Assembly: GCF_004346685.1 (NCBI RefSeq)
Contig: NZ_SMCO01000001.1
Location: 806,001 to 870,000, forward strand
Source: Sulfurirhabdus autotrophica
Lineage (GTDB): Bacteria > Pseudomonadota > Gammaproteobacteria > Burkholderiales > SMCO01
Length of the DNA stretch: 64,000 nucleotides
Direction: 5' to 3'
Shown here: positions 1 through 64,000 of the stretch, one piece after another
How the letters are laid out: the number at the start of each line of letters is the position of its first letter
How positions within the stretch are numbered: the stretch's first letter is position 1
Program-made: the position numbers and the translations under genes
The notes under the pieces: model-generated
The model's database searches: none
What the model was told of the DNA's origin: nothing
The model's input: the letters and a program-made list of their open reading frames with translations, nothing else

Positions 1-1977
1 AAAAATTGCAACCAAAACAAACACGCCTATAATCATCGCGAATGCATAGTGGTAAATATAGCCAGACTGGAAATACCTGATCATTCTGGAACTCCAGCCA
101 ATTAAGCGGGCCGTTCCATTTACAAAAAATCCATCAATAATTTTTACATCGCCAATACGCCATAACACGCCACCCAACTTGCGCACACCCCCGGCAAAAA
201 ACCAGTCATTGAAAGCATCAAAACCGTATTTATTCTCTAGAATGATATAAATCAGACTAAAACGATCCTTCATCATTGCAGGGATATCAGGCCGTTTCAT
301 ATAAAAATACCATGACACCACTACCCCTGAAAGCGCCAGCCAGAAAGGCAACGTCATTAATGAATGTAATGCCATAGCAAATGCGCCATGAAATTCATGG
401 GTCAGTTCTTCCATCGCAGAATGCGCTTCTGAAATATGAATCACACCTTTAAAGTAGTCACCAAACAGCATCGGTTCGATTGCCATATACCCAATTACCA
501 CCGAGGGGATTGCCAGCATAATCAATGGCAAGGTAACGACCCATGGTGATTCATGCGGCACACCACCGTGACCATGCCCATGGTGATCATGGCCATGATC
601 ACCATGGGTATCAAATCGCTCTTTACCATGAAAAACCAGGAAATACATACGGAAAGAATAGAATGCGGTGACAAAAACGCCCGCCACCACCGCAAAATAA
701 GCAAAACCTGAACCAGGCAAATGCGACAATCCTACTGCTTCTATAATGCTGTCCTTGGAATAGAACCCGGAAAAGAATGGTGTTCCGATAAGAGCCAGCG
801 AACCAATCAAAGAGGTAATCCAGGTGATGGGCATGTATTTGCGCAGACCACCCATGTGACGAATATCCTGATTATGGTGCATTCCAATAATCACGGAACC
901 TGCCGCCAGGAACAATAGCGCTTTAAAAAAAGCGTGGGTCATCAGATGAAAAATAGCCACTGAGTATGCAGATGCGCCAAGCGCGACAGTCATGTAACCC
1001 AATTGTGACAAGGTTGAATACGCCACCACACGTTTAATGTCGTTTTGAATAATACCCAGAAAGCCCATAAACAATGCCGTGATTGCCCCAATGACCATCA
1101 CAAAAGACAAAGCCGTTTCTGACAGTTCAAACAAGGGTGACATCCGGGCCACCATAAATATACCCGCAGTTACCATCGTGGCAGCATGAATCAGCGCAGA
1201 GATCGGTGTTGGACCTTCCATGGAGTCAGGCAACCATACATGCAGTGGAAACTGCGCGGATTTACCCATAGCGCCGATAAACAACAAGATACAAATCACG
1301 CTCATCAGAGACCATTCCTGGCCCGGAATCAGCTGAATGGTATGTTCAGCCAACTCTGGTGCTCGCGCAAAAACAGCAGCATAGTCCAGCGTGCCAAATT
1401 GCCATAACACCATTCCGATACCTAACAGAAAGCCGAAATCCCCTACTCGATTGACCAGAAACGCCTTCAGGTTCGCATAGATAGCCGTTTGCCTGGTATA
1501 CCAGAAGCCAATCAGTAAATAGGAAACAAGTCCCACCGCTTCCCAACCGAAAAATAGTTGCATGAAGTTATTGGCCATGACCAACATCAACATGGAGAAA
1601 GTAAACAGGGAAATATAGCTGAAGAAACGTTGATAACCAGGATCATCATGCATATAGCCGACGGTGTATATGTGTACCATCAGCGACACAAACGTCACCA
1701 CTAGCATCATCATGACAGTGAGTTTATCGATTAAAAAACCGATCTCAAATCGTGTATCACCCGTCGTTAACCAAGTATAAACACTGCCATTAAAGGTATG
1801 CCCAGCCATTACATCCTGAAAAATTACCAGGGAAGCAACAAATGAAACGGCAACACCAATAATCGTTATCCAATGAGCGCCGGAACGACCGATAAATTTC
1901 CCAAACAGGCCAGCCACTATTGCTCCAAATAGCGGCGCCAGCGGTACCAATAAATACAGTTTTTGCATTTCAGTCAT
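1..1977 (-). CDS. nuoL: NADH-quinone oxidoreductase subunit L (3' end cut by window edge)
   Basis: Large antiporter-like proton-pumping membrane subunit of complex I. The frame is open from an ATG at 1977 to base 1 (659 codons, no stop), so probably only a few C-terminal residues are missing; family length is about 610-680. The N-terminus reads MTEMQKLYLLVPLAPLFGAI, and the visible end (SGYIYHYAFAMIIGVFVLVA) fits the final membrane helix. Between the penultimate helices there is a histidine-rich loop (about 549-611) with HGDHGHDHHGHGHGG. It lies 95 bases downstream of nuoK in the same operon; nuoM and nuoN should follow beyond the left edge. Identification is firm. Confidence 0.95.
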   Translation of the reverse strand, partial: MTEMQKLYLLVPLAPLFGAIVAGLFGKFIGRSGAHWITIIGVAVSFVASLVIFQDVMAGHTFNGSVYTWLTTGDTRFEIGFLIDKLTVMMMLVVTFVSLMVHIYTVGYMHDDPGYQRFFSYISLFTFSMLMLVMANNFMQLFFGWEAVGLVSYLLIGFWYTRQTAIYANLKAFLVNRVGDFGFLLGIGMVLWQFGTLDYAAVFARAPELAEHTIQLIPGQEWSLMSVICILLFIGAMGKSAQFPLHVWLPDSMEGPTPISALIHAATMVTAGIFMVARMSPLFELSETALSFVMVIGAITALFMGFLGIIQNDIKRVVAYSTLSQLGYMTVALGASAYSVAIFHLMTHAFFKALLFLAAGSVIIGMHHNQDIRHMGGLRKYMPITWITSLIGSLALIGTPFFSGFYSKDSIIEAVGLSHLPGSGFAYFAVVAGVFVTAFYSFRMYFLVFHGKERFDTHGDHGHDHHGHGHGGVPHESPWVVTLPLIMLAIPSVVIGYMAIEPMLFGDYFKGVIHISEAHSAMEELTHEFHGAFAMALHSLMTLPFWLALSGVVVSWYFYMKRPDIPAMMKDRFSLIYIILENKYGFDAFNDWFFAGGVRKLGGVLWRIGDVKIIDGFFVNGTARLIGWSSRMIRYFQSGYIYHYAFAMIIGVFVLVAIF

Positions 1978-2072
1978 AGTTCAATTGCTCGACTTGTTTA
2001 TTTTTCAGGGACAAAGTGTTATATCAACCTAACAGAGAAAATTTTCATAACGGTGAAATAAACGTCCCGATA

Positions 2073-2378
2073 TTAGTGCTTCAAATGGTCTAGATCATCC
2101 ACGTTGATAGTCCGCAGATTACGGAACAGCACCACGAGAATTGCCAACCCTATTGCAGATTCAGCTGCCGCAACAGTCAGAATAAAGAACACAAAAATCT
2201 GTCCGGATATGTCACCAAGATAATGCGAAAATGCAATGAAATTCATATTTACCGCAAGCAACATAAGTTCGATTGCCATGAGCAAAATAATGACGTTTTT
2301 CCGATTCAGGAAAATACCTACAACGCTGATCGAAAACAGGATCGCGCCAAGTACTAGATAGTGTGATAAAGACAACAC
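2073..2378 (-). CDS. nuoK: NADH-quinone oxidoreductase subunit K
   Basis: Small membrane subunit of complex I, 101 residues (family about 100), with three hydrophobic helices. The conserved membrane glutamates of the proton pathway are visible as E37 (in [11 protein letters not shown]) and E73 (in [11 protein letters not shown]). The start is GTG at 2378, preceded by AAGGGG seven bases upstream, which supports the non-ATG start. It sits 21 bases after nuoJ. Confidence 0.97.
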
Positions 2379-2399
2379 CTGAATTCCCCTTGTAACCTG

Positions 2400-3029
2400 C
2401 TATTGACCGGTTTCGGCTGGAGCAATTTCTTTCTTCTCCGCCTTCATTGATACCAGACGAACCCTATCCTCTCGCCTTACAGCAATTTGCTGTGCGGCAT
2501 CCTGAGATTTGGTATTTTTGCGACGGCGCATTGTCAAAGCAATGGCTGCCACAATCGCTACCAGCAACACTACAGCGGCAATTTCAAATGGATACACATA
2601 CTCTGTATACAAGAGACGCCCCAATTCCTTGGTATTGCTGTAGCCTGCAGCATGCGTCTGCGGTGCTGGAACGATAGAAAGCCCAAAATGCTTACTGCCC
2701 AGCACTACGACCATCTCAAACACCATGAATACAGCGACAATCGCGGCTAGAGGCAGATAATTCCAGAATCCTTCACGTAATCTGTCCAGATTGATGTCGA
2801 GCATCATCACGACAAACAGGAATAACACCATCACTGCACCGACATAGACCAATACCAGCGTAATCGCCAGAAACTCTGCTTCCAACATAATCCAAAGTCC
2901 GGCCGCAGTAAAAAACGCCAGCACAAGAAACAATGCGGAATGCACAGGATTACGCGCTGTAATCACGCGCACTGCGGCAAACAGCAATATTGCCGAGAAA
3001 AAATAAAAAACAAATGTTTCAAAATTCAT
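2400..3029 (-). CDS. nuoJ: NADH-quinone oxidoreductase subunit J
   Basis: Membrane subunit of complex I, 209 residues, with five predicted helices in the first 170 residues. The third-helix region EAEFLAITLVLVYVGAVMVL carries the helix-with-bulge signature typical of NuoJ. A charged cytoplasmic tail (RRRKNTKSQDAAQQ onward) ends the protein. It starts at ATG 3029, shortly after nuoI in the operon. Confidence 0.97.
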   Translation of the reverse strand: MNFETFVFYFFSAILLFAAVRVITARNPVHSALFLVLAFFTAAGLWIMLEAEFLAITLVLVYVGAVMVLFLFVVMMLDINLDRLREGFWNYLPLAAIVAVFMVFEMVVVLGSKHFGLSIVPAPQTHAAGYSNTKELGRLLYTEYVYPFEIAAVVLLVAIVAAIALTMRRRKNTKSQDAAQQIAVRREDRVRLVSMKAEKKEIAPAETGQ

Positions 3030-3057
3030 ATTGATATCCTAAAAACCGCTTCAAACT

Positions 3058-3546
3058 TTAGCGATACTTTGCATCTGCAGCACGATCTTTTGCAATCTGC
3101 TCTTCGTGCTTATCGCCTACAGCTAACAGCATAGGCTTGGTGTAATACAAATCACCTCGCTTTTCTCCGTGGTATTCCAGTATGCGGGTTTCAACAATCG
3201 AATCAACCGGGCAGGATTCCTCACAAAAACCGCAAAAAATACACTTGGTCAAATCAATGTCGTATTGCGTTGTGCGGCGCGTACCATCTTCACGCTGTTC
3301 AGATTCAATGGTAATAGCCAATGCTGGACATACTGCTTCGCACAATTTACAAGCAATACAGCGCTCTTCTCCATTAGGGTAACGTCGCAATGCGTGCAGA
3401 CCACGAAAACGCGGAGACTGAGGTGTTTTTTCCTCCGGAAACTGTACGGTAATTTTGCGCGCAAACATATGACGCCCAGTCAGAGCCATGCCTTTAAGTA
3501 ATTCAGCCAACAACAGACTGCTTAAGAAATTTTTGATGCGGTTCAT
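3058..3546 (-). CDS. nuoI: NADH-quinone oxidoreductase subunit I (two 4Fe-4S clusters)
   Basis: Ferredoxin-like peripheral subunit of complex I that carries clusters N6a and N6b. Two CxxCxxCxxxCP motifs are visible: [13 protein letters not shown] and [14 protein letters not shown] place the start at ATG 3546 ([10 protein letters not shown]), because GGGAGAG lies about seven bases upstream and the resulting 162 residues match the family. The longer reading from TTG 3567 has no good ribosome site and would overlap the nuoH stop. Confidence 0.97.
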
Positions 3547-3563
3547 AATATTCTCTCCCGCTC

Positions 3564-4592
3564 TCAATGAAACAGATACGCATAAGGTGTCTGCATAGCG
3601 GCGCCAACCACCAGGATCCAGACTAACGTAATCGGTATAAATACTTTCCAGCCAAGACGCATGATCTGATCATAGCGATAACGCGGGAAAGTGGCACGGA
3701 ACCATAAAAACAGGAACAAGACAAAAGCAATCTTGAACATAAACCAGACAAAACCAGGTATCCAGGTGAAAGGAGCAAATTCAAATAACGGTTGCCATCC
3801 ACCAAGAAACATAATCGCTGTCAGGGTAGCAATGAGAATCATGTTGGCATATTCAGCGAGGAAGAAGACCGCAAAAGCCATACCGGAATATTCCACGTGG
3901 AAACCTGCGACAATTTCCGATTCGCCTTCTGCCACGTCAAAAGGTGCGCGATTGGTTTCAGCCACACCAGAAATCAAATAAACAATAAACAACGGAAATA
4001 ATGGTAGCCAGTACCAACTAAATATACCGCCTTGCTGGCCATTCACGATATCGACCAGATTCAGACTTTGTGACGCCATCAACACACCAACTAGCGCAAA
4101 TCCCATGGCAATTTCATAAGAAACGATTTGAGCAGCAGAACGCAAGCTACCCAGAAAGGCATATTTAGAGTTGGATGCCCAACCTGCAACGATGACACCA
4201 TAGACACCCATGGATGTAATTGCCATGATATACAACAGCCCTGCATCCACATTGGCCAACACCAATTCCGGACTAAACGGGATCACTGCCCAGGCTGCCA
4301 GTGCAGGTGCAATAGTCAATACCGGCGCCAACACAAACAATATTTTATTAGAGCCGGTTGGAATAATGATTTCTTTGAACATCAGCTTCAGACCATCTGC
4401 GATTGGCTGAAGCAAACCAAATGGACCGACCCGATTGGGACCAATACGCACTTGCATCGCACCGATCACCTTGCGTTCTGCCAAGGTTAAATAGGCGACA
4501 CCGATCATCAGTGGAGCAACGATTGCAACAATCTTGATGAGTGCCCAGACTGCCGGCCAGGTAAAGCCAAAGAGTTCTTGGAAAAATGCCAT
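3564..4592 (-). CDS. nuoH: NADH-quinone oxidoreductase subunit H
   Basis: Membrane subunit of complex I, 342 residues with about eight helices, which forms the quinone chamber with NuoB and NuoD. The conserved cytoplasmic loops are present: [20 protein letters not shown], and [20 protein letters not shown] with its cluster of acidic residues. It starts at ATG 4592 and ends 17 bases before the nuoI ATG. Confidence 0.98.
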
Positions 4593-4628
4593 TATTAAAA
4601 TAAGCCCTTAACTATATCCATGAAAAGG

Positions 4629-7004
4629 TTATGCCTTCTCTACTTCAATCTCACCCAACAGCTCACCCAAACTCGCTGTTAAAGCATGTGCACCAGCAAT
4701 ACGAACGCAATCACCAGGTAATTGATCATCGCGCATAGCTCTGAGGGTTGCCTGGCCTGACTTTTGGCGAACCATCGCCATACCGCCTTCTGATATTTGC
4801 AACTTCTGCAATAGATCACCATGCATAAATGCTTCAGGTGCAGCAGCGTCTTGGGTGCGTTGTAGCGACTCTGCCCGACGTACTACCGGATCAGCTTGAT
4901 AAACAGGGATTTCACCCACCCGTTGCAGATTACTGACTGGAGGTACATCCACAGACTGCACCGAAATGTTTTGTTGCAAGTTATTCAGCCTGGCCTGAAT
5001 GGCTTCATCACCCTTTCCGAGCATTTCAGCACGCACCATCTCAGTACTGTCATACTCAAATTCTTTTAAATTCAGCAGGTTTGCCAAAACACGCAAAATT
5101 TTCCAAGCAGGCCTGGTTTCACCAAGTGGTTTCACTACACCATGAAAACTTTGAACACGACCTGCCGTATTAATAAAGGTACCTGATGTCTCGGAAAAAG
5201 GAGCAATTGGCAGCATCACATCAGCATAGTCCATCGCGCCATGTTTGTAGGCGCTCATGGCAACAACCAAATCAGCCGATTGCATTGCCTGTATTGCCTG
5301 CTGAGGGTTATAGCTATCCAGTTCCATTTCTGCGCCAAGCAAAATATACGCATTCAGCGGCTTTTCAAGCATAGCGGCAGCATTCAAACCGGTTTTTGCA
5401 GTTTCACCCATTGATCCATACATAGGCACCGCCCCGGCGACATAAGCCCCAACACTATTTGCAGCTTCACCCAGAACGCCAAACTGGGCACCAGCCATTT
5501 CTGCAATCGTCTGAGCAATGCCTGAGAGTTCTGCATAACGGGGATGATGTTGAGCCAAATTACCCAACAGTACAGCCCTGCGCTCGCCTTGAGCAAGGCT
5601 GGAGGCAATGGCTTGCGCAGAATCAGAAACAGTGACCGAATCCACTTGCTGCTTCAATGCAGAAGGAATATCGATTGATTTAATTTCAGCAAGCGCTTTA
5701 AGAATTTGTGCAAGCATGTTTACCATAGCAACCGGTGAAACTATCGCTTTGTTGGCAACTTGCGTCAATAAATCTTCATCAACCGGATTAACAATGTTCA
5801 GTTCCGCGCCATGTTTTACCGCTTTACGTAAACGCAAGGCAATCAACGGGTGATCTTTCCGTAGCGTGCTGCCAATTACCAATACACGATCCAGCTCTTC
5901 CAAAGAGGCAATACTTTGCCCCAGCCATGGCGCACCTTGTAACTGTCCATCAGCACTAAAATCTGACTGCAGTAAACGATGATCCACATTCCCACTACCC
6001 AGACCGCGCATCAGTTTTTGTAATAGATATAGCTCTTCAAGTGTGCTGTGGGGGATTGCTAAAGCACCAATCTGATCAGCGCCAAAATCCTGCTTGATGC
6101 GCGTCAAACCATTGGCGACATACTCCAATGCTTCCTGCCATTCGCATTCACGCCATTCGCCACCACGTTTGATCATGGGAACAGTTAAACGGTCTTCAGA
6201 ATTTAAACCTTCATAGGAGAAGCGATCTTTATCCGAAATCCAGCACTCGTTAATTTCTTCGTTTTCAGCAGGCAAAACACGCATGACACGATTTTGCTTC
6301 ACATGCACAATCAGGTTACTGCCAAGCCCGTCATGAGGGCTGACTGATTTGCGACGGGATAGCTCCCATGTGCGGGCGGTATAACGGAATGGTTTGCTGG
6401 TCAAAGCACCAACAGGACACAGATCAATAATATTACCGGATAATTCGGAATTAATGGTGCTTTCAACAAAGGGCATAATTTCTGAATGCTCGCCGCGTCC
6501 CACCTGCCCCATTTCCATTATGCCGGCGATTTCCTGGCCAAAACGTACACACCGTGTGCAATGAATACACCGGGTCATATCCGTCGCTACAAGCGGCCCT
6601 AAATTCTTGTTTGAGACTACGCGTTTTTCTTCTTCGTAACGGGATTTACTGGCACCATAACCTACTGCCAGATCCTGCAACTGGCACTCACCACCTTGGT
6701 CACAGATAGGACAATCCAGAGGGTGGTTGATCAGAAGAAACTCCATTACGCCTTTTTGCGCTTTGAGAGCAGAATCTGATTTTGTAAAAACTTTCATCCC
6801 GTCCGTTGCAGGTGTTGCACAAGCAGGCAAAGGCTTTGCTGCTTTTTCTACCTGAACCAGGCACATGCGGCAGTTGGCAGCGATCGTTAACTTTTTGTGA
6901 TAGCAAAAATGGGGAATGTACACACCCACCTGGTTAGCTGCATCCATAATGGTACTACCACTTGGAACAGATACCTGCTTGCCGTCTATTTCAATGTTTA
7001 ACAT
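4629..7004 (-). CDS. nuoG: NADH-quinone oxidoreductase subunit G
   Basis: Iron-sulfur subunit of the complex I peripheral arm, 791 residues. In order: a 2Fe-2S ferredoxin domain (CYHKKLTIAANCRMC), the histidine-ligated 4Fe-4S segment (HPLDCPICDQGGECQLQD), the CIHCTRCVRFGQEIAG cluster segment, and a molybdopterin-oxidoreductase-like domain over the rest. The start is ATG 7004 (MLNIEIDGKQ), with GAGAAAA upstream. A TTG four codons earlier would overlap the end of nuoF and is less likely. Confidence 0.97.
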   Translation of the reverse strand: MLNIEIDGKQVSVPSGSTIMDAANQVGVYIPHFCYHKKLTIAANCRMCLVQVEKAAKPLPACATPATDGMKVFTKSDSALKAQKGVMEFLLINHPLDCPICDQGGECQLQDLAVGYGASKSRYEEEKRVVSNKNLGPLVATDMTRCIHCTRCVRFGQEIAGIMEMGQVGRGEHSEIMPFVESTINSELSGNIIDLCPVGALTSKPFRYTARTWELSRRKSVSPHDGLGSNLIVHVKQNRVMRVLPAENEEINECWISDKDRFSYEGLNSEDRLTVPMIKRGGEWRECEWQEALEYVANGLTRIKQDFGADQIGALAIPHSTLEELYLLQKLMRGLGSGNVDHRLLQSDFSADGQLQGAPWLGQSIASLEELDRVLVIGSTLRKDHPLIALRLRKAVKHGAELNIVNPVDEDLLTQVANKAIVSPVAMVNMLAQILKALAEIKSIDIPSALKQQVDSVTVSDSAQAIASSLAQGERRAVLLGNLAQHHPRYAELSGIAQTIAEMAGAQFGVLGEAANSVGAYVAGAVPMYGSMGETAKTGLNAAAMLEKPLNAYILLGAEMELDSYNPQQAIQAMQSADLVVAMSAYKHGAMDYADVMLPIAPFSETSGTFINTAGRVQSFHGVVKPLGETRPAWKILRVLANLLNLKEFEYDSTEMVRAEMLGKGDEAIQARLNNLQQNISVQSVDVPPVSNLQRVGEIPVYQADPVVRRAESLQRTQDAAAPEAFMHGDLLQKLQISEGGMAMVRQKSGQATLRAMRDDQLPGDCVRIAGAHALTASLGELLGEIEVEKA

Positions 7005-7016
7005 ACTTTTTCTCAA

Positions 7017-8279
7017 TTACACCATGCACTTGCCGTGCTTGATGTGATATTCAAATTCTTCCCGAAAATGCTTGATGAAGCTTTTGACCGGCGTTGCTGC
7101 CGCATCCCCCAAAGCACAAATGGTTCGGCCACCAATATTGTTTGAAACGTCTACCAGCAAATCCAGATCTTCCAGTTTGCCTTTTCCATGTTCAATACGA
7201 TGAACAATCCTGTACAGCCAACCGGTCCCTTCACGACAGGGCGTACATTGACCGCAAGATTCCTCGTAATAAAAATACGATAATCTTTCCAGCGCTTTCA
7301 CCATGCAAACCGTATCATCCATGATGATGACCGAACCGGCCCCCAAAGAGGAACCGGCCTTTGCAATAGCATCGTAATCCATAGTGACATCCATCATGAT
7401 ATCGCCAGGCACTACAGGCACAGACGAGCCACCCGGAATACAGGCTTTAAGTTTGCGACCGCCTCGCATTCCGCCAGCCATTTCAAGTAACTCACTGAAT
7501 GGTGTTCCCATTGGAACCTCATAATTACCCGGTTTGTTAACGTGTCCGGATACAGAGAATATTTTTGTACCACCGTTGTTTGGTTTACCCAATTCCAGAA
7601 ATTGCTGGCCGCCATGCCGAATAATGTAGGGAATACAGGCAAATGTTTCAGTGTTATTAATCGTAGTTGGCTTTCCGTAAAGTCCATAACTAGCCGGAAA
7701 TGGTGGCTTAAAACGTGGCTGTCCCTTTTTACCTTCGATAGACTCCAGCAAGGCTGTTTCTTCACCACAAATATAAGCTCCATACCCATGGTGGGCATGC
7801 AGATTGAAGCTAAAATCGGTGCCGAACAGGTTGTCGCCCAAAAACCCCGCCGCCCTGGCTTCTTCCAGCGCAGCTTCAAAACGATCGTATGCTTCGAAAA
7901 TTTCGCCATGAATATAGTTGTAACCTACCTTAACATTCATCGTATAGGCAGCAATAGCCATTCCCTCAATCAGTACATGAGGATTTAAAAGCAAAATATC
8001 TCGGTCTTTGAAAGTCCCTGGCTCACCTTCATCAGAATTACAAACAAGATACTTATCACCGTCAAAATGGCGAGGCATGAAGCTCCACTTCAACCCGGTT
8101 GGAAAACCGGCGCCACCACGCCCGCGCAGAGCTGACTTTTTGACTTCACTGATAATTTCTTCCGATGGCACTTTTTCCGTAACCACTTTTTTCAGCATTT
8201 CGTACCCACCAGAGCTGCGATAGGTTTCGAGTGTCCATGGCTTATCTAAATGCTGGGTGTTAAAAATCACTTCATTCAT
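7017..8279 (-). CDS. nuoF: NADH-quinone oxidoreductase subunit F (NADH/FMN binding)
   Basis: The 51-kDa subunit that oxidises NADH with FMN and holds cluster N3. The FMN/NADH glycine loop [13 protein letters not shown] is near residue 55. The 4Fe-4S ligands [12 protein letters not shown] are near residue 345, with the fourth cysteine further on in [10 protein letters not shown]. 420 residues is the usual length. It starts at ATG 8279 with GGAATAG upstream and follows nuoE by five bases. Confidence 0.98.
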
Positions 8280-8284
8280 AGAAT

Positions 8285-8758
8285 CTATTCCAGCTCCGCT
8301 AAAATCTGATCGATCTTTTCTGGAGTCAAATAACTGAGCATTTTATGATTGTTGAGCGTGCACAATGGGGCATCTCCACATGCGCCCATGCATTCGGATT
8401 CACGTAGAGTAAATTTGCCATCATCTGTCGTTTCCCCAATCTGAATCCCCAGCTTCTTTTTTAAATGTTCAACAATATCCAGCGCACCGACCAATGTACA
8501 GGAAAGATTGGTACATACCGTGATTTTGTGATGACCAACGGGGTGCATTTCATACATATTATAGAAGCTCGCGACTTCATATACTGCAATAGCCGGCATG
8601 CCCAGATAGTGTGCTATAAAATCCATCAGTTCAGTAGAAAGCCAACGCTTTTCAATCTGCGCAATCCGCAACGCAGACATTACAGCAGATTGTTTTTGAT
8701 CCGCCGGATATTTAGCAATTTCTTTATCAATTTGTGCGAGAGAATCGGATGTCAGCAT
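8285..8758 (-). CDS. nuoE: NADH-quinone oxidoreductase subunit E
   Basis: The 24-kDa thioredoxin-fold subunit with cluster N1a; its four cysteines are seen in CTNLSC and [10 protein letters not shown]. The start is uncertain: ATG 8758 ([18 protein letters not shown]) gives 157 residues and resembles relatives, while GTG 8770 would add four residues (MDYK). Neither has a convincing ribosome site. It lies between nuoD and nuoF in the operon. Confidence 0.95.
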
Positions 8759-8842
8759 TTTATAATCCACAACAGATGGTCAAAGACATACTTGCTACCG
8801 CACATACATGCACAGTCATACCATTGAAAAAAATCATATTCA

Positions 8843-10096
8843 TCAACGGTCAATTTCACCAAAAACAATATCTTGTGTACCAATAATTGCGACAACGTCT
8901 GCAATCATATGACCACGAGCCATTTCATCCAATGCGGCCAGGTGAGGATAACCAGGCGCGCGAATTTTCAAACGATAAGGCTTATTTGATCCATCAGATA
9001 CCAAATAGATACCGAACTCTCCTTTCGGATGTTCGACAGCCGCATACGCTTCACCTGCCGGCACATGCATCCCTTCGGTAAACAGTTTGAAATGATGGAT
9101 TAACTCTTCCATATTCTGCTTCATGTCTACACGTGAAGGTGGCGCAACCTTATGGTTATCAGACATCACTGGTCCGGGATTAATACGCAACCAGTCAACA
9201 CACTGCTTGATAATATGGTTGGATTGGCGCATTTCTTCCATACGCACTAGATAGCGATCATAACAATCACCATTAACACCCACTGGAATATCAAAATCCA
9301 GCTGATCATAAACTTCATAGGGCTGCTTCTTGCGCAAATCCCATTCCACTCCAGAGCCACGCAACATTGGCCCGGTGAAACCCAATGCCTTAGCGCGTTC
9401 AGGCGATACCACTCCGATTCCAACCGTACGTTGCTTCCAAATCCGGTTATCCGTCAAGAGGGTTTCGTAATCATCCACATACTTCGGGAAACGTTTGGTG
9501 AAATCATCAATAAAATCCAGTAACGATCCCTGACGGTTCGTATTCATATCTTTGATTGCAGCGGCATTGTGGATTTTCGATGCCTGATATTGTGGCATCG
9601 TGTCAGGCAAATCACGGTATACACCACCCGGCCGATAATAAGCTGCATGCATACGAGCACCGGAAACCGCCTCGTAACAGTCCATCAGGTCTTCGCGTTC
9701 TCGAAAGGCGTACAAAAATACCGTCATGGCGCCAATATCCAGCCCATGGGCACCAAGCCACAACAAATGATTCAATAAACGGGTAATTTCATCGAACATC
9801 ACACGGATATACTGAGCGCGAATTGGCACATCAATTTGCATCAGCTTTTCGATCGCCATGACATAGGCGTGCTCATTGCACATCATTGAAACGTAATCAA
9901 GCCGATCCATATAAGGCACTGACTGAATATAGGTCTTGTGTTCAGCTAACTTTTCAGTAGCACGATGTAACAGCCCAATATGTGGGTCAGCACGTTCAAT
10001 CACTTCACCATCCAGTTCCAGCACCAAACGCAAAACACCATGGGCTGCAGGATGCTGTGGACCAAAATTCAAAGTGTAGTTTTTAATCTCAGCCAC
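8843..10096 (-). CDS. nuoD: NADH-quinone oxidoreductase subunit D
   Basis: The 49-kDa subunit of complex I, which lines the quinone site. Motifs visible include [29 protein letters not shown] and [16 protein letters not shown] choose GTG 10096 ([10 protein letters not shown]), because GAGGAG lies 7-9 bases upstream and the product is then 417 residues, the family length. The longer frame to 10135 only adds residues overlapping nuoC. Overlap with nuoC is eight bases, indicating translational coupling. nuoC and nuoD are separate genes, unlike the fused gene of enterics. Confidence 0.97.
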
Positions 10097-10682
10097 CGTA
10101 ATTCTCCTCACGGATGATGCGCGGTGTGACTTCACGCGGCTCGATTGACACTGGCTGATAAATCACTCGCTGCTGATCTGGGTCGTAACGCATTTCTACG
10201 TTGCCACTTAACGGGAAGTCCTTACGGAAAGGATGTCCAACAAAGCCATAATCAGTCAGAATACGACGCAAATCCGGATGGCCGTCAAAGACAATTCCAA
10301 ACAAATCAAAAGCTTCTCGTTCAAACCAGTTAGCTGAGGGCCAGATTTCATTGACTGAGCCAATGAGCGGGAAGTCATCCTCTGGGGCAAAAACACGTAA
10401 TCTCAATCGATGGTTCAGACTGACCGACAGCAGATGGTATACCACTGCAAAGCGTTTACCTTCCCATAAGCCATCACCATAATCCAGATAATCCATTCCA
10501 CACAGATCAATTAACTCTTCAAAATGCAAGTCTTGGTGATCACGCAGGGTTTCAGCAACAGATAACAAGTCATTTGCCGAAACGACAACTGTCAATTCGC
10601 CAAGCCGTTCGGTGAGGCTCGTCAACTTGTCGCCCAAAGCACTTTTCAGGCAAAGCGAGAGTGTTTCCAACTTGGAACTCAT
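10089..10682 (-). CDS. nuoC: NADH-quinone oxidoreductase subunit C
   Basis: The 30-kDa peripheral-arm subunit of complex I, 197 residues. The family signature is visible as [20 protein letters not shown] followed by RRILTDYGF. It starts at ATG 10682, 18 bases after the nuoB stop. Confidence 0.97.
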
Positions 10683-10700
10683 ATTGATATCCAGAATCCT

Positions 10701-11177
10701 TTAACGAGCAATTGTATTAGTGCGCTTAATTTTATTCTGAAGCTGAATAATGCCGTAAAGCAATGCCTCAGCAGTCGGCGGGCAGCCAGGAACATAAACA
10801 TCAACCGGTACAATCCTGTCGCAGCCACGTACAACAGAATAAGAATAATGGTAATATCCGCCACCATTAGCACATGAACCCATCGAAATCACCCAGCGCG
10901 GCTCTGCCATCTGATCATAAACTTTACGCAAAGCTGGGGCCATCTTATTGCACAACGTACCAGCTACAATCATCACATCTGATTGACGCGGGCTAGCACG
11001 AAACACTATCCCGAAACGATCCAGATCATATCGCGAAGCACCTGCCTGCATCATTTCAACAGCGCAGCACGCCAGACCAAAAGTCATTGGCCACAACGAT
11101 CCAGTGCGCGTCCAGTTAATCAGTTTATCTGCAGACGTAGTGACGAAGCCTTGTTCCAATACACCTTCTATTCCCAT
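10701..11177 (-). CDS. nuoB: NADH-quinone oxidoreductase subunit B (cluster N2)
   Basis: PSST subunit holding cluster N2, which delivers electrons to quinone. The four ligands are visible: tandem C37-C38 ([11 protein letters not shown]), C102 ([11 protein letters not shown]) and C132 ([13 protein letters not shown]). The start is ATG 11177, with AAAGGAG seven bases upstream, giving 158 residues as in the family; the frame continues back to a GTG at 11198 inside nuoA. Overlap with nuoA is ten bases. Confidence 0.98.
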
Positions 11178-11524
11178 TCCAAGGCTCCTTTCATCCACTC
11201 ATAAACAAAGCCTACAACCAGAATACCAAGGAAAATAACCATTGCCAGATATCCGAACAGACCAATTTCATTGAGCACAACTGCCCAAGGAAAGAGAAAG
11301 GCAATTTCCAGATCAAACAAAATAAACAGGATAGCGACGAGATAATAACGCACATCGAATTTCATGCGCGCATCCTCGAATGCCTCAAATCCACACTCAT
11401 AAGGAGAAAGCTTCTCACTGTCGGGGTGGTTTGGTGCAAGCAACCAACCGATCAGCATAGGCCCAACGCCTACCAGCAGACCGACGATTACAAACAGCAA
11501 AATCGGAAAATAACTTTCTAGCAT
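11168..11524 (-). CDS. nuoA: NADH-quinone oxidoreductase subunit A
   Basis: First gene of the complex I operon, 118 residues with three membrane helices. The signature loop PYECGFE (residues 41-47) and the DLE triad (71-73) are present. The start is ATG 11524, with CTGGAG upstream. The promoter proposed at 11571-11600 lies about 45 bases upstream. Confidence 0.97.
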
Positions 11525-11570
11525 CCAATTCGCTCCAGAAGAATACCTAGTTACACAAGGTAAAAAATTT

Positions 11571-11600
11571 AGTTTAGTTGCGGTTTAAGGCCCATGTCAA
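11571..11600 (-). promoter_or_regulatory. Probable sigma-70 promoter of the nuo operon
   Basis: Read on the minus strand there is a perfect -35 box TTGACA (11595-11600), an 18-base spacer and a -10-like TAAACT (11571-11576), placed about 45 bases before the nuoA ATG. No experimental start site is known. A palindrome lies a short distance further upstream. Confidence 0.55.
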
Positions 11601-11621
11601 GCCTGAGAACGATATCCATTC

Positions 11622-11639
11622 AACCTGATCCATCAGGTT
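11622..11639. promoter_or_regulatory. Perfect palindrome upstream of the nuo promoter
   Basis: AACCTGATCCATCAGGTT: two exact 8-base arms around CC. It lies about 22 bases upstream of the proposed -35 box of nuoA and about 40 bases after tRNA-Leu. It has no U-tract on the minus strand. It may be a regulator site for nuo, or a small hairpin that ends or processes the tRNA transcript; the sequence does not decide. Confidence 0.4.
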
Positions 11640-11678
11640 AATTCGTAACTGAATTCATGTTCTTTCAACACAAATTTG

Positions 11679-11763
11679 TGGTGCCGATGACCAGACTCGA
11701 ACTGGTACAGCTTTCGCCACCGCCCCCTCAAGACGGCGTGTCTACCAATTTCACCACATCGGC
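11679..11763 (-). tRNA. tRNA-Leu (anticodon GAG)
   Basis: 85-base class II tRNA. The acceptor arms GCCGATG and CATCGGC pair fully, the encoded CCA ends at 11679, the anticodon stem is CCGTC/GGCGG with loop TTGAGGG (anticodon GAG), and the long variable arm is expected for leucine. The T-arm GGTTCGA variant reads AGTTCGAGTCT. It lies between secG and nuoA, an arrangement common in proteobacteria. Confidence 0.95.
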
Positions 11764-11861
11764 AAGTAGACAGAAAAGCGGGGTTTGCTTTTCCGCATTG
11801 ACAACCTGACCTGACTAATAATTACCAGAAGCATGAATAGCCATGCTCGTCCTGTTAATAA

Positions 11862-12233
11862 TTAATTCGGTATTTCCCTGGCTTTTGACCCGGCGTTGCC
11901 TGTATTAATTTGCCCAGTCGCATCGACCGGTTTAGCATTCACTGTTGCAGCAGGTTGCGTAAGCGGCTGGTGCGACTCCATAACCCCAACCGGCTTAGAC
12001 TTATGGCTAGATAGATAAGTCAAGCCAAGGCTGGTTGCAAAAAATACAGCAGCCAGCACAGCGGTTGCTCTGCTCAAAAAGTTTGCTGAGCCAGAGGAGC
12101 CAAACACGCTGCCAGATGCACCACTACCAAACGCAGCACCCATATCGGCGCCTTTACCATGTTGCAATAGCACCAAGCCAATAACACTAACCGCTGCCAC
12201 TACGTGAAAAACCCAAATTACTAATTCCATCAT
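11862..12233 (-). CDS. secG: Preprotein translocase subunit SecG
   Basis: Accessory subunit of the SecYEG inner-membrane channel. It has two hydrophobic helices (about residues 3-25 and 52-75) around the conserved loop LLQHGKGADMGAAFGSG. The 123 residues include a polar, poorly conserved C-terminal tail. Two ATGs are adjacent (12233 and 12230); GAGG lies two and five bases upstream, so the second may be used. It follows tpiA closely on the same strand. Confidence 0.95.
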   Translation of the reverse strand: MMELVIWVFHVVAAVSVIGLVLLQHGKGADMGAAFGSGASGSVFGSSGSANFLSRATAVLAAVFFATSLGLTYLSSHKSKPVGVMESHQPLTQPAATVNAKPVDATGQINTGNAGSKAREIPN

Positions 12234-12266
12234 AACCTCATGAAGCTTTGCCTTTTCAGCAAAGCA

Positions 12267-13022
12267 TTAACCCTGAGCAGCCTTACAAACAGCCACAAAT
12301 TCTTCAGCAATCAAAGATGCGCCGCCAATCAGGCCACCATCAATATCACTCATTGAAAAAAGTTCGACAGCATTCGATGCCTTGACGCTGCCACCATATT
12401 GAATGACTAATTTTTTCGCTATATCCGCATCTAAACCTGCAATCTTTGAACGGATGAAGGCATGAACAGCTTGCGCTTGTTCCGGAGAAGCCGTTTTTCC
12501 CGTTCCAATGGCCCATACAGGTTCATAAGCCACTACCGCTTTAGCGAAAGATGCTACACCAGCCAGTTCAATTACTGCATCCAACTGCCGCGCCACAACC
12601 TGTTCAGTCACACCACTTTCACGCTCTTCCAGCAACTCACCTACACACAGAATGGGCGTCATGCCAGCTTGCTGAACTGCAACGTACTTGGCTGCAACAG
12701 TTTGATCACTTTCAGCGTACAGACTACGACGTTCAGAATGACCAACAATCACATAAGTACAGGAAAAATCAACCAGCATTTCAGCCGAAACTTCCCCTGT
12801 GAATGCACCTTTACTATGCTCGCTGAGGTTTTGAGCCCCCCAGGATATATTTGTGCTTTGCAATAACGACTGCAATTGTGACAAGTAAGGAAATGGTGCA
12901 CAAACTGCGCAACCAACATTTTTAAACCCAGCCATAGCGGGCACAATAGCATCTAGCAGAGCCTTATTCTGCGCCAGATTACCATGCATTTTCCAGTTAC
13001 CAACTACCAACTTTTCCCGCAT
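12267..13022 (-). CDS. tpiA: Triosephosphate isomerase
   Basis: Interconverts dihydroxyacetone phosphate and glyceraldehyde 3-phosphate in glycolysis and gluconeogenesis. The catalytic residues are visible: the lysine in NWKMHG (K11), the histidine in VIVGHSERR, and the glutamate in VAYEPVWAIGTG. The phosphate loop near the end includes QYGGSVKASN. The start at ATG 13022 gives 251 residues, the family length; the frame extends eight codons further to a GTG that relatives do not use. Confidence 0.97.
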   Translation of the reverse strand: MREKLVVGNWKMHGNLAQNKALLDAIVPAMAGFKNVGCAVCAPFPYLSQLQSLLQSTNISWGAQNLSEHSKGAFTGEVSAEMLVDFSCTYVIVGHSERRSLYAESDQTVAAKYVAVQQAGMTPILCVGELLEERESGVTEQVVARQLDAVIELAGVASFAKAVVAYEPVWAIGTGKTASPEQAQAVHAFIRSKIAGLDADIAKKLVIQYGGSVKASNAVELFSMSDIDGGLIGGASLIAEEFVAVCKAAQG

Positions 13023-13455
13023 AACCAACCCCAGCTTGCAAAGCACTCAATAGTACCTATGAAGGCACATTTGGTCAATCCCGGCACTGCCACAATTGTG
13101 AGCCAGAAATGCTTCAATCTACTTCAAAATTAAAAAACACATGCTCTACCTCAAGATTCTAGCAATTCACTTGCATTGCAGCATACTGCCTTAATTCTTC
13201 ATAAACACATCACAACACCTTATTATATCCAATTAATCCAAGTGCCCAATCAGCACTCAATCAAATAATTTGATCAAACTGGAAATGGGCAGACACTAGC
13301 ATCATAAGACAATCAATTTCTTTTTCTGCAATTTCACCTACACTGTAATAATTGTAATATTTCTGTAACACAGTTCCTTTAACATTCGTTGCAGCACTTC
13401 AGGAACAACACTTTGACAGGCCTGATTGTTAATTGAGAAAATACCAGGAGAACAA
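13023..13455. other. Intergenic region between tpiA and pstS
   Basis: About 430 bases without a supported gene, between divergent tpiA and pstS. It holds the PHO box at 13352-13369 near the pst side. A palindrome ATCAAAT-A-ATTTGAT at 13260-13274, with no known role, lies nearer tpiA. The rest is AT-rich and I see no open frame with a ribosome site. Confidence 0.7.
13352..13369 (+). promoter_or_regulatory. PHO box (PhoB binding site) of the pst operon
   Basis: TTGTAAT-ATTT-CTGTAAC: two 7-base half-sites with a 4-base AT spacer, the layout of the PhoB consensus. A further CTGTAAT at 13343-13349 precedes it, but at a 9-base rather than 11-base step. The box would replace the -35 element of pstS, about 87 bases before its ATG. 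This predicts induction under phosphate limitation. Confidence 0.75.
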
Positions 13456-14505
13456 ATGAAATCTTTATTGAATAAAAGTTTAATCACCACTCTCTTCATT
13501 ACTGCAGGACTTAGCAGCGCCTCAGTTTTTGCAGCCGATATGACCATTACTGGCGCCGGCGCAACATTCCCTTACCCTGTATACGCCAAATGGGCTGAAG
13601 CTTATAAAGCTAAAACCGGTGTTAAAATGAACTACCAATCCATCGGCTCAGGTGGTGGTATCAAACAAATTATCGCTAAAACCGTCGATTTTGGTGCTTC
13701 AGACAAACCCCTTACACCAGAGGATCTGGAAAAAAATGGCTTGATGCAATTTCCTACCGTTATGGGTGGCGTAGTTCCAGTAATCAATCTTCCGGATATT
13801 CAACCTGGTCAAGTTAAACTCTCTGGTGCAGTATTGGCAGACATTTTTCTGGGCAAAATCAAAAAATGGAACGAAGCGCCAATCGCTGCTTTAAACAAAG
13901 GTGTAAACCTGCCTGATTCAGCCATTACCGTTGTGCACCGCTCCGATGGTTCCGGCACTACCTTCATTTTCACAAACTACCTCTCTAAAGTCAGCCCAGA
14001 GTGGAAAACCAAAGTAGGTGAAGAAGCCTCAGTATCATGGCCTGCTGGTGTTGGCGGCAAAGGCAACGAAGGCGTGGCATCCTATGTCAAGCAAATCAAA
14101 GGCTCTATTGGCTACGTAGAATACGCATATGCACTGCAAAGCAAAATGAGCTTCACGCAGTTACAAAACAAGGAAGGTGAGTTTGTTAAACCTGAGGAAG
14201 AGTCTTTCAAAGCTGCTGCAGCAGGAGCTGACTGGGAGCACGCTCCGGGTTTTTACGAAATCCTGACCAACGAGCCTGGTAAAAAAAGCTGGCCTATCAC
14301 TGGCGCTACCTTTATCCTGATGCATAAAACACAAGACAAGCCAGAAGCAGCCAAAGCGGTGTTAAAATTCTTTGACTGGGCTTACACAGATGGCGACAAA
14401 ATGGCACTGGAACTGGATTACATTCCCATGCCGGATAAAGTTGTCAAACTCATCCAGGATGCCTGGAAAAAACAGATCAAGGATGCCGGTGGTAAGGCTC
14501 TCTAA
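13456..14505 (+). CDS. pstS: Phosphate ABC transporter, substrate-binding protein PstS
   Basis: Periplasmic phosphate-binding protein, 349 residues. A Sec signal peptide covers about residues 1-26, ending in ASVFA before ADMTITGAG. The phosphate-site motifs are TGAGATFPYPVYAKW, IGSGGG and HRSDGSGTTFIFTNYL. I use ATG 13456 because CAGGAGAAC lies just upstream; the frame extends ten codons earlier without signal-peptide character. A terminator-like hairpin separates it from pstC, which should make PstS the most abundant product. Confidence 0.97.
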   Translation: MKSLLNKSLITTLFITAGLSSASVFAADMTITGAGATFPYPVYAKWAEAYKAKTGVKMNYQSIGSGGGIKQIIAKTVDFGASDKPLTPEDLEKNGLMQFPTVMGGVVPVINLPDIQPGQVKLSGAVLADIFLGKIKKWNEAPIAALNKGVNLPDSAITVVHRSDGSGTTFIFTNYLSKVSPEWKTKVGEEASVSWPAGVGGKGNEGVASYVKQIKGSIGYVEYAYALQSKMSFTQLQNKEGEFVKPEEESFKAAAAGADWEHAPGFYEILTNEPGKKSWPITGATFILMHKTQDKPEAAKAVLKFFDWAYTDGDKMALELDYIPMPDKVVKLIQDAWKKQIKDAGGKAL

Positions 14506-14568
14506 AATAATGCAATATAAAAATTGTTAATAGCAACTATAACAATTTACACATATTGCTAATATAAT

Positions 14569-14592
14569 AAGGGGCCGAATCTGGCCCCTTTT
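14569..14592 (+). terminator. Hairpin between pstS and pstC
   Basis: AAGGGGCC-GAATCT-GGCCCCTT followed by TT and an AT-rich stretch: an 8-base perfect stem. Its place inside the operon suggests partial termination that lowers pstCAB relative to pstS. A weaker repeat (AAATTGTTA / TAACAATTT, 14521-14548) lies just before it. Confidence 0.7.
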
Positions 14593-14611
14593 AATATTTA
14601 TATCCAAGATA

Positions 14612-15574
14612 ATGTCAAAATTATTTACTGACGCTCGCCTCAAAAGACATCAGCTGCTAGACATTCTGTTCCGCAATATGACCAGGCTGTTTGCTTTCCT
14701 GGTATTCGCAATCCTGATAGGCATTGTTATCTCATTATTCATTGGCAGTCTTCCTGCAATGAAAGCATTTGGATTTGGCTTTCTGTTCAGCGCTGAATGG
14801 AATCCCGTCACTGAACAATTCGGTGCTCTGGTGCCAATTGTAGGTACCCTGGTTACTTCAGTCATTGCTTTACTTATCGGCGTGCCTGTCAGTTTTGGCA
14901 TTGCCATTTTCCTGACTGAATTATCCCCTCGCTGGATGAAGCGTCCTTTAGGTATCGCAGTTGAACTTCTGGCCGGGATACCCAGTATTATTTATGGCAT
15001 GTGGGGATTATTTGTATTTGCACCTGCGTTTGCCGAGCATGTTGAGCCATGGCTTACAGAACATTTGGGAGAAATAACGCTTATAGGTCCATTATTCCAA
15101 GGGCCACCTATGGGAATCGGCATGCTTACTGCCGGGTTGATTCTGGCCATTATGGTCATTCCATTTATTGCATCTGTGATGCGCGACGTATTTGAAATAG
15201 TGCCTCCCATGCTCAAAGAGTCTGCATACGGGTTAGGTTCAACCACATGGGAAGTTGTCAGGCACATTGTTCTACCCTATACGAAAATGGGTGTTGTGGG
15301 TGGAGTCATGCTGGGCCTGGGACGTGCATTAGGTGAGACCATGGCCGTCACTTTTGTTATTGGTAACGCACACGAACTGAATTCTTCCATTCTTATGCCA
15401 GGAAACAGCATTTCTTCTGCGCTTGCCAATGAGTTTACTGAAGCAGTTGGTGAACTTTATACCTCTGCACTAATTGAATTAGGCCTGATACTGTTTTTGA
15501 TTACCTTCATAGTATTATCTCTATCCAAATTGCTCTTGGCCCAACTCACCAAGCGTGAAGGCAAACAAACTTAA
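14612..15574 (+). CDS. pstC: Phosphate ABC transporter permease PstC
   Basis: Inner-membrane permease of the high-affinity phosphate importer, 320 residues with about six helices. The EAA-type cytoplasmic loop that contacts PstB is visible as [20 protein letters not shown], followed by [16 protein letters not shown]. It starts at ATG 14612; no strong ribosome site is seen. Confidence 0.97.
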
Positions 15575-15581
15575 AAAATAT

Positions 15582-16427
15582 ATGGATACTCGCTACCTAC
15601 GCAGACGCTTCGTTAACGGCTTTAACCTGACAATATCATTGCTTGCAATGGCATTTGGCTTGTTCTGGCTGGGCTGGATTCTCTGGACCTTGTTATCGCA
15701 AGGTTTTCACGGCCTCAGCCCTACCCTGTTCACACAAATGACGCCACCACCCGGTAGTAATGGCGGTCTCTACAATGCCATAGTGGGCAGCTTCTTCATG
15801 ACCATGGTTGCCACTCTGATTGGCACGCCGGTTGGCATTTTAGCGGGGACCTATCTGGCTGAATTTGGACAAAAAGGCTGGCTTGCACCAACAACACGCT
15901 TCATCAATGACATTCTTCTCAGTGCGCCATCTATCGTTATTGGCCTATTCATCTATGAAGTTTACGTCGTCAATGTGAAACACTTTTCGGGCTGGGCCGG
16001 TTCAATGGCACTTTCACTCATCGTTATTCCGGTCGTTGTGCGCACAACAGAAAACATGCTGCGACTCGTTCCAAATACGCTACGTGAAGCCGCAGCAGCT
16101 TTGGGTGCACCACAATGGAAAATCATCATGCTGGTTACACTGCGCGCTTCACGTGCCGGCATATTGACTGGACTCCTGCTTGCGGTTGCACGTATCAGCG
16201 GCGAGACAGCGCCACTTCTGTTTACTGCCTTGAACAATCAGTTCTGGAGCAGCAACATGAACCAGCCAATGGCTAACCTGCCAGTTGTCATTTTCCAGTT
16301 TGCCATGAGTCCTTATCAAGATTGGCAACACCTGGCCTGGGCAGGCGCACTGCTTATTACACTTGGCGTACTTACTCTAAACATCTTTGCTCGCGTATTT
16401 TTCCGTCAAAAGACAGCGCTGCATTAA
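15582..16427 (+). CDS. pstA: Phosphate ABC transporter permease PstA
   Basis: Second permease of the phosphate importer, about 281 residues. The transporter loop reads [20 protein letters not shown], followed by [16 protein letters not shown] choose ATG 15582, seven bases after the pstC stop, giving [18 protein letters not shown] at 15555, inside pstC, is an alternative that would add nine lysine-rich residues. The ribosome site is weak for both. Confidence 0.95.
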
Positions 16428-16451
16428 AAACCGATTAACAGGACGAGATTA

Positions 16452-17225
16452 ATGAGCGATCCGATCATCACGAATCCAAAAATCCTTATCAAGGACTTGA
16501 ATTTTTACTACGGCAAATTTCATGCCCTGAAGAATATCAATCTGAATATTCCCGAGAAGAAGGTTACCGCTTTTATTGGCCCTTCCGGCTGTGGAAAATC
16601 AACATTGCTTCGCACCTTAAACAGGATGTATGAACTTTATCCCAAGCAAAAAGCAACGGGTGAAGTTATTCTGGACGGCGGGAATATCCTGGATTCGGGG
16701 CAGGATCTGAATAAATTACGGGCCAAGGTTGGTATGGTTTTTCAGAAACCAACCCCCTTTCCCATGTCAATTTACGACAATATCGCTTTTGGTGTAAAAC
16801 TGTACGAAAACCTGAGACGTCGTGAAATGGCGGAGCGGGTTGAATGGGCACTGCGTAAAGCTGCATTATGGGATGAAGTTAAAGACAAACTCAAACAAAG
16901 CGGCAACAGCCTTTCTGGGGGACAGCAGCAACGACTGTGTATTGCGCGGGCAATTGCGGTCAAACCGGAAGTCGTATTGCTGGACGAGCCCGCTTCAGCA
17001 CTTGACCCCATATCCACAGCACACATCGAAGAGTTAATTCATGAACTGAAAGAAGATTATACGATTGTAATTGTGACGCACAACATGCAACAGGCAGCCA
17101 GGGTGTCTGACTATACTGCCTATATGTATCTGGGTGAATTGATTGAATTTGCAGATACCAACATGATCTTCACCACGCCAAAGATGAAAGCAACTGAAGA
17201 TTATATTTCTGGAAAGTTTGGTTAA
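16452..17225 (+). CDS. pstB: Phosphate ABC transporter ATP-binding protein PstB
   Basis: ATPase that powers phosphate import, 257 residues. Walker A is GPSGCGKST, the ABC signature [16 protein letters not shown], Walker [14 protein letters not shown], and the switch histidine IVTHNMQQA. It starts at ATG 16452 with AGGACGAG upstream. phoU, often next, does not follow; a strong terminator comes instead. Confidence 0.98.
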
Positions 17226-17232
17226 TCCTGCA

Positions 17233-17279
17233 TTAACGCAGGTTGATGTTACTCAATAACATCAACCTGCGTTAATTTT
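17233..17279. terminator. Strong bidirectional terminator between pstB and glmM
   Basis: A perfect 19-base stem (17233-17251 with 17257-17275) around loop CTCAA, with A-rich and T-rich flanks. It lies between convergent pstB and glmM and should stop transcripts from both sides. Confidence 0.9.
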
Positions 17280-17288
17280 ATTTATCGA

Positions 17289-18656
17289 CTATTCTGTTAG
17301 TGCCGATTCCTTGCGTACAGTTTCTGAAATCGTATCAGCCCAACTCTGAACTTTCTCCCGGGATTTTCCTTCTACCATTACCCTGACTAGTGGCTCCGTT
17401 CCAGAAGGTCGCAGCAATACCCTGCCAGCCCCCTCCAAAGAACACTCAGCCTCCACCAGAATTGCTTGAATTGGAATATTGTCACGGAAATCAAACGTTT
17501 TGGGGACACGCACATTAATCAGAATTTGCGGATACAGCGTAAGATCCTTTGTGGCTTCAGCCAAAGTAGATTTTCCAACTCGCAACGCGTGCAATACCTG
17601 AAGCGCAGAAACGATACCATCGCCCGTAGTATGCTTATCCAGACATAAAATATGCCCTGAAGTTTCTCCGCCCAGATACCAGCCTTTTTGCTGAAGCATT
17701 TCCATCACATATCGGTCACCCACATTTGCGCGGGCAAAAGGGACTTTCAGTTTTTCAAGCGCATGTTCCATGCCCAGATTGGTCATTAAGGTTCCAACCA
17801 GCCCGCCTCTTAGCGTTCCGCTTTTCTGACGTTGCTTGGCAATCACATAAAGCAGTTGATCGCCATCATATAGAGCACCATCAGCATCAGCCATAATCAG
17901 GCGATCACCATCGCCATCCAGAGCAATACCTATATCCGCTTTATGTTTTTTTACAGCAGCCTGCAATGCAGCCGGCTCAGTTGAACCACAATGATGATTA
18001 ATATTCAGGCCATCAGGCTGGTTACCAATCGCAATAACTTCAGCCCCTAATTCATGAAATACATGAGGCGCAATATGATAGGTTGCACCATGCGCACAAT
18101 CCACCACGATCTTCATGCCACGCAAATCCAGTTCATTTGGAAAACTGCTTTTGCAAAATTCAATATAACGGCCTGCAGCGTCTTCTATCCGCTTAGCTTT
18201 TCCAAGCTGAGCAGATGGCATGGCAACGATCGGTTCACTCAGGCCAGCTTCAATGGCACGTTCTGTTTTATCTGGTAACTTGCTACCTGAGGCAGAAAAG
18301 AACTTAATACCGTTATCTTCGAATGGATTATGCGACGCACTGATCACCACGCCAGCTTGTAACCGCAGAGCACGAGTCAGGTACGCAATCGCTGGAGTAG
18401 GCATAGGACCAACCAGCATGACATCAACACCAGCAGCCGAAAGTCCCGCCTGAAGGGCGGATTCCAGCATATACCCGGAAATTCGCGTATCTTTACCAAT
18501 GATCACACCTGGGCGTTCTCCGGAAGGTAGGCGCCTGTCTGAACCGGCAAGCACTTTACCTGCTGAATAGCCAAGATGCATGACAAATTCCGGGGTAATC
18601 GGCAACTCACCCACTTTGCCGCGCACACCATCCGTACCAAAATATTTTCTACTCAT
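17289..18656 (-). CDS. glmM: Phosphoglucosamine mutase
   Basis: Converts glucosamine-6-phosphate to glucosamine-1-phosphate for peptidoglycan and LPS precursors. The phosphoserine loop [14 protein letters not shown] places the active serine at about S108. The metal loop DGDGDR and the sugar-phosphate loop [13 protein letters not shown] near the C-terminus are present. 455 residues is about family length. It overlaps folP by eight bases, in the usual ftsH-folP-glmM order. Confidence 0.98.
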
Positions 18657-19479
18657 GTTTCCCCTCTATTGCATGAATAATTTCCAAGGCGTCTCTTGTT
18701 TCTTTTACATCGTGGACTCGCACAACTTTTGCGCCTTTTTGTACTGCTAATACAGCTGCTGTGATACTGGCAGCCATCCGCCCCCCTACTTCTCGTCCAG
18801 TAATTGCCCCCAACATAGATTTTCGGGACAAACCTGCCAGCACCGGAACCCCAACTTTATGAAATTCCTCTAGCCGATTCAATAATTGTACATTATGTGC
18901 CAAGCTTTTGCCGAAACCAAAACCAGGGTCAATCACAATTCGGTCAGGTGAAATACCCGCATGTGAAACAAGAGCAACTCTTTCTTGGAGAAACGCAAGG
19001 ATTTCCACAAGTACATCTCCATATTGCGGGGATACTTGCATGTTCACAGGTATACCCTGCTTATGCATCAGACACACGCCAACTGAAGAACTTGCCACCA
19101 CCCTCAGTGCTCCTTCCGATTGCAATGCATTGATATCATTAATCATGCATGCGCCAGCTTCAATTGCGGCAGACATTACTTCTGGTTTATGTGTGTCTAC
19201 AGAAACAGGGATGTTTTGTTCCGACAGCGCTTCGACAAGGGGCAATATACGTTTTAATTCTTCAGACGCATCAACGGGAAATGCCCCGGGACGTGTAGAC
19301 TCCCCACCTATATCCAGAATATGGGCACCTTCTTCCATGAGTTGAATTGCATGGTCCAGGGCTGACTGATGAGACATCAATTTGCCACCATCAGAAAAGG
19401 AATCGGGGGTCAGGTTAACAATCCCCATGATCAAGGGACGTTCAAGTGAAAATCTATATTTTCCGCACTGCAGGTACAT
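18649..19479 (-). CDS. folP: Dihydropteroate synthase
   Basis: Joins p-aminobenzoate to the pterin pyrophosphate in folate synthesis; the target of sulfonamides. Signature segments are [30 protein letters not shown] and [13 protein letters not shown], and the C-terminal VVRVHDV is present. I place the start at ATG 19479 ([10 protein letters not shown]), 276 residues. The frame continues to a GTG at 19518, but that codon lies within the ftsH terminator hairpin. No clear ribosome site is seen. Confidence 0.95.
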
Positions 19480-19489
19480 AATGATAGAA

Positions 19490-19520
19490 ATAAAAAAAGG
19501 GTGAGAATATTCTCTCACCC
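19490..19520 (-). terminator. Rho-independent terminator after ftsH
   Basis: On the minus strand: GGGTGAGA, a 6-base loop, TCTCACCC, then TTTTTTT. It sits between the ftsH stop (19536) and folP, so folP-glmM depends on read-through or a separate promoter. Confidence 0.85.
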
Positions 19521-19535
19521 TGGAATTCCATTAAA

Positions 19536-21437
19536 TTACGCTTCTTCAGCAGGTTTTGTCGTTGTTACAGTTGGCGCTGGTGCGCTAGGGGTATTATCCT
19601 GTGGAGGCGGCGTCACAGAGCTTTGACTTGGTTTGGGTGGACGAGGTGATTTCCCCTCCATGATGTCATTGATCTGATCCGCATCAAGAGTTTCCCACTC
19701 CAATAAGGCTTTTGTCATCATTTCAATCTTGTCGCGATTTTCTTCAATCAGACGACGCGCTAACGCATATTGCTCATCAATAATACGACGAATTTCCACA
19801 TCAACCGTTTGCATAGTGGCTTCACTGACATTCTTGTGAGTGGTTACTGAGCGACCAAGGAAGACTTCGCCTTCGTTTTCTCCATAGACCATAGGCCCCA
19901 ACACATCACTCATACCCCATTGCGTAACCATTCGACGTGCCATTTCGGTAGCACGCTCAAAATCATTGCTGGCACCTGTTGTCATCTGATTCATGAAAAC
20001 TTCTTCAGCAATCCGGCCGCCGAACAAGACTGAAATATTTTGCAAAATATTTTCTCGATCCATGCTGTAACGATCTTCGGTAGGCAATTGCATAGTCACA
20101 CCCAATGCTCTGCCACGTGGAATAATCGTCACCTTATGTACAGGATCTGTTTTTGTTAACAGTTTCGCAACCACCGCATGCCCAGATTCATGGTAAGCGG
20201 TATTACGACGCTCATGCTCAGGCATGATAACTGAACGACGCTCAGCACCCATGATGATTTTGTCTTTAGCGCGTTCAAAATCATCCATATCCACCAAACG
20301 CTTATTGCCTCTGGCTGCAAACAAAGCGGCTTCATTTACCAGGTTCGCCAGGTCAGCACCGGAAAACCCGGGTGTGCCACGAGCCAGGATGTCCGCACGC
20401 ACATCAGGCGCCATAGGAATTTTGCGCATATGTACCAGTAAAATCTGCTCGCGTCCACGAATATCCGGTAATGATACAACCACCTGCCTGTCAAAACGAC
20501 CAGGCCGCAACAAAGCAGGATCCAGCACATCTGGGCGATTTGTCGCTGCGATTACAATAACGCCAGATACCCCTTCAAAACCATCCATTTCTACCAGCAA
20601 TGCATTCAACGTCTGTTCGCGCTCATCATTACCACCTCCCAGACCAGCACCGCGCTGGCGACCAACCGCATCAATTTCATCTATAAATATGATACATGGT
20701 GAGTTTTTCTTGGCTTGCTCAAACATATCACGCACCCGAGCTGCACCTACACCAACAAACATCTCAACGAAATCTGAACCAGAAATACTGAAGAAAGGCA
20801 CTTTAGCTTCGCCAGCAATCGCTCTGGCCAGCAAGGTTTTTCCGGTACCTGGGCTACCAATCATCAGCACACCTCGAGGAATGCGGCCACCAAGCTTCTG
20901 AAATTTGCTTGGATCGCGTAAAAACTCAACTAACTCACCCACTTCTTCTTTAGCTTCATCACAACCGGCTACGTCAGCAAATGTGACAGTATTGGTAGTC
21001 TCATCAAGCATGCGTGCTTTGCTTTTTCCGAATGAGAACGCGCCACCCTTGCCCCCGCCTTGCATCTGACGCATAAAGAACACCCATACGCCAATCAAGA
21101 GCAACATTGGAAACCAGGAAATGAAGATATTCATCAGGAAGGAACCTTCTTCTTCAGGTTTCGCTTCAACGATGACACCATTTTTCAGCAGATCACTGAC
21201 CATCCAAGGATCAGAAGGGGCATAAGTCGTAAAACGTTTACCATCCGATTTCTGACCTTTCAAAATGCGGCCTTCTATCGTAACTTTGGAAACATGCCCT
21301 TGCCTTACTTCATCAAGAAACTGGGAATACTCTATCTGACTTTGCGCGGCCTGACGACTGCTGAACTGATTGAATACAGTCATCAACACAAGTGCGACAA
21401 CTAACCAGATAGCAATATTTTTAACCAGATTATTCAT
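19536..21437 (-). CDS. ftsH: ATP-dependent zinc metalloprotease FtsH
   Basis: Membrane AAA+ protease that degrades LpxC, sigma-32 and damaged membrane proteins. Order: helix 1 (about 5-22), periplasmic domain, helix 2 (about 102-122), AAA domain, zinc protease domain. Walker A reads GSPGTGKT at 194-201, where nearly all relatives have GPPGTGKT. Walker [12 protein letters not shown], the SRH segment [20 protein letters not shown] and the zinc site HESGH are normal. A proline-rich tail ends the 633 residues. Confidence 0.98.
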
Positions 21438-21565
21438 TTATTCATTAACCTAATTTACACAACAATTATTCTATTAAAACCCATTCTAAACCACATTAGT
21501 ATTTTATGTTAGGGCTAATTTTCAAATTTCAAGACTTAAAACACAGGGAATTTAACAGCCCTGAA

Positions 21566-22195
21566 CTACGCCGATTCACCTTTCAATTCTTTACCTAACA
21601 GATATAGTTCGCTGCTTCGGTCACGCGATGCTTTTGGTTTACGTGTTTGAACTTGCTTGAAATTAGCGCGCATAGTTTGAACAAACTCCTCAAAACCTAC
21701 TCCCTGGAAAACTTTCGCCAGGAATACTCCTTCTGGCTTCAAGTAATTGACAGCAAAATCCATCGCAAGTTCAACCAGATGCATGCTTCTTGCCTGATCA
21801 GAGAGCCCTATGCCACTTATATTAGGCGACATATCAGAAATAACCAGATCAACCTGCTTGCCTTGCAGCGCATCAGCAAGTTGTGCCAGCACTGCATCCT
21901 CACGAAAATCACCCTGAATAAAAGTCACACCTGCAGGGGGCGACATTTCCAGAATATCCAGTGCGATCACTTTTCCGGATGATCCTACCTTTTGGGCGAC
22001 TACTTGCGACCACCCCCCCGGGGTAGCTCCCAAATCAACCACCACCATTCCAGAACGAAAAAGATTATCGCGCTCATCTATATCCAATAACTTGAAAGCG
22101 GCGCGCGAACGATACCCTTCCTGCTTTGCAAGCTTCACGTAGGGGTCATTAATATGCTCGCGCATCCATGCTTTACTGGTTTTGGTTCGTTTCAT
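21566..22195 (-). CDS. rlmE: 23S rRNA 2'-O-ribose U2552 methyltransferase
   Basis: RrmJ/FtsJ family, 209 residues; methylates U2552 in the A loop of 23S rRNA using S-adenosylmethionine. SAM loop: [15 protein letters not shown]; catalytic-core lysine and aspartate segments: [11 protein letters not shown] and [14 protein letters not shown]. It starts at ATG 22195, divergent from yhbY with 30 bases between, and lies upstream of ftsH as in most proteobacteria. Confidence 0.97.
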
Positions 22196-22225
22196 CGGGT
22201 AGAATTCAGGATTTTTGAGGTTGCC

Positions 22226-22519
22226 ATGTTAACACTTACCCCCGCTCAGCGCCGTTTTTTACGTGCTCAGGCACACGCACTTAGTCCGGTCGTGATGATC
22301 GGCGATTCCGGGTTAACCGAATCAGTATTAAAAGAAACGGATAATAGCCTGAAAAGTCATGAACTGATCAAGATTAAAGTTGCCGGTGATGACAGGACTT
22401 TACGTGAAACCATACTTTCCGAAATCTGTACCAAACTAAATGCAGTTACTGTACAGCATATTGGGAAAACGTTGATCATTTATCGTCCTGCTGCAAAACC
22501 CAAACTGAAATTACCTTGA
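22226..22519 (+). CDS. yhbY: YhbY family RNA-binding (CRM domain) protein
   Basis: Small CRM-domain protein that binds pre-50S ribosomal particles. The whole 97 residues form one domain: [17 protein letters not shown], the GxxG-type loop region [12 protein letters not shown], and [13 protein letters not shown]. The start is ATG 22226, with TGAGG five bases upstream; the frame runs further back into rlmE without support. Confidence 0.95.
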
Positions 22520-22972
22520 TCCAGCCTTGTGCTGGAAAATTAACCACAAACCGAGCAGACTTTCCACCAAATAAACAATGCTGGCAACACCATGCCATGT
22601 AGCAAATCTGCTTCGGAAAGCACTTTCCATCACTTCTCGCGGCATTGCTTGTGCCTTGAGACCTGCAATCACAGGCTGAATACCAAAATGACCTGCAATT
22701 GTCAGTGCCAGCATGGCCAGAACCAGCCAGAATACCTTTTGCTTAAGTGCAGCTACGCCCATTCTTGCCAAACGAAATATCAGCAAGTAAAAACCACATG
22801 CCATGCCGACATAAGCTATCAAGGTAAATAATTTCCCTGCCAGCATTCCAGCCAATGCTCTGTCGGATAAATTTGCAAATAGTGTCGGTGCGGCCATATA
22901 ACCTATGGCCCACAATCCGCCCACCCAAAGAGTGATAGCAAAAACAGCTAAATTATCAGCAAAGTTTTTCAG
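22511..22972 (-). CDS. DUF4149 membrane protein, probable CTG start
   Basis: Four-helix inner-membrane protein of unknown function. The first standard start codon is GTG 22924, but it falls in the middle of helix 1. The frame is open upstream to the greA stop and encodes (M)KNFADNLAVFAITLWVGG, a typical N-terminus for this family. No ATG, GTG or TTG occurs there. A CTG at 22972 lies six bases after AGGAA (22979-22983), so CTG initiation is my best reading, giving 153 residues. The ribosome site overlaps the greA stop codon, implying coupling. The 3' end overlaps convergent yhbY by nine bases. Confidence 0.8.
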   Translation of the reverse strand: MKNFADNLAVFAITLWVGGLWAIGYMAAPTLFANLSDRALAGMLAGKLFTLIAYVGMACGFYLLIFRLARMGVAALKQKVFWLVLAMLALTIAGHFGIQPVIAGLKAQAMPREVMESAFRSRFATWHGVASIVYLVESLLGLWLIFQHKAGSR

Positions 22973-22981
22973 GGTCAGTTC

Positions 22982-23458
22982 CTAGATATATTTTACGTCT
23001 AAAATTTCATATTCACGTATACCGCCTGGAGCCTGCACTTCAGCCACATCACCTGCATATTTACCGATAAGCGCGCGCGCAACGGGCGAACCAATGGATA
23101 TCTTCCCTTTTTTTATATCTGCTTCGTCATCACCCACAATTTGATAGGTCACTTTATCGCCAGATTCCAGATCTTCAAGATCAAGCGTAGCGCCAAATAC
23201 ACACCGCCCATCAACATCCAATTGCGTTGGATCAATAATTTGTGCATTGGACAACTTGCCTTCCACTTCAGCGATCCGACCTTCTACAAAGCTCTGACGT
23301 TCTTTGGCAGCGTCATATTCTGCATTCTCAGAAAGATCGCCATGAGAGCGTGCTTCAGCGATTGCGGCAATAACGCTCTGCCTTTCTACTGTTTTAAGTT
23401 GATGCAACTCAGCGCGCAGGGCCTCTGCGCCAACAACGGTTAAGGGAATCTTGTTCAT
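22982..23458 (-). CDS. greA: Transcription elongation factor GreA
   Basis: Stimulates RNA polymerase to cleave backtracked RNA. 158 residues: an N-terminal coiled coil (about 1-75), whose tip carries the acidic [13 protein letters not shown] motif, and a C-terminal FKBP-like domain with [15 protein letters not shown]. It starts at ATG 23458, downstream of carB as in many betaproteobacteria, but a terminator hairpin lies between them. Confidence 0.98.
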
Positions 23459-23484
23459 TTACAGTACTACTCCTTCAAAATGCA

Positions 23485-23534
23485 ATATAAAACGCCGGTA
23501 ACACAAATGATGAATCATTGCGTTACCGGCGTTT
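23485..23534 (-). terminator. Hairpin after carB
   Basis: On the minus strand: AAACGCCGGTAAC, a 19-base loop, GTTACCGGCGTTT, then TATATT. This 13-base perfect stem is between carB and greA; the U-tract is short, so termination may be partial. Confidence 0.75.
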
Positions 23535-23540
23535 CAATTA

Positions 23541-26500
23541 TTATACCAGGCGCTTATGCAAACCTTGTAGTTCGTATACCTGCAATTCTTCCATATGTTG
23601 CAAACCAATACAAGCCGCTCGCGCACCCGCCAATGTAGTGTAATACGCTATCTTGTTTTGCAGCGCGGCTCGCCGGATCTCATAAGAATCTTTCACGGCC
23701 TGTTTATCTTCTACCGTATTAACGATCAGACTAATCTCGCCATTTTTAATCATATCAACGATATGTGGGCGACCTTCAGCTACTTTGTTTACAGGCGTTA
23801 CCGCCAAACCTGCCTTAATCAACACGGCTGCAGTACCGCGAGTTGCATATAAGGTAAACCCAAGCCTCACCAATGTTTGTCCAATATCAATAGCCTTAGG
23901 CTTATCTGAGGGTTTAACACTGATAAATGCCTTGCCAGATGAAGGCAAACGCTCACCTGCGGCCAATTGTGATTTAACAAAAGCTTCTGCAAAAGTGGCA
24001 CCCACTCCCATCACTTCACCAGTAGACTTCATTTCAGGCCCTAGTATGGTATCAACACCAGGAAACTTGATGAATGGAAATACTGCTTCCTTTACTGAAT
24101 AATAGGGAGGAATGACTTCTTTTTCAACCCCTTGATTAGCCAAGGTATTTCCCACCATGCAGCGCGCTGCCACTTTTGCCAGTGGAACGCCTGTTGCTTT
24201 AGATACAAATGGAACGGTGCGTGATGCGCGTGGGTTGACTTCCAAAACGTAGACCGTATTATTCTGAATAGCAAACTGCACATTCATCAATCCTACAACC
24301 TGCAATGCTTTTGCCATCACAACAGTTTGTCGTTTCAGTTCAGCCTGAACTTCCGGGGATAAACTAAAAGGAGGAAGCGAACAGGCAGAATCACCGGAAT
24401 GCACACCTGCTTGTTCAATATGTTCCATGATACCGGCAACCAGCACGGATTCACCATCGCACACGGCATCCACGTCCACTTCTGTCGCATCATTCAGGAA
24501 ACGATCAAGTAGAACAGGAGAATCATTAGAAACTTTTACTGCCTCACGCATGTAACGTTCGAGATCTGATTGCTGATGAACGACTTCCATCGCGCGACCG
24601 CCCAGAACATAGCTAGGGCGCACTACCAATGGATAACCAATTTCTTCAGCTAGTCGAATTGCCTCTTCAGGTGCACGGGCAGTACGGTTTGGCGGTTGCA
24701 AAAGGCCTGTTTGCTGCAGCATCTTCTGGAAACGTTCGCGATCTTCAGCACAATCAATCATATCAGGCGTGGTACCAATAATGGGCACACCATTGGCTTC
24801 AAGGTCACGCGCTAATTTTAGTGGGGTCTGCCCACCATACTGAACAATCACGCCAAATGGTTTTTCTACAGCAACTATTTCCAGCACATCCTCAAGGGTT
24901 AACGGCTCAAAATACAATCTGTCCGAGGTATCATAATCTGTCGATACGGTTTCCGGATTACAATTAACCATAATGGTTTCATAACCGTCTTCACGCATTG
25001 AAAGGGCCGCATGTACGCAACAATAATCGAATTCAATACCCTGACCAATTCGGTTTGGACCGCCGCCCAGCACCATGATCTTTTTCTTATTTGTCGGCTG
25101 CGCCTCACACTCTTCTTCATAACTAGAATACATATAAGCTGTATCCGTTGAAAATTCCGCTGCACAGGTATCCACACGCTTGTATACCGGCCGCACTCCC
25201 AGCTCCCAGCGTTTTGCTCTAACTGCATGCTGATTTGTATTCAGTAGTTTGGCTAGTCGGCGATCAGAAAAACCGCTACGTTTCAGCTTTCGGAGTTCAT
25301 CTTTAGAAATCGTTTCCAGCTCTCTGCCAGACAAAGCCTGTTCACGTTTCACCAAATCTTCAAGCTGAGTCAGAAACCATGGGTCAATAAAGGTATAACT
25401 CTGAATTTCTTCAAAAGTCATGCCAATCCGGAACGCATCTGCAACATACCAGATGCGTTCCGGTCCCGGATTACCTAGTTCTTTAGCTATGACATCTCTT
25501 TCAGTGGTTTTTTCATCCAGCCCATCGTTACCCGTCTCGAGACCTCGTAACGCTTTTTGCAGAGATTCCTGAAAAGTCCGGCCAATGGCCATGACTTCAC
25601 CCACTGATTTCATCTGAGTGGTCAGCCTGTCATTGGCTTTGGGGAACTTTTCAAATGCAAAACGAGGGATTTTGGTGACCACATAATCGATACTTGGCTC
25701 AAATGATGCAGGTGTTTTGCCACCGGTAATATCGTTTTTTAATTCATCCAGGCTAAAGCCTACTGCGAGTTTCGCCGCGATTTTGGCTATCGGGAATCCT
25801 GTCGCTTTGGAAGCCAGTGCCGAAGAACGAGACACACGCGGATTCATTTCAATCAGCACCATTCGACCATCAGCCGGATTAATACCAAACTGGACATTTG
25901 AGCCACCGGTATCCACGCCAATTTCACGTAATACTGCGATGGAGGCATCCCGCATGATCTGATATTCGCGATCTGTCAGCGTCTGGGCTGGCGCTACGGT
26001 GATGGAATCACCAGTATGCACGCCCATCGGATCAAAATTCTCAATGGCACAAATAATAATACAGTTGTCGTGGCTGTCACGAACCACTTCCATTTCATAT
26101 TCTTTCCACCCGATCAGCGATTCTTCAATCAGCAGTTCGTGTGTGGGTGAAGCTTCCAGACCGCGTTCGCAGATAGTATTAAATTCTTCACGGTTGTAAG
26201 CAATACCGCCACCGCTCCCTCCCATCGTGAAAGAAGGACGGATGATCGTAGGAAAACCAACCATCGCCTGCACTTGCGTTGCTTCTTCCATGCTATGTGC
26301 AATCGCAGAGCGCGGGCTCGCCAGACCAATTTTAGTCATTGCCTGTTTGAACTTCTCACGATCTTCGGCTTTGTCGATGGCTTCACGGGAAGCACCGATC
26401 ATTTCCACGCCGAATTTCTCAAGGACACCATGCTTTGCCAGATCAAGTGCGCAATTAAGTGCAGTTTGCCCACCCATGGTCGGCAAAAGCGCATCGGGAC

Positions 26501-26744
26501 GCTCTTTCTCAATAATTTTCTCTACAATTTGCCAGGTAATCGGCTCAATGTAAGTAGCGTCTGCCATATCCGGGTCAGTCATGATCGTGGCTGGGTTAGA
26601 GTTCACCAGAATGACGCGATAGCCCTCTTCTCGCAACGCTTTGCAAGCTTGCGCTCCGGAGTAATCAAATTCGCACGCCTGCCCGATAACAATTGGACCG
26701 GCACCGATGATGAGAATGCTTTTTATATCAGTACGTTTTGGCAT
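23541..26744 (-). CDS. carB: Carbamoyl-phosphate synthase large subunit
   Basis: Makes carbamoyl phosphate for arginine and pyrimidine synthesis using ammonia from CarA. 1067 residues in the duplicated layout: two ATP-grasp halves (starts at [20 protein letters not shown] and [20 protein letters not shown]) and a C-terminal allosteric domain of the methylglyoxal-synthase fold (about 935-1067). It starts at ATG 26744. A gap of about 190 bases separates it from carA, with nothing recognisable inside. Confidence 0.98.
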
Positions 26745-26934
26745 ATTTAGTAACTTTTCACCGCTGGAACACAGGGGTTCAGTAGGTCATTTCAGAACTG
26801 ACAAAATGAGTTTTGCGGCTTTTCTACCGCTGTTCCGGCCTTCAATACTCACTATGCCTCTGTGTTGAATAAAACTTAATTTGAATTTCATCAACTCGTG
26901 TGGTGTTAACGCAGTTTTTAATCGCAGGAACGCG

Positions 26935-28068
26935 TTACACCTTCGCCTGACGCATCATTGTTATGAAACGATCAAACAAATAGCTTACATCTCTTGGACC
27001 TGGACTGGCTTCAGGATGCCCCTGAAAACTGAACGCAGGTTTGTCTGTTCTGGCGATTCCTTGCAAGCTTCCATCAAACAGGGAAACATGGGTAGAACAC
27101 ATGTTAGCCGGCATAGTTGACGCATCCACCGAGAAACCATGATTCTGACTGGTAATCATTACCCGCTTGCTTTCGAGATCCTGAACAGGGTGATTTGCGC
27201 CATGGTGGCCAAATTTCATTTTCATGGTCTTGGCACCGCTGGCAAGCGCCAGCAATTGATGCCCCAGGCAAATACCAAACATTGGAATCCCGCTTTCAAG
27301 CAGTTCCTGAATCGCTTTTATGGCGTAATCACATGGCTCAGGATCACCGGGACCATTAGAGAGAAAAATACCATCTGGCTTCAGTGCAAGCACCTCTTTA
27401 GCCGTACTTTGTGCCGGCAACACGGTTACTTTACATCCGCGGTCAGCAATCATGCGCAGAATATTTCGCTTGATACCGTAATCAAAGGCAACAACATGAA
27501 ACTCAGCATTGACGGGTTGATTAAAGCCCTTGCCAAGGGACCACTCACCTTGCTCCCAGACATACGGTTTGTCGCAGCTCACCACCTTGGCCAAATCCAT
27601 TCCCGCTAATCCAGGGAAAGCATTTGCCTGTTTAAGCGCTTCAGCTTCATTTATGTCGCCTGCCATGATACAGCCACTTTGCGCACCCTTCTCGCGCAGC
27701 AACCTGGTCAGCTTGCGTGTATCAATATCGGCTATGGCGACTACATTTTGCGACTTAAGAAAATCGGATAACTCTTGTTCTTTACGGAAATTACTGGAAG
27801 CAATAGGCAGGTCTCTGATGACAAGACCACTTGCGAAAATCTTATTGGATTCATCGTCTTCAGCGTTCACCCCGACATTACCAATATGGGGGTAAGTCAG
27901 CGTAACGATTTGCTTGCAATAGGAAGGGTCAGTCAGTATTTCCTGATAGCCGGTAAGTGCGGTATTGAAAACCACTTCACCTACTGTAGAACCCTCAGCA
28001 CCAATGGAAACACCCCGGAACACAGTACCATCTGCGAGAACGAGAACAGCAGGTTTTTGATGCGGCAC
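26935..28068 (-). CDS. carA: Carbamoyl-phosphate synthase small subunit
   Basis: Glutamine amidotransferase subunit that feeds ammonia to CarB. 377 residues: an N-terminal CPSase domain (to about 180) and a class I amidotransferase domain with the nucleophile C267 in MFGICLGHQ and the catalytic His-x-Glu in [10 protein letters not shown]. The start is GTG 28068 ([11 protein letters not shown]), supported by AGGAG nine bases upstream. Confidence 0.98.
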
Positions 28069-28103
28069 CGAAATAAGCTCCTAAAGACGTGGCTTGTGAA
28101 CAT

Positions 28104-28138
28104 ACAAAGAAGCGGGACAGGCTTATCACCCATCCCGC
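28104..28138 (-). terminator. Possible terminator between dapB and carA
   Basis: On the minus strand: GCGGGA, a 15-base loop that can pair further (GG/CC), TCCCGC, then TTCTTTG. The weak U-tract makes the call uncertain; it might instead be part of a carA leader. Confidence 0.45.
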
Positions 28139-28180
28139 CCCCAGAATTGCCGACAATTATACTAAAATATTACACTTCTA

Positions 28181-28993
<813 letters not shown>

Positions 28994-29464
28994 TTACAAT
29001 CCAATTTTTTCAAGCATTCTGCCAAAAAAACCTTTTTCTTCTTTTTCAACTTTGGCGCCATCATTTTTTTGATCCGCCTTCACGTTCTGCTGAGCCTCAT
29101 CTGGTTTGGCCGATGCATTTTCCGCTGCCTTTGTATCTTCCGACGTAGCTGCTGCCACATCGCCTTCCAGACGTTTCAACAGGTCTCCTTCAAATACTAC
29201 AGTTAACTTGCGTTGCTCCAGCAGTTTTCCACCTTTTTTCAAAAGATATACGTAGTCCCATCGGTCTGCATGGAAAGCATCCGTAATCAACGGGGTACCG
29301 AGAACAAATTTTGTCTGCGACTTGGTCATACCCGGTTTAAGCTTGGATACCATTTCCTGCGTAACAACGTTACCCTGCTGAATATCAATTTTGTAAGGTG
29401 ATATTGTAGGGACATAGGAGCAAGAAGCCAGCAGCAACACCAAGGGAATAATTATTTTGTACAT
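28994..29464 (-). CDS. bamE: Outer membrane assembly lipoprotein BamE
   Basis: Small lipoprotein of the BAM complex that inserts beta-barrel proteins. The signal peptide ends at a lipobox LLASC with C15 as the lipidated residue. The SmpA/OmlA core spans about 30-100 (KLKPGMTKSQTKFVLGTPLI, then DRWDYVYLL). After residue 105 comes a low-complexity Ala/Lys/Glu tail ending GFFGRMLEKIGL, longer than in E. coli. It is divergent from fur, a widely conserved arrangement. Confidence 0.95.
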   Translation of the reverse strand: MYKIIIPLVLLLASCSYVPTISPYKIDIQQGNVVTQEMVSKLKPGMTKSQTKFVLGTPLITDAFHADRWDYVYLLKKGGKLLEQRKLTVVFEGDLLKRLEGDVAAATSEDTKAAENASAKPDEAQQNVKADQKNDGAKVEKEEKGFFGRMLEKIGL

Positions 29465-29546
29465 ACGTTAACGTCGATGTGTTTTGCAAAGATTTAAAAA
29501 GGCTATATCATACCTCAGAATTGACTAACTCAGGCATCACAAAATT

Positions 29547-29981
29547 ATGAGCGATTCCACTGACCTTAAAAACATTGGCCTTAAGGCAACCTTACCCAGA
29601 TTAAAAATTCTCAACTTGTTTGAAAACAGCTCGGTTCGCCACATGGCGGCTGAAGATGTTTACAAGCAACTGATTGCTGATGGCGAAGATGTGGGCCTGG
29701 CAACTGTTTACCGGGTATTAACCCAGTTTGAACAAGCCGGCTTACTGATGCGCCACCATTTTGAAAGTGACAAAGCCGTTTATGAGCTTAACCAGGGCGG
29801 CCACCATGACCATCTGGTTTGCTTGCAATGCAACCGGGTAGAAGAATTTTTTGATGAAGAGATCGAGCGCCGTCAAAAGAAAATCGCCCAAGACAGAGGA
29901 TTTGCAATTCACGATCACTCTCTGTACTTATACGCTGATTGCACCAAGGAAGCTTGCCCGCACAAGGTAAAAGCCAAGTAA
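29547..29981 (+). CDS. fur: Ferric uptake regulator Fur
   Basis: Iron-responsive repressor, 144 residues. N-terminal winged helix (about 1-83), with the recognition segment VGLATVYRVLTQFEQAGLL. The C-terminal dimerisation part carries the metal ligands HHDHLVCLQC (residues 86-95) and a second cysteine pair C132/C137. The start is ATG 29547. I see no convincing 19-base Fur box in the short bamE-fur gap. Confidence 0.97.
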   Translation: MSDSTDLKNIGLKATLPRLKILNLFENSSVRHMAAEDVYKQLIADGEDVGLATVYRVLTQFEQAGLLMRHHFESDKAVYELNQGGHHDHLVCLQCNRVEEFFDEEIERRQKKIAQDRGFAIHDHSLYLYADCTKEACPHKVKAK

Positions 29982-30025
29982 GACCATCTGCAAGCACAGC
30001 GATAACAAAGCGACGGATTTAAATC

Positions 30026-30071
30026 AAATCAGGTGAAAATCGGACCAATCAACCTGCTTTCCACCTGATTT
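30026..30071. terminator. Hairpin between convergent fur and recN
   Basis: AAATCAGGTG (30026-30035) pairs with CACCTGATTT (30062-30071) across a 26-base loop. The position between two converging genes fits a shared terminator, but the loop is long and the U-tract short. Confidence 0.45.
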
Positions 30072-30091
30072 ATTGCGCTCTCCGCTGAACG

Positions 30092-31753
30092 CTAGGCTTC
30101 AAACCCCAGCATTTCTTCTGCATGTTTGCGGGTTGTCTGGGTAATATCTACTCCACCCAACATCCGCGCAATTTCATCGATGCGACTCGACTTCTCCAGT
30201 ACGGAAATCTGACTGACCACCGTATCGCTGCGCACTGTTTTTGCTACCTGCCAGTGATTCTGTCCTAATGCCGCCACTTGAGGTAAATGTGTAATACACA
30301 GCACCTGCCGCTCATCACCCAGTTTTCTCAACATTTGTCCGACAATTTCCGCCACACCACCGCCAATCCCCACATCCACTTCATCAAAAATTAAAGTCGG
30401 TACTTTGGAAATTTTGCTGGTAATGACTTGTATTGCCAGACTGATACGGGAAAGCTCGCCCCCTGAAGCCACTTTTGCCAATGGTTTGGGTGTGACACCC
30501 CCATGAGAGGAGACCAAAAACTCGATCTGCTCTAGTCCATAAGCACTGCCTTCAGGCAGCTCTGGCAAACCTACTTCAAACTGACCACCTGCCATTGCAA
30601 GGCTTTGCATTGAAGCGCTGACTTTTTGCGACAACGTTTTAGCAGCGGTTTGTCTGCCAGCACTTAATTTTTTCGCCTTTGCCAGATATTCCGTCTGCGC
30701 TTCTGTCTCTTTCTGCTGCAAATTACCACTTTCGCCTGCACCCCCTAACGCATCCAGGCGACTTTGCCATTGATTGAGCAACTCGGGTAACTGATCTGGT
30801 GTTGTTCGATACTTGCGTGCGATGGAATGCACTTCATCCAACCGTTGTTCTGCTGTGCGCAATCTTTCCGGATCCAGATCCAGGCGCTGCAAATAATGCC
30901 TTAAACTGTATACTGCTTCTTGCAACTGGATTTCAGCAGGCTCAAGCACATCTAAAGTTTCTTTCAAACTGGCATCAAATTCCTGCAAGTGCTTTAAACG
31001 CGAAGCTAAAGCACTAATCTGGGGCAAGCAGGCAGATTCGCCTTCGGAAAGCAATTCCAGCCCGAACTGAGCACCTTCCATTAAACTTGCTGAATTGGAT
31101 AAGCGAGCATGCTCTGCCAACAACTCTTCCCATTCTACAAGAGAAAAACTCAGGCCTTTGACTTCACGTACTTGCCATTCAAGCTGTTCTCGTTCCTGAG
31201 CATGCGCTTCTGTGTCTTTTTCCCACTCCAGACGACTTTTACGCAGTTCCTGCCAGCGCCGATAGGCTTCTGTCACTTCTCCACACAAACCGCGCAACCC
31301 AGCGTAACCGTCGAGCAATTCCCGCTGAGCATTTTGCCTGAGCAAAGACTGGTGTGCATGCTGACCGTGAATATCTACCAGCCACTCCCCAGCATCTCTC
31401 AATTGCTGCTGCGTAGCTTGCCGGCCATTAATAAAACCCCGCGAACGACCATTCGCATCGATTATTCTGCGCATCAGACACACATCCGGGTCGCCTGCCA
31501 GATCATTTTCTTCCAGCCAGCGCTTCAACTCAGGTAATGCTTGTATATCAAACTCTGCAATCAGTTCCGCGCGTTCGCAGCCGGCACGAACAACCCCGCT
31601 ATCGCCGCGCTCACCCAGCACAAGAGCAAGAGCATCGATCAATATGGACTTCCCTGCTCCTGTTTCACCGGTTAATACGGTAAAACCGGCAGTAAATTCC
31701 AGATCCAGCTTATCTACAATGACGAAATCACGAACACTTAAGTTGAGCAACAT
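30092..31753 (-). CDS. recN: DNA repair protein RecN
   Basis: SMC-like ATPase of double-strand break repair, 553 residues. Walker A GETGAGKSILIDAL (about 30-43), long coiled-coil centre (about 150-370), ABC signature VASGGELSRISLAIQ, Walker B LIFDEVDVGIGG. It starts at ATG 31753, one base after the nadK stop, so the two are cotranscribed. Confidence 0.97.
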   Translation of the reverse strand: MLLNLSVRDFVIVDKLDLEFTAGFTVLTGETGAGKSILIDALALVLGERGDSGVVRAGCERAELIAEFDIQALPELKRWLEENDLAGDPDVCLMRRIIDANGRSRGFINGRQATQQQLRDAGEWLVDIHGQHAHQSLLRQNAQRELLDGYAGLRGLCGEVTEAYRRWQELRKSRLEWEKDTEAHAQEREQLEWQVREVKGLSFSLVEWEELLAEHARLSNSASLMEGAQFGLELLSEGESACLPQISALASRLKHLQEFDASLKETLDVLEPAEIQLQEAVYSLRHYLQRLDLDPERLRTAEQRLDEVHSIARKYRTTPDQLPELLNQWQSRLDALGGAGESGNLQQKETEAQTEYLAKAKKLSAGRQTAAKTLSQKVSASMQSLAMAGGQFEVGLPELPEGSAYGLEQIEFLVSSHGGVTPKPLAKVASGGELSRISLAIQVITSKISKVPTLIFDEVDVGIGGGVAEIVGQMLRKLGDERQVLCITHLPQVAALGQNHWQVAKTVRSDTVVSQISVLEKSSRIDEIARMLGGVDITQTTRKHAEEMLGFEA

Positions 31754-31754
31754 T

Positions 31755-32627
31755 TTAGAGTTTCTCGCCCCAATGCAATTTTTGCCTCAACATGTCGTAA
31801 TAACTGTGACCAACAGGGTGCAGCAGCCGGACAGCATTTTCAGCACGTCGCACAATCACCTTATCGCCCACGATCAGGTCAAAATGTCGCTGCCCGTCAA
31901 AATGAGCGCGTGCGTCGCTTGCATAGGTAATAGTGATCTCAACTACAGAGTGGCTATTTACTGCAATCGGTCGCGCAGATAGCGTGTGCGGGCAAACAGG
32001 GACAAGGGCAATCGCTTCAAGGGTTGGGTGCAACAGGGGGCCGCCAGCAGAAAGTGCATAGGCGGTTGAGCCTGTTGGCGTGGCCACTACCAGACCGTCT
32101 GCACGTTGGCTGTTTACAAACTCGTTATCGATGGATACTTCTATCTCAATCAGGCGACCGGTATTGCCTTTACCAACAACCACATCGTTAAAAGCACAGG
32201 CGGAGAAAACTTTTTCACCCTCGCGCCATATTTCAGCATTCAGCAGAATCCGGTCTTCAGCGCTATATTCCCCGTTCAACATTTCTGCAACGGTATCAAA
32301 CATGGTATCGATGGAAACGTCGGTAAGAAATCCCAGCCTGCCCTGATTCACACCAATGAGCGGCACTTTAAATCCGACCAGTGTGCGGGCAATGTTCAGC
32401 ATCGTGCCATCCCCTCCCATAACAACGGCCACATCCGCCACACCACCAATATCGGAAAGGTTTGCCATGAGAAAGTTTGACGTGCCGATAAGTTCAGCGG
32501 TCTGCCTGGCCACTAGCACAGCATACTCGCGTTCAACCAGAAATTGCGCGAGCCGCAACAACGGTTCGCTGATTTCAGGGCTATTATATTTACCGATTAA
32601 CGCTATTGTTTTAAATGGTTGGGTCAT
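31755..32627 (-). CDS. nadK: NAD kinase
   Basis: Phosphorylates NAD to NADP. 290 residues; the catalytic GGDGT is at residues 71-75, followed by GVNQGRLGFLTD and the NAD-binding TPTGSTAYALSAGGPLLHP. It is divergent from hrcA and upstream of recN. Confidence 0.97.
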   Translation of the reverse strand: MTQPFKTIALIGKYNSPEISEPLLRLAQFLVEREYAVLVARQTAELIGTSNFLMANLSDIGGVADVAVVMGGDGTMLNIARTLVGFKVPLIGVNQGRLGFLTDVSIDTMFDTVAEMLNGEYSAEDRILLNAEIWREGEKVFSACAFNDVVVGKGNTGRLIEIEVSIDNEFVNSQRADGLVVATPTGSTAYALSAGGPLLHPTLEAIALVPVCPHTLSARPIAVNSHSVVEITITYASDARAHFDGQRHFDLIVGDKVIVRRAENAVRLLHPVGHSYYDMLRQKLHWGEKL

Positions 32628-32701
32628 AGGTTTTGAATTATAACGCTAGCGATCCGATTTGACACGTTATGGATTTAAGCAATTTTGTGTAAAATGGACT
32701 C

Positions 32702-33721
32702 ATGCTAAATTCTCGCGCACAACTTTTACTCAAAACGCTGGTTGAACGCTACATAAATGAAGGCCAGCCTATTGGCTCGCGCACGCTTTCCAAATTTTCA
32801 GGTCTGGACTTGAGTCCAGCCAGTATCCGCAATGTGATGGCTGACCTGGAAGAATCTGGGCTCATTATCAGTCCACATACTTCTTCCGGGCGCATTCCTA
32901 CCTCCCGGGGCTATCGTTTTTTTGTTGATACACTACTCACGATAAAACCGCTAGGCGCAGGGGAAATTCATCAGCTTGAGAATAAGCTGCATCCAGACGA
33001 TCCGCAAAGATTAGCCGCCTCTGCCTCTCAACTTCTTTCCCAACTTACCCAGTTTGCCGGTGTCGTCATGACACCCAAACGGCGCAGCGCCGCTTTTCGC
33101 CAGCTGGAATTTTTGACGCTCTCTGAGAAACGCATCCTTCTGATCATTGTAACGGCAGAAGGGGAAGTGCAAAACCGCATTATTTGCACAGATAAATCCT
33201 ATAGCTCATCAGAACTCACCCAGGCTGCCAATTTTTTCAACCAGAATTATTCAGGACTGACGTTCACAGAAGTACGCGCAAAAATTCAAACAGAACTGAA
33301 GCAATTGCACCATAACATGACCCATTTGATGAACGCAGCGCTTGAAGCCGGCAGTGAGGCGCTCAGTGAAACCCAGGATAACTGTGTTATTTCTGGTGAA
33401 CGCAATTTGCTGAACGTGCACGATCTTTCTTCCGACATGGCCAGCGTCAGAAAGCTATTTGATGTATTTGAGCAAAAAACCGCATTACTGCAACTACTTG
33501 ATCGCAGCCAGCAGGCTAATGGGGTGCAGATATTTATTGGCGGTGAATCCGGGTTAACACCATTGGATGAATGCAGCGTCGTCACGGCTCCATACGAAGT
33601 GGATGGCAAAATTGTTGGAACTGTTGGCGTTGTCGGACCTACACGTATGGCCTATGAGCGTGTTATTCCGATTGTGGACATTACGGCAAAGCTCCTGACC
33701 AGCGCCCTTTCATTCCAATAA
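32702..33721 (+). CDS. hrcA: Heat-inducible transcription repressor HrcA
   Basis: Represses class I heat-shock operons by binding CIRCE elements. 339 residues: N-terminal winged helix ([19 protein letters not shown]), then the GAF-like core and insert, ending in [18 protein letters not shown]. It starts at ATG 32702. I found no CIRCE site before grpE-dnaK here, so its targets in this genome (probably groESL) lie elsewhere. Confidence 0.97.
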
Positions 33722-33791
33722 TCCAATTTTTATGTTTGTTTAGCACTACATAACTCACATTCCAAAAGGCTTGCTTACAACAACTATCCAA

Positions 33792-34883
33792 ATGAGCTAT
33801 CTAAAAGAACCCCCTTTTCAACATGGCAGCCTGCCTAAAATTGGCATTTTATTGGTTAATCTTGGTACACCAGAGGCTGCAACAGCCTCTGCCCTACGGC
33901 CTTATCTGAAGGAATTTCTGTCTGACCCACGAGTCATTGAAATACCTAAAGCCATATGGTGGTTTATTTTAAACGGCATTATTCTGAACACACGCCCCAA
34001 AAAATCGGCTGAAAAATATGCCCAGATATGGACCAAAGAAGGTTCCCCTCTTAAAGTAAACACTGAAAAGCAGGCAAAGTTGCTCAAAGGTTACCTGGGC
34101 GATCAACTAAAAACACCTTTCGTATTGGAATACGCGATGCGTTACGGCAACCCGTCCATTGACAGCGTACTCAGCAAACTGAGAGAGCAAAATTGCGACA
34201 GAATTCTGGTGCTGCCGCTCTACCCGCAATACGCCGCCAGCGCGACAGCAACGGCTTTTGACAAAGTTTTCCAGTCGCTGGCTAAAATGCGTAATGTACC
34301 AGCAATCCGCACAATCAAGCATTATCATGATCGCCCGGATTACATACAGGCACTAGCCCAGAGCATCAATGAATACTGGATGCAAAACGGCCGCCCGGAT
34401 AAGCTGGTGATGAGTTTTCATGGCGTTCCCCGCTTTTCTTTAGACAAGGGCGACCCTTACCACTGCGAATGCCAGAAAACAGGCCGACTGCTGGCAGAAG
34501 CGCTGGGGCTTAAAGAAAATCAATATCATGTATGCTTTCAATCCCGCTTTGGGCGCACTGAATGGCTAAAGCCCTACACAACCAATACGTTGGAAGAACT
34601 GGGCAAGGCAGGCACCAAACGCGTAGACACAGTCTGCCCTGGTTTTACCAGTGACTGCCTGGAAACCCTGGAAGAAATCGCCATGGAAGGCAAAACCACT
34701 TTCCTTAACGCGGGCGGCAAAGAATTTCACTACATACCTTGCCTTAATAGCCGCGATGACTGGATAAAAGCCATGCGCGACATCGTGATGGAAAATTTAC
34801 AAGGATGGATTTCACCCGTTCCGGATGAGGCTGCACTACAAGCAAGCAAGACTCGTGCAATCGCATTGGGTGCCAAAACATAA
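33792..34883 (+). CDS. hemH: Ferrochelatase
   Basis: Inserts ferrous iron into protoporphyrin IX, the last step of heme synthesis. About 363 residues from ATG 33792 ([12 protein letters not shown]). Motifs: [40 protein letters not shown], the catalytic-histidine segment [19 protein letters not shown], and [20 protein letters not shown] at 33771 would add seven residues. It follows hrcA by 70 bases. Confidence 0.96.
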
Positions 34884-34920
34884 ATGGTTTCTGATACTGA
34901 ATCACTCTTGCATCAGCACA

Positions 34921-34936
34921 TAATGCATTTGCATTA
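34921..34936. repeat. Palindrome after hemH
   Basis: TAATGCATTTGCATTA: two exact 7-base arms around TT, 37 bases after the hemH stop. There is no U-tract. Role unknown; it could be a weak 3' hairpin. Confidence 0.4.
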
Positions 34937-35046
34937 ACCCCCTAGAGTGAAGATGCTAGAAGCCCCAGAAGCCAGTTGATAGAAAATAAAATTACGCTTA
35001 AGCTGATTTTGTTAGCCCGGGCGGTCAATTCAATCGAGGTGCTGAA

Positions 35047-35406
35047 ATGGCGCAGGAAAATAGCAAGCTGGACAAATTAGTGCTTGAGGCACGCCGAAAT
35101 GCAGAGAAAAGAACTACTGGATATCGAGAGCAAGCGCTAAAGCTGTACCCTTGGGTTTGTGGTCGCTGCGCCCGTACTTTTACCCGAGAAAACCTCCAGT
35201 TGCTGGAGGTACACCACAAGAACAGCAACCATGACGACAATCCGGCTGATGGCAGCAATTGGGAACTCCTCTGCACTTATTGCCATGAAAATGAACACTC
35301 CCGGATTAAAGATTCAACTGGTCGTTCTGATGATGGAAATTCTGAAAACCTGGCCACCTTCAATCCGTTTGCAGGACTAAAGGATTTGTTGAAGAACAAA
35401 AAATAA
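35047..35406 (+). CDS. yajD: YajD family HNH nuclease
   Basis: 119 residues with a single HNH domain: CxxC zinc pair (CGRC), the histidine pair EVHHKNSNHDDNPADGSNWE, and the second pair CTYCHENEH. The order and the C-terminal NPFAGLKDLLKNKK closely resemble E. coli YajD, whose in vivo role is not settled. It starts at ATG 35047 with GAGGTG upstream. It does not look like a restriction or intron endonuclease. A small hairpin (TACGAGG/CCTCGTA, 35423-35441) follows it. Confidence 0.9.
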   Translation: MAQENSKLDKLVLEARRNAEKRTTGYREQALKLYPWVCGRCARTFTRENLQLLEVHHKNSNHDDNPADGSNWELLCTYCHENEHSRIKDSTGRSDDGNSENLATFNPFAGLKDLLKNKK

Positions 35407-35639
35407 CCATCTGAGTGAAAAGTACGAGGGACCTCCTCGTAACACTTACCTTACTCAAAATCCGAAATTGCAATATGGTGATATGGTCTCTACATATCAA
35501 TAGGTCGGTGTGTGCACGCAGCATGCATTCAGGTTGATTGCTGCGGAGGTCTACTGATCGGCCTGAGCTGACTCTCAGACATCTCCATTAATACCTGAGT
35601 GATTCAGCCCGATTACCATGAAGATTGGGAGTCTGCTCG

Positions 35640-36929
35640 CTACTTGAGCTTCATATTGTGAGCAAGCGCATTTCTCGCAGCAGCATTGGCTTTGGCCTCT
35701 TTGACAAGCTGTCTTAGCGCTTGTGGATCCACGTCAAGATCGCCTGCCGGATAGAGGTTAGGCAAGAGAGACCCGAGAGCATGCATAGGGAAACCGACTC
35801 GAACCTTGCCTCGCGGGGTATCGGAGACAAGGAACCCTTCGAGGACGAGCACGTTAAGCACGTCTCTCGCTGTCCTTTCTGGGAGGCCGGTGAGACGGCC
35901 TGCCTCCATGCGCTCAAATTCTCCAGTACTGAAGGCATGGATGAAGAGGTGTGCAGACTCAGGTTTGAGGTCGAACCGCACTTTCTGGAAAAATTGCTTG
36001 GCTCTGAATCTAAAGTTGTCGAGTGCGAACATCCTGGCCATGAATTTGGCCTGATCGATGGCAGTTTGCATGGCGTACTCACAAAATTCTGCCAAGCGCT
36101 TTTCGGACAAGTTTCCACGCCCATCAAGATCGCCCATTCGAGGTTGGTCGGCTCCGGCTAGTTTCGCCTTGTATTCTTCCGCGGTCTTCGCGAACCCTCG
36201 GGACATCGACCATAGGCATGCGCCATTTACTCCACACTCTCGGAGCATTGCGTCGATGGTGATCCGCGCCACCCGACCGTTCCCATCAAGAAAGGGGTGA
36301 ATCCACACAACTCGATGATGGGCTGCGAAAACCGAAAGAATGCCGTTTAGCTTGCTTATTCCGCCTTTTTTTGACCATTCCAGGCGGAGGCCGTAGACCT
36401 CTGTGAAGCGCTCTAGGAAGCGATTAAGTGTGTCTGCTCTTGGCGCTACATGTATGCCTACGTGGACATCCCTCTCGCGGAACTTTCCGGGCTCCATGTA
36501 GCTCCCGTCCTTGAGCGTCAGCATTTCCTTCGGCAAATGCTCGCAAAAGCGCCGGTGAACTTCGAGGATAAAGGGAAGTAGAAAACTTTTGTCGAGCGAC
36601 TGCAACTTTGCCCATCGATCAGCCTCGATGTGAGCAAATGCAAGACTCTGCAAGTCCGTTTGCTCTATCTGCTCCTTTACCTCGAACAGCGCCTTCTCAA
36701 TATCAATTGGTAAGGTGTGATGGCCCTCGATCAAGTTCGAGTAGTAACAGTTCATCCCCGAGACAAGCTCGGAGAGGCTTTTCGCGGTCGCTGGAACAAG
36801 TGCAGCGTCTAAGCAGGCAGACGCTTCTGATAGCTCGTGAGCAAGCCCGATCAGCGAGTCATAGATAGGCCGAGAGCTATCGATGACTAGCGGTTCCATC
36901 TGAGTAGGATTGTCGTATAACTCAATCAT
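35640..36929 (-). CDS. Fic family protein (predicted AMPylase) with C-terminal winged-helix region
   Basis: 429 residues. The Fic core carries the full active motif HPFLDGNGR at 211-219, so nucleotidyl transfer (usually AMP to a Ser/Thr/Tyr of a target) is expected. An N-terminal inhibitory motif S64-NLI-E68-G69 matches (S/T)xxxE(G/N), so the enzyme should be self-inhibited. Residues about 335-382 (RLTGLPERTARDVLNVLVLE) look like a winged helix. No antitoxin gene lies beside it. GAGGAAAC precedes ATG 36929. The gene is visibly more GC-rich than its neighbours and is likely acquired. The target is unknown. Confidence 0.93.
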   Translation of the reverse strand: MIELYDNPTQMEPLVIDSSRPIYDSLIGLAHELSEASACLDAALVPATAKSLSELVSGMNCYYSNLIEGHHTLPIDIEKALFEVKEQIEQTDLQSLAFAHIEADRWAKLQSLDKSFLLPFILEVHRRFCEHLPKEMLTLKDGSYMEPGKFRERDVHVGIHVAPRADTLNRFLERFTEVYGLRLEWSKKGGISKLNGILSVFAAHHRVVWIHPFLDGNGRVARITIDAMLRECGVNGACLWSMSRGFAKTAEEYKAKLAGADQPRMGDLDGRGNLSEKRLAEFCEYAMQTAIDQAKFMARMFALDNFRFRAKQFFQKVRFDLKPESAHLFIHAFSTGEFERMEAGRLTGLPERTARDVLNVLVLEGFLVSDTPRGKVRVGFPMHALGSLLPNLYPAGDLDVDPQALRQLVKEAKANAAARNALAHNMKLK

Positions 36930-36944
36930 TGTTTCCTCTGAATT

Positions 36945-36963
36945 TGCCGATGACTGTGCCGAT
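36945..36963 (-). repeat. Fic-promoter tandem element, copy 1
   Basis: On the minus strand ATCGGCACAGTCATCGGCA: two ATCGGCA units at a 12-base step. It overlaps the last bases of the TATAAT-like -10 box and covers the likely transcription start, a classic repressor position. Confidence 0.7.
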
Positions 36964-36967
36964 TATA
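36962..36967 (-). promoter_or_regulatory. -10 box of the Fic gene
   Basis: Exact TATAAT on the minus strand, about 33 bases before the Fic ATG. No good -35 is present at 16-18 bases, so an activator or the upstream repeat may matter. Confidence 0.45.
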
Positions 36968-37012
36968 ATTCATAAACAATTAAATAGTTAGCGTTAGATC
37001 ACACGATATCTC

Positions 37013-37031
37013 TGCCGATATCTGTGCCGAT
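37013..37031 (-). repeat. Fic-promoter tandem element, copy 2
   Basis: On the minus strand ATCGGCACAGATATCGGCA: same two-unit, 12-base-step layout as copy 1, differing only in two spacer bases. It is 68 bases upstream of copy 1. Confidence 0.7.
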
Positions 37032-37377
37032 CGTTCTACTGAGGTTCCAGCCGAACTTTTCTAGCGTAGTTAAACCGACTTTTTAGAAGACCATGTCTCT
37101 CGGTCACAGGCATTGTGCGACGAGCAAGCGTATGTGGGTGGCTTCATCTAGGGTTCTAGTGCAGAATTTTGAGCTATCTCCGGTTCGTTAGACAGATTCG
37201 AAGGTCTGCTCAAGCCGAAAATGAGACTGTCAGCGCACATATCCAGAACTTCCGTTTAAGGACGGTGAAGGCTGCACACCTCACAAAACCAGCGTTCAAG
37301 CCACAAAAAAAATGGGGGGGAAATTTTTTAAGCATCCGCCCCTCACCATTGAGGAACGGAGTTCATTTTTCAGCTAC

Positions 37378-37899
37378 TCAGTGGGCCACTGGCTCCATCA
37401 GTCGATTGGTGAAAGCCATCGCCATCGCAGATAACACAAAAGCCATATGAATAATTACTTGCCACATCATGGTCTGTTGACTCAAGTTGGGCGCTTCAAT
37501 AAAAGTTTTCAGCAAATGGATGGAGGAAATACCAATCAGCGCCATGGATAGCTTGACCTTCATGGTACCTGCATTGACGTGCTCCAGCCATTCAGGCTGG
37601 TCGGGATGTTCATCCAGATGCATACGTGACACGAAGGTTTCGTATCCACCAACAATGACCATCAGCAACAAATTGGCAATCATGACCACATCTATCAGGC
37701 CCAGTACAACCAACATGATTTCGGTTTCGGTTACTGTCTTGGTGTGTTGCACCAAGTGCATCAGTTCTACGCCAAAATGATAGACATAAACGGCTTGCGC
37801 AACAATGAGCCCAAGATAGAGTGGGGCCTGGAGCCAGCGACTGGCAAAGACCATATTGGCCATTATTTTAAGTATTTTGTTTTGGTGTTTCGTTTCCAT
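37378..37899 (-). CDS. YqhA/UPF0114 family membrane protein
   Basis: 173 residues with four hydrophobic segments. The family signature is SRWLQAPLYLGLIVAQAVY near the start, followed by EIMLVVLGLIDVVMIANLLL and VKLSMALIGISSIHLLKTF. Function is unknown in this family. It starts at ATG 37899 with AAGGGA upstream. Its neighbours share no obvious pathway with it. Confidence 0.85.
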   Translation of the reverse strand: METKHQNKILKIMANMVFASRWLQAPLYLGLIVAQAVYVYHFGVELMHLVQHTKTVTETEIMLVVLGLIDVVMIANLLLMVIVGGYETFVSRMHLDEHPDQPEWLEHVNAGTMKVKLSMALIGISSIHLLKTFIEAPNLSQQTMMWQVIIHMAFVLSAMAMAFTNRLMEPVAH

Positions 37900-37984
37900 T
37901 CATTTCCCTTACTATGTTTACTTTATTGATGACTATTTTACGTGTTTCCGACTAACGGGCCAAATGACACTTATCGATTACAGA

Positions 37985-38758
37985 CTATTGCTTACGACTT
38001 TTTGTAATTAAATCATAGGCAACTTGCACTTCCTGCGCTTGCTCGGTGGCGACTGCAATCATGTCTTCAGGCACACCCTGCCCCATTAATTTATCCGGGT
38101 GATATTGACTCATCAGCTTTCGATAAGCCCGTTTAACTTCCTGATCGCTACTTTCTTTACTTACCCCTAACGCTTTATACGCATCATCCAGATTAGTGGC
38201 AGAAGTTGTCTGCCCTCCAGCGAAATGCGCTTGGTTTAATACCATATCCAGCATATGTTTGAATGCTTGCTGGTCATACCCCAGATGACGGGCAATATCG
38301 ACCAGCAAGCGCTCTTCAGCGAAATCAATACTGCCGTCAGACACTGCCATCACAATGAGGTAAACCAGCAACATTTGTTTCAGGCTGTGGGTATGGCCGC
38401 AAACGGCCATGAATTGCCTTATGTTTGGCTCATAATCAAAATCCGGGGCGGCACCTTGCTTAAAAAGCATGATCACTCGCTGCCTGTGTTCAGCAGACAT
38501 GCCCAGTTTTTGAATAAACTGTTCGACATGGGCTATTTCATCTTTAGAAATATGGCCATCTACTTTGGCCAGTTTGCCCATTAAAATGAAAACCGTTTCA
38601 AGAAATACAGTTTGGCGATGATGGCTGCTAAGTGGGTTAACACCGCCAACACCGTAAGCGATAACGCGCCCAACAATACTGCCTATAAAATAACCAGCAA
38701 ATGCACCAAAAATTCCAAAAAAGTAATACCCTAACAGGGCTCCAATGAGTTTAAACAA
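37985..38758 (-). CDS. djlA: DjlA-type co-chaperone (TerB plus J domain)
   Basis: Membrane-anchored DnaJ-like protein that should stimulate DnaK ATPase at the inner membrane. About 257 residues: one N-terminal helix with a glycine-rich face (about 4-35), TerB-like domain (about 50-175), C-terminal J domain with HPD at 220-222. I choose TTG 38758 because AGGAG ends five bases upstream; the GTG at 38764 overlaps that AGGAG site. It is near grpE-dnaK-dnaJ, fitting its role. Confidence 0.88.
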   Translation of the reverse strand: MFKLIGALLGYYFFGIFGAFAGYFIGSIVGRVIAYGVGGVNPLSSHHRQTVFLETVFILMGKLAKVDGHISKDEIAHVEQFIQKLGMSAEHRQRVIMLFKQGAAPDFDYEPNIRQFMAVCGHTHSLKQMLLVYLIVMAVSDGSIDFAEERLLVDIARHLGYDQQAFKHMLDMVLNQAHFAGGQTTSATNLDDAYKALGVSKESSDQEVKRAYRKLMSQYHPDKLMGQGVPEDMIAVATEQAQEVQVAYDLITKSRKQ

Positions 38759-38800
38759 TGTCACTCCTGAAATTGCTTTTAAAAAAATCCGTTACCACGA

Positions 38801-39517
38801 TCAATTACTGCCTTCAATTAACGTTTCCTGCACTCTTTTGAACAAGGCTGATTGCATTTCTGCCGGCACTCTGAAAATAGCTGCCTTCCAATGGGGAAAC
38901 AAAAGGCTTTCCTCGCGGTACTCATGCTTTGCCAGCGTACCAGACATTATTGCAAAAAATGCGGCAACTTCCTTTGCATCCGGCAATCCGTCTTCAAAAT
39001 AAGACTCAATGACGGCTGCCTGCCCCAGTATTTCATCATGTTCGCGCAACATGGTGGAGGTAGGATCACCACCAAAAGGATCTCGTGGCGCAGCAAAAGA
39101 GAGGGTCAATATATTATTTTCCACATCCATATGCTTCTTTAAACCCACGATGAATTCTTTGATGAGCGGCGCAGCCTCTGCCACTTCGCCAGCATTGATA
39201 TGATGCAGGGAACGGGCAAACAAATCATCCAGTCGCTTATGATCGCGCGTTAACAGATCAATGACATCTGTTGCCGGAGCGTCTTCCCGGTGTCGGATGA
39301 CGACGCGCCACAGATCAACAGCTTCCTGTTGAATCTCCCAACTGAGATTGTCACGCAGATGCAGGTTGATGGTATTCATCAGCATGGTGGGCTCTTGCTT
39401 TGTCAGCATTGTGACTATCTCGCCGCGCACCAGATCTTTTAACTCATGGTAAGCTGCCGATTGAAGCTGACTGGAAGCTTCGCCGGTCAGGTCCAGCATT
39501 TTTTCTGATACTGCCAT
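38801..39517 (-). CDS. Hemerythrin HHE-domain protein
   Basis: 238 residues. The C-terminal half is a four-helix hemerythrin domain with the expected iron ligands in LTRDHKRLDDLF, LKKHMDVENNIL, LREHDEILGQ and AKHEYREESLLFP. The N-terminal 85 residues are helical and unassigned. Such proteins bind O2 or NO or act in iron and redox sensing; the sequence does not tell which. It starts at ATG 39517 and is divergent from grpE. Confidence 0.85.
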   Translation of the reverse strand: MAVSEKMLDLTGEASSQLQSAAYHELKDLVRGEIVTMLTKQEPTMLMNTINLHLRDNLSWEIQQEAVDLWRVVIRHREDAPATDVIDLLTRDHKRLDDLFARSLHHINAGEVAEAAPLIKEFIVGLKKHMDVENNILTLSFAAPRDPFGGDPTSTMLREHDEILGQAAVIESYFEDGLPDAKEVAAFFAIMSGTLAKHEYREESLLFPHWKAAIFRVPAEMQSALFKRVQETLIEGSN

Positions 39518-39671
39518 TTCAATTCCTGTCTTAAAATCCGATTCATTAGCACCGACTGATATACTATCAGCCTATCCACTTTATTGGAAATCAACGGCTA
39601 TTTTGTCCTATTACAGCCCCTTCCATTCAGATAATGACATATCTGCCACAGAAAAAATTTTTTCCAAAACA

Positions 39672-39699
39672 CTTGAAATAAGAAATTACGCCTAAATAT
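39672..39699 (+). promoter_or_regulatory. Candidate sigma-32 (heat-shock) promoter of grpE
   Basis: CTTGAAA (39672-39678), 12-base spacer, then CCTAAATAT (39691-39699), close to the heat-shock consensus CTTGAAA-N11-16-CCCCATnT. It lies about 30 bases before the grpE ATG. Confidence 0.55.
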
Positions 39700-39728
39700 G
39701 CCTGTGATGGAATATTAGGAGGCTTTAC

Positions 39729-40268
39729 ATGCAAGAAGATAAACAGAACGAAACAACCCCTGAAAACAATCAACAAGCTGCTGAAGAAGGTGTAGATACC
39801 CTGCCTAGCATGGAGGAAATGCTGAAGCAGTCTGAGCTTTTAGCTCAGGAGCACCATGATGCCTGGCTTCGCGCCAAAGCGGATGCAGACAATATCCGTA
39901 AGCGTGCGCAAGTAGATATCGGCAATGCTCACAAGTATGCAGTTGAAAATTTTTCTTCTGAACTACTGACAGTGAAAGACAGTCTGGAAGCGGCACTCAA
40001 TGTTGAGAACACGACGCTGGAAAATCTGAAAAGTGGTGTTGAGCTCACTTTGAAGCAACTGGTTTCGGTATTTGAAAAATTCAATATTGCCGAAGTAAGC
40101 CCCATGGGGGAAAAATTTGATCCACATCAACACCAGGCCATGAGCATGGTGGAAGCCGACGCCGCACCCAATACGGTGATTGGCGTCATGCAGAAAGGGT
40201 ACAAATTGAATGACCGAATTCTGCGCCCTGCGCTGGTTATGGTAGCAAAAGCAAAACAAGAGGGTTGA
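39729..40268 (+). CDS. grpE: Nucleotide exchange factor GrpE
   Basis: Releases ADP from DnaK. 179 residues: acidic disordered start (about 1-30), long coiled coil (about 35-90), and the beta-wing domain with signature [27 protein letters not shown] gives a strong ribosome site. First gene of grpE-dnaK-dnaJ. Confidence 0.97.
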
Positions 40269-40338
40269 AATTATTAATCCAGCCCTCACCTTGAATTCAA
40301 CAGTAAAAAAGTCATTAACATTTAATTAAGGAAAAATC

Positions 40339-42255
40339 ATGGGAAAAATTATCGGCATTGACCTGGGAACAACAAATTCCTGCGTTTCTGTAATGGAAAA
40401 TGGTGTAGCGAAGGTTATCGAAAATTCTGAAGGCGCTCGCACTACCCCTTCTATCGTTGCCTACACAGAAGAAGGCGAAATTCTGGCTGGCGCATCAGCC
40501 AAACGCCAGGCAGTAACCAACCCTAAAAACACTCTGTACGCGGTAAAACGTCTGATCGGCCGTCGTTTTGACGAAAAAGAAGTACAGAAAGACATTAACC
40601 TGATGCCGTATTCCATCGTAAAAGCAGAAAATGGCGATGCATGGGTGGAAGTGCGCGGCAAAAAAATGGCGCCGCCACAAGTTTCTGCTGAAGTTTTACG
40701 CAAGATGAAGAAAACTGCCGAAGACTATCTGGGCGAAGAAGTGACTGAAGCGGTTATTACCGTTCCTGCTTACTTCAATGATTCCCAGCGTCAGGCGACT
40801 AAAGATGCTGGCCGTATTGCCGGTCTGGAAGTAAAACGTATTATCAACGAACCAACGGCAGCTGCCATTGCGTTTGGTCTGGACAAGAAAGAAGGCGACC
40901 GCAAAATCGCCGTCTACGATCTGGGTGGTGGTACTTTTGATATTTCCATCATTGACATCGCTGAAATTGAAGGCGAGCATCAATTTGAAGTACTTTCTAC
41001 CAACGGTGATACATTCCTTGGTGGTGAAGACTTTGACCAGCGCATCATCGATTACCTGGCTGATGAGTTCAAGAAAGAAAATGGTATCGATTTACGCAAC
41101 GACATCCTGGCGCTGCAACGTCTGAAAGAAGCTGCGGAAAAGGCCAAGATTGAACTTTCCAGCTCACAGCAAACTGAAGTGAACCTGCCATACATTACGG
41201 CAGATGCCAGTGGACCTAAGCACTTGGCGGTAAAAATCAACCGCACCAAGTTTGAAACATTGGTTGAAGAACTGGTTAATCGGACGATTGCGCCATGCAA
41301 ACAAGCTATTAAAGATGCCGGCATCAAGCTTTCAGACATTTCAGACGTGATTTTGGTTGGCGGTCAGACCCGTATGCCAAAAGTGCAGGAAGTGGTTAAA
41401 GAACTGTTTGGCAAAGAGCCGCGCAGAGACGTTAACCCGGATGAAGCTGTAGCAGTGGGTGCATCCATTCAGGGTGGTGTGCTTCAAGGTGAAGTGAAAG
41501 ACGTTCTGTTGCTAGACGTTACCCCGCTTTCTCTGGGTATTGAAACCATGGGTGGTGTGATGACCAAACTCATCCAGAAAAACACCACGATTCCTACCAA
41601 GGCATCTCAAGTGTTTTCTACAGCGGATGACAACCAGAATGCTGTGACCATTCACGTTCTGCAAGGTGAGCGGGAAGTAGCTTCCGGCAACAAGAGTCTG
41701 GGCCAGTTCAATCTTTCTGACATCCCGCCAGCACCACGCGGCATGCCTCAGATCGAAGTGACTTTTGATATTGACGCCAACGGTATTCTGCACGTTTCCG
41801 CTAAAGACAAGGCAACCGGTAAAGAGAACAAGATCAAAATCCAGGCAAGTTCTGGTTTGTCTGAGGAAGAAATCAAGCGTATGGAGCAAGATGCCGCTAC
41901 CCACGCTGAAGAAGACCGCAAGACATTGGAACTGGTCAATGCTCGCAACCAGTGCGACGCGATGGTTCACTCCGTGAAAAAATCACTGGTTGAATTCGGT
42001 GACAAGATTGGTGCAGATGAAAAAGCCAAGATTGAATCTGCGTTGAAAGATGCAGAAGAAGCACTGAAGAGCGATAACAAAGACGAAATCGAAGCAAAAA
42101 CCAAAGCATTGACTGAAGCTTCTCATAAACTGGCTGAGCAGATGTATGCCAAAGAAGGAGATGCCGGTGCTGGCGCTTCTGCACAAGGCGGCGAACATAA
42201 GGCTGACGATGATGTAGTGGATGCCGAGTTCGAAGAAGTTAAAGAAAACAAGTAA
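40339..42255 (+). CDS. dnaK: Molecular chaperone DnaK (Hsp70)
   Basis: 638 residues. Hsp70 signatures: [29 protein letters not shown] and [14 protein letters not shown]. Substrate-binding domain begins near [16 protein letters not shown]; the C-terminal tail ends in an acidic EEVKENK. The start is ATG 40339 with TAAGGAA upstream, 70 bases after grpE. Confidence 0.99.
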
Positions 42256-42267
42256 GGACGACTGTTG

Positions 42268-42320
42268 AAGCACAGAGCTAATGAGGGTTCGATCTTTCGA
42301 TCCCTCACCTCTGTGCTTTA
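42268..42320 (+). terminator. Long hairpin between dnaK and dnaJ
   Basis: Outer stem AAGCACAGAG/CTCTGTGCTT (42268-42277 with 42309-42318) encloses an inner stem near TGAGGG/CCCTCA. A weak TTTA follows. Probably lowers dnaJ relative to dnaK. Confidence 0.6.
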
Positions 42321-42431
42321 ATGCTTTTTGCTTTCCTTAAACCTGCGAGATATAGCTTTCGTTTGGGTAAATAGACTGCACACAACCAGATGACTCATTT
42401 GCCTTGTGTGTCTTTGTGGTGAAACTAAATT

Positions 42432-43550
42432 ATGTCAAAACGCGACTACTACGAAGTGCTCGGCGTCAACCGGGACGCTAGCGACGATGAAATCAAGAAG
42501 GCCTACCGTAAACTGGCCATGAAACACCACCCGGATCGCAACCCGGACAATCCTAATGCTGAAGAGCATTTTAAAGAAGCAAAAGAAGCTTACGAAATTC
42601 TGTCTGACGCAAGTAAGCGCCAGGCTTATGACCAGTATGGTCATGCCGGAGTAGACCAGAACGCCAAGGGCGGAGCTGGTTTCGGTGGTTTTGCCGATGC
42701 TTTTGGCGACATTTTCGGTGACATCTTTGGCGGCGGTGGCGGCGGTGGTCGACGCTCCAATGTCTACCGTGGCGCAGACCTCCGCTACAATCTGGAAATC
42801 AGTCTGGAAGATGCGGCACGCGGTGCAGAAACCCAGATTCGCATTCCCACCATGGATGAGTGCGAAACTTGTAGCGGCACCGGTGCAAAACCAGGTACAG
42901 AACCTGTCACTTGCACAACCTGTGGGGGTCATGGTCAGGTGCGCATGCAACAGGGCTTTTTCTCTATTCAGCAAACTTGTCCAAAATGTCATGGCAGTGG
43001 CAAAAGCATTCCCAATCCGTGTCCAAAATGCCATGGCGCTGGACGCATCAAAGGCCATAAAACACTTTCTGTGCGTATTCCGGCTGGAGTGGATGAAGGC
43101 GATCGCATTCGTTTAAGTGGCGAAGGCGAGCATGGCGTTAATGGCGGCCCGGCAGGTGATCTTTATGTGATGGTTCAGCTCAAGCCCCATCAGGTGTTTC
43201 AAAGGGACCATAACGACCTTCACTGCGAAATGCCTATCGGCTTTACTATCGCAGCTTTAGGCGGTGAAATCGATATCCCTACCCTGGACGGATCTGCAAA
43301 AATCAAAATTCCAGCCGAAACTCAGACGGGAAAAATCTTCCGTTTACGTGGCAAAGGGATCAAAGGTGTGCGGAGCACAACCCATGGTGACTTGATGTGT
43401 CATGTGGTGGTAGAGACCCCTGTCAGCCTGACAGAACGTCAGAAAGAATTGCTGAGGGAACTGGAAACCCTGAATGCACAAGACGGGGACAAACATAATC
43501 CTCGTGCCAAATCCTGGATGGATAAAGTGAAGGAATTCTTTGCCCAGTAA
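42432..43550 (+). CDS. dnaJ: Chaperone DnaJ (Hsp40)
   Basis: 372 residues with all type I parts: J domain (HPD at 33-35), Gly/Phe region (about 75-108), four zinc-finger repeats ([32 protein letters not shown]), and C-terminal substrate domains. It starts at ATG 42432. Confidence 0.99.
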
Positions 43551-43590
43551 TTGTTTTCAGCATATTTCTGTGAATTGATCTCACTGCAAC

Positions 43591-43635
43591 AAAAAACCAG
43601 AGTAAAACCTGTACAGGTTTCGCTCTGGTTTTTTC
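43591..43635 (+). terminator. Rho-independent terminator after dnaJ
   Basis: AAAAAACCAGAG, an inner segment that itself pairs (AAACCTGTACAGGTTT), then CTCTGGTTTTTT: a 12-base stem followed by U residues. Ends the grpE-dnaK-dnaJ operon. Confidence 0.9.
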
Positions 43636-43748
43636 ACTTTAAGTCCATTACGATTTGCCCCCATTACGCTCCTGTAGCAGTCAGCACATCATTTTTCAGT
43701 TAAACTACATATTAAGAAAACTCAACAATACGTACTGGAAGGATAAAA

Positions 43749-44132
43749 ATGAATCTTGAAAAAGTGTTTTTCGCATTTTTCATTGTTTTGGCACTCACCT
43801 TGAATTTTGGTTTTTTCATCGGAGACATCGCCAACCCGGTTCATCATAGTGAATATGAATTATTTGCTGCCATAGTGGTGAGCCTGATCGCTACGGTTTT
43901 AAAATTTGGTGATCGCACGCACCTCGGTGCTGTTTTACTGGCAACCAGCCTGGTAGCTGACTTGCAGTTAATTACCGCGGCCATCGTCTGGACCATCGTT
44001 GAACACGGGACCCAAACAGGCATGACTCCGCATATCATGGCAATCATTGTTTCTCTTTCTGGTGGTGCATTACTGGCCAATATTACTTCTGTCGTCCTTT
44101 TTGTCGCCGAAACATTAGCATTTCGCCGGTAA
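43749..44132 (+). CDS. DUF6394 membrane protein
   Basis: 127 residues with four hydrophobic helices and short polar loops; recognised by overall pattern (FGFFIGDIANPVHHSEYELF, KFGDRTHLGAVLLATSLVAD) rather than by known activity. No catalytic motif. It sits 21 bases before a potassium channel on the same strand, so the two are probably cotranscribed and may work together. Confidence 0.7.
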   Translation: MNLEKVFFAFFIVLALTLNFGFFIGDIANPVHHSEYELFAAIVVSLIATVLKFGDRTHLGAVLLATSLVADLQLITAAIVWTIVEHGTQTGMTPHIMAIIVSLSGGALLANITSVVLFVAETLAFRR

Positions 44133-44153
44133 CTCTGGCCCGGAGGAAAGCGT

Positions 44154-45860
44154 TTGCATAATATTGGCTATATTTTACTGCGGCGGATTCATACACCTCT
44201 GATTGCGCTGATTTGCGTTTACGCTGTTTCCATCCTGGGGTTCGTATTGATACCCGGTGTCGACAATGCCGGTAAACCATGGCACATGAGTTTCTTTCAT
44301 GCGTTCTACTTCGTGAGCTTCATGGGCACCACCATCGGTTTTGGCGAGATACCCTACCCATTCACGGATGCCCAAAGAATGTGGGCTACAGTCGGTATTT
44401 ACGCTACCGTAATTACCTGGCTTTACAGTATTGGTTCAGCACTCTCTGCGCTACAAGACCCATCGTTCCGCTCAATTCTCCAGCAAAATACCTTCCGACG
44501 TGCAGTGAATCGCATTACAGATCCTTTCTTTCTAGTGTGTGGTTATGGAGATACAGGCAGCATGCTAGTGCGTGCACTTTCTGAATCAGGGTATCGTTCG
44601 ATCGTAATCGACAAGTCACAGGATCGCATCACCGCTCTGGAACTGGAAGACTTAAGATCTCCCGTCCCAGGGTTATGCGCTGATGCTGCAGAACCCGACA
44701 ATCTGATTCTGGCCGGATTAACCCATGCCAACTGCCGGGGTGTGATTGCCTTAACGGATGATGATGACGTCAACCTGAAAGTAGCCATTACCAGTAAGCT
44801 ACTTAATACCCGCATCCCGACTATCGCTCGTGCAGAATCACGGGAAATTGAAGCCAACATGGCTTCATTCGGCACTGATGAAATCATCAATCCATTCGAT
44901 ACTTTTGCCGGCCGCCTCTCGTTAGCCATTCATGCACCAGGTATGTTTTTGCTCTATGAATGGATGACTGCGGTACCTCACGAACCTTTGAGAGAGCCGA
45001 TCTTTCCGCCACATGGTAGCTGGATTTTGTGTGGATACGGCCGCTTTGGCAAGGCAGTACACAAGCATTTGTTGTCCGAAAACATCCCCCTGACTTTTAT
45101 TGAAGCCACCCCAAAATTGACTGAATCGCCGACGGGAACGATCACCGGAAGCGGAACTGAAGCCAGCACTTTGCTGGAGGCAGATATCATGAACGCGGTA
45201 GGGATTGTCGCCGGCACAGATAATGATGCAAACAACCTTTCCATCATCATGACGGCTATCATGCTTAATCCCAATCTGTTCATAGTTGCCCGTCAGAATA
45301 CCCATCGTAATGACAGCATCTTCGCAGCTGCAAAACTGGATCTGACTATGCAGCGTGGAAGTGTGATTGCAAATAAGATCTTTGCTCTCATCACAACGCC
45401 CCTCTTATCCGAGTTTTTGCAACTTGCCAGATTGAATACAAATGAATGGGCCAATCAGCTAGTCAGTCGTATCGGTGGTATTTCCGGTAATGAAGTGCCT
45501 CAAACCTGGGCACTATATATTACCCAGCAAGACTCACCCGCCCTGTTCAAGGGGATTTTAGAAGCATCACAAGTTTGCATTAGCGATCTTTATCGTGACC
45601 CGCGCAATCGCAATGAACGCCTGGCTTGTATTGTACTATTGGTGCAGCGCGGCGACACCGAGTACCTATTACCAGACGAAGATTTCAATCTGCAACAGGA
45701 AGACCGCATCCTGCTATGCGGACGATTTGGCGCCAGCACGCAAATGGAATGGATAGCCAAAAATCACAATGTATTTAATTACCTGATCACAGGAACGGAA
45801 AGAGCAAGCGGTGCTTTCTGGCAATGGCTGGAGAGAAAAACGCCTGCAAAATCTCGTTAA
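44154..45860 (+). CDS. Potassium channel with two RCK domains (TTG start)
   Basis: 568 residues. Two membrane helices (about 14-36 and 76-98) frame a pore loop whose filter is TTIGFGE (59-65), a variant of TVGYGD. Two RCK/TrkA-N units follow, with Rossmann loops GYGDTG (130-135) and GYGRFG (294-299), and TrkA-C-like segments. The start is TTG 44154, backed by a perfect GGAGG seven bases upstream. Probably a ligand-gated K+ channel of the inner membrane. The ligand (NAD(H), nucleotide or Ca2+) is not readable from the sequence. Confidence 0.9.
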   Translation: MHNIGYILLRRIHTPLIALICVYAVSILGFVLIPGVDNAGKPWHMSFFHAFYFVSFMGTTIGFGEIPYPFTDAQRMWATVGIYATVITWLYSIGSALSALQDPSFRSILQQNTFRRAVNRITDPFFLVCGYGDTGSMLVRALSESGYRSIVIDKSQDRITALELEDLRSPVPGLCADAAEPDNLILAGLTHANCRGVIALTDDDDVNLKVAITSKLLNTRIPTIARAESREIEANMASFGTDEIINPFDTFAGRLSLAIHAPGMFLLYEWMTAVPHEPLREPIFPPHGSWILCGYGRFGKAVHKHLLSENIPLTFIEATPKLTESPTGTITGSGTEASTLLEADIMNAVGIVAGTDNDANNLSIIMTAIMLNPNLFIVARQNTHRNDSIFAAAKLDLTMQRGSVIANKIFALITTPLLSEFLQLARLNTNEWANQLVSRIGGISGNEVPQTWALYITQQDSPALFKGILEASQVCISDLYRDPRNRNERLACIVLLVQRGDTEYLLPDEDFNLQQEDRILLCGRFGASTQMEWIAKNHNVFNYLITGTERASGAFWQWLERKTPAKSR

Positions 45861-45900
45861 TGAATGACGTAGTCTCAGCTTAAATTAAACAGTCATGCAG

Positions 45901-48327
45901 TTAATTATCCCAGACATCATCGATTTCTGGCTTGGCAAAATAATAGCCCTGAGCCCAATCTACGCCAATTTCGCAAAGAATTCTGGCTGTTTCAGCATCT
46001 TCAACACATTCTGCAATAGTAATCACATTAAAATTCCGGGCAGTTGACACAATACTTTCAACCAGTTGGCGAACCCGTTTATCCTGGATAATTCGCCCAA
46101 CCATCCACCCCTCTATTTTCAGAAAATCAACCGGAAGTTCGGCCAGATACAAGAATGATGAGTTTCCGCTGCCAAAATCATCTAGCGCGAGCCGGATACC
46201 AAAGTCGGTCAGCGGCTTCAGGTTTTTCTTCAGAGTCAGAATATCCCCGCTCTGGCGCTCGGTAATCTCGATTACCAGCGGTTTTGCATTACCCTTCTGA
46301 TCACAATTATCTCCACAAAACCCTTTGGCGTGCTCCAGCAACGTATCAACCTGCTCCACATTAGCTAAAAATTGATGGGACAAATTAATAAAATGTGCCA
46401 GCCCAAGTCCCTCTCCACCAACTTTCATTGCACGTGCGCAACGATTCATTGCGCTGACAGAAACCATTTTATCTATTGAAGCAACCAGATGCAGGGATTC
46501 GGACGCTTGAATGAAACTGGCAGCTGGCACAAGCGAATTATCTGCATTACGAATGCGAGCCAACGCCTCATCGGCAACAATTTTGCCAGTGCATAAGTTG
46601 ACGATAGGCTGAAAAACCGGAATCACACGACCATCGTGCAATGCCCCTTGCACTTGCGATCCTTCCCAAATAACACTATTTTTATTTGAATTTGCCGATC
46701 CGGAACAAAGCACTTTATCCCGCCCACTGTGCTTCGCTTCATAAAGTAGTGCATCAGCTTGTGCCAGCAATGAATCAATATTCTCATGTTTCTGGTTGTA
46801 CATGGACAACCCCATACTGATAGTCAGCGGAATTTCACCCAGTGGCATCTTAAGCGGGTTGGCTTTAACCAGTTTACGTACGCGCTCAGCGGCATTATGT
46901 GCGCCACGACCATCCATGCCGTGAAAACACAATAAAAACTCCTCCCCTCCCCATCTCGCAATCCAGTCGCCACCACGCAAACAGGTAGCCATCAGATCTG
47001 CAACATGCTTCAAAGCCTGATCGCCCACATGGTGACCATGCTGATCATTCACCAATTTAAAACGATCAATATCCACAATTGCAATTGCGAATTCACTGTC
47101 TGTTCGTCGTGCGCGATTCCAGTCAGTTTCGAGCCTGTTTTCTGCGGCTCGTCGGTTAGGCAAGCCCGTCAACCGGTCTTCCAGCGCAATTCGCGCAATG
47201 GCCTGCTCTGCTGCCTTACGCTCGGTAATATCATGTTGAATCGCAACAAAATGGGTGATATCGCCGCTATCATTCGCTACCGGCACAATGGACAAGTCAA
47301 TCCAGAAACGCAGCCCTTCCTTGGTGTAATTCAGCATTTCCACGTGCGCTTTCCTGCCAGCAGCCAATGTTTCCCTAAGCACAATACGCGTTGCCTGGCT
47401 TGTATCTTTACCTTGGAGAAATCGTGGGTTTTTTCCTATTGCCTCTTCTGCAGAATACCCCGTTAATTGTGAAAACGCTGGATTTACATAGACAACTTCC
47501 TGATGATCATTACAGATCAATACTGCCTGATCAGAAACCTCAACCGCAGCTGATAATAATCGGCGCTGCTGAATTTCCCCCTCTATCTCGGATAAATTAG
47601 CGGCAAAACAGCGCAATACCTTACCCTCTGCATTCTCGTCAGGATAGGAGATAACCAGCATGGGGACTTTCTGGCCGTTTGCATGTTTAAAATGAATATT
47701 CGAGCGGCCATTTGGCTCTTTTTCTGAAATCGAACCAAGCAGGCGTTGATAAGATTTAGCATCGAGAAACTTCTTTATCTCGCTGCCTTCTGTCTGCTCA
47801 CACACATAGCCCAGAAAATTCAGAAAGTTATTGTCTGCCTCTAACAATACATTATCTGAAAGCCGAACCACAAAGCGCCCAATTTGCGCGGCATCCATAA
47901 AATCCCGCTCATGACGCATCGCCAGTTTATGCTCATGATCAGACACCGCAGCAGTCAGTTCGCTCAAGCTAGCACTTACAAGCAAACCCATCAGTTCAGA
48001 AGAAAGCTCAAAGACCCTTTCCAATCCTTGGCTGACGTGAATTTTATCGCCGTCAGCTGCCGCTTTCACACAACTATTGGCTGCATTGAGAAACTGAGTA
48101 TGAAGTTTACCCAGGCGCGCCCATTCAGCTGTCAATTCAGGATGATTCAACTCTTTAATTCGAGCACTGCCCTCCCCTTCATACCATTTCCAGTAGTCAG
48201 CGGAAAGCAAACCTGTTTTTTTTGCTGCAGCACCATCTAAAGCAGCATCTGACACACGCTTGATCAATGCCAAGTGACGTTGCAATTCAATAAGTAAAGG
48301 TGGAAAAATAGTCTTGAAGCTGCTTAT
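45901..48327 (-). CDS. PAS-GGDEF-EAL cyclic-di-GMP protein, ATG apparently lost
   Basis: About 808 residues. N-terminal helical, CZB-like domain with W/Y and His positions but no obvious zinc cysteine; two PAS domains, the second LOV-like (GKNPRFLQG) with proline where the flavin-binding cysteine sits; GGDEF domain with active GGEEF and inhibitory RGGD; EAL domain with EALAR, ITE and DDFG, but LKIE in place of LKID. The first standard start, TTG 48285, has no ribosome site. The frame is open back to 48331, and GGGGAG lies seven bases before an ATA (48327), as if ATG mutated to ATA. Translation is therefore uncertain. Confidence 0.85.
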   Translation of the reverse strand: MSSFKTIFPPLLIELQRHLALIKRVSDAALDGAAAKKTGLLSADYWKWYEGEGSARIKELNHPELTAEWARLGKLHTQFLNAANSCVKAAADGDKIHVSQGLERVFELSSELMGLLVSASLSELTAAVSDHEHKLAMRHERDFMDAAQIGRFVVRLSDNVLLEADNNFLNFLGYVCEQTEGSEIKKFLDAKSYQRLLGSISEKEPNGRSNIHFKHANGQKVPMLVISYPDENAEGKVLRCFAANLSEIEGEIQQRRLLSAAVEVSDQAVLICNDHQEVVYVNPAFSQLTGYSAEEAIGKNPRFLQGKDTSQATRIVLRETLAAGRKAHVEMLNYTKEGLRFWIDLSIVPVANDSGDITHFVAIQHDITERKAAEQAIARIALEDRLTGLPNRRAAENRLETDWNRARRTDSEFAIAIVDIDRFKLVNDQHGHHVGDQALKHVADLMATCLRGGDWIARWGGEEFLLCFHGMDGRGAHNAAERVRKLVKANPLKMPLGEIPLTISMGLSMYNQKHENIDSLLAQADALLYEAKHSGRDKVLCSGSANSNKNSVIWEGSQVQGALHDGRVIPVFQPIVNLCTGKIVADEALARIRNADNSLVPAASFIQASESLHLVASIDKMVSVSAMNRCARAMKVGGEGLGLAHFINLSHQFLANVEQVDTLLEHAKGFCGDNCDQKGNAKPLVIEITERQSGDILTLKKNLKPLTDFGIRLALDDFGSGNSSFLYLAELPVDFLKIEGWMVGRIIQDKRVRQLVESIVSTARNFNVITIAECVEDAETARILCEIGVDWAQGYYFAKPEIDDVWDN

Positions 48328-48443
48328 GATTTATCTCCCCAGAAACTGCAGACAACTGAATACCTGAAATTTTGCAATAACCCAACTAAGTAAAACTGAC
48401 AATTTTTATATTCCGACTCTTTTATTTGGTGGCTTTTAGAATG

Positions 48444-48449
48444 ATTATA
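48444..48449 (-). promoter_or_regulatory. -10 box upstream of the PAS-GGDEF-EAL gene
   Basis: Exact TATAAT on the minus strand, about 115 bases before the gene. The -35 at 17 bases is weak. Low-confidence promoter. Confidence 0.3.
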
Positions 48450-48484
48450 CTGATTCACCAGTAATTTGCGATGCCAGATATTCA

Positions 48485-48509
48485 TAAAAAAGGCCGCTCA
48501 TGCGGCCTT
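48485..48509 (-). terminator. Rho-independent terminator after cysS
   Basis: On the minus strand: AAGGCCGC-ATGA-GCGGCCTT followed by TTTT. An 8-base GC-rich stem just past the cysS stop. Confidence 0.9.
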
Positions 48510-48526
48510 GATTCTATTCTGAAACT

Positions 48527-49897
48527 TCACTCACGACGCCATATGGTTCCCTGCGACGCATCTTCCAGCACAACCCCTGCATCCTGCAGCTCTTTGCGAA
48601 TTCGATCGCTTTCCGCAAAGTTTTTTGCTTTTCGTGCTGCAGCTCGGTCTGCAATCAGCTGCTCAATTTTTTCAGGCGTGTAGGCAGATTCGCTCAATCC
48701 CGCTTTGAAGAACTCTTCGGGATCACGTTGCAATATTCCGAGAACATTCGCCAATTGTTTGAGCAGACCGGCCTCTTCAGATGACTTTGATTTATTTACC
48801 TCGTTAGCGAGATCAAACAACACGGCAACCGCTTCTGGTGTATTAAAGTCATCATCCATTGCTTCCTTGAAGCGGGCAGCATAGGCCCCTTCCCAATCAA
48901 TTTCAGTCGGGTTGATACTGATACCGCGCAACGCAGTATAAAAACGGGTCAAGGCGTGTTTTGCATCATCCAGATGATGATCAGAGTAATTCAGCGGGCT
49001 ACGATAATGTGCGCGCAAGATGAAATAGCGGACCACTTCCGGATCGTACTTTTCGAATACTTCGCGAATAGTGAAAAAATTTCCCAATGACTTGGACATC
49101 TTCTCGTTGTCAACACGCACAAAACCGTTATGCATCCAATAATTAACGAATGCTTGGTCATGAGCACCTTCACTCTGCGCAATTTCATTTTCGTGGTGAG
49201 GAAACTGTAAATCCTGCCCGCCGCCATGAATATCAAAATGAGCACCCAAATAATGCTCGCTCATGACAGAACACTCAATGTGCCAGCCAGGGCGACCTTT
49301 TCCCCAGGGAGAATCCCAAGCGGGTTCACCAGGTTTAGCCCCTTTCCACAAAACAAAATCCAGTGGATCTCGCTTATGGGTATCTACCTCTACCCGTTCA
49401 CCAGCGCGCAGGTCATCCAGCGATTTACCAGAAAGCTTGCCATAACCGGAAAAATTATGGACAGCGTAGTACACATCCCCATTATCCGCTGGATATGCAA
49501 GCCCCTTGCCAACCAGGGTTTCAATCATGGCCACCATTCCAGGCACAAACTGTGTAGCACGTGGCTCAAAAGACGGTTTTTGCACGCCCAGTTTTGCCGC
49601 ATCCTCATCCATTGCGGCAATAAAACGTCCCGTTAGCTGATCAATGGGCTCATTGTTTTCTGCAGCGCGCTTAATGATTTTATCGTCAATATCCGTAATA
49701 TTGCGCACATAGCTCACTTCCAGACCTGATACCTTAAGCCAGCGTTGTACCAAATCGAACACCACCATCACCCGGGCATGCCCCAGATGACAATAATCAT
49801 AAACCGTCATGCCGCATACATACATATTGGCCTTGCCCGGTTTAATCGGTTTAAATTCCTGCTTTTCGCGTATCAGTGTGTTGTATATTTTTAACAT
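48527..49897 (-). CDS. cysS: Cysteinyl-tRNA synthetase
   Basis: 456 residues, class I. HIGH motif as HLGH (37-40), KMSKS as EKMSKSLGN, zinc-site cysteine in [10 protein letters not shown] and the later [10 protein letters not shown] and [10 protein letters not shown] segments. It starts at ATG 49897, downstream of a small membrane gene and glnS on the same strand. Confidence 0.98.
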
Positions 49898-49898
49898 T

Positions 49899-50249
49899 TT
49901 AACTTTCAGAATACATAGGTTTATTGTCGTTCAGATTGAGCCAGCCTTTGACAATACGATAAATACACCAAACCACATTGACCATTAAAATAATCCAGCC
50001 AATGCCAAAAAATAATGTCATGCCCCCAATTACCGCCCATAGCAAACCGTACCAGAATGTACGTACCTGCCAAAGAAAATGGCTTTCCAGCCAGGTCCCG
50101 GCCGCTTCATCCCGCTTGATATATACCATGACCACTGCAACAATAGCCGACACGCCAAATACCCAAGTCAGCGCTAACAACGCATAAATCACCGTCGACA
50201 GGGACTTCAATGACTGGAGCTTAGTGTTGTCGAGCTGGTTGTCGTCCAT
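49899..50249 (-). CDS. DUF4870-like membrane protein
   Basis: 116 residues, three hydrophobic helices (about 17-42, 61-85, 86-105). The layout, with [17 protein letters not shown] and a C-terminal [13 protein letters not shown], resembles DUF4870/Tic20-like small proteins. No known function. Its ATG shares one base with the glnS stop, and it ends one base before cysS, so all three genes form one unit. Confidence 0.75.
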
Positions 50250-51925
50250 TAGCCTTGTTCCTTAGCCCACGAATCCTTGAGCGTCACAGTCCGGTTAAAC
50301 ACAAGATGTTCACCTGGTTTATGATCTCGCCGATCAGCGCAGAAATAGCCCAACCGCTCGAACTGATACAACATTTCCGGTTGCGCATCACGGGCAGAGG
50401 GTTCCACCCAGCCTTGCACCACAGTAAGCGAATCAGGATTCAGGAACGCCAGAAAATCCTGTTCTTTATCACTATCCGGCTTAGGTACCGTAAAAAGTCG
50501 GTCATAAAGTCTTATTTCCACAGGTAACGCATCTTCAACCGACACCCAGTGAATCACGCCCTTCACTTTACGTCCTTGCGGGTTTTTACCCAGAGTTTCA
50601 GGATCAATAGAGCAACGAAGCTCTGTTACATTACCTGCAGCATCTTTAATCACTTCATCACAGCACATCACATAACTGTAGCGCAAACGCACTTCACCAC
50701 CGGGCTTTAAACGATGAAAGCCATCAGGAGGCAATTCCATAAAATCATCCGACTCAATCCAGATTTCTTTGGCAAAAGGCACTACCCGCTTACCTAATTC
50801 AGGGCGCTGAGGATGGAATTCGCCTTCACGGGATTGTGACTCGCCTTCAACAAAGTTGGTAATAGTTACTTTCAGTGGCTTGACCACAGCCATCACACGT
50901 GGTGCCTTGGCTTCTACGTCTTCACGAATACAACCCTCAAGCACCGACATATCCACCACATTATCGCTTTTTGAAATCCCGATGCGACGCGTAAACTCCC
51001 TGATTCCTTCTGGCGTATAACCGCGGCGGCGCATACCGACAATCGTTGGCATACGAGGATCGTCCCAGCCTGAAACCAGCCCTTGCGTCACCAATTGATT
51101 CAATTTACGTTTGCTGGTTATGGCGTATTGCAGTTCCAGCCGTGAAAACTCAATTTGTTGCGGATGGCAAGGTACCGATATTTGATCCAGCACCCAGTCA
51201 TATAGCGGCCGATGGTCTTCAAACTCCAGCGTACAAAGTGAATGGGTGATATTTTCCAGTGCATCAGAAATACAATGGGTGTAATCATACATCGGGTAAA
51301 TACACCATTTATCTCCAGTCCGAATATGATGTGCACGGCGAATCCGGTAAATTGCCGGGTCACGCATATTGATATTAGGAGAAGCCATATCAATTTTAGC
51401 CCGCAATACCTTGGAACCGTCCGGATATTCCCCTGCCCGCATTTTCTGAAACAGCTCAGTATTCTCTTCAACAGAGCGATTGCGGAAAGGACTGTCCTTG
51501 CCAGGCTGAGTCAAGGTACCCCGATATTCACGCATCTCATCGGGTGTCAGATCACACACATACGCTTTGCCCTGTTTGATCAGTTCAACACCAAAAGCGT
51601 AAAGTTGTTCAAAGTAGTCAGAGGCCCAGCGCACTTCCCCGTCCCACTGAAATCCGAGCCAGCGCACATCATCCTGAATAGAAAGGGCATACTCCTCACT
51701 TTCTTTTTCCGGATTGGTATCATCAAAGCGTAAATTACACTTACCTTGATAATCCAGCGCCAAACCAAAATTCAGACAAATCGATTTAGCATGACCTACA
51801 TGCAGATATCCATTAGGCTCTGGCGGAAAACGCGTCACAACAGACTTGTGTTTACCGCCTTTTAAATCAGCTTCGATGATATTACGGATAAAATGGGGAA
51901 CGGGATCACGTTCGTTACTGCTCAT
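50249..51925 (-). CDS. glnS: Glutaminyl-tRNA synthetase
   Basis: 558 residues, class I. HIGH motif within [17 protein letters not shown]; the KMSKS-like loop reads [11 protein letters not shown]; anticodon-binding beta barrels fill the C-terminal third. It starts at ATG 51925. With gltX also in the window, the organism charges tRNA-Gln directly, at least in part. Confidence 0.98.
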
Positions 51926-52080
51926 ATTTCAGCTCGTTTTTCTATGTTAATTAATGCAAAAGCGCGATTTTACCCGAAATTTACTCCCTGCATCGACATC
52001 AGAATTACAATCCTATTTTGCAATCACCTTGCTTCTTGTTAGAATTCGGGTAATACAACAACTTTTCAAAGCATATCATA

Positions 52081-53232
52081 ATGATCAAGATACGCATTAC
52101 TGCACTGCACCCGCTTCTCAAAACAGCCATTCTCTGCCTTCCGCTATTTTGCATGTCTGCGGTTCATGCTGACGAACTAACAGATGCTCAACAACTGGCA
52201 CGGCAGGGGAAAAGTGCTGAAGCAATTGAACTACTGAATAAATATCTGGCAGCACACCCAAAGGATGCTCAGGCCCGTTTTCAGAAAGGCATTATTTTAA
52301 CCGAGCAGAATAATGCCAGCGAAGCGATCAAAATATTCAACGACCTGACCCAGGACTATCCAAATCTTCCTGAGCCTTATAACAATCTGGCCGTTTTGTA
52401 TTATTCCCAAGGCCAATACGATAAAGCGAAATCTGCGCTGGAAGCTGCTATTCGTACCCATCCTACCTATGCAACCGCCCACGAAAATCTGGGCGATATT
52501 TATGCCAAGATGGCGAGTCAGGCCTATGACAAAGCTTTGCAGCTGGACAAATCCAACACCACAGCCCAAATCAAACTGTCTTTGGTAAGAGAGCTATTTA
52601 ACCCTGGTTCAAAAGGGTCACAATCACTGCCTAGAGCGACTGTCAGCAAACAGCCCGCAACCACCATTGCTCTAAACACCGCAAAACCAATCGCAGCTCC
52701 TCCAGCAAATACAATGGGAACGCCTGCGAAGCTTGATGATTTGAAAAACACAGGGCAAAAAACCCCAATTAGAACCGAGACTGTGACCAGTCCGGCCAAA
52801 ACTGCAGCTGTCGCCCTCCCTCCCGTTGCAGAAACAAAGCCAGCTCCAAAACCCATTGTTGAGCAGCCTGCAAAACATGCCGCTTCCGAACAACACGACG
52901 AAGTGCTCTCCACACTGAACGAATGGGCAAAAGCCTGGTCAGATAGAAATGCAAAGGCATATTTATCTTACTATGCCAAAGATTTCAAAACACCAAGAGG
53001 CGAAAAACGTGCCGATTGGGAAAATGGCCGGAAGGAACGGGTCACCAGCCCCAAATCAATCCAGGTTGCAATTGTGTCACCCAAAATCAGAATTTCCGAT
53101 GCAAGCCATGCTTCAGCAACATTCAGACAGATATACCGCTCGGATAGCCTGAAAAGCTCAACCATGAAAACATTGGATTTTGTTAAATCAGGTGGAAAAT
53201 GGGTTATTCTTGAAGAAAAAATCGGCCGGTAA
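52081..53232 (+). CDS. Periplasmic TPR protein with C-terminal NTF2-like domain
   Basis: 383 residues. Signal peptide 1-30 (ends AVHA). TPR repeats from about 33 to 185 (for example YNNLAVLYYSQGQYDKAKSA). A Pro/Ala/Thr-rich linker (about 190-275) follows, then an NTF2-like domain (278-383) starting EVLSTLNEWAKAWSDRN. The same kind of domain ends the next gene, an L,D-transpeptidase, three bases downstream. Probably a partner in cell-wall remodelling; no enzyme motif is present. Confidence 0.8.
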   Translation: MIKIRITALHPLLKTAILCLPLFCMSAVHADELTDAQQLARQGKSAEAIELLNKYLAAHPKDAQARFQKGIILTEQNNASEAIKIFNDLTQDYPNLPEPYNNLAVLYYSQGQYDKAKSALEAAIRTHPTYATAHENLGDIYAKMASQAYDKALQLDKSNTTAQIKLSLVRELFNPGSKGSQSLPRATVSKQPATTIALNTAKPIAAPPANTMGTPAKLDDLKNTGQKTPIRTETVTSPAKTAAVALPPVAETKPAPKPIVEQPAKHAASEQHDEVLSTLNEWAKAWSDRNAKAYLSYYAKDFKTPRGEKRADWENGRKERVTSPKSIQVAIVSPKIRISDASHASATFRQIYRSDSLKSSTMKTLDFVKSGGKWVILEEKIGR

Positions 53233-53235
53233 AGC

Positions 53236-54471
53236 ATGATAAAACGTTTCAAAAAAACCATTCAGTATGGCGTACTGGCGGCACTGACCTTTGCCACTCC
53301 TTCCGCCATTCCGATGGGCGGCCCTGTACCGAGACACTTCCAGCCCATCAATAATGTGCCGCAAGCACCCTTATCATTAGAGTCCATGCTGGTTCAAAGC
53401 CTGCTCGACATCCAGCGCAACCAGCTGGGTGCTGCGCTGAGCAATATTGAAGCATTACTTAAAATCAACCCCAACTTTCGTCTGGCCCAACTCATCAAGG
53501 GCGATTTACTCATGGCCCGGGCACAACCCATTAGTAATATCGGAAGCGCCACGGATGCCCCTCAGCAAAGCATCACAGATTTTCGTGATGAAGCCAGAGC
53601 ACGCCTCCAGCGTTACGTGCAGCAGCCACCGACACATTTAGTACCTAGCAATCTGTTGCAGCTCCAGACAAAACAAAAATACGCGATAGTAGTAGACATC
53701 AGTAAATCTCGACTCTACCTGTTTGGAAATACTGACGGAAAATTACAATACGATTCTGACTACTACATCACTGTTGGTAAAAACGGCGGTGACAAAACCA
53801 AAGAAGGCGATTTACGCACACCAACTGGTGTCTACTTTGTAACGGCCAACCTGCCTAAAGGAAAGCTTACCGATTTCTATGGTACAGGTGCATTTCCGAT
53901 CAGCTACCCCAACGAATGGGACAAGAAAATGGGACGAAATGGCCACGGCATCTGGCTACATGGTACTCCTGGCGATACTTATAGCCGCCCCCCCCGTGCC
54001 AGCAGTGGCTGTGTCGTCCTGACCAACCAGGATCTGGATTCCCTTGCTAAAAAGATCCAGGTCGGATTAACACCAGTAGTGATCACAGAAAAAATTGAGT
54101 GGGTAGACCAGAATCGATCCAATGCACAGCGCATTGCACTTAACCAGCAAATTGATAATTGGCGTCACGATTGGGAAAGTCGCGACACAAACCGCTATAT
54201 CCAGAATTATTCAAAAAACTTCCATGCCGACGGCCAGAAGCTACCCGAGTGGGAAGATCAGAAACGACAGGTAAATGCCAGTAAATCATGGATTAAAGTT
54301 AATTTGTCCAACGTTAGCATCTTCCGTTATCCTGAAATTGACAACATGGCCGTAGTGACTTTTGATCAGGATTATCAGAGCAATAACTTGAGTAATCAGA
54401 TGCGGAAACGACAGTACTGGAAACTTGAAAACAACCAGTGGAAAATCGTTTACGAAGGGGCCGTGAGCTAA
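53236..54471 (+). CDS. L,D-transpeptidase (YkuD) with C-terminal NTF2-like domain
   Basis: 411 residues, exported (hydrophobic start about 8-25). YkuD domain about 146-285 with catalytic HG at 242-243 and SSGCVVL (C259). A C-terminal NTF2-like domain (about 300-411), as in the Csd6 type of wall enzymes, begins LNQQIDNWRHDWESRD. Should crosslink peptidoglycan, attach proteins to it or trim stem peptides; which one is not readable. Cotranscribed with the TPR gene. Confidence 0.88.
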   Translation: MIKRFKKTIQYGVLAALTFATPSAIPMGGPVPRHFQPINNVPQAPLSLESMLVQSLLDIQRNQLGAALSNIEALLKINPNFRLAQLIKGDLLMARAQPISNIGSATDAPQQSITDFRDEARARLQRYVQQPPTHLVPSNLLQLQTKQKYAIVVDISKSRLYLFGNTDGKLQYDSDYYITVGKNGGDKTKEGDLRTPTGVYFVTANLPKGKLTDFYGTGAFPISYPNEWDKKMGRNGHGIWLHGTPGDTYSRPPRASSGCVVLTNQDLDSLAKKIQVGLTPVVITEKIEWVDQNRSNAQRIALNQQIDNWRHDWESRDTNRYIQNYSKNFHADGQKLPEWEDQKRQVNASKSWIKVNLSNVSIFRYPEIDNMAVVTFDQDYQSNNLSNQMRKRQYWKLENNQWKIVYEGAVS

Positions 54472-54494
54472 AAAACATGATCATGGAGAACCAA

Positions 54495-55127
54495 ATGAAA
54501 TTCCTGCTTATCCTTATTAGCATGGCTATCTGCTTTAATGCTCAGGCCGGTTACCCACAGGTAGAATTAAAGACCAGTCGTGGTGACATACTACTCGAAC
54601 TTTATCCGGACAAAGCCCCAAAAACCGTTGAAAACTTCATCAATTATGTAAAAAGCGGTTTTTACAAAGGCACCGTATTTCATCGGGTCGTTGATCGCTT
54701 TGTAATTCAAGGGGGGGGCTTCACACCCGATTTGCATGCTAAACCCACATTAGCATCTATTCCCAATGAAGCAACCAATGGTCTGAAAAACGAACCCGGC
54801 ACCTTGGCCATGGCGCGCACTAATGATCCCGATTCAGCCACATCCCAGTTCTTCATCAATGTAGAACGCAACCTGTTCCTGAACCACTACAAAAAAGAAC
54901 CCAATTATTATGGCTATGCTGTGTTCGGGAAAGTCATTAAAGGGATGGACATTGTTCAAAACATTTCCTCGTCCCCGACATCAGCTTCCGGTCAATTCGC
55001 TTCTGACGTTCCGGTTCAGCCCATTGTGATCGAAGACGTCACATTGGTGACCGAAAAAATAGCGGAGCAACCCGTAAAAAAGCAAACTATCAGTAACTCA
55101 AAAAAGAAAAGGAAAGCACATGGTTAA
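54495..55127 (+). CDS. ppiA: Periplasmic peptidyl-prolyl isomerase (cyclophilin)
   Basis: 210 residues. Signal peptide 1-17 (ends AQA), then a cyclophilin domain: [16 protein letters not shown], then [11 protein letters not shown] basic tail ([16 protein letters not shown]) is unusual for an exported protein. The start at ATG 54495 is backed by GGAG six bases upstream; the frame extends earlier, overlapping the L,D-transpeptidase gene. It overlaps ppiB by eight bases. Confidence 0.92.
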
Positions 55128-55611
55128 GATTCACACCAATATGGGTAGCATCACTCTGGAACTAAACGCAGAAAAAGCCCCTGTTACAGTTGAAAACTTT
55201 TTACAGTACGTCAATGACGGCTTTTTTAATGGCACTATTTTTCATCGAGTGATTAATGGATTCATGGTTCAAGGTGGCGGATTTGATGCCGACATGACCC
55301 AAAAAGCCACCCGCGCTCAAATCAAAAATGAAGCTGACAACGGCCTGAAAAATGACAAATACACCGTTGCCATGGCTCGCACACCAGACCCGCATTCTGC
55401 CAGCTCACAGTTTTTTATCAACGGTGCAGACAATGGCTTTCTAAACTATACCGCAGCCAATTCTCAAGGCTGGGGCTATTGTGTGTTTGGCAAAGTGACT
55501 GAAGGTATGGAGGTTGTGGACCAGATTCTGAAAGTCAAAACTGGTAACAAAGCCGGACATCAGGACGTTCCGGTAGAAAGCGTGATTATCGAAAGCGCCG
55601 AAGTCTGCTAA
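55120..55611 (+). CDS. ppiB: Cytoplasmic peptidyl-prolyl isomerase (cyclophilin)
   Basis: 163 residues, no signal peptide. Catalytic core: [16 protein letters not shown], then [13 protein letters not shown], then [18 protein letters not shown]. It starts at ATG 55120 inside the end of ppiA with AAAGG upstream. Confidence 0.95.
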
Positions 55612-55617
55612 TTTCAA

Positions 55618-55653
55618 TTTATCGCCGGGAAAATTTATTTTCTCGGCGATAAA
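55618..55653 (+). terminator. Hairpin after ppiB
   Basis: TTTATCGCCG pairs with CGGCGATAAA around an AT-rich loop that pairs further (GAAAA/TTTTC). There is no long U-tract on the plus strand, so it may be a partial terminator before lpxH. Confidence 0.5.
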
Positions 55654-55712
55654 ACCGAAACACACTATCCTAACCCTTCTGCTTTCCGTCTCTGGTCTCT
55701 TCTGAATTCCTG

Positions 55713-56435
55713 ATGCCACATACCTTATTCATTTCAGACACACATCTCTGCATCTCCCGGCAGCACACGAACACTTTATTTTTTGATTTTTTAAGAAACA
55801 CAGCCACCAAAGCGGAATCGCTATATGTACTGGGTGATTTGTTCGAATACTGGCCTGGCGATGATGATATTGATGAGCCATTACATACAGAAGTAGCTTC
55901 AGCATTTTCCCAACTTAAAGACAGAGGTGTTGCACTTTTCCTTATGCATGGCAACAGGGACTTTCTGGTTGGTGAAAAATTCTGTAAAGCTGCGGGCATG
56001 ACACTGCTAAAGGATCCCTATTTATTCGATTTACACGGCACTTCCACCCTGCTCATGCACGGCGACACTTTGTGTACTGACGACATTGCTTATATTGCTT
56101 TCCGCGACCAGGTCAGGAATCCAGCCTGGCAAGCAGCCTTCCTTGCCAAACCGCTTGCTGAACGCAAAATGATTATTGAAGGTTTACGCGAGTCCAGCAA
56201 ACAAGCTCAAACACAAAAATCAACAGAAATCATGGATGTCACCAACGAAGCGGTTCAAAATACCTTACGGATTTACAACTATCCCCGCTTAATCCATGGC
56301 CACACACACCGCCCTGCAAAACATGCTGAAACGGTTGATGGGAAAATCTGTGAGCGCTGGGTTTTACCCGACTGGTATGAACATGGCGGATATTTGCGCT
56401 GCGATAGTAGCGGTTGCGAAATGATTCATATCTGA
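55713..56435 (+). CDS. lpxH: UDP-2,3-diacylglucosamine hydrolase
   Basis: Calcineurin-like enzyme of lipid A synthesis, 240 residues. Metal ligands in order: D9/H11 (ISDTHL), D in LGDLFEYW, N in MHGNRDFL, H in MHGDTL, and HGHTHRP. No strong ribosome site before ATG 55713. Confidence 0.97.
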   Translation: MPHTLFISDTHLCISRQHTNTLFFDFLRNTATKAESLYVLGDLFEYWPGDDDIDEPLHTEVASAFSQLKDRGVALFLMHGNRDFLVGEKFCKAAGMTLLKDPYLFDLHGTSTLLMHGDTLCTDDIAYIAFRDQVRNPAWQAAFLAKPLAERKMIIEGLRESSKQAQTQKSTEIMDVTNEAVQNTLRIYNYPRLIHGHTHRPAKHAETVDGKICERWVLPDWYEHGGYLRCDSSGCEMIHI

Positions 56436-56570
56436 TTTAACGCTGCCTACAACACTGATAACGTAACTCACGTAAATACCTGTCTCAAGCTATTCACATA
56501 ATGCTTAACCAACATAACTCCAGCGAACTGTCGTAAAATACACTTTTTTCTCCTGATATAAAGCTCTAAG

Positions 56571-57962
56571 ATGATTCGAACACGCTTTGCCCCAAGCCCA
56601 ACCGGCTACCTGCATATTGGCGGCGCACGCACCGCTCTCTTCTCATGGGCATTTGCTCGCAAACATGGTGGAACATTTGTTCTGCGCATTGAAGATACGG
56701 ATCTGGAGCGTTCAACGCCTGAATCAGTCAAAGCCATCCTGGACAGTATGGAATGGCTGAAACTGGGTTACGATGAAGGCCCTTTTTATCAGATGCAGCG
56801 AATGGACCGCTATAACCAGGTTATTCAACATCTACTGGATGAAGGCAAGGCTTACCATTGTTATGCCAGTATTGAAGAACTGGATAAAATGCGGGAGGCA
56901 CAACGTGCTGCAGGACTAAAACCTCGCTATGACGGGCGTTGGCGCGACTCTACCGCCACCCCGCCGGTGGATGTAAAGCCGGTTATTCGCTTCAAAAATC
57001 CGATTGATGGTGAAGTGATCATCGATGATCTGGTCAAGGGAACCGTGATTGTTCAAAACACTGAACTAGATGACCTGATTATTGCCCGTGCAGATGGCAC
57101 GCCTACCTACAATTTTTGTGTTGTGGTAGATGATTGGGATATGGAAATCAACCACGTTATTCGCGGCGACGACCACCTTAACAATACTCCTAGACAGATC
57201 AATATACTAAAGGCGCTTGGCGCCCCAATACCAAAATATGCCCATGTACCCATGATACTGGGACATGATGGCGAACGACTTTCAAAGCGTCACGGCGCAG
57301 TCAGCGTTATGCAATATTTTGAAGATGGTTACTTGCCTGAAGCATTGCTGAACTATCTGGCTCGCCTGGGTTGGTCTCATGGTGATGAGGAAATCTTTTC
57401 CCTTTCACAGCTTGTTGAATGGTTTGATCTTAAAGATATCAGCAAATCCCCAGCCAAATTCAACCCGGAAAAGCTCACGTGGGTAAACCAGCAATACATC
57501 AAAGCCACAGATAACCCCCGTTTGGTAGAACTAACAAAACCATTCATGGAAGTGGATTGCTGCAATCCAGCCCATGGACCTGATCCAGAAAAAGTGATCG
57601 GTTTACTGAAAGATCGGGTCAATACACTCAAAGAGCTTGCAGATGCAGCTGTCTACTTTTACCGTGTACTGGAACCCCATGAAGATCTGAAGCTTCAGCA
57701 CCTGACTGCCGAAGTAAAACCAGCCTTAAGTGATTTTGCAACAAAACTGGAATCCATTGAATGGAAGCAAGAAGCAATCAATGCACTGCTAAAAGAAACC
57801 GTCGGTGCACATGGGCTAAAATTCCCCAAGATCGCTATGCCCCTGCGCATCATGATCACGGGAGAAACCCAGACCCCCTCCATTGATGCCATTATTGAAC
57901 TGCTTGGCCGGGAAGAATCACTACGCAGAGTACAAAATCACCTCCAAAATTACCCTGTGTAA
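56571..57962 (+). CDS. gltX: Glutamyl-tRNA synthetase
   Basis: 463 residues, class I. HIGH-type segment [23 protein letters not shown]-type [14 protein letters not shown]-terminal anticodon domain. Immediately followed by tRNA-Ala and tRNA-Glu genes. Confidence 0.98.
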
Positions 57963-57991
57963 AATAAAGTGAAAATTATCCTTGGAGAATC

Positions 57992-58020
57992 TTTACAAGC
58001 GCATACTTGATACGTATAAT
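57992..58020 (+). promoter_or_regulatory. Strong promoter of tRNA-Ala
   Basis: TTTACA (57992-57997), 17-base spacer, TATAAT (58015-58020). The tRNA begins 13 bases later, so the leader is very short. Confidence 0.8.
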
Positions 58021-58032
58021 TCACAACCTTTC

Positions 58033-58108
<76 letters not shown>

Positions 58109-58157
58109 AAAGCAGGTACTTCAGAACGACCTTGGTTGAACTGGAGAAAAAGGAAAA

Positions 58158-58346
58158 ATGCACCGTATCGGAGTAATCACCGTATGGCTTGGAATAATTA
58201 GCAGCATAATCGGTTTGATAGTCGGTTTTGCCAGTTTTTCCAGTGGTGACGAAGACACAATCGGTTTTTGGTTGAGTCTGGTTCCGGTAGGTTTTGCGCT
58301 TTTGCTACTAGGTACTGTAATGACACAAATGTCATCGAAAAGGTGA
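58158..58346 (+). CDS. Small two-helix membrane protein between tRNA genes
   Basis: 62 residues, two hydrophobic segments (about 4-27 and 38-57) around the acidic loop SSGDEDTIG. AAGGA precedes ATG 58158, so translation is plausible. No family recognised; may be lineage-specific. Confidence 0.6.
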   Translation: MHRIGVITVWLGIISSIIGLIVGFASFSSGDEDTIGFWLSLVPVGFALLLLGTVMTQMSSKR

Positions 58347-58354
58347 TAAAATCA

Positions 58355-58383
58355 TTGCAGAAATAGTTCAAAACGTATACAAT
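58355..58383 (+). promoter_or_regulatory. Promoter of tRNA-Glu
   Basis: TTGCAG (58355-58360), 17-base spacer, TACAAT (58378-58383); the tRNA starts 13 bases later, the same spacing as at tRNA-Ala. Confidence 0.65.
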
Positions 58384-58395
58384 GCTTGAGTTTTG

Positions 58396-58471
58396 GTCCC
58401 CATCGTCTAGAGGCCTAGGACATCGCCCTTTCACGGCGGTAACACGAGTTCGAATCTCGTTGGGGACGCCA
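58396..58471 (+). tRNA. tRNA-Glu (anticodon TTC)
   Basis: 76 bases with encoded CCA. Acceptor GTCCCCA/TGGGGAC, anticodon loop CTTTCAC giving TTC, T-arm AGTTCGAATCT. Confidence 0.97.
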
Positions 58472-58478
58472 TATTGAG

Positions 58479-58516
58479 AAAGGGCTTGGAGAAATCCAAG
58501 CCCTTCTGTTTTTTCA
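58479..58516 (+). terminator. Rho-independent terminator after tRNA-Glu
   Basis: AAAGGGCTTGG-AGAAAT-CCAAGCCCTT then CTGTTTTTT: a long perfect stem with a U-tract. Confidence 0.93.
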
Positions 58517-58637
58517 GTGCCATTCATGTCACGCTATTTTTTGAAACTCAGGTTACAAAATTAGCGATCTGAGCGATCAGAGACAGACTAACAACTCGCC
58601 AATCTTCACCAGATTGGCAAAATATGAGAGGCCATCA

Positions 58638-58898
58638 ATGCAGATTTTTGTAGGCAATCTAGCACCAGAAGTAACCGAAGAAGAATTACAAGCTGCGTTC
58701 GAAGCTTTTGGCCAGGTAAAGACTGTGCAGATTGCAAGAGATCTGTTTAGCGGCGTATCAAAAGGCTTCGGTTTTGTAGAGATGCCCGGCAAGGCGCACT
58801 CTGCAGCGGCGATTATGGGACTGAATGGGAAAGATCTCAAAGGAAGCCCTTTGAAAGTAAATGAGTCACGCCCTAAAACATTTGGACGTCGTCGATAG
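58638..58898 (+). CDS. RRM-domain RNA-binding protein
   Basis: 86 residues, one RNA-recognition motif: RNP2 IFVGNL (3-8), RNP1 KGFGFVEM (42-49), basic tail RPKTFGRRR. Such small proteins are often cold-induced in bacteria. The start at ATG 58638 has GAGAGG upstream; the frame extends eight codons earlier without need. The leader from the terminator to the ATG is about 120 bases. Confidence 0.92.
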   Translation: MQIFVGNLAPEVTEEELQAAFEAFGQVKTVQIARDLFSGVSKGFGFVEMPGKAHSAAAIMGLNGKDLKGSPLKVNESRPKTFGRRR

Positions 58899-58975
58899 TA
58901 TAATTAACACAGACCAAATTTTCGGCAGTTTCATCCGAAATTTCCATTTAAAATCTGGTCTGGTTATCCCTCTTT

Positions 58976-59060
58976 GCGGATATGGTGGAATTGGTAGACA
59001 CGCTGTCTTGAGGGGGCAGTGCCGCAAGGCGTGTGAGTTCGAGTCTCACTATCCGCACCA
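58976..59060 (+). tRNA. tRNA-Leu (anticodon GAG), second gene
   Basis: 85-base class II tRNA with encoded CCA. Acceptor GCGGATA/TATCCGC, anticodon stem CTGTC/GGCAG with loop TTGAGGG (GAG), long variable arm TGCCGCAAGGCGT. Same anticodon as the tRNA at 11.7 kb but different acceptor stem and variable arm. Confidence 0.95.
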
Positions 59061-59062
59061 GT

Positions 59063-59092
59063 TAAAAAATCCATAATTCATCTTCATTATGG
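59063..59092 (-). terminator. Terminator after the amylase gene
   Basis: On the minus strand: CCATAAT, 8-base loop, ATTATGG, then ATTTTTT. Directly after the amylase stop; it may also serve tRNA-Leu from the other side. Confidence 0.8.
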
Positions 59093-59093
59093 G

Positions 59094-60803
59094 CTATTCA
59101 CATTTCAGTATCGCCATGCCGTGTGCCGGCAACATCACTTGAACATAGGCCCGATTATTCATTTCCTGAATCTTTACTTTGCCTCCATGCATCATATCCC
59201 CCATCATCCGCCCCTTACCGCTTAGCTTAACATCCACCGTTATATAGTCCGAACGAGGAACATTATCTAAATTCAAGCACACTAAAACCTCTTCCGTATC
59301 CAGAATCCGTGAGTAAGCCAATGTGCAATGCCCATCCATAGGCTGCGCAAAATCCAGCCCATTTTCTGAAATTTCTCTGAAATATTGCCGGCCATAGCGC
59401 AATGCAGGTTCTTTACTACGAATTCTGGCAATAATACGAATCGCTTTATAAATGGGATGATCAGGATTAAAGAAATGTCCTCCAGTAGTATTAAATGCCC
59501 CCCAGGAACCACCAAACATGCATTCCCTGACATAACTGTCATCTGATCCAGCACCATCAAAACCTTGCTCTGTTCCATAATAAATACAAGGCACCCCCTG
59601 ACTGGTGAGCAAATATCCAATAGCGAGGACCGCTTGCCGCTGGTACGGATTATTGTACATAAAGCGACGGTAAGGTCTGGCCATCTGATCATGGTTATCT
59701 ACAAAGGTCACGAAATAACGCCCAGCTTCACCATGATCAGCATACAAATCATAAAACTCTTCGTAGCGATTTCGTAAAAATGCAGGACTGGCGAACCCTT
59801 TTATGACATCTTCAAGCAAAAAGTACAAAGGAAAATCCAGTGCTGCATCCAGGGCAGGGAAGCGTTCGTTGGTCCCTTCTATACGACTATTTCTGCCAAT
59901 GTATTTTTGAATCGTTGCATCATCCGCAACAATTTCGCCATATAAAAAGAAGTTATATTTACCAATACGCTTCGCATATTCGCGCATTGCGTTACAAAAT
60001 ATTGCGGTTGCCGAACTTTCCATATGCTTGACTGTGTCAATCCGGAATCCGTCAATATCTGCAGTAGCAATCCAGTATTTATAGATTTTAATCAACGTAT
60101 CCAGAACCGTAGGGCGTGGAAGGTCCAGTTCCTTTAGACTTAAAAAATCTCCATCCCTCGCCTCAACCGGATCATTCCAGTCACGAATCTGCCCCCGACG
60201 TTTGAAAGCGTCGGGGGTTTGCAATTCCACCGGCCAAATTGCATCATCATCCTGAAATTCGGGTATTGGATTCGCTTCACGCCAGCCACCAAAGGGAAAG
60301 GTCTGATCTTCATAAAAGTAATAGGGATTATCATCCGGATATTGCCAGACGTCACCGGTATGATTGAGCACCACATCCAGAATGACATACATTTCCCTCG
60401 AATGTGCCTCTGCTGTTAATTCCTGCAGGTCTTGCAATGTGCCGAAACGAGGGTCCACGTGCATAAAATCCTGAATACCATACCCATGGTAGGTGTCAGA
60501 CAGATCAGGCCTGTTTTTAAGGATAGGGCTTAACCAGATAGTTGTGCAGCCCAACCCTTTTATGTAGTCCAGTCGACGGGTAATTCCTTTTAAATTACCG
60601 CCCTGGAAGCGATGGCCCTTTTCAGGATCTCGCCCAGTTGGCGTAATGCCTGGTTTAAACGGCTGCAAACCGGCAACATTGTTGTCAAAACGGTCTACCA
60701 ACAAAAAATAAATAAATTGATCACGCCAATCCCTGGGGGAAGGGTGCAGGTGAGAAACAGGACGAAAATCAAGCCCCGAAACCGAATGAAGTGCTGTAGC
60801 CAT
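59094..60803 (-). CDS. Alpha-amylase family glycoside hydrolase (GH13)
   Basis: 569 residues, no signal peptide, so cytoplasmic. GH13 regions in order: DVVLNH (143-148), GFRIDTVKH with nucleophile D256, YGEIV with acid/base E290, and FVDNHD with D372. A C-terminal beta domain follows. Substrate (maltodextrin, trehalose, glycogen) is not readable. AAGGAGG six bases before ATG 60803 is a very strong ribosome site. An OprB porin lies upstream on the same strand. Confidence 0.93.
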   Translation of the reverse strand: MATALHSVSGLDFRPVSHLHPSPRDWRDQFIYFLLVDRFDNNVAGLQPFKPGITPTGRDPEKGHRFQGGNLKGITRRLDYIKGLGCTTIWLSPILKNRPDLSDTYHGYGIQDFMHVDPRFGTLQDLQELTAEAHSREMYVILDVVLNHTGDVWQYPDDNPYYFYEDQTFPFGGWREANPIPEFQDDDAIWPVELQTPDAFKRRGQIRDWNDPVEARDGDFLSLKELDLPRPTVLDTLIKIYKYWIATADIDGFRIDTVKHMESSATAIFCNAMREYAKRIGKYNFFLYGEIVADDATIQKYIGRNSRIEGTNERFPALDAALDFPLYFLLEDVIKGFASPAFLRNRYEEFYDLYADHGEAGRYFVTFVDNHDQMARPYRRFMYNNPYQRQAVLAIGYLLTSQGVPCIYYGTEQGFDGAGSDDSYVRECMFGGSWGAFNTTGGHFFNPDHPIYKAIRIIARIRSKEPALRYGRQYFREISENGLDFAQPMDGHCTLAYSRILDTEEVLVCLNLDNVPRSDYITVDVKLSGKGRMMGDMMHGGKVKIQEMNNRAYVQVMLPAHGMAILKCE

Positions 60804-60928
60804 CACACGCCTCCTTGTCTAAGCAAGTAGCAACAGAAAGATGACTTTTATATTAGTTCAGATATTGGCAAAATGAAGCTGGGAGTGACGTAGAATTACG
60901 CAACAAACTGATTCAACAAATTTATTAT

Positions 60929-62194
60929 TTACACATCAAGCTGAAAACGCATACCAAGCCACCATGTTTTATTCTCTGCAGGATCGCTGCCATGATTCAG
61001 CAAATATTGTGCAAAAAGCTGAATAGCAAGCCATGGTGTTATTTTACTCCGGTAAGCCAACTCCAGTGAACGCTCACGATCAACAGAAATACCTGATGAC
61101 AGGCGGTATTTGATTGAATTAGTTTCCTGGGCATACGCAAGTCCCAATTGGTCACCCGGGCGCCCCGGAATGAAACCCTCCCACAACAACCCTGCGCCTA
61201 ATGCCTGTTCAAACTGGGTGGTATCTCCTTCTGTTCTACCCACCCTTAAAAAGCCTCGCAATCGTTTTTCACCTGCTTGCCATAGGGTGTGCTCGCCTAA
61301 AACATAAACACCATAACTATTTCGACGGATTGGATTACCGGCAGCATCTACATCCAGTAAATCATCAAATTTTGCTGTATAACGCCACGCACCAAATGCA
61401 AATTTCCCACTGGACTCTTTCCCCGATTCAGTCAGACAACCTATCTCAGATACAAAAAATGTGCCATCACCTTTGCTAAACTGGATATGAGTACCATGCT
61501 GGTTATCCGGGTCACCTGGAACACCATCCAGCAAAACTGCTTGTGCGTATGCACCGCCTGTGGATTCGTACTTCAATCGCAGACCAAGTGATGTAGTCGG
61601 AAAAATAGATGGGCCATTTTGTCCGGTACCAGCTAATTCAGCACCGATCCCAAAGGTAGGATGAATAAACAGCGCTGAAGATTTAGTGGCATAAAATTCC
61701 GAATTTAAATCGTACAACCCGGCCAAAACTGATATGCCACTTTCTCCAAAGGACTGCTGAATCCAGGCTTGATAGATTTTTGTGGTATTCCCGCCCCTTG
61801 GCGTTTCGATATTATCCAAGCCATGGGGCAAACGGTCGCTTTCAATGGCAGGCTTCTGACCGCGATTACTTAATACATGGAACATTGATGAAAAACCTTT
61901 AACGCCTGATTTTTCACCGTCGAAAGAAACAACCACATCGAGATTATCCAGCCAGAATGTATTGCCCCTCTCACGATTGCCATTTAATTTAACAATGTAA
62001 TCAATCTTATACGTAATATCCCAGTCAAACCCTTGATCGGACATAGCACTTCGAGCGCCACCCCACCCACCAGAAAGCCGGTCATTGTAGGCATTTGGCT
62101 CAGCATGCGCAGCTTCAATCACGGGCAATATTCCCATTGCCGTAAACACTGCAGCCATCATGCCATGATGAATTTTTCGTTGTACCAAAAGCAC
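60929..62194 (-). CDS. OprB-type carbohydrate-selective porin
   Basis: About 421 residues. Signal peptide ends near GILPVIEAAHA, then EPNAYNDRLSGGWGGARSAM, an OprB-like start of the mature protein. Repeated amphipathic strands follow and the end is a C-terminal barrel residue pattern (GMRFQLDV). Start choice is open: GTG 62194 or TTG 62188, both near GGGGAA; the frame to 62299 is too long for a signal peptide. Likely a sugar or other small-solute channel. Confidence 0.85.
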   Translation of the reverse strand: MLLVQRKIHHGMMAAVFTAMGILPVIEAAHAEPNAYNDRLSGGWGGARSAMSDQGFDWDITYKIDYIVKLNGNRERGNTFWLDNLDVVVSFDGEKSGVKGFSSMFHVLSNRGQKPAIESDRLPHGLDNIETPRGGNTTKIYQAWIQQSFGESGISVLAGLYDLNSEFYATKSSALFIHPTFGIGAELAGTGQNGPSIFPTTSLGLRLKYESTGGAYAQAVLLDGVPGDPDNQHGTHIQFSKGDGTFFVSEIGCLTESGKESSGKFAFGAWRYTAKFDDLLDVDAAGNPIRRNSYGVYVLGEHTLWQAGEKRLRGFLRVGRTEGDTTQFEQALGAGLLWEGFIPGRPGDQLGLAYAQETNSIKYRLSSGISVDRERSLELAYRSKITPWLAIQLFAQYLLNHGSDPAENKTWWLGMRFQLDV

Positions 62195-62330
62195 ATTCCC
62201 CACACAGTAAAATGAAATTATAACGAAAACACAAGCCACCCCTTTAACAATATTAATCGACACGAAAAATAGCCAACTTACTTGCCTCAGACTGTACAAT
62301 ATCCCTCTTTTTCCGTCTTGAGTTTTAACT

Positions 62331-63233
62331 ATGTGGTTTAAAAATCTTCAAACTTACCGTTTACCTGCTGGCTGGGAAATCACAGCGAATCAAATGGAAA
62401 CACAATTAGCTCGGCATGTTTTTCAGCGATGCGGCAGCATGGACATGCAAAGCCGAGGCTGGATTTCCCCCAGAAAAGATGAAAATCTCGTCTTTAGCCA
62501 GAATCAACAATTTCTGATCGCTATGGGTACAGAACAAAAACTCCTACCCTCTACTGTGGTCAACCAAATCGCAAATGAACGTATTGCTGAAATAGAAGAG
62601 CAGCAAGGCTACAAACTCGGCCGTAAACAATCCCGTGAGATCAAAGAAAATGTGACCGATGAACTGCTGCCTCGTGCCTTCAGTCGGCGCAGTACGACGT
62701 TTGTGTGGATTGACCCCGTCAATGGGTGGCTGATTGTAGACGCAGCAAATGCAGCAAAATCAGAAGAGGTTCAAAAATTATTATTTGATTCTTTAGACGA
62801 TTTGCCACTTTCACTTCTGAAAACCCAGCAGTCCCCCACTTCGGCCATGACAACCTGGCTGGCAACGGGTGAAGCCCCTGCCGGATTCACCATTGATCGT
62901 GACTGCGTGCTGCAAGCACCCAATGAAGAAAAAGCAACGGTTCGTTATTCACGCCACCCGCTCGATGTAGAGGAAATTCGCGCGCACCTTGCAGAAGGAA
63001 AAACCGCCACCAGACTTGCGCTTACTTGGAATGACCGAATTTCATTTGCGTTAAATGAACAACTGCAAGTGAAACAACTCAGTTTTCTGGATATCATCAA
63101 AGAAGAGGCAGAATCACAAGCCGAAACAGCTGAAGAACAATTTGCAGCCGATTTCGCTTTAATGACGGGTGAGCTTTCACCCTTACTGCATGATCTTGTG
63201 TCAGCCCTTGGTGGCGAACAGGAAAAAATATAG
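62331..63233 (+). CDS. rdgC: Recombination-associated protein RdgC
   Basis: Ring-shaped DNA-binding protein that restrains RecA. 300 residues: N-terminal MWFKNLQTYRL with the SMDMQSRGWISPR segment, and the central LPSTVVNQIANERIAEIEEQ. It starts at ATG 62331, divergent from the porin. Confidence 0.96.
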   Translation: MWFKNLQTYRLPAGWEITANQMETQLARHVFQRCGSMDMQSRGWISPRKDENLVFSQNQQFLIAMGTEQKLLPSTVVNQIANERIAEIEEQQGYKLGRKQSREIKENVTDELLPRAFSRRSTTFVWIDPVNGWLIVDAANAAKSEEVQKLLFDSLDDLPLSLLKTQQSPTSAMTTWLATGEAPAGFTIDRDCVLQAPNEEKATVRYSRHPLDVEEIRAHLAEGKTATRLALTWNDRISFALNEQLQVKQLSFLDIIKEEAESQAETAEEQFAADFALMTGELSPLLHDLVSALGGEQEKI

Positions 63234-63273
63234 CCTGCACAACATTTCATACAACGGCCTTCCTAGTGTTAAC

Positions 63274-63303
63274 TTGCAGTTTGAGCATGTTTTCAAACTG
63301 CAA
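63274..63303. repeat. Hairpin after rdgC
   Basis: TTGCAGTTTGA, 8-base loop, TCAAACTGCAA: an 11-base perfect stem with no U-tract on either side. Probably mRNA 3' structure or a protein site. Confidence 0.5.
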
Positions 63304-63350
63304 GATCACTCCCATGTTAAGCTAGGCATGACATCCCTGAATTTATTCAC

Positions 63351-63836
63351 ATGAAGATATATATAGCTGGCCCTGATATTTTTCGACCTGATGCCCTCAA
63401 TTGGGCTGAAGAAGCCCGAGCGCTTTGTGCCGAACATGGTCACGAAGCACTTCTGCCCATGGATGGTGATGCGCACACGCCAAAAGAAATTTTTCAAGCC
63501 AATATTTCACTACTACAGTCTGCTGATGCCCTCATAGCTAACCTCAATCCATTCAGAGGAACAGAACCCGATAGCGGCACAAGTGTAGAAGTTGGATATG
63601 CCTTGGCGCTAGGCAAACAGGTCGTCGGTTACATGCAGTCCACAATACCGCTCATTGAGCGCGTAAAACATGGCGAAGTTCAACCACCAGTCAAAAACAA
63701 AAAAATAGTATTCGATGTAGAAGGGTTTGCCATTGAAGATTTTGGCTACCCGCTTAACCTGATGCTAGCAGAACCGGTACATATTGTTACGGGTGGACTT
63801 CGTGAGGCTCTGGCTGCTATTAAACACACAACTTGA
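63351..63836 (+). CDS. Nucleoside 2-deoxyribosyltransferase family protein
   Basis: 161 residues, whole-length match to the family. Nucleotide loop KIYIAGPDIFRPDA at the N-terminus, then ANLNPFRGTEPDSGTSVEVG with the catalytic glutamate expected in the SVEVGYALALGK segment. Such enzymes swap or remove bases from deoxynucleosides or nucleotides; exact substrate unknown. Confidence 0.85.
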   Translation: MKIYIAGPDIFRPDALNWAEEARALCAEHGHEALLPMDGDAHTPKEIFQANISLLQSADALIANLNPFRGTEPDSGTSVEVGYALALGKQVVGYMQSTIPLIERVKHGEVQPPVKNKKIVFDVEGFAIEDFGYPLNLMLAEPVHIVTGGLREALAAIKHTT

Positions 63837-63933
63837 ATATATATTTAGACTGGCTCACGTTATGACCTTGCGTAGGTGCATAATCTAAATGTAATAAATT
63901 AATACGATATTAATCACCGATAGAATTCACCCA

Positions 63934-64000
63934 ATGCAGAACAGCCCCATTGAAAAAACCACGTACGTATCCACTTTTCTTGGCAATCGGTTCTATCCGC
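63934..64000 (+). CDS. Start of a probable HD-domain hydrolase (cut by window edge)
   Basis: Only 22 codons are visible (MQNSPIEKTTYVSTFLGNRF and onward). The segment YVSTFLGNRFYP resembles the start of YfdR-like HD phosphohydrolases. The HD residues lie beyond the edge, so this is tentative. Confidence 0.4.
   Translation, partial: MQNSPIEKTTYVSTFLGNRFYP

Follow-up and report, generated by a model that had tools for sequence, protein, structure and literature searches.

A 12-base direct repeat at its own promoter is the probable operator of a class II Fic AMP-transferase

A paired 7-base element flanking the promoter of a fic gene in Sulfurirhabdus autotrophica is most probably the operator of Fic itself, a class II Fic AMP-transferase that would bind these direct repeats head-to-tail and repress its own gene. 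The gene lies within the 64,000-nucleotide stretch of DNA analysed here (the window). Judging from sequence comparison, Fic very probably controls its own expression through an arrangement of binding sites previously undescribed for Fic proteins. A first-pass annotation of the window had suggested that Fic regulates its own promoter, and this idea gains support from conservation of the element, a predicted winged helix in the protein and co-variation between operator and recognition helix. Class II proteins account for about 80% of all Fic proteins, and their control is nearly unknown (PMC9755527).

Results

Repeats at the fic promoter

The minus strand reads ATCGGCACAGTCATCGGCA at 36945-36963 (the proximal copy) and ATCGGCACAGATATCGGCA at 37013-37031 (the distal copy, 68 bases from the proximal one). 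The first-pass annotation had placed two pairs of ATCGGCA at these coordinates and on this strand; inspection of the sequence bore out both pairs, the four exact units, the 12-base step and the 68-base distance. The overlap it described between the first copy and a TATAAT box was also found, the -10 box (36962-36967) and the proximal copy having two bases in common. Beyond that description, the distal copy continues with the 12-base step kept into ATCGTGT at 37001-37007, which appears from its sequence to be a degraded unit of the distal cluster. The features of the region are listed below.

37025..37031, minus strand: distal cluster unit 1, ATCGGCA, exact; aligned in close homologues
37013..37019, minus strand: distal cluster unit 2, ATCGGCA, exact, 12-base step; conserved
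37001..37007, minus strand: putative degraded third unit of the distal cluster, ATCGTGT, 12-base step
36985..36990, minus strand: poor -35 candidate TAACTA, 17 bases before the -10 box; read from sequence and missed by the consensus scan
36962..36967, minus strand: -10 box TATAAT, overlapping proximal unit 1; TATAATCG invariant in seven close loci
36957..36963, minus strand: proximal cluster unit 1, ATCGGCA, exact; conserved
36945..36951, minus strand: proximal cluster unit 2, ATCGGCA, exact; present in 7/7 close loci
36934..36939, minus strand: AGAGGA, resembling a ribosome-binding site by sequence
35640..36929, minus strand: fic (start at 36929), 429 aa, predicted class II Fic AMP-transferase with a C-terminal winged helix (Pfam PF02661, 5e-12; model pLDDT 90.9)
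36723..36740, minus strand: inhibitory helix motif SNLIEG, residues 64-69; N65, I67, E68 and G69 invariant in 65 proteins
36264..36299, minus strand: Fic motif HPFLDGNGRVAR, residues 211-222; core residues invariant in 65 proteins
35796..35957, minus strand: winged helix-turn-helix domain, residues 325-378, from the predicted structure
35841..35879, minus strand: predicted recognition helix, residues 351-363, with R352, R355 and D356, from the predicted structure and co-variation with operator bases

The repeat observation is correct and beats chance. Matches with three or fewer mismatches numbered 24 in the window compared with 6.7 +/- 2.7 in shuffles. A genome-wide pattern search located exact ATCGGCA-N5-ATCGGCA at two sites in the whole 3.86-Mb genome, both at the fic promoter, and the control pattern, read backwards, had zero exact matches in the same 3.86 Mb. 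Six of seven one-mismatch sites elsewhere in the genome were checked, and these sit in open frames of 250-696 codons. No sigma-70 promoter passed our scan of the fic promoter because the -35 candidate is poor; despite this, TATAATCG is unchanged across the seven close loci.

The Fic protein and its structural relatives

The protein carries the class II signature (S/T)xxxE(G/N), as SNLIEG, in a helix N-terminal to the Fic motif, and the Fic motif itself (HPFLDGNGRVAR, PF02661, invariant core); by these two motifs it is a predicted class II Fic AMP-transferase. Its predicted structure (pLDDT 90.9, pTM 0.88) ends in a winged helix-turn-helix at residues 325-378, close to the region of about 335-382 that had been described as winged-helix-like. 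The absence of an antitoxin gene beside fic was likewise borne out: the 450-base upstream gap holds only short chance ORFs. A type II toxin-antitoxin system (FicTA, Phd-Doc) was rejected, since no separate antitoxin gene adjoins fic. The neighbours of fic in the window are a UPF0114 gene and an HNH gene, the latter encoding a small HNH endonuclease directly 3' of fic on the opposite strand (35047-35406); no neighbour gene is common to the close fic loci compared.

The closest solved folds to the model (Foldseek) were CbFic2 (8CIL), CccR (7XUX) and SoFic (3EQX). CccR of Yersinia pseudotuberculosis (PMC9755527; PDB 7XUX), among the best matches at a TM of 0.76 of target and about 20% identical to the window Fic, is likewise a class II protein with an N-terminal inhibitory helix and a C-terminal winged helix. 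It represses its own promoter near -35/-10; the operator, known from footprinting, is a single inverted repeat, AGATAATCAT-N26-ATGATAATCT, to which CccR binds as a two-fold dimer (PMC9755527). The window Fic has in common with CccR the C-terminal winged helix and a repeated site at its own promoter that is tied to Fic by conservation and co-variation; it differs in that its repeats are direct and follow a 12-base step, forming two clusters separated by about 67 bp. The Coxiella burnetii protein CbFic2 (PMC10628234; PDB 8CIL), the best match by E-value, is also class II, with a C-terminal winged helix that binds DNA. DNA alters its AMPylation state, and its DNA binding was tested on random DNA only, with no specific operator known (PMC10628234). 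The precedents of CccR and CbFic2 show that winged-helix domains of this kind can bind DNA. SoFic (PDB 3EQX/3ZCN) has the same three-part build as the window Fic. The PADLOC SoFic profile matched the window Fic at 6e-27; the protein falls outside the SoFic family of NCBIfam (NF046030), as its score of 18.7 bits is below the curated threshold of 550 bits.

Conservation and layout of the repeats across the family

To follow up the check proposed with the first-pass annotation, the element was sought upstream of Fic homologues, and strong conservation rather than its absence was found. It is present at the equivalent place in six Fic genes from scattered taxa whose products are 81-92% identical, the records bearing the names Sulfuricella, Propionivibrio, Gallionella, Nitrosomonadales, Azonexus and a Chloroflexi bin. 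The DNA farther upstream of fic is unrelated among these close loci though the element is kept, and the only proteins common to them are Fic and frames overlapping fic. The element and the gene thus move as one.

We then considered 111 non-redundant fic loci (32-100% identity, plasmid loci included). An exact 6-mer was repeated upstream of fic at a lag of 12 in 81/111 loci, and at 12 or 13 in 94/111. Other lags from 5 to 30 were seen in 3-19 of the 111, both values of 19 belonging to lag 13 and to lag 24, and the latter is the second harmonic of the 12-base step. Neither 12 nor 13 was found at the 6-mer level in 17/111, several of which have looser repeats. For a smaller set, lag 12 occurred in 55/67 loci compared with 4.2 +/- 2.0 (maximum 9) in dinucleotide shuffles, and control windows inside or downstream of fic gave 7/70, 9/68 and 5/63. 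The word varies by lineage (ATCGGCA, ACCGGCA, ATCGGCC, AGCGGAC, ATCGCTA, CTTGGCA, GTCGCA, TTCGCCA and AGTGATC, among others) while the step stays at 12 bases in relatives down to 32% identity. A step of 13 belongs mainly to one offshoot clade that keeps ATCGGCA (L135-L144, L117, L125, L133, L134, L078), and both steps occur in the single promoter of L054.

Orientation is fixed, with 234 units forward (facing the gene) and 5 reverse. A long-spacer inverted-repeat operator of the CccR kind was rejected given these direct repeats, and the inverted-repeat spectrum upstream of fic in the wider family had no sharp peak. Typically a pair of distal units and a proximal cluster of one or two, near the start codon, flank the promoter at a separation of about 67 bp. 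The spacing is 65-69 in 45/71 two-cluster loci, with almost none at 58-64, 70-74 or 82-86. A -10-like box between the clusters is mildly enriched (83%, compared with 63% in shuffles). We make no claim that the two clusters are in helical phase: their spacing lattice fits steps of 10-12 bases about equally, being confounded by the 12-base step between units.

This layout bears on the sign of regulation. Fic might bind the repeats and activate its own gene or switch it between two states, the distal cluster helping RNA polymerase at the poor -35, and the end of that cluster about 10 bases upstream of the -35 is an activator-like position. We consider this unlikely, as the proximal cluster overlaps the -10 box and start, or sits in the leader, in nearly all loci, which is a roadblock position, and CccR is a repressor.

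Co-variation of the operator word with the recognition helix

Residues 352, 355 and 356 share one face of the predicted recognition helix (i, i+3, i+4). We first read the unit words by eye in the DNA and then compared them with protein columns. C at base 7 and Arg356 agree in 96/99 loci, and in 88/88 where Arg355 is present; base 7 is C in 36/38 loci with Arg356 compared with 1/61 otherwise (Fisher 2e-23). The exceptions (L012, L013, L017) belong to a divergent group lacking Arg355. Residue 356 is the best column for base 7 (2e-23, next 3e-14 in the final set; 2.6e-15, next 7e-10 in an earlier one). GG at bases 4-5 accompanies the pair Arg352 and Arg355 in 81/84 loci, and the pair is missing from 15/15 loci that have no GG. 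In a tree built from residues 1-320, which omit the domain, base 7 and residue 356 change together in four parallel events among proteins with Arg355; a formal independent-pair test yielded 3-5 pairs, too few independent changes for significance, and this is the main statistical limit of the analysis. The rule was already in place when 12 plasmid loci were fetched, and all 12 agree with it, two of them from an AGCGGAC-like group with Lys356 and the word CGGAA instead of CGGAC. Every readable locus of a further set also agrees (L124 and L126 were ambiguous), and in L122 of this set Ser355 is paired with a CGCA word.

When co-variation was scored by distance across the whole unit, the peaks were mixed, at residues 40-51 and 345-356, the former probably a result of common descent. 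Tests of single bases set base 7 clearly apart; several other bases peak at columns outside the domain that look like lineage markers. The results predict an amino acid-to-base code in which Arg356 would go with C at base 7, and Arg352/Arg355 with GG.

Because the operator co-varies with the recognition helix, Fic itself rather than an unrelated regulator is indicated. The alternative that another host DNA-binding protein reads the repeats, with Fic merely its target, is very improbable: Fic is the only gene common to the loci, plasmid copies sit in dissimilar gene surroundings, and the repeat word changes along with residues 352, 355 and 356 of Fic, of which 356 is the best of all columns for base 7. 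It is harder still to credit that the repeats work in RNA as a leader element controlling translation. The proximal unit does lie within the probable leader, but the distal cluster carries the identical word upstream of the promoter and no Rfam family matches. Slippage or functionless chance words, which the long tandem arrays at L008, L015 and L145 might suggest, can be dismissed on the constant step, the constant distance between separate clusters, the retention of the element among proteins 81-92% identical despite unrelated flanking DNA, and the co-variation.

Discussion

We infer direct binding by Fic, repression in preference to activation, and bridging of the two clusters. In the proposed mechanism, one winged helix would read one 7-base unit (ATCGGCA in the window). 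As the units follow head-to-tail every 12 bases, which is one helical turn plus about 50 degrees, adjacent Fic subunits would share one orientation along a single, gently spiralling face. With one cluster just upstream of the core promoter and the other on the -10 and start or in the leader, filled clusters would block RNA polymerase and keep a potentially toxic AMP-transferase scarce, an autorepression like that of CccR, there on a palindrome. Inhibition would be built into the enzyme through SNLIEG, which would make a separate antitoxin unnecessary. The near-fixed spacing of the clusters would fit looping and also a simple roadblock plus upstream contact.

Solved Fic dimers of comparable build (CccR, SoFic, CbFic2) are two-fold symmetric and suit inverted, not direct, repeats, so a head-to-tail contact must be assumed for Fic to read its sites. 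How a protein with two-fold-dimer relatives would read head-to-tail sites is thus a structural question raised by this family. BldC and excisionases such as Apl and RdfS are reported to form head-to-tail oligomers on direct repeats about one helical turn apart, resembling the binding proposed for Fic, but these small DNA-binding proteins are unrelated and carry no enzyme domain. As a tentative extension, Fic might polymerise head-to-tail and bridge the clusters across the promoter, with packing on DNA setting the AMPylation state; the array would then be both a gene switch and a store of inactive enzyme.

SoFic-type genes differ from the window Fic family in their upstream DNA. The 12-base step was found in 2/14 SoFic-type control genes, and 12-base direct repeats with a run of 7 or more in 0/12 SoFic-type upstream regions. 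Upstream regions of the SoFic type (n=12) instead hold inverted repeats (longest arm mean 8.6 vs 6.2 shuffled), in agreement with the footprinted CccR inverted repeat. As SoFic-type genes lack the 12-base step, the direct-repeat layout is a trait of the window Fic family and not of all winged-helix Fics, and one enzyme build would go with two operator layouts, inverted repeats in the SoFic and CccR types and direct repeats here. Strong inverted repeats upstream of the SoFic-type loci L087, L091, L095, L081 and L082, for example TATCATGTATAGAAA with a 7-base gap, are candidate operators of the CccR kind.

The first-pass annotation knew of no description of the element. This stands for the layout, as our literature search found no 12-base direct-repeat operator of a Fic protein, family-wide or otherwise, in coverage that left most subscription journals outside, and among the matches listed for the bare word ATCGGCA there were only unrelated ones. 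It does not extend to Fic autoregulation, already known from CccR and its inverted repeat (PMC9755527). A whole family of Fic proteins gains a testable predicted operator and about 100 natural protein-site pairs.

Several further features of individual loci were recorded. A search of viral contigs found no relative. Long tandem arrays upstream of fic in L008, L015 and L145 (7, 8 and many copies, respectively) resemble iterons or partition sites. In the AGCGGAC lineage (L011, L028, L059, L041) the proximal repeats lie at or just beyond the start codon, where the 12-base unit may double as coding sequence for a repeated K-A-D-M/I tail. The plasmid loci L111, L113, L114 and L118 adjoin defence-like genes, including TIR, caspase-like, abortive infection, HEPN/nucleotidyltransferase and BrnT/BrnA genes.

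Follow-up and report, generated by a model that had tools for sequence, protein, structure and literature searches.

Does a small membrane protein encoded directly ahead of a potassium channel gene belong to that channel? The question is raised by the window, the 64,000-nucleotide stretch of DNA analysed here (part of contig C1 of a 3.86-Mb genome), in which a gene for a protein of the DUF6394 family is followed, on the same strand, by a gene for a channel with two RCK domains. An earlier note on this DNA had taken the two genes for a likely two-part system, one that a random association of the genes across genomes would speak against. Our search of the open-licence literature returned no paper with the term "DUF6394" and, on accessory subunits of prokaryotic RCK channels, nothing on this pair, only MstX–YugO of Bacillus subtilis being comparable. 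Here, we examine how strictly the two genes keep together, how DUF6394 is built and conserved, and which role in the channel these observations favour.

The gene pair in the window

Both open reading frames of the earlier note were recovered, that of DUF6394 and, after 21 bases, that of a channel with two transmembrane (TM) segments and two RCK domains (Table 1). That note had found the TTG start of the channel gene plausible because of a perfect GGAGG; as read from the sequence, the GGAGG lies 7 nt from the TTG at 44154 and, moreover, an ATG occupies the homologous position in six loci whose DUF6394 is 85–87% identical (L032–L037), so that the TTG start is plausible. The pair occurs in two forms: form A, that of the window, has DUF6394 first and the double-RCK channel second, and form B has a single-RCK channel first and a divergent DUF6394 second. 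Channel starts in 100 form-A loci (the window included), estimated as the start codon closest to the alignment, are ATG in 86, GTG in 10 and TTG in 4. The gap between the two genes has a median of 19 nt in 100 form-A loci (range −4 to 335); in 10 of these the genes overlap, by 1 or 4 nt, and in 90 the gap is 58 nt or less. Upstream of the pair and after dnaJ, a perfect 12-base inverted repeat with a run of T at its end is seen by eye at 43591–43634. It may be the terminator of the dnaK–dnaJ transcript ahead of the DUF6394–channel pair; the repeat is absent from the output of the terminator scan, its loop being probably longer than the scan allows.

Table 1. Features of the DUF6394–channel gene pair, in window positions
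Feature	Positions	Strand	Basis
DUF6394 gene, 127 aa	43749..44132	+	PF19931, 130.2 bits
Intergenic gap, 21 nt, with Shine–Dalgarno GGAGG at 44142–44146	44133..44153	+	sequence
2-TM double-RCK potassium channel gene, 568 aa, TTG start	44154..45860	+	TrkA_N, Ion_trans_2
Selectivity filter TTIGFGE, channel residues 59–65	44328..44348	+	sequence
RCK1 nucleotide loop GYGDTG, residues 130–135	44541..44558	+	sequence; GxGxxG conservation
RCK2 nucleotide loop GYGRFG, residues 294–299	45033..45050	+	sequence; GxGxxG conservation

The channel and its filter

The window channel matches TrkA_N (133.5 bits, in two stretches) and Ion_trans_2 (25.7 bits), and its closest PDB sequences are those of GsuK (4gx5, E 2.7e-14; 4gx0, E 1e-13). 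In the model of a fused chain described below, channel helices 4–32, 47–59 and 72–100 make up a TM1–pore loop–TM2 unit with a filter of the TxGxG type; the two RCK (TrkA_N) domains follow in the same chain, with fold matches to GsuK, TrkA and MthK. Kch is a single 6-TM chain. Both the window channel (60.4 bits) and a form-B channel (75 bits) resemble the E. coli Kch type (NCBIfam NF007828) in pore and RCK, and both miss its curated cut-off of 425 bits. The NCBIfam family GSU0071_fam, which came up at E 0.025 with a score far below its cut-off and was absent with two other members, was rejected.

The filter and the two nucleotide loops that the earlier note had read in a single chain are all present, and they were counted in 144 channels out of the 281 form-A loci. 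The filter conforms to xT(I/T)GxxE in 144/144, with glutamate at residue 65, after the filter, in place of aspartate in every one; this invariance makes the glutamate a family trait, and TTIGFGE is, by sequence, ordinary within the form-A clade; nothing in these sequences shows the altered selectivity that the earlier note had considered. A strict GxGxxG is found in RCK1 of 130 of the 144 channels, in RCK2 of 125 and in both domains of 113, and an acidic residue ends the second strand of RCK1 in 142. Since both RCK domains keep GxGxxG, two nucleotide sites are plausible, and the sensing of two ligands, as suggested in the earlier note, would fit the two conserved loops.

Two variations on the filter were seen. 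Second form-A copies (L279–L281, in the three genomes G630, G610 and G612) have TTTGFGE; in L280 and L281, residue D71 of DUF6394 is replaced as well. The second glycine of a GYG filter is a site normally occupied by glycine. In form B, it is a glutamine, the filter being TTVGYQE in all 11 readable channels of the 12 (L021, L022, L023, L025–L028, L031 and L128–L130), which may affect the selectivity of this form.

The two genes occur together

The DUF6394–channel pair is found in many water and sediment bacteria. In all 293 loci that hold both genes (the window included), the genes are adjacent and on one strand; 281 of these loci are form A (273 distinct sequence pairs) and 12 are form B, some genes being counted twice because of overlapping searches and collections. 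The 159 stretches that were examined after the removal of 21 shorter or duplicate copies (the window included) comprise 144 of form A, 12 of form B, one that ends at a contig edge (L117) and two with a below-cut-off match and no DUF6394; 139 further loci comprise 137 of form A and two without a channel (L277 and L274). The three loci that lack the channel are cut by contig ends: in L117, the edge comes just after DUF6394, L277 is the same gene as L117, and in L274 the DUF6394 frame itself reaches the last base of the stretch. Matches over the cut-off outside this set of loci are two contig-end fragments of genome G566 and a second copy in G530. In each of the best 80 of 233 relatives from the genome collection, the channel gene comes immediately after DUF6394 on that strand, with its frame interrupted in two (L032 and L075). 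In a form-B locus, L024 of G141, the channel (230–1413) is spread over two overlapping ORFs that differ in frame, and a TGA interrupts the part that matches; the DUF6394 next to it is intact, and the channel would seem to be either a broken copy or the result of misassembly. A search of neighbouring ORFs of at least 100 aa (blastp, E 1e-8) revealed no recurring third operon gene, the commonest neighbour family being present in 15 of the 116 loci of at least 5 kb. Unlike the single chain of the Slo family, the pair consists of two separate genes, which are in different frames or separated by a stop in 293/293 loci.

Across 398 genomes drawn from the phylum, the DUF6394 profile matched 29 genomes, 28 of them over the cut-off (33 matches, 32 over), and each of the 32 over-cut-off matches adjoins a channel on the same strand. 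Matches to PF19931 below the cut-off in G025 and G534 (in the latter a second match) are no DUF6394 by a wider profile and were left uncounted. The channels lead back to the same genomes in searches that scored just the first few candidates of each genome: at E 1e-20, the window channel finds 20 genomes, exactly the 20 that have a form-A DUF6394, and the form-B channel finds 35, of which the 12 with at least 340 bits are exactly the 12 that have a form-B DUF6394 (the best other channel reaches 142 bits). With this overlap of 20/20 and 12/12 genomes, both genes of each form are found together or not at all. Their adjacency is far beyond chance; a random association is not what the counts give, and reciprocal co-occurrence together with same-strand adjacency, without exception, supports the idea of a two-part system.

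The occurrence of the pair is patchy: a DUF6394 above the cut-off is carried by 7 of 61 genomes in one order, 30 of 54 in another and 81 of 116 in one family. Plasmid and phage records gave no match to the pair at E 1e-5. Forms A and B reside in the same genome in G006, G010, G014 and G169, and two form-A pairs are present in G610, G612 and G630; with such co-residence and duplication, the two genes are retained, and multiply, as one unit.

Origin of the two forms

A tree of the pore and RCK1 was built from 50 rows, namely 20 of the 144 form-A channels, 11 of the 12 of form B and 19 of 20 other channels, the last from loci without DUF6394 chosen out of 41 such rows of the form-B query; L188, whose filter TTVGYDE lies outside the search pattern, was excluded. 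Form A is one clade (support 100/100) and so is form B (100/99), and the two together are split from the other channels, on a short branch, with a support of 95/83. A single origin of the partnership followed by a change of gene order is, given this grouping, likelier than two origins, and a separate recruitment in each form is improbable. Judged by where the filter lies, 15 of the 20 channel loci without DUF6394 resemble single-chain 6-TM channels, and many of these 6-TM-like channels have an arginine-rich S4 in the stretch of sequence examined. L180, L190 and L191 resemble 2-TM RCK channels with no adjacent DUF6394, so that such a pore can do without it. L195, labelled 2-TM in the tree, starts near the contig start and groups with the 6-TM channels; on the strand opposite to its channel, part of the DUF6394 profile is matched with 15 bits, which was not counted as DUF6394.

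DUF6394 is conserved and predicted to have four helices

The matches of the window protein (Table 1) and of a form-B example (93 bits) to PF19931 are both above the gathering cut-off of 30.8 bits. That DUF6394 is a four-helix protein, as read earlier from the sequence, agrees with the AlphaFold prediction, a confident four-helix bundle with predicted TM helices at residues 3–23, 35–52, 58–87 and 94–126 (pLDDT 92.4, pTM 0.85). In the 144 form-A proteins, the mean count of K/R is 2.98 in inside segments against 0.08 in outside segments, a distribution of charge from which both the N and the C terminus are predicted to be cytosolic. Mean pairwise identity, over 138 distinct form-A pairs, is 67% for DUF6394, 59% for the pore (residues 38–100), 55% for the TM region, 48% for RCK1, 46% for RCK2 and 32% for the C-terminal part of the channel. 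DUF6394 is thus more conserved than the pore, which argues for many contacts. Across 122 DUF6394 sequences of both forms, nine residues never vary (F10, K52, G54, R56, G60, L74, A107, A110 and N111) and D71 hardly does; the K52-x-G-x-R56 motif belongs to the loop that joins helices 2 and 3 and is predicted to be cytosolic.

Does DUF6394 take the place of S1–S4?

Slo1/BK resembles the window system in that RCK1 and RCK2 follow the pore, and with DUF6394 added the window system has four plus two TM helices; Slo1, however, is one polypeptide and the window system two, and DUF6394 lacks gating arginines. DUF6394 could be a detached S1–S4-like domain that docks on S5–S6/RCK at the voltage-sensor site, in a split Slo/Kv layout, a possibility that we hold to be doubtful. 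The prediction of four bundled helices whose two ends face the cytosol is consistent with this layout, as is the resemblance of 15 of the 20 channels without DUF6394 to single-chain 6-TM channels, and VIA aligns the DUF6394 model to TRPA1 residues 715–858, which we take to be S1–S4 (9m8n_A; Z 9.8, rmsd 3.2, 111 aligned). It is, however, generic helical bundles that rank highest in VIA (Z up to 13.3); because designed bundles, FAT domains and others are placed above channel domains, the fold of DUF6394 is a common arrangement, which neither assigns it to a family nor speaks against one. Foldseek gave no match to the DUF6394 model alone at E 0.001 or better, and with respect to an S1–S4 fold beside the pore the rows of both VIA and Foldseek are generic or partial. 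At E 10, the profile of DUF6394 matched no sequence in the PDB. A search for homology with voltage-sensor domains found none: hhalign against 15 S1–S4 regions of 6-TM RCK channels returned a probability of 0.8% over 10 columns. Moreover, helix 4 carries no arginine repeat: residues 94–125 contain neither K nor R, and only the terminal R126 and R127 follow.

By chance, the stop codon and the gap of 21 nt leave the two window genes in one frame, and the read-through of DUF6394 and the channel could therefore be folded by AlphaFold as one chain (703 residues, with the stop as Gly). The fusion model has a pLDDT of 89.9 and a pTM of 0.75, linker residues 128–136 being under 50. KtrAB (5but_A; Z 24.4, rmsd 2.7, 262 aligned) and GsuK (4gx5_D; Z 24.4, rmsd 7.1, 366 aligned) tie at the top in VIA, and Slo1 and Slo2 are among the Foldseek matches of the same model. 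Among the 50 rows listed by VIA are five Slo1 structures, and the alignment enters DUF6394 in four of them, a further point for the split layout: 6v35_A (model residues 1..580 on 113..1041; Z 21.2, rmsd 5.1, 466 aligned), 9dkf_A (1..581 on 100..1051), 9dic_A (1..561 on 100..954) and 9dkn_A (56..578 on 99..1048). The fifth, 7rk6_A (139..580, 422 aligned), leaves DUF6394 out, and from 466 against 422 aligned residues it would follow that only about 45 residues of DUF6394 are superposed in 6v35_A. Because 7rk6_A omits DUF6394 and 9dkn_A begins at residue 56, which count against the split layout, the correspondence of the helices to those of Slo1 is unsettled. The starting helix differs between the rows, and the Slo1 overlay is only suggestive, a hint that does not place DUF6394.

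Coevolution of the two proteins

Mean-field DCA with a reduced alphabet was run on 138 and then 245 paired sequences (effective numbers 98 and 137), with simulations along the tree (45, then 60) as the null. The strongest DUF6394–channel coupling is S45–I108 in both sets. The maximum DUF6394–TM coupling was matched in 4/45 and 22/60 simulations, the mean of the top DUF6394–TM scores was reached in 45/45 and 59/60, and the DUF6394–RCK maximum in 45/45 and 60/60. DCA recovers the TM contacts of the channel (the TM–TM maximum is above all simulations, with 0/45 and 0/60 as high) but not DUF6394's own (59/60 simulations as high), and for this reason the result lacks power and is uninformative on contact. 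MI-APC on the paired sequences gave no usable pattern.

Discussion

We consider it likely that the products of the two genes work together, as a potassium channel that is tetrameric and GsuK-like and has DUF6394 as its obligate four-helix membrane subunit. The anatomy of the genes, their strict linkage in two architectures and gene orders, the predicted four-helix fold and the conservation of DUF6394 above that of the pore are observations; contact between the proteins, the stoichiometry of the complex, potassium conduction, gating by nucleotides and an effect of DUF6394 on the gate are what we infer. Against an obligate subunit stand the 2-TM channels L180, L190 and L191, which do without DUF6394, and the grouping of forms A and B, which makes two independent recruitments improbable. 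In such a system, four channel chains would form the pore, and the RCK1 and RCK2 domains would form a cytosolic gating ring as in GsuK, which would sense adenine nucleotides of the NAD/ADP type. DUF6394 would be a permanent subunit, packed beside the pore domain and required for the gating or the stability of the channel.

GsuK of Geobacter sulfurreducens (4GX0/4GX1/4GX2/4GX5; PMC3510474) has, like the window channel, a 2-TM pore, RCK1 and RCK2 in one chain, and it is described as activated by ADP and NAD+ and inhibited by Ca2+ (PMC3510474). The GxGxxG loops of RCK2 align in the two proteins; the RCK1 loop is intact in the window channel, whereas the stretch of GsuK aligned to it has no GxGxxG, and the filter is TIGFGE in the window channel but TLGFGD in GsuK. 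Furthermore, DUF6394 always adjoins the channel in the loci studied here, whereas the main text on GsuK contains neither "auxiliary" nor "operon" (PMC3510474).

The split Slo/Kv layout is a special case of the subunit explanation, so that the confidences given to the two overlap. It would have an S1–S4-like subunit, devoid of gating arginines, couple a membrane signal to a nucleotide-sensing gate, which we judge unlikely. The signal might be voltage, pH or a lipid, sensed perhaps through D71 and N111 in the middle of the membrane, and form B might be the same split made in a 6-TM, single-RCK channel.

YugO of B. subtilis has an RCK domain. Its gene, which codes for a putative potassium channel, is described in a two-gene operon with that of a small protein, MstX, immediately upstream (PMC3667857), and form A has the same order, with the small-protein gene first and the channel gene second. 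As has been proposed for MstX (Mistic) with YugO, DUF6394 could be an assembly or insertion factor that aids the insertion, folding or tetramerisation of the channel and is absent from the finished complex. Its position directly ahead of the channel gene in form A would suit such a factor; in form B, however, DUF6394 lies downstream of the channel, the reverse of the order of MstX–YugO, and a mean identity of 67% leaves less room for change than one would expect of a helper. We therefore find an assembly factor quite improbable. The two small proteins also differ in spread: few orthologues are reported for MstX (PMC3667857), and DUF6394 is conserved in several classes.

That DUF6394 is a separate transporter or sensor, sharing with the channel an operon and a role in potassium or pH balance but no contact, is very improbable: operon partners need not touch, and no coevolution signal was found by a DCA that is uninformative on contact, but some solitary copies would then be expected, and among the 398 genomes there is no over-cut-off DUF6394 without a channel of the form-A or form-B clade and neither clade without DUF6394.

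The preferred reading, that of DUF6394 as a channel subunit, has consequences for the family. Engineered split hERG channels are described as able to gate although their voltage sensor and pore are not covalently joined (PMC5805800); should the split Slo/Kv layout be true, the DUF6394–channel pair would be their natural counterpart. To judge by our searches, in which only MstX–YugO was comparable, bacterial RCK channels would rarely have a dedicated transmembrane partner, and this one appears to be obligate and is more conserved than the pore. A Pfam family without an assigned function would thereby become a directly testable channel subunit, and from the pair one could learn how a four-helix membrane module couples to a pore.
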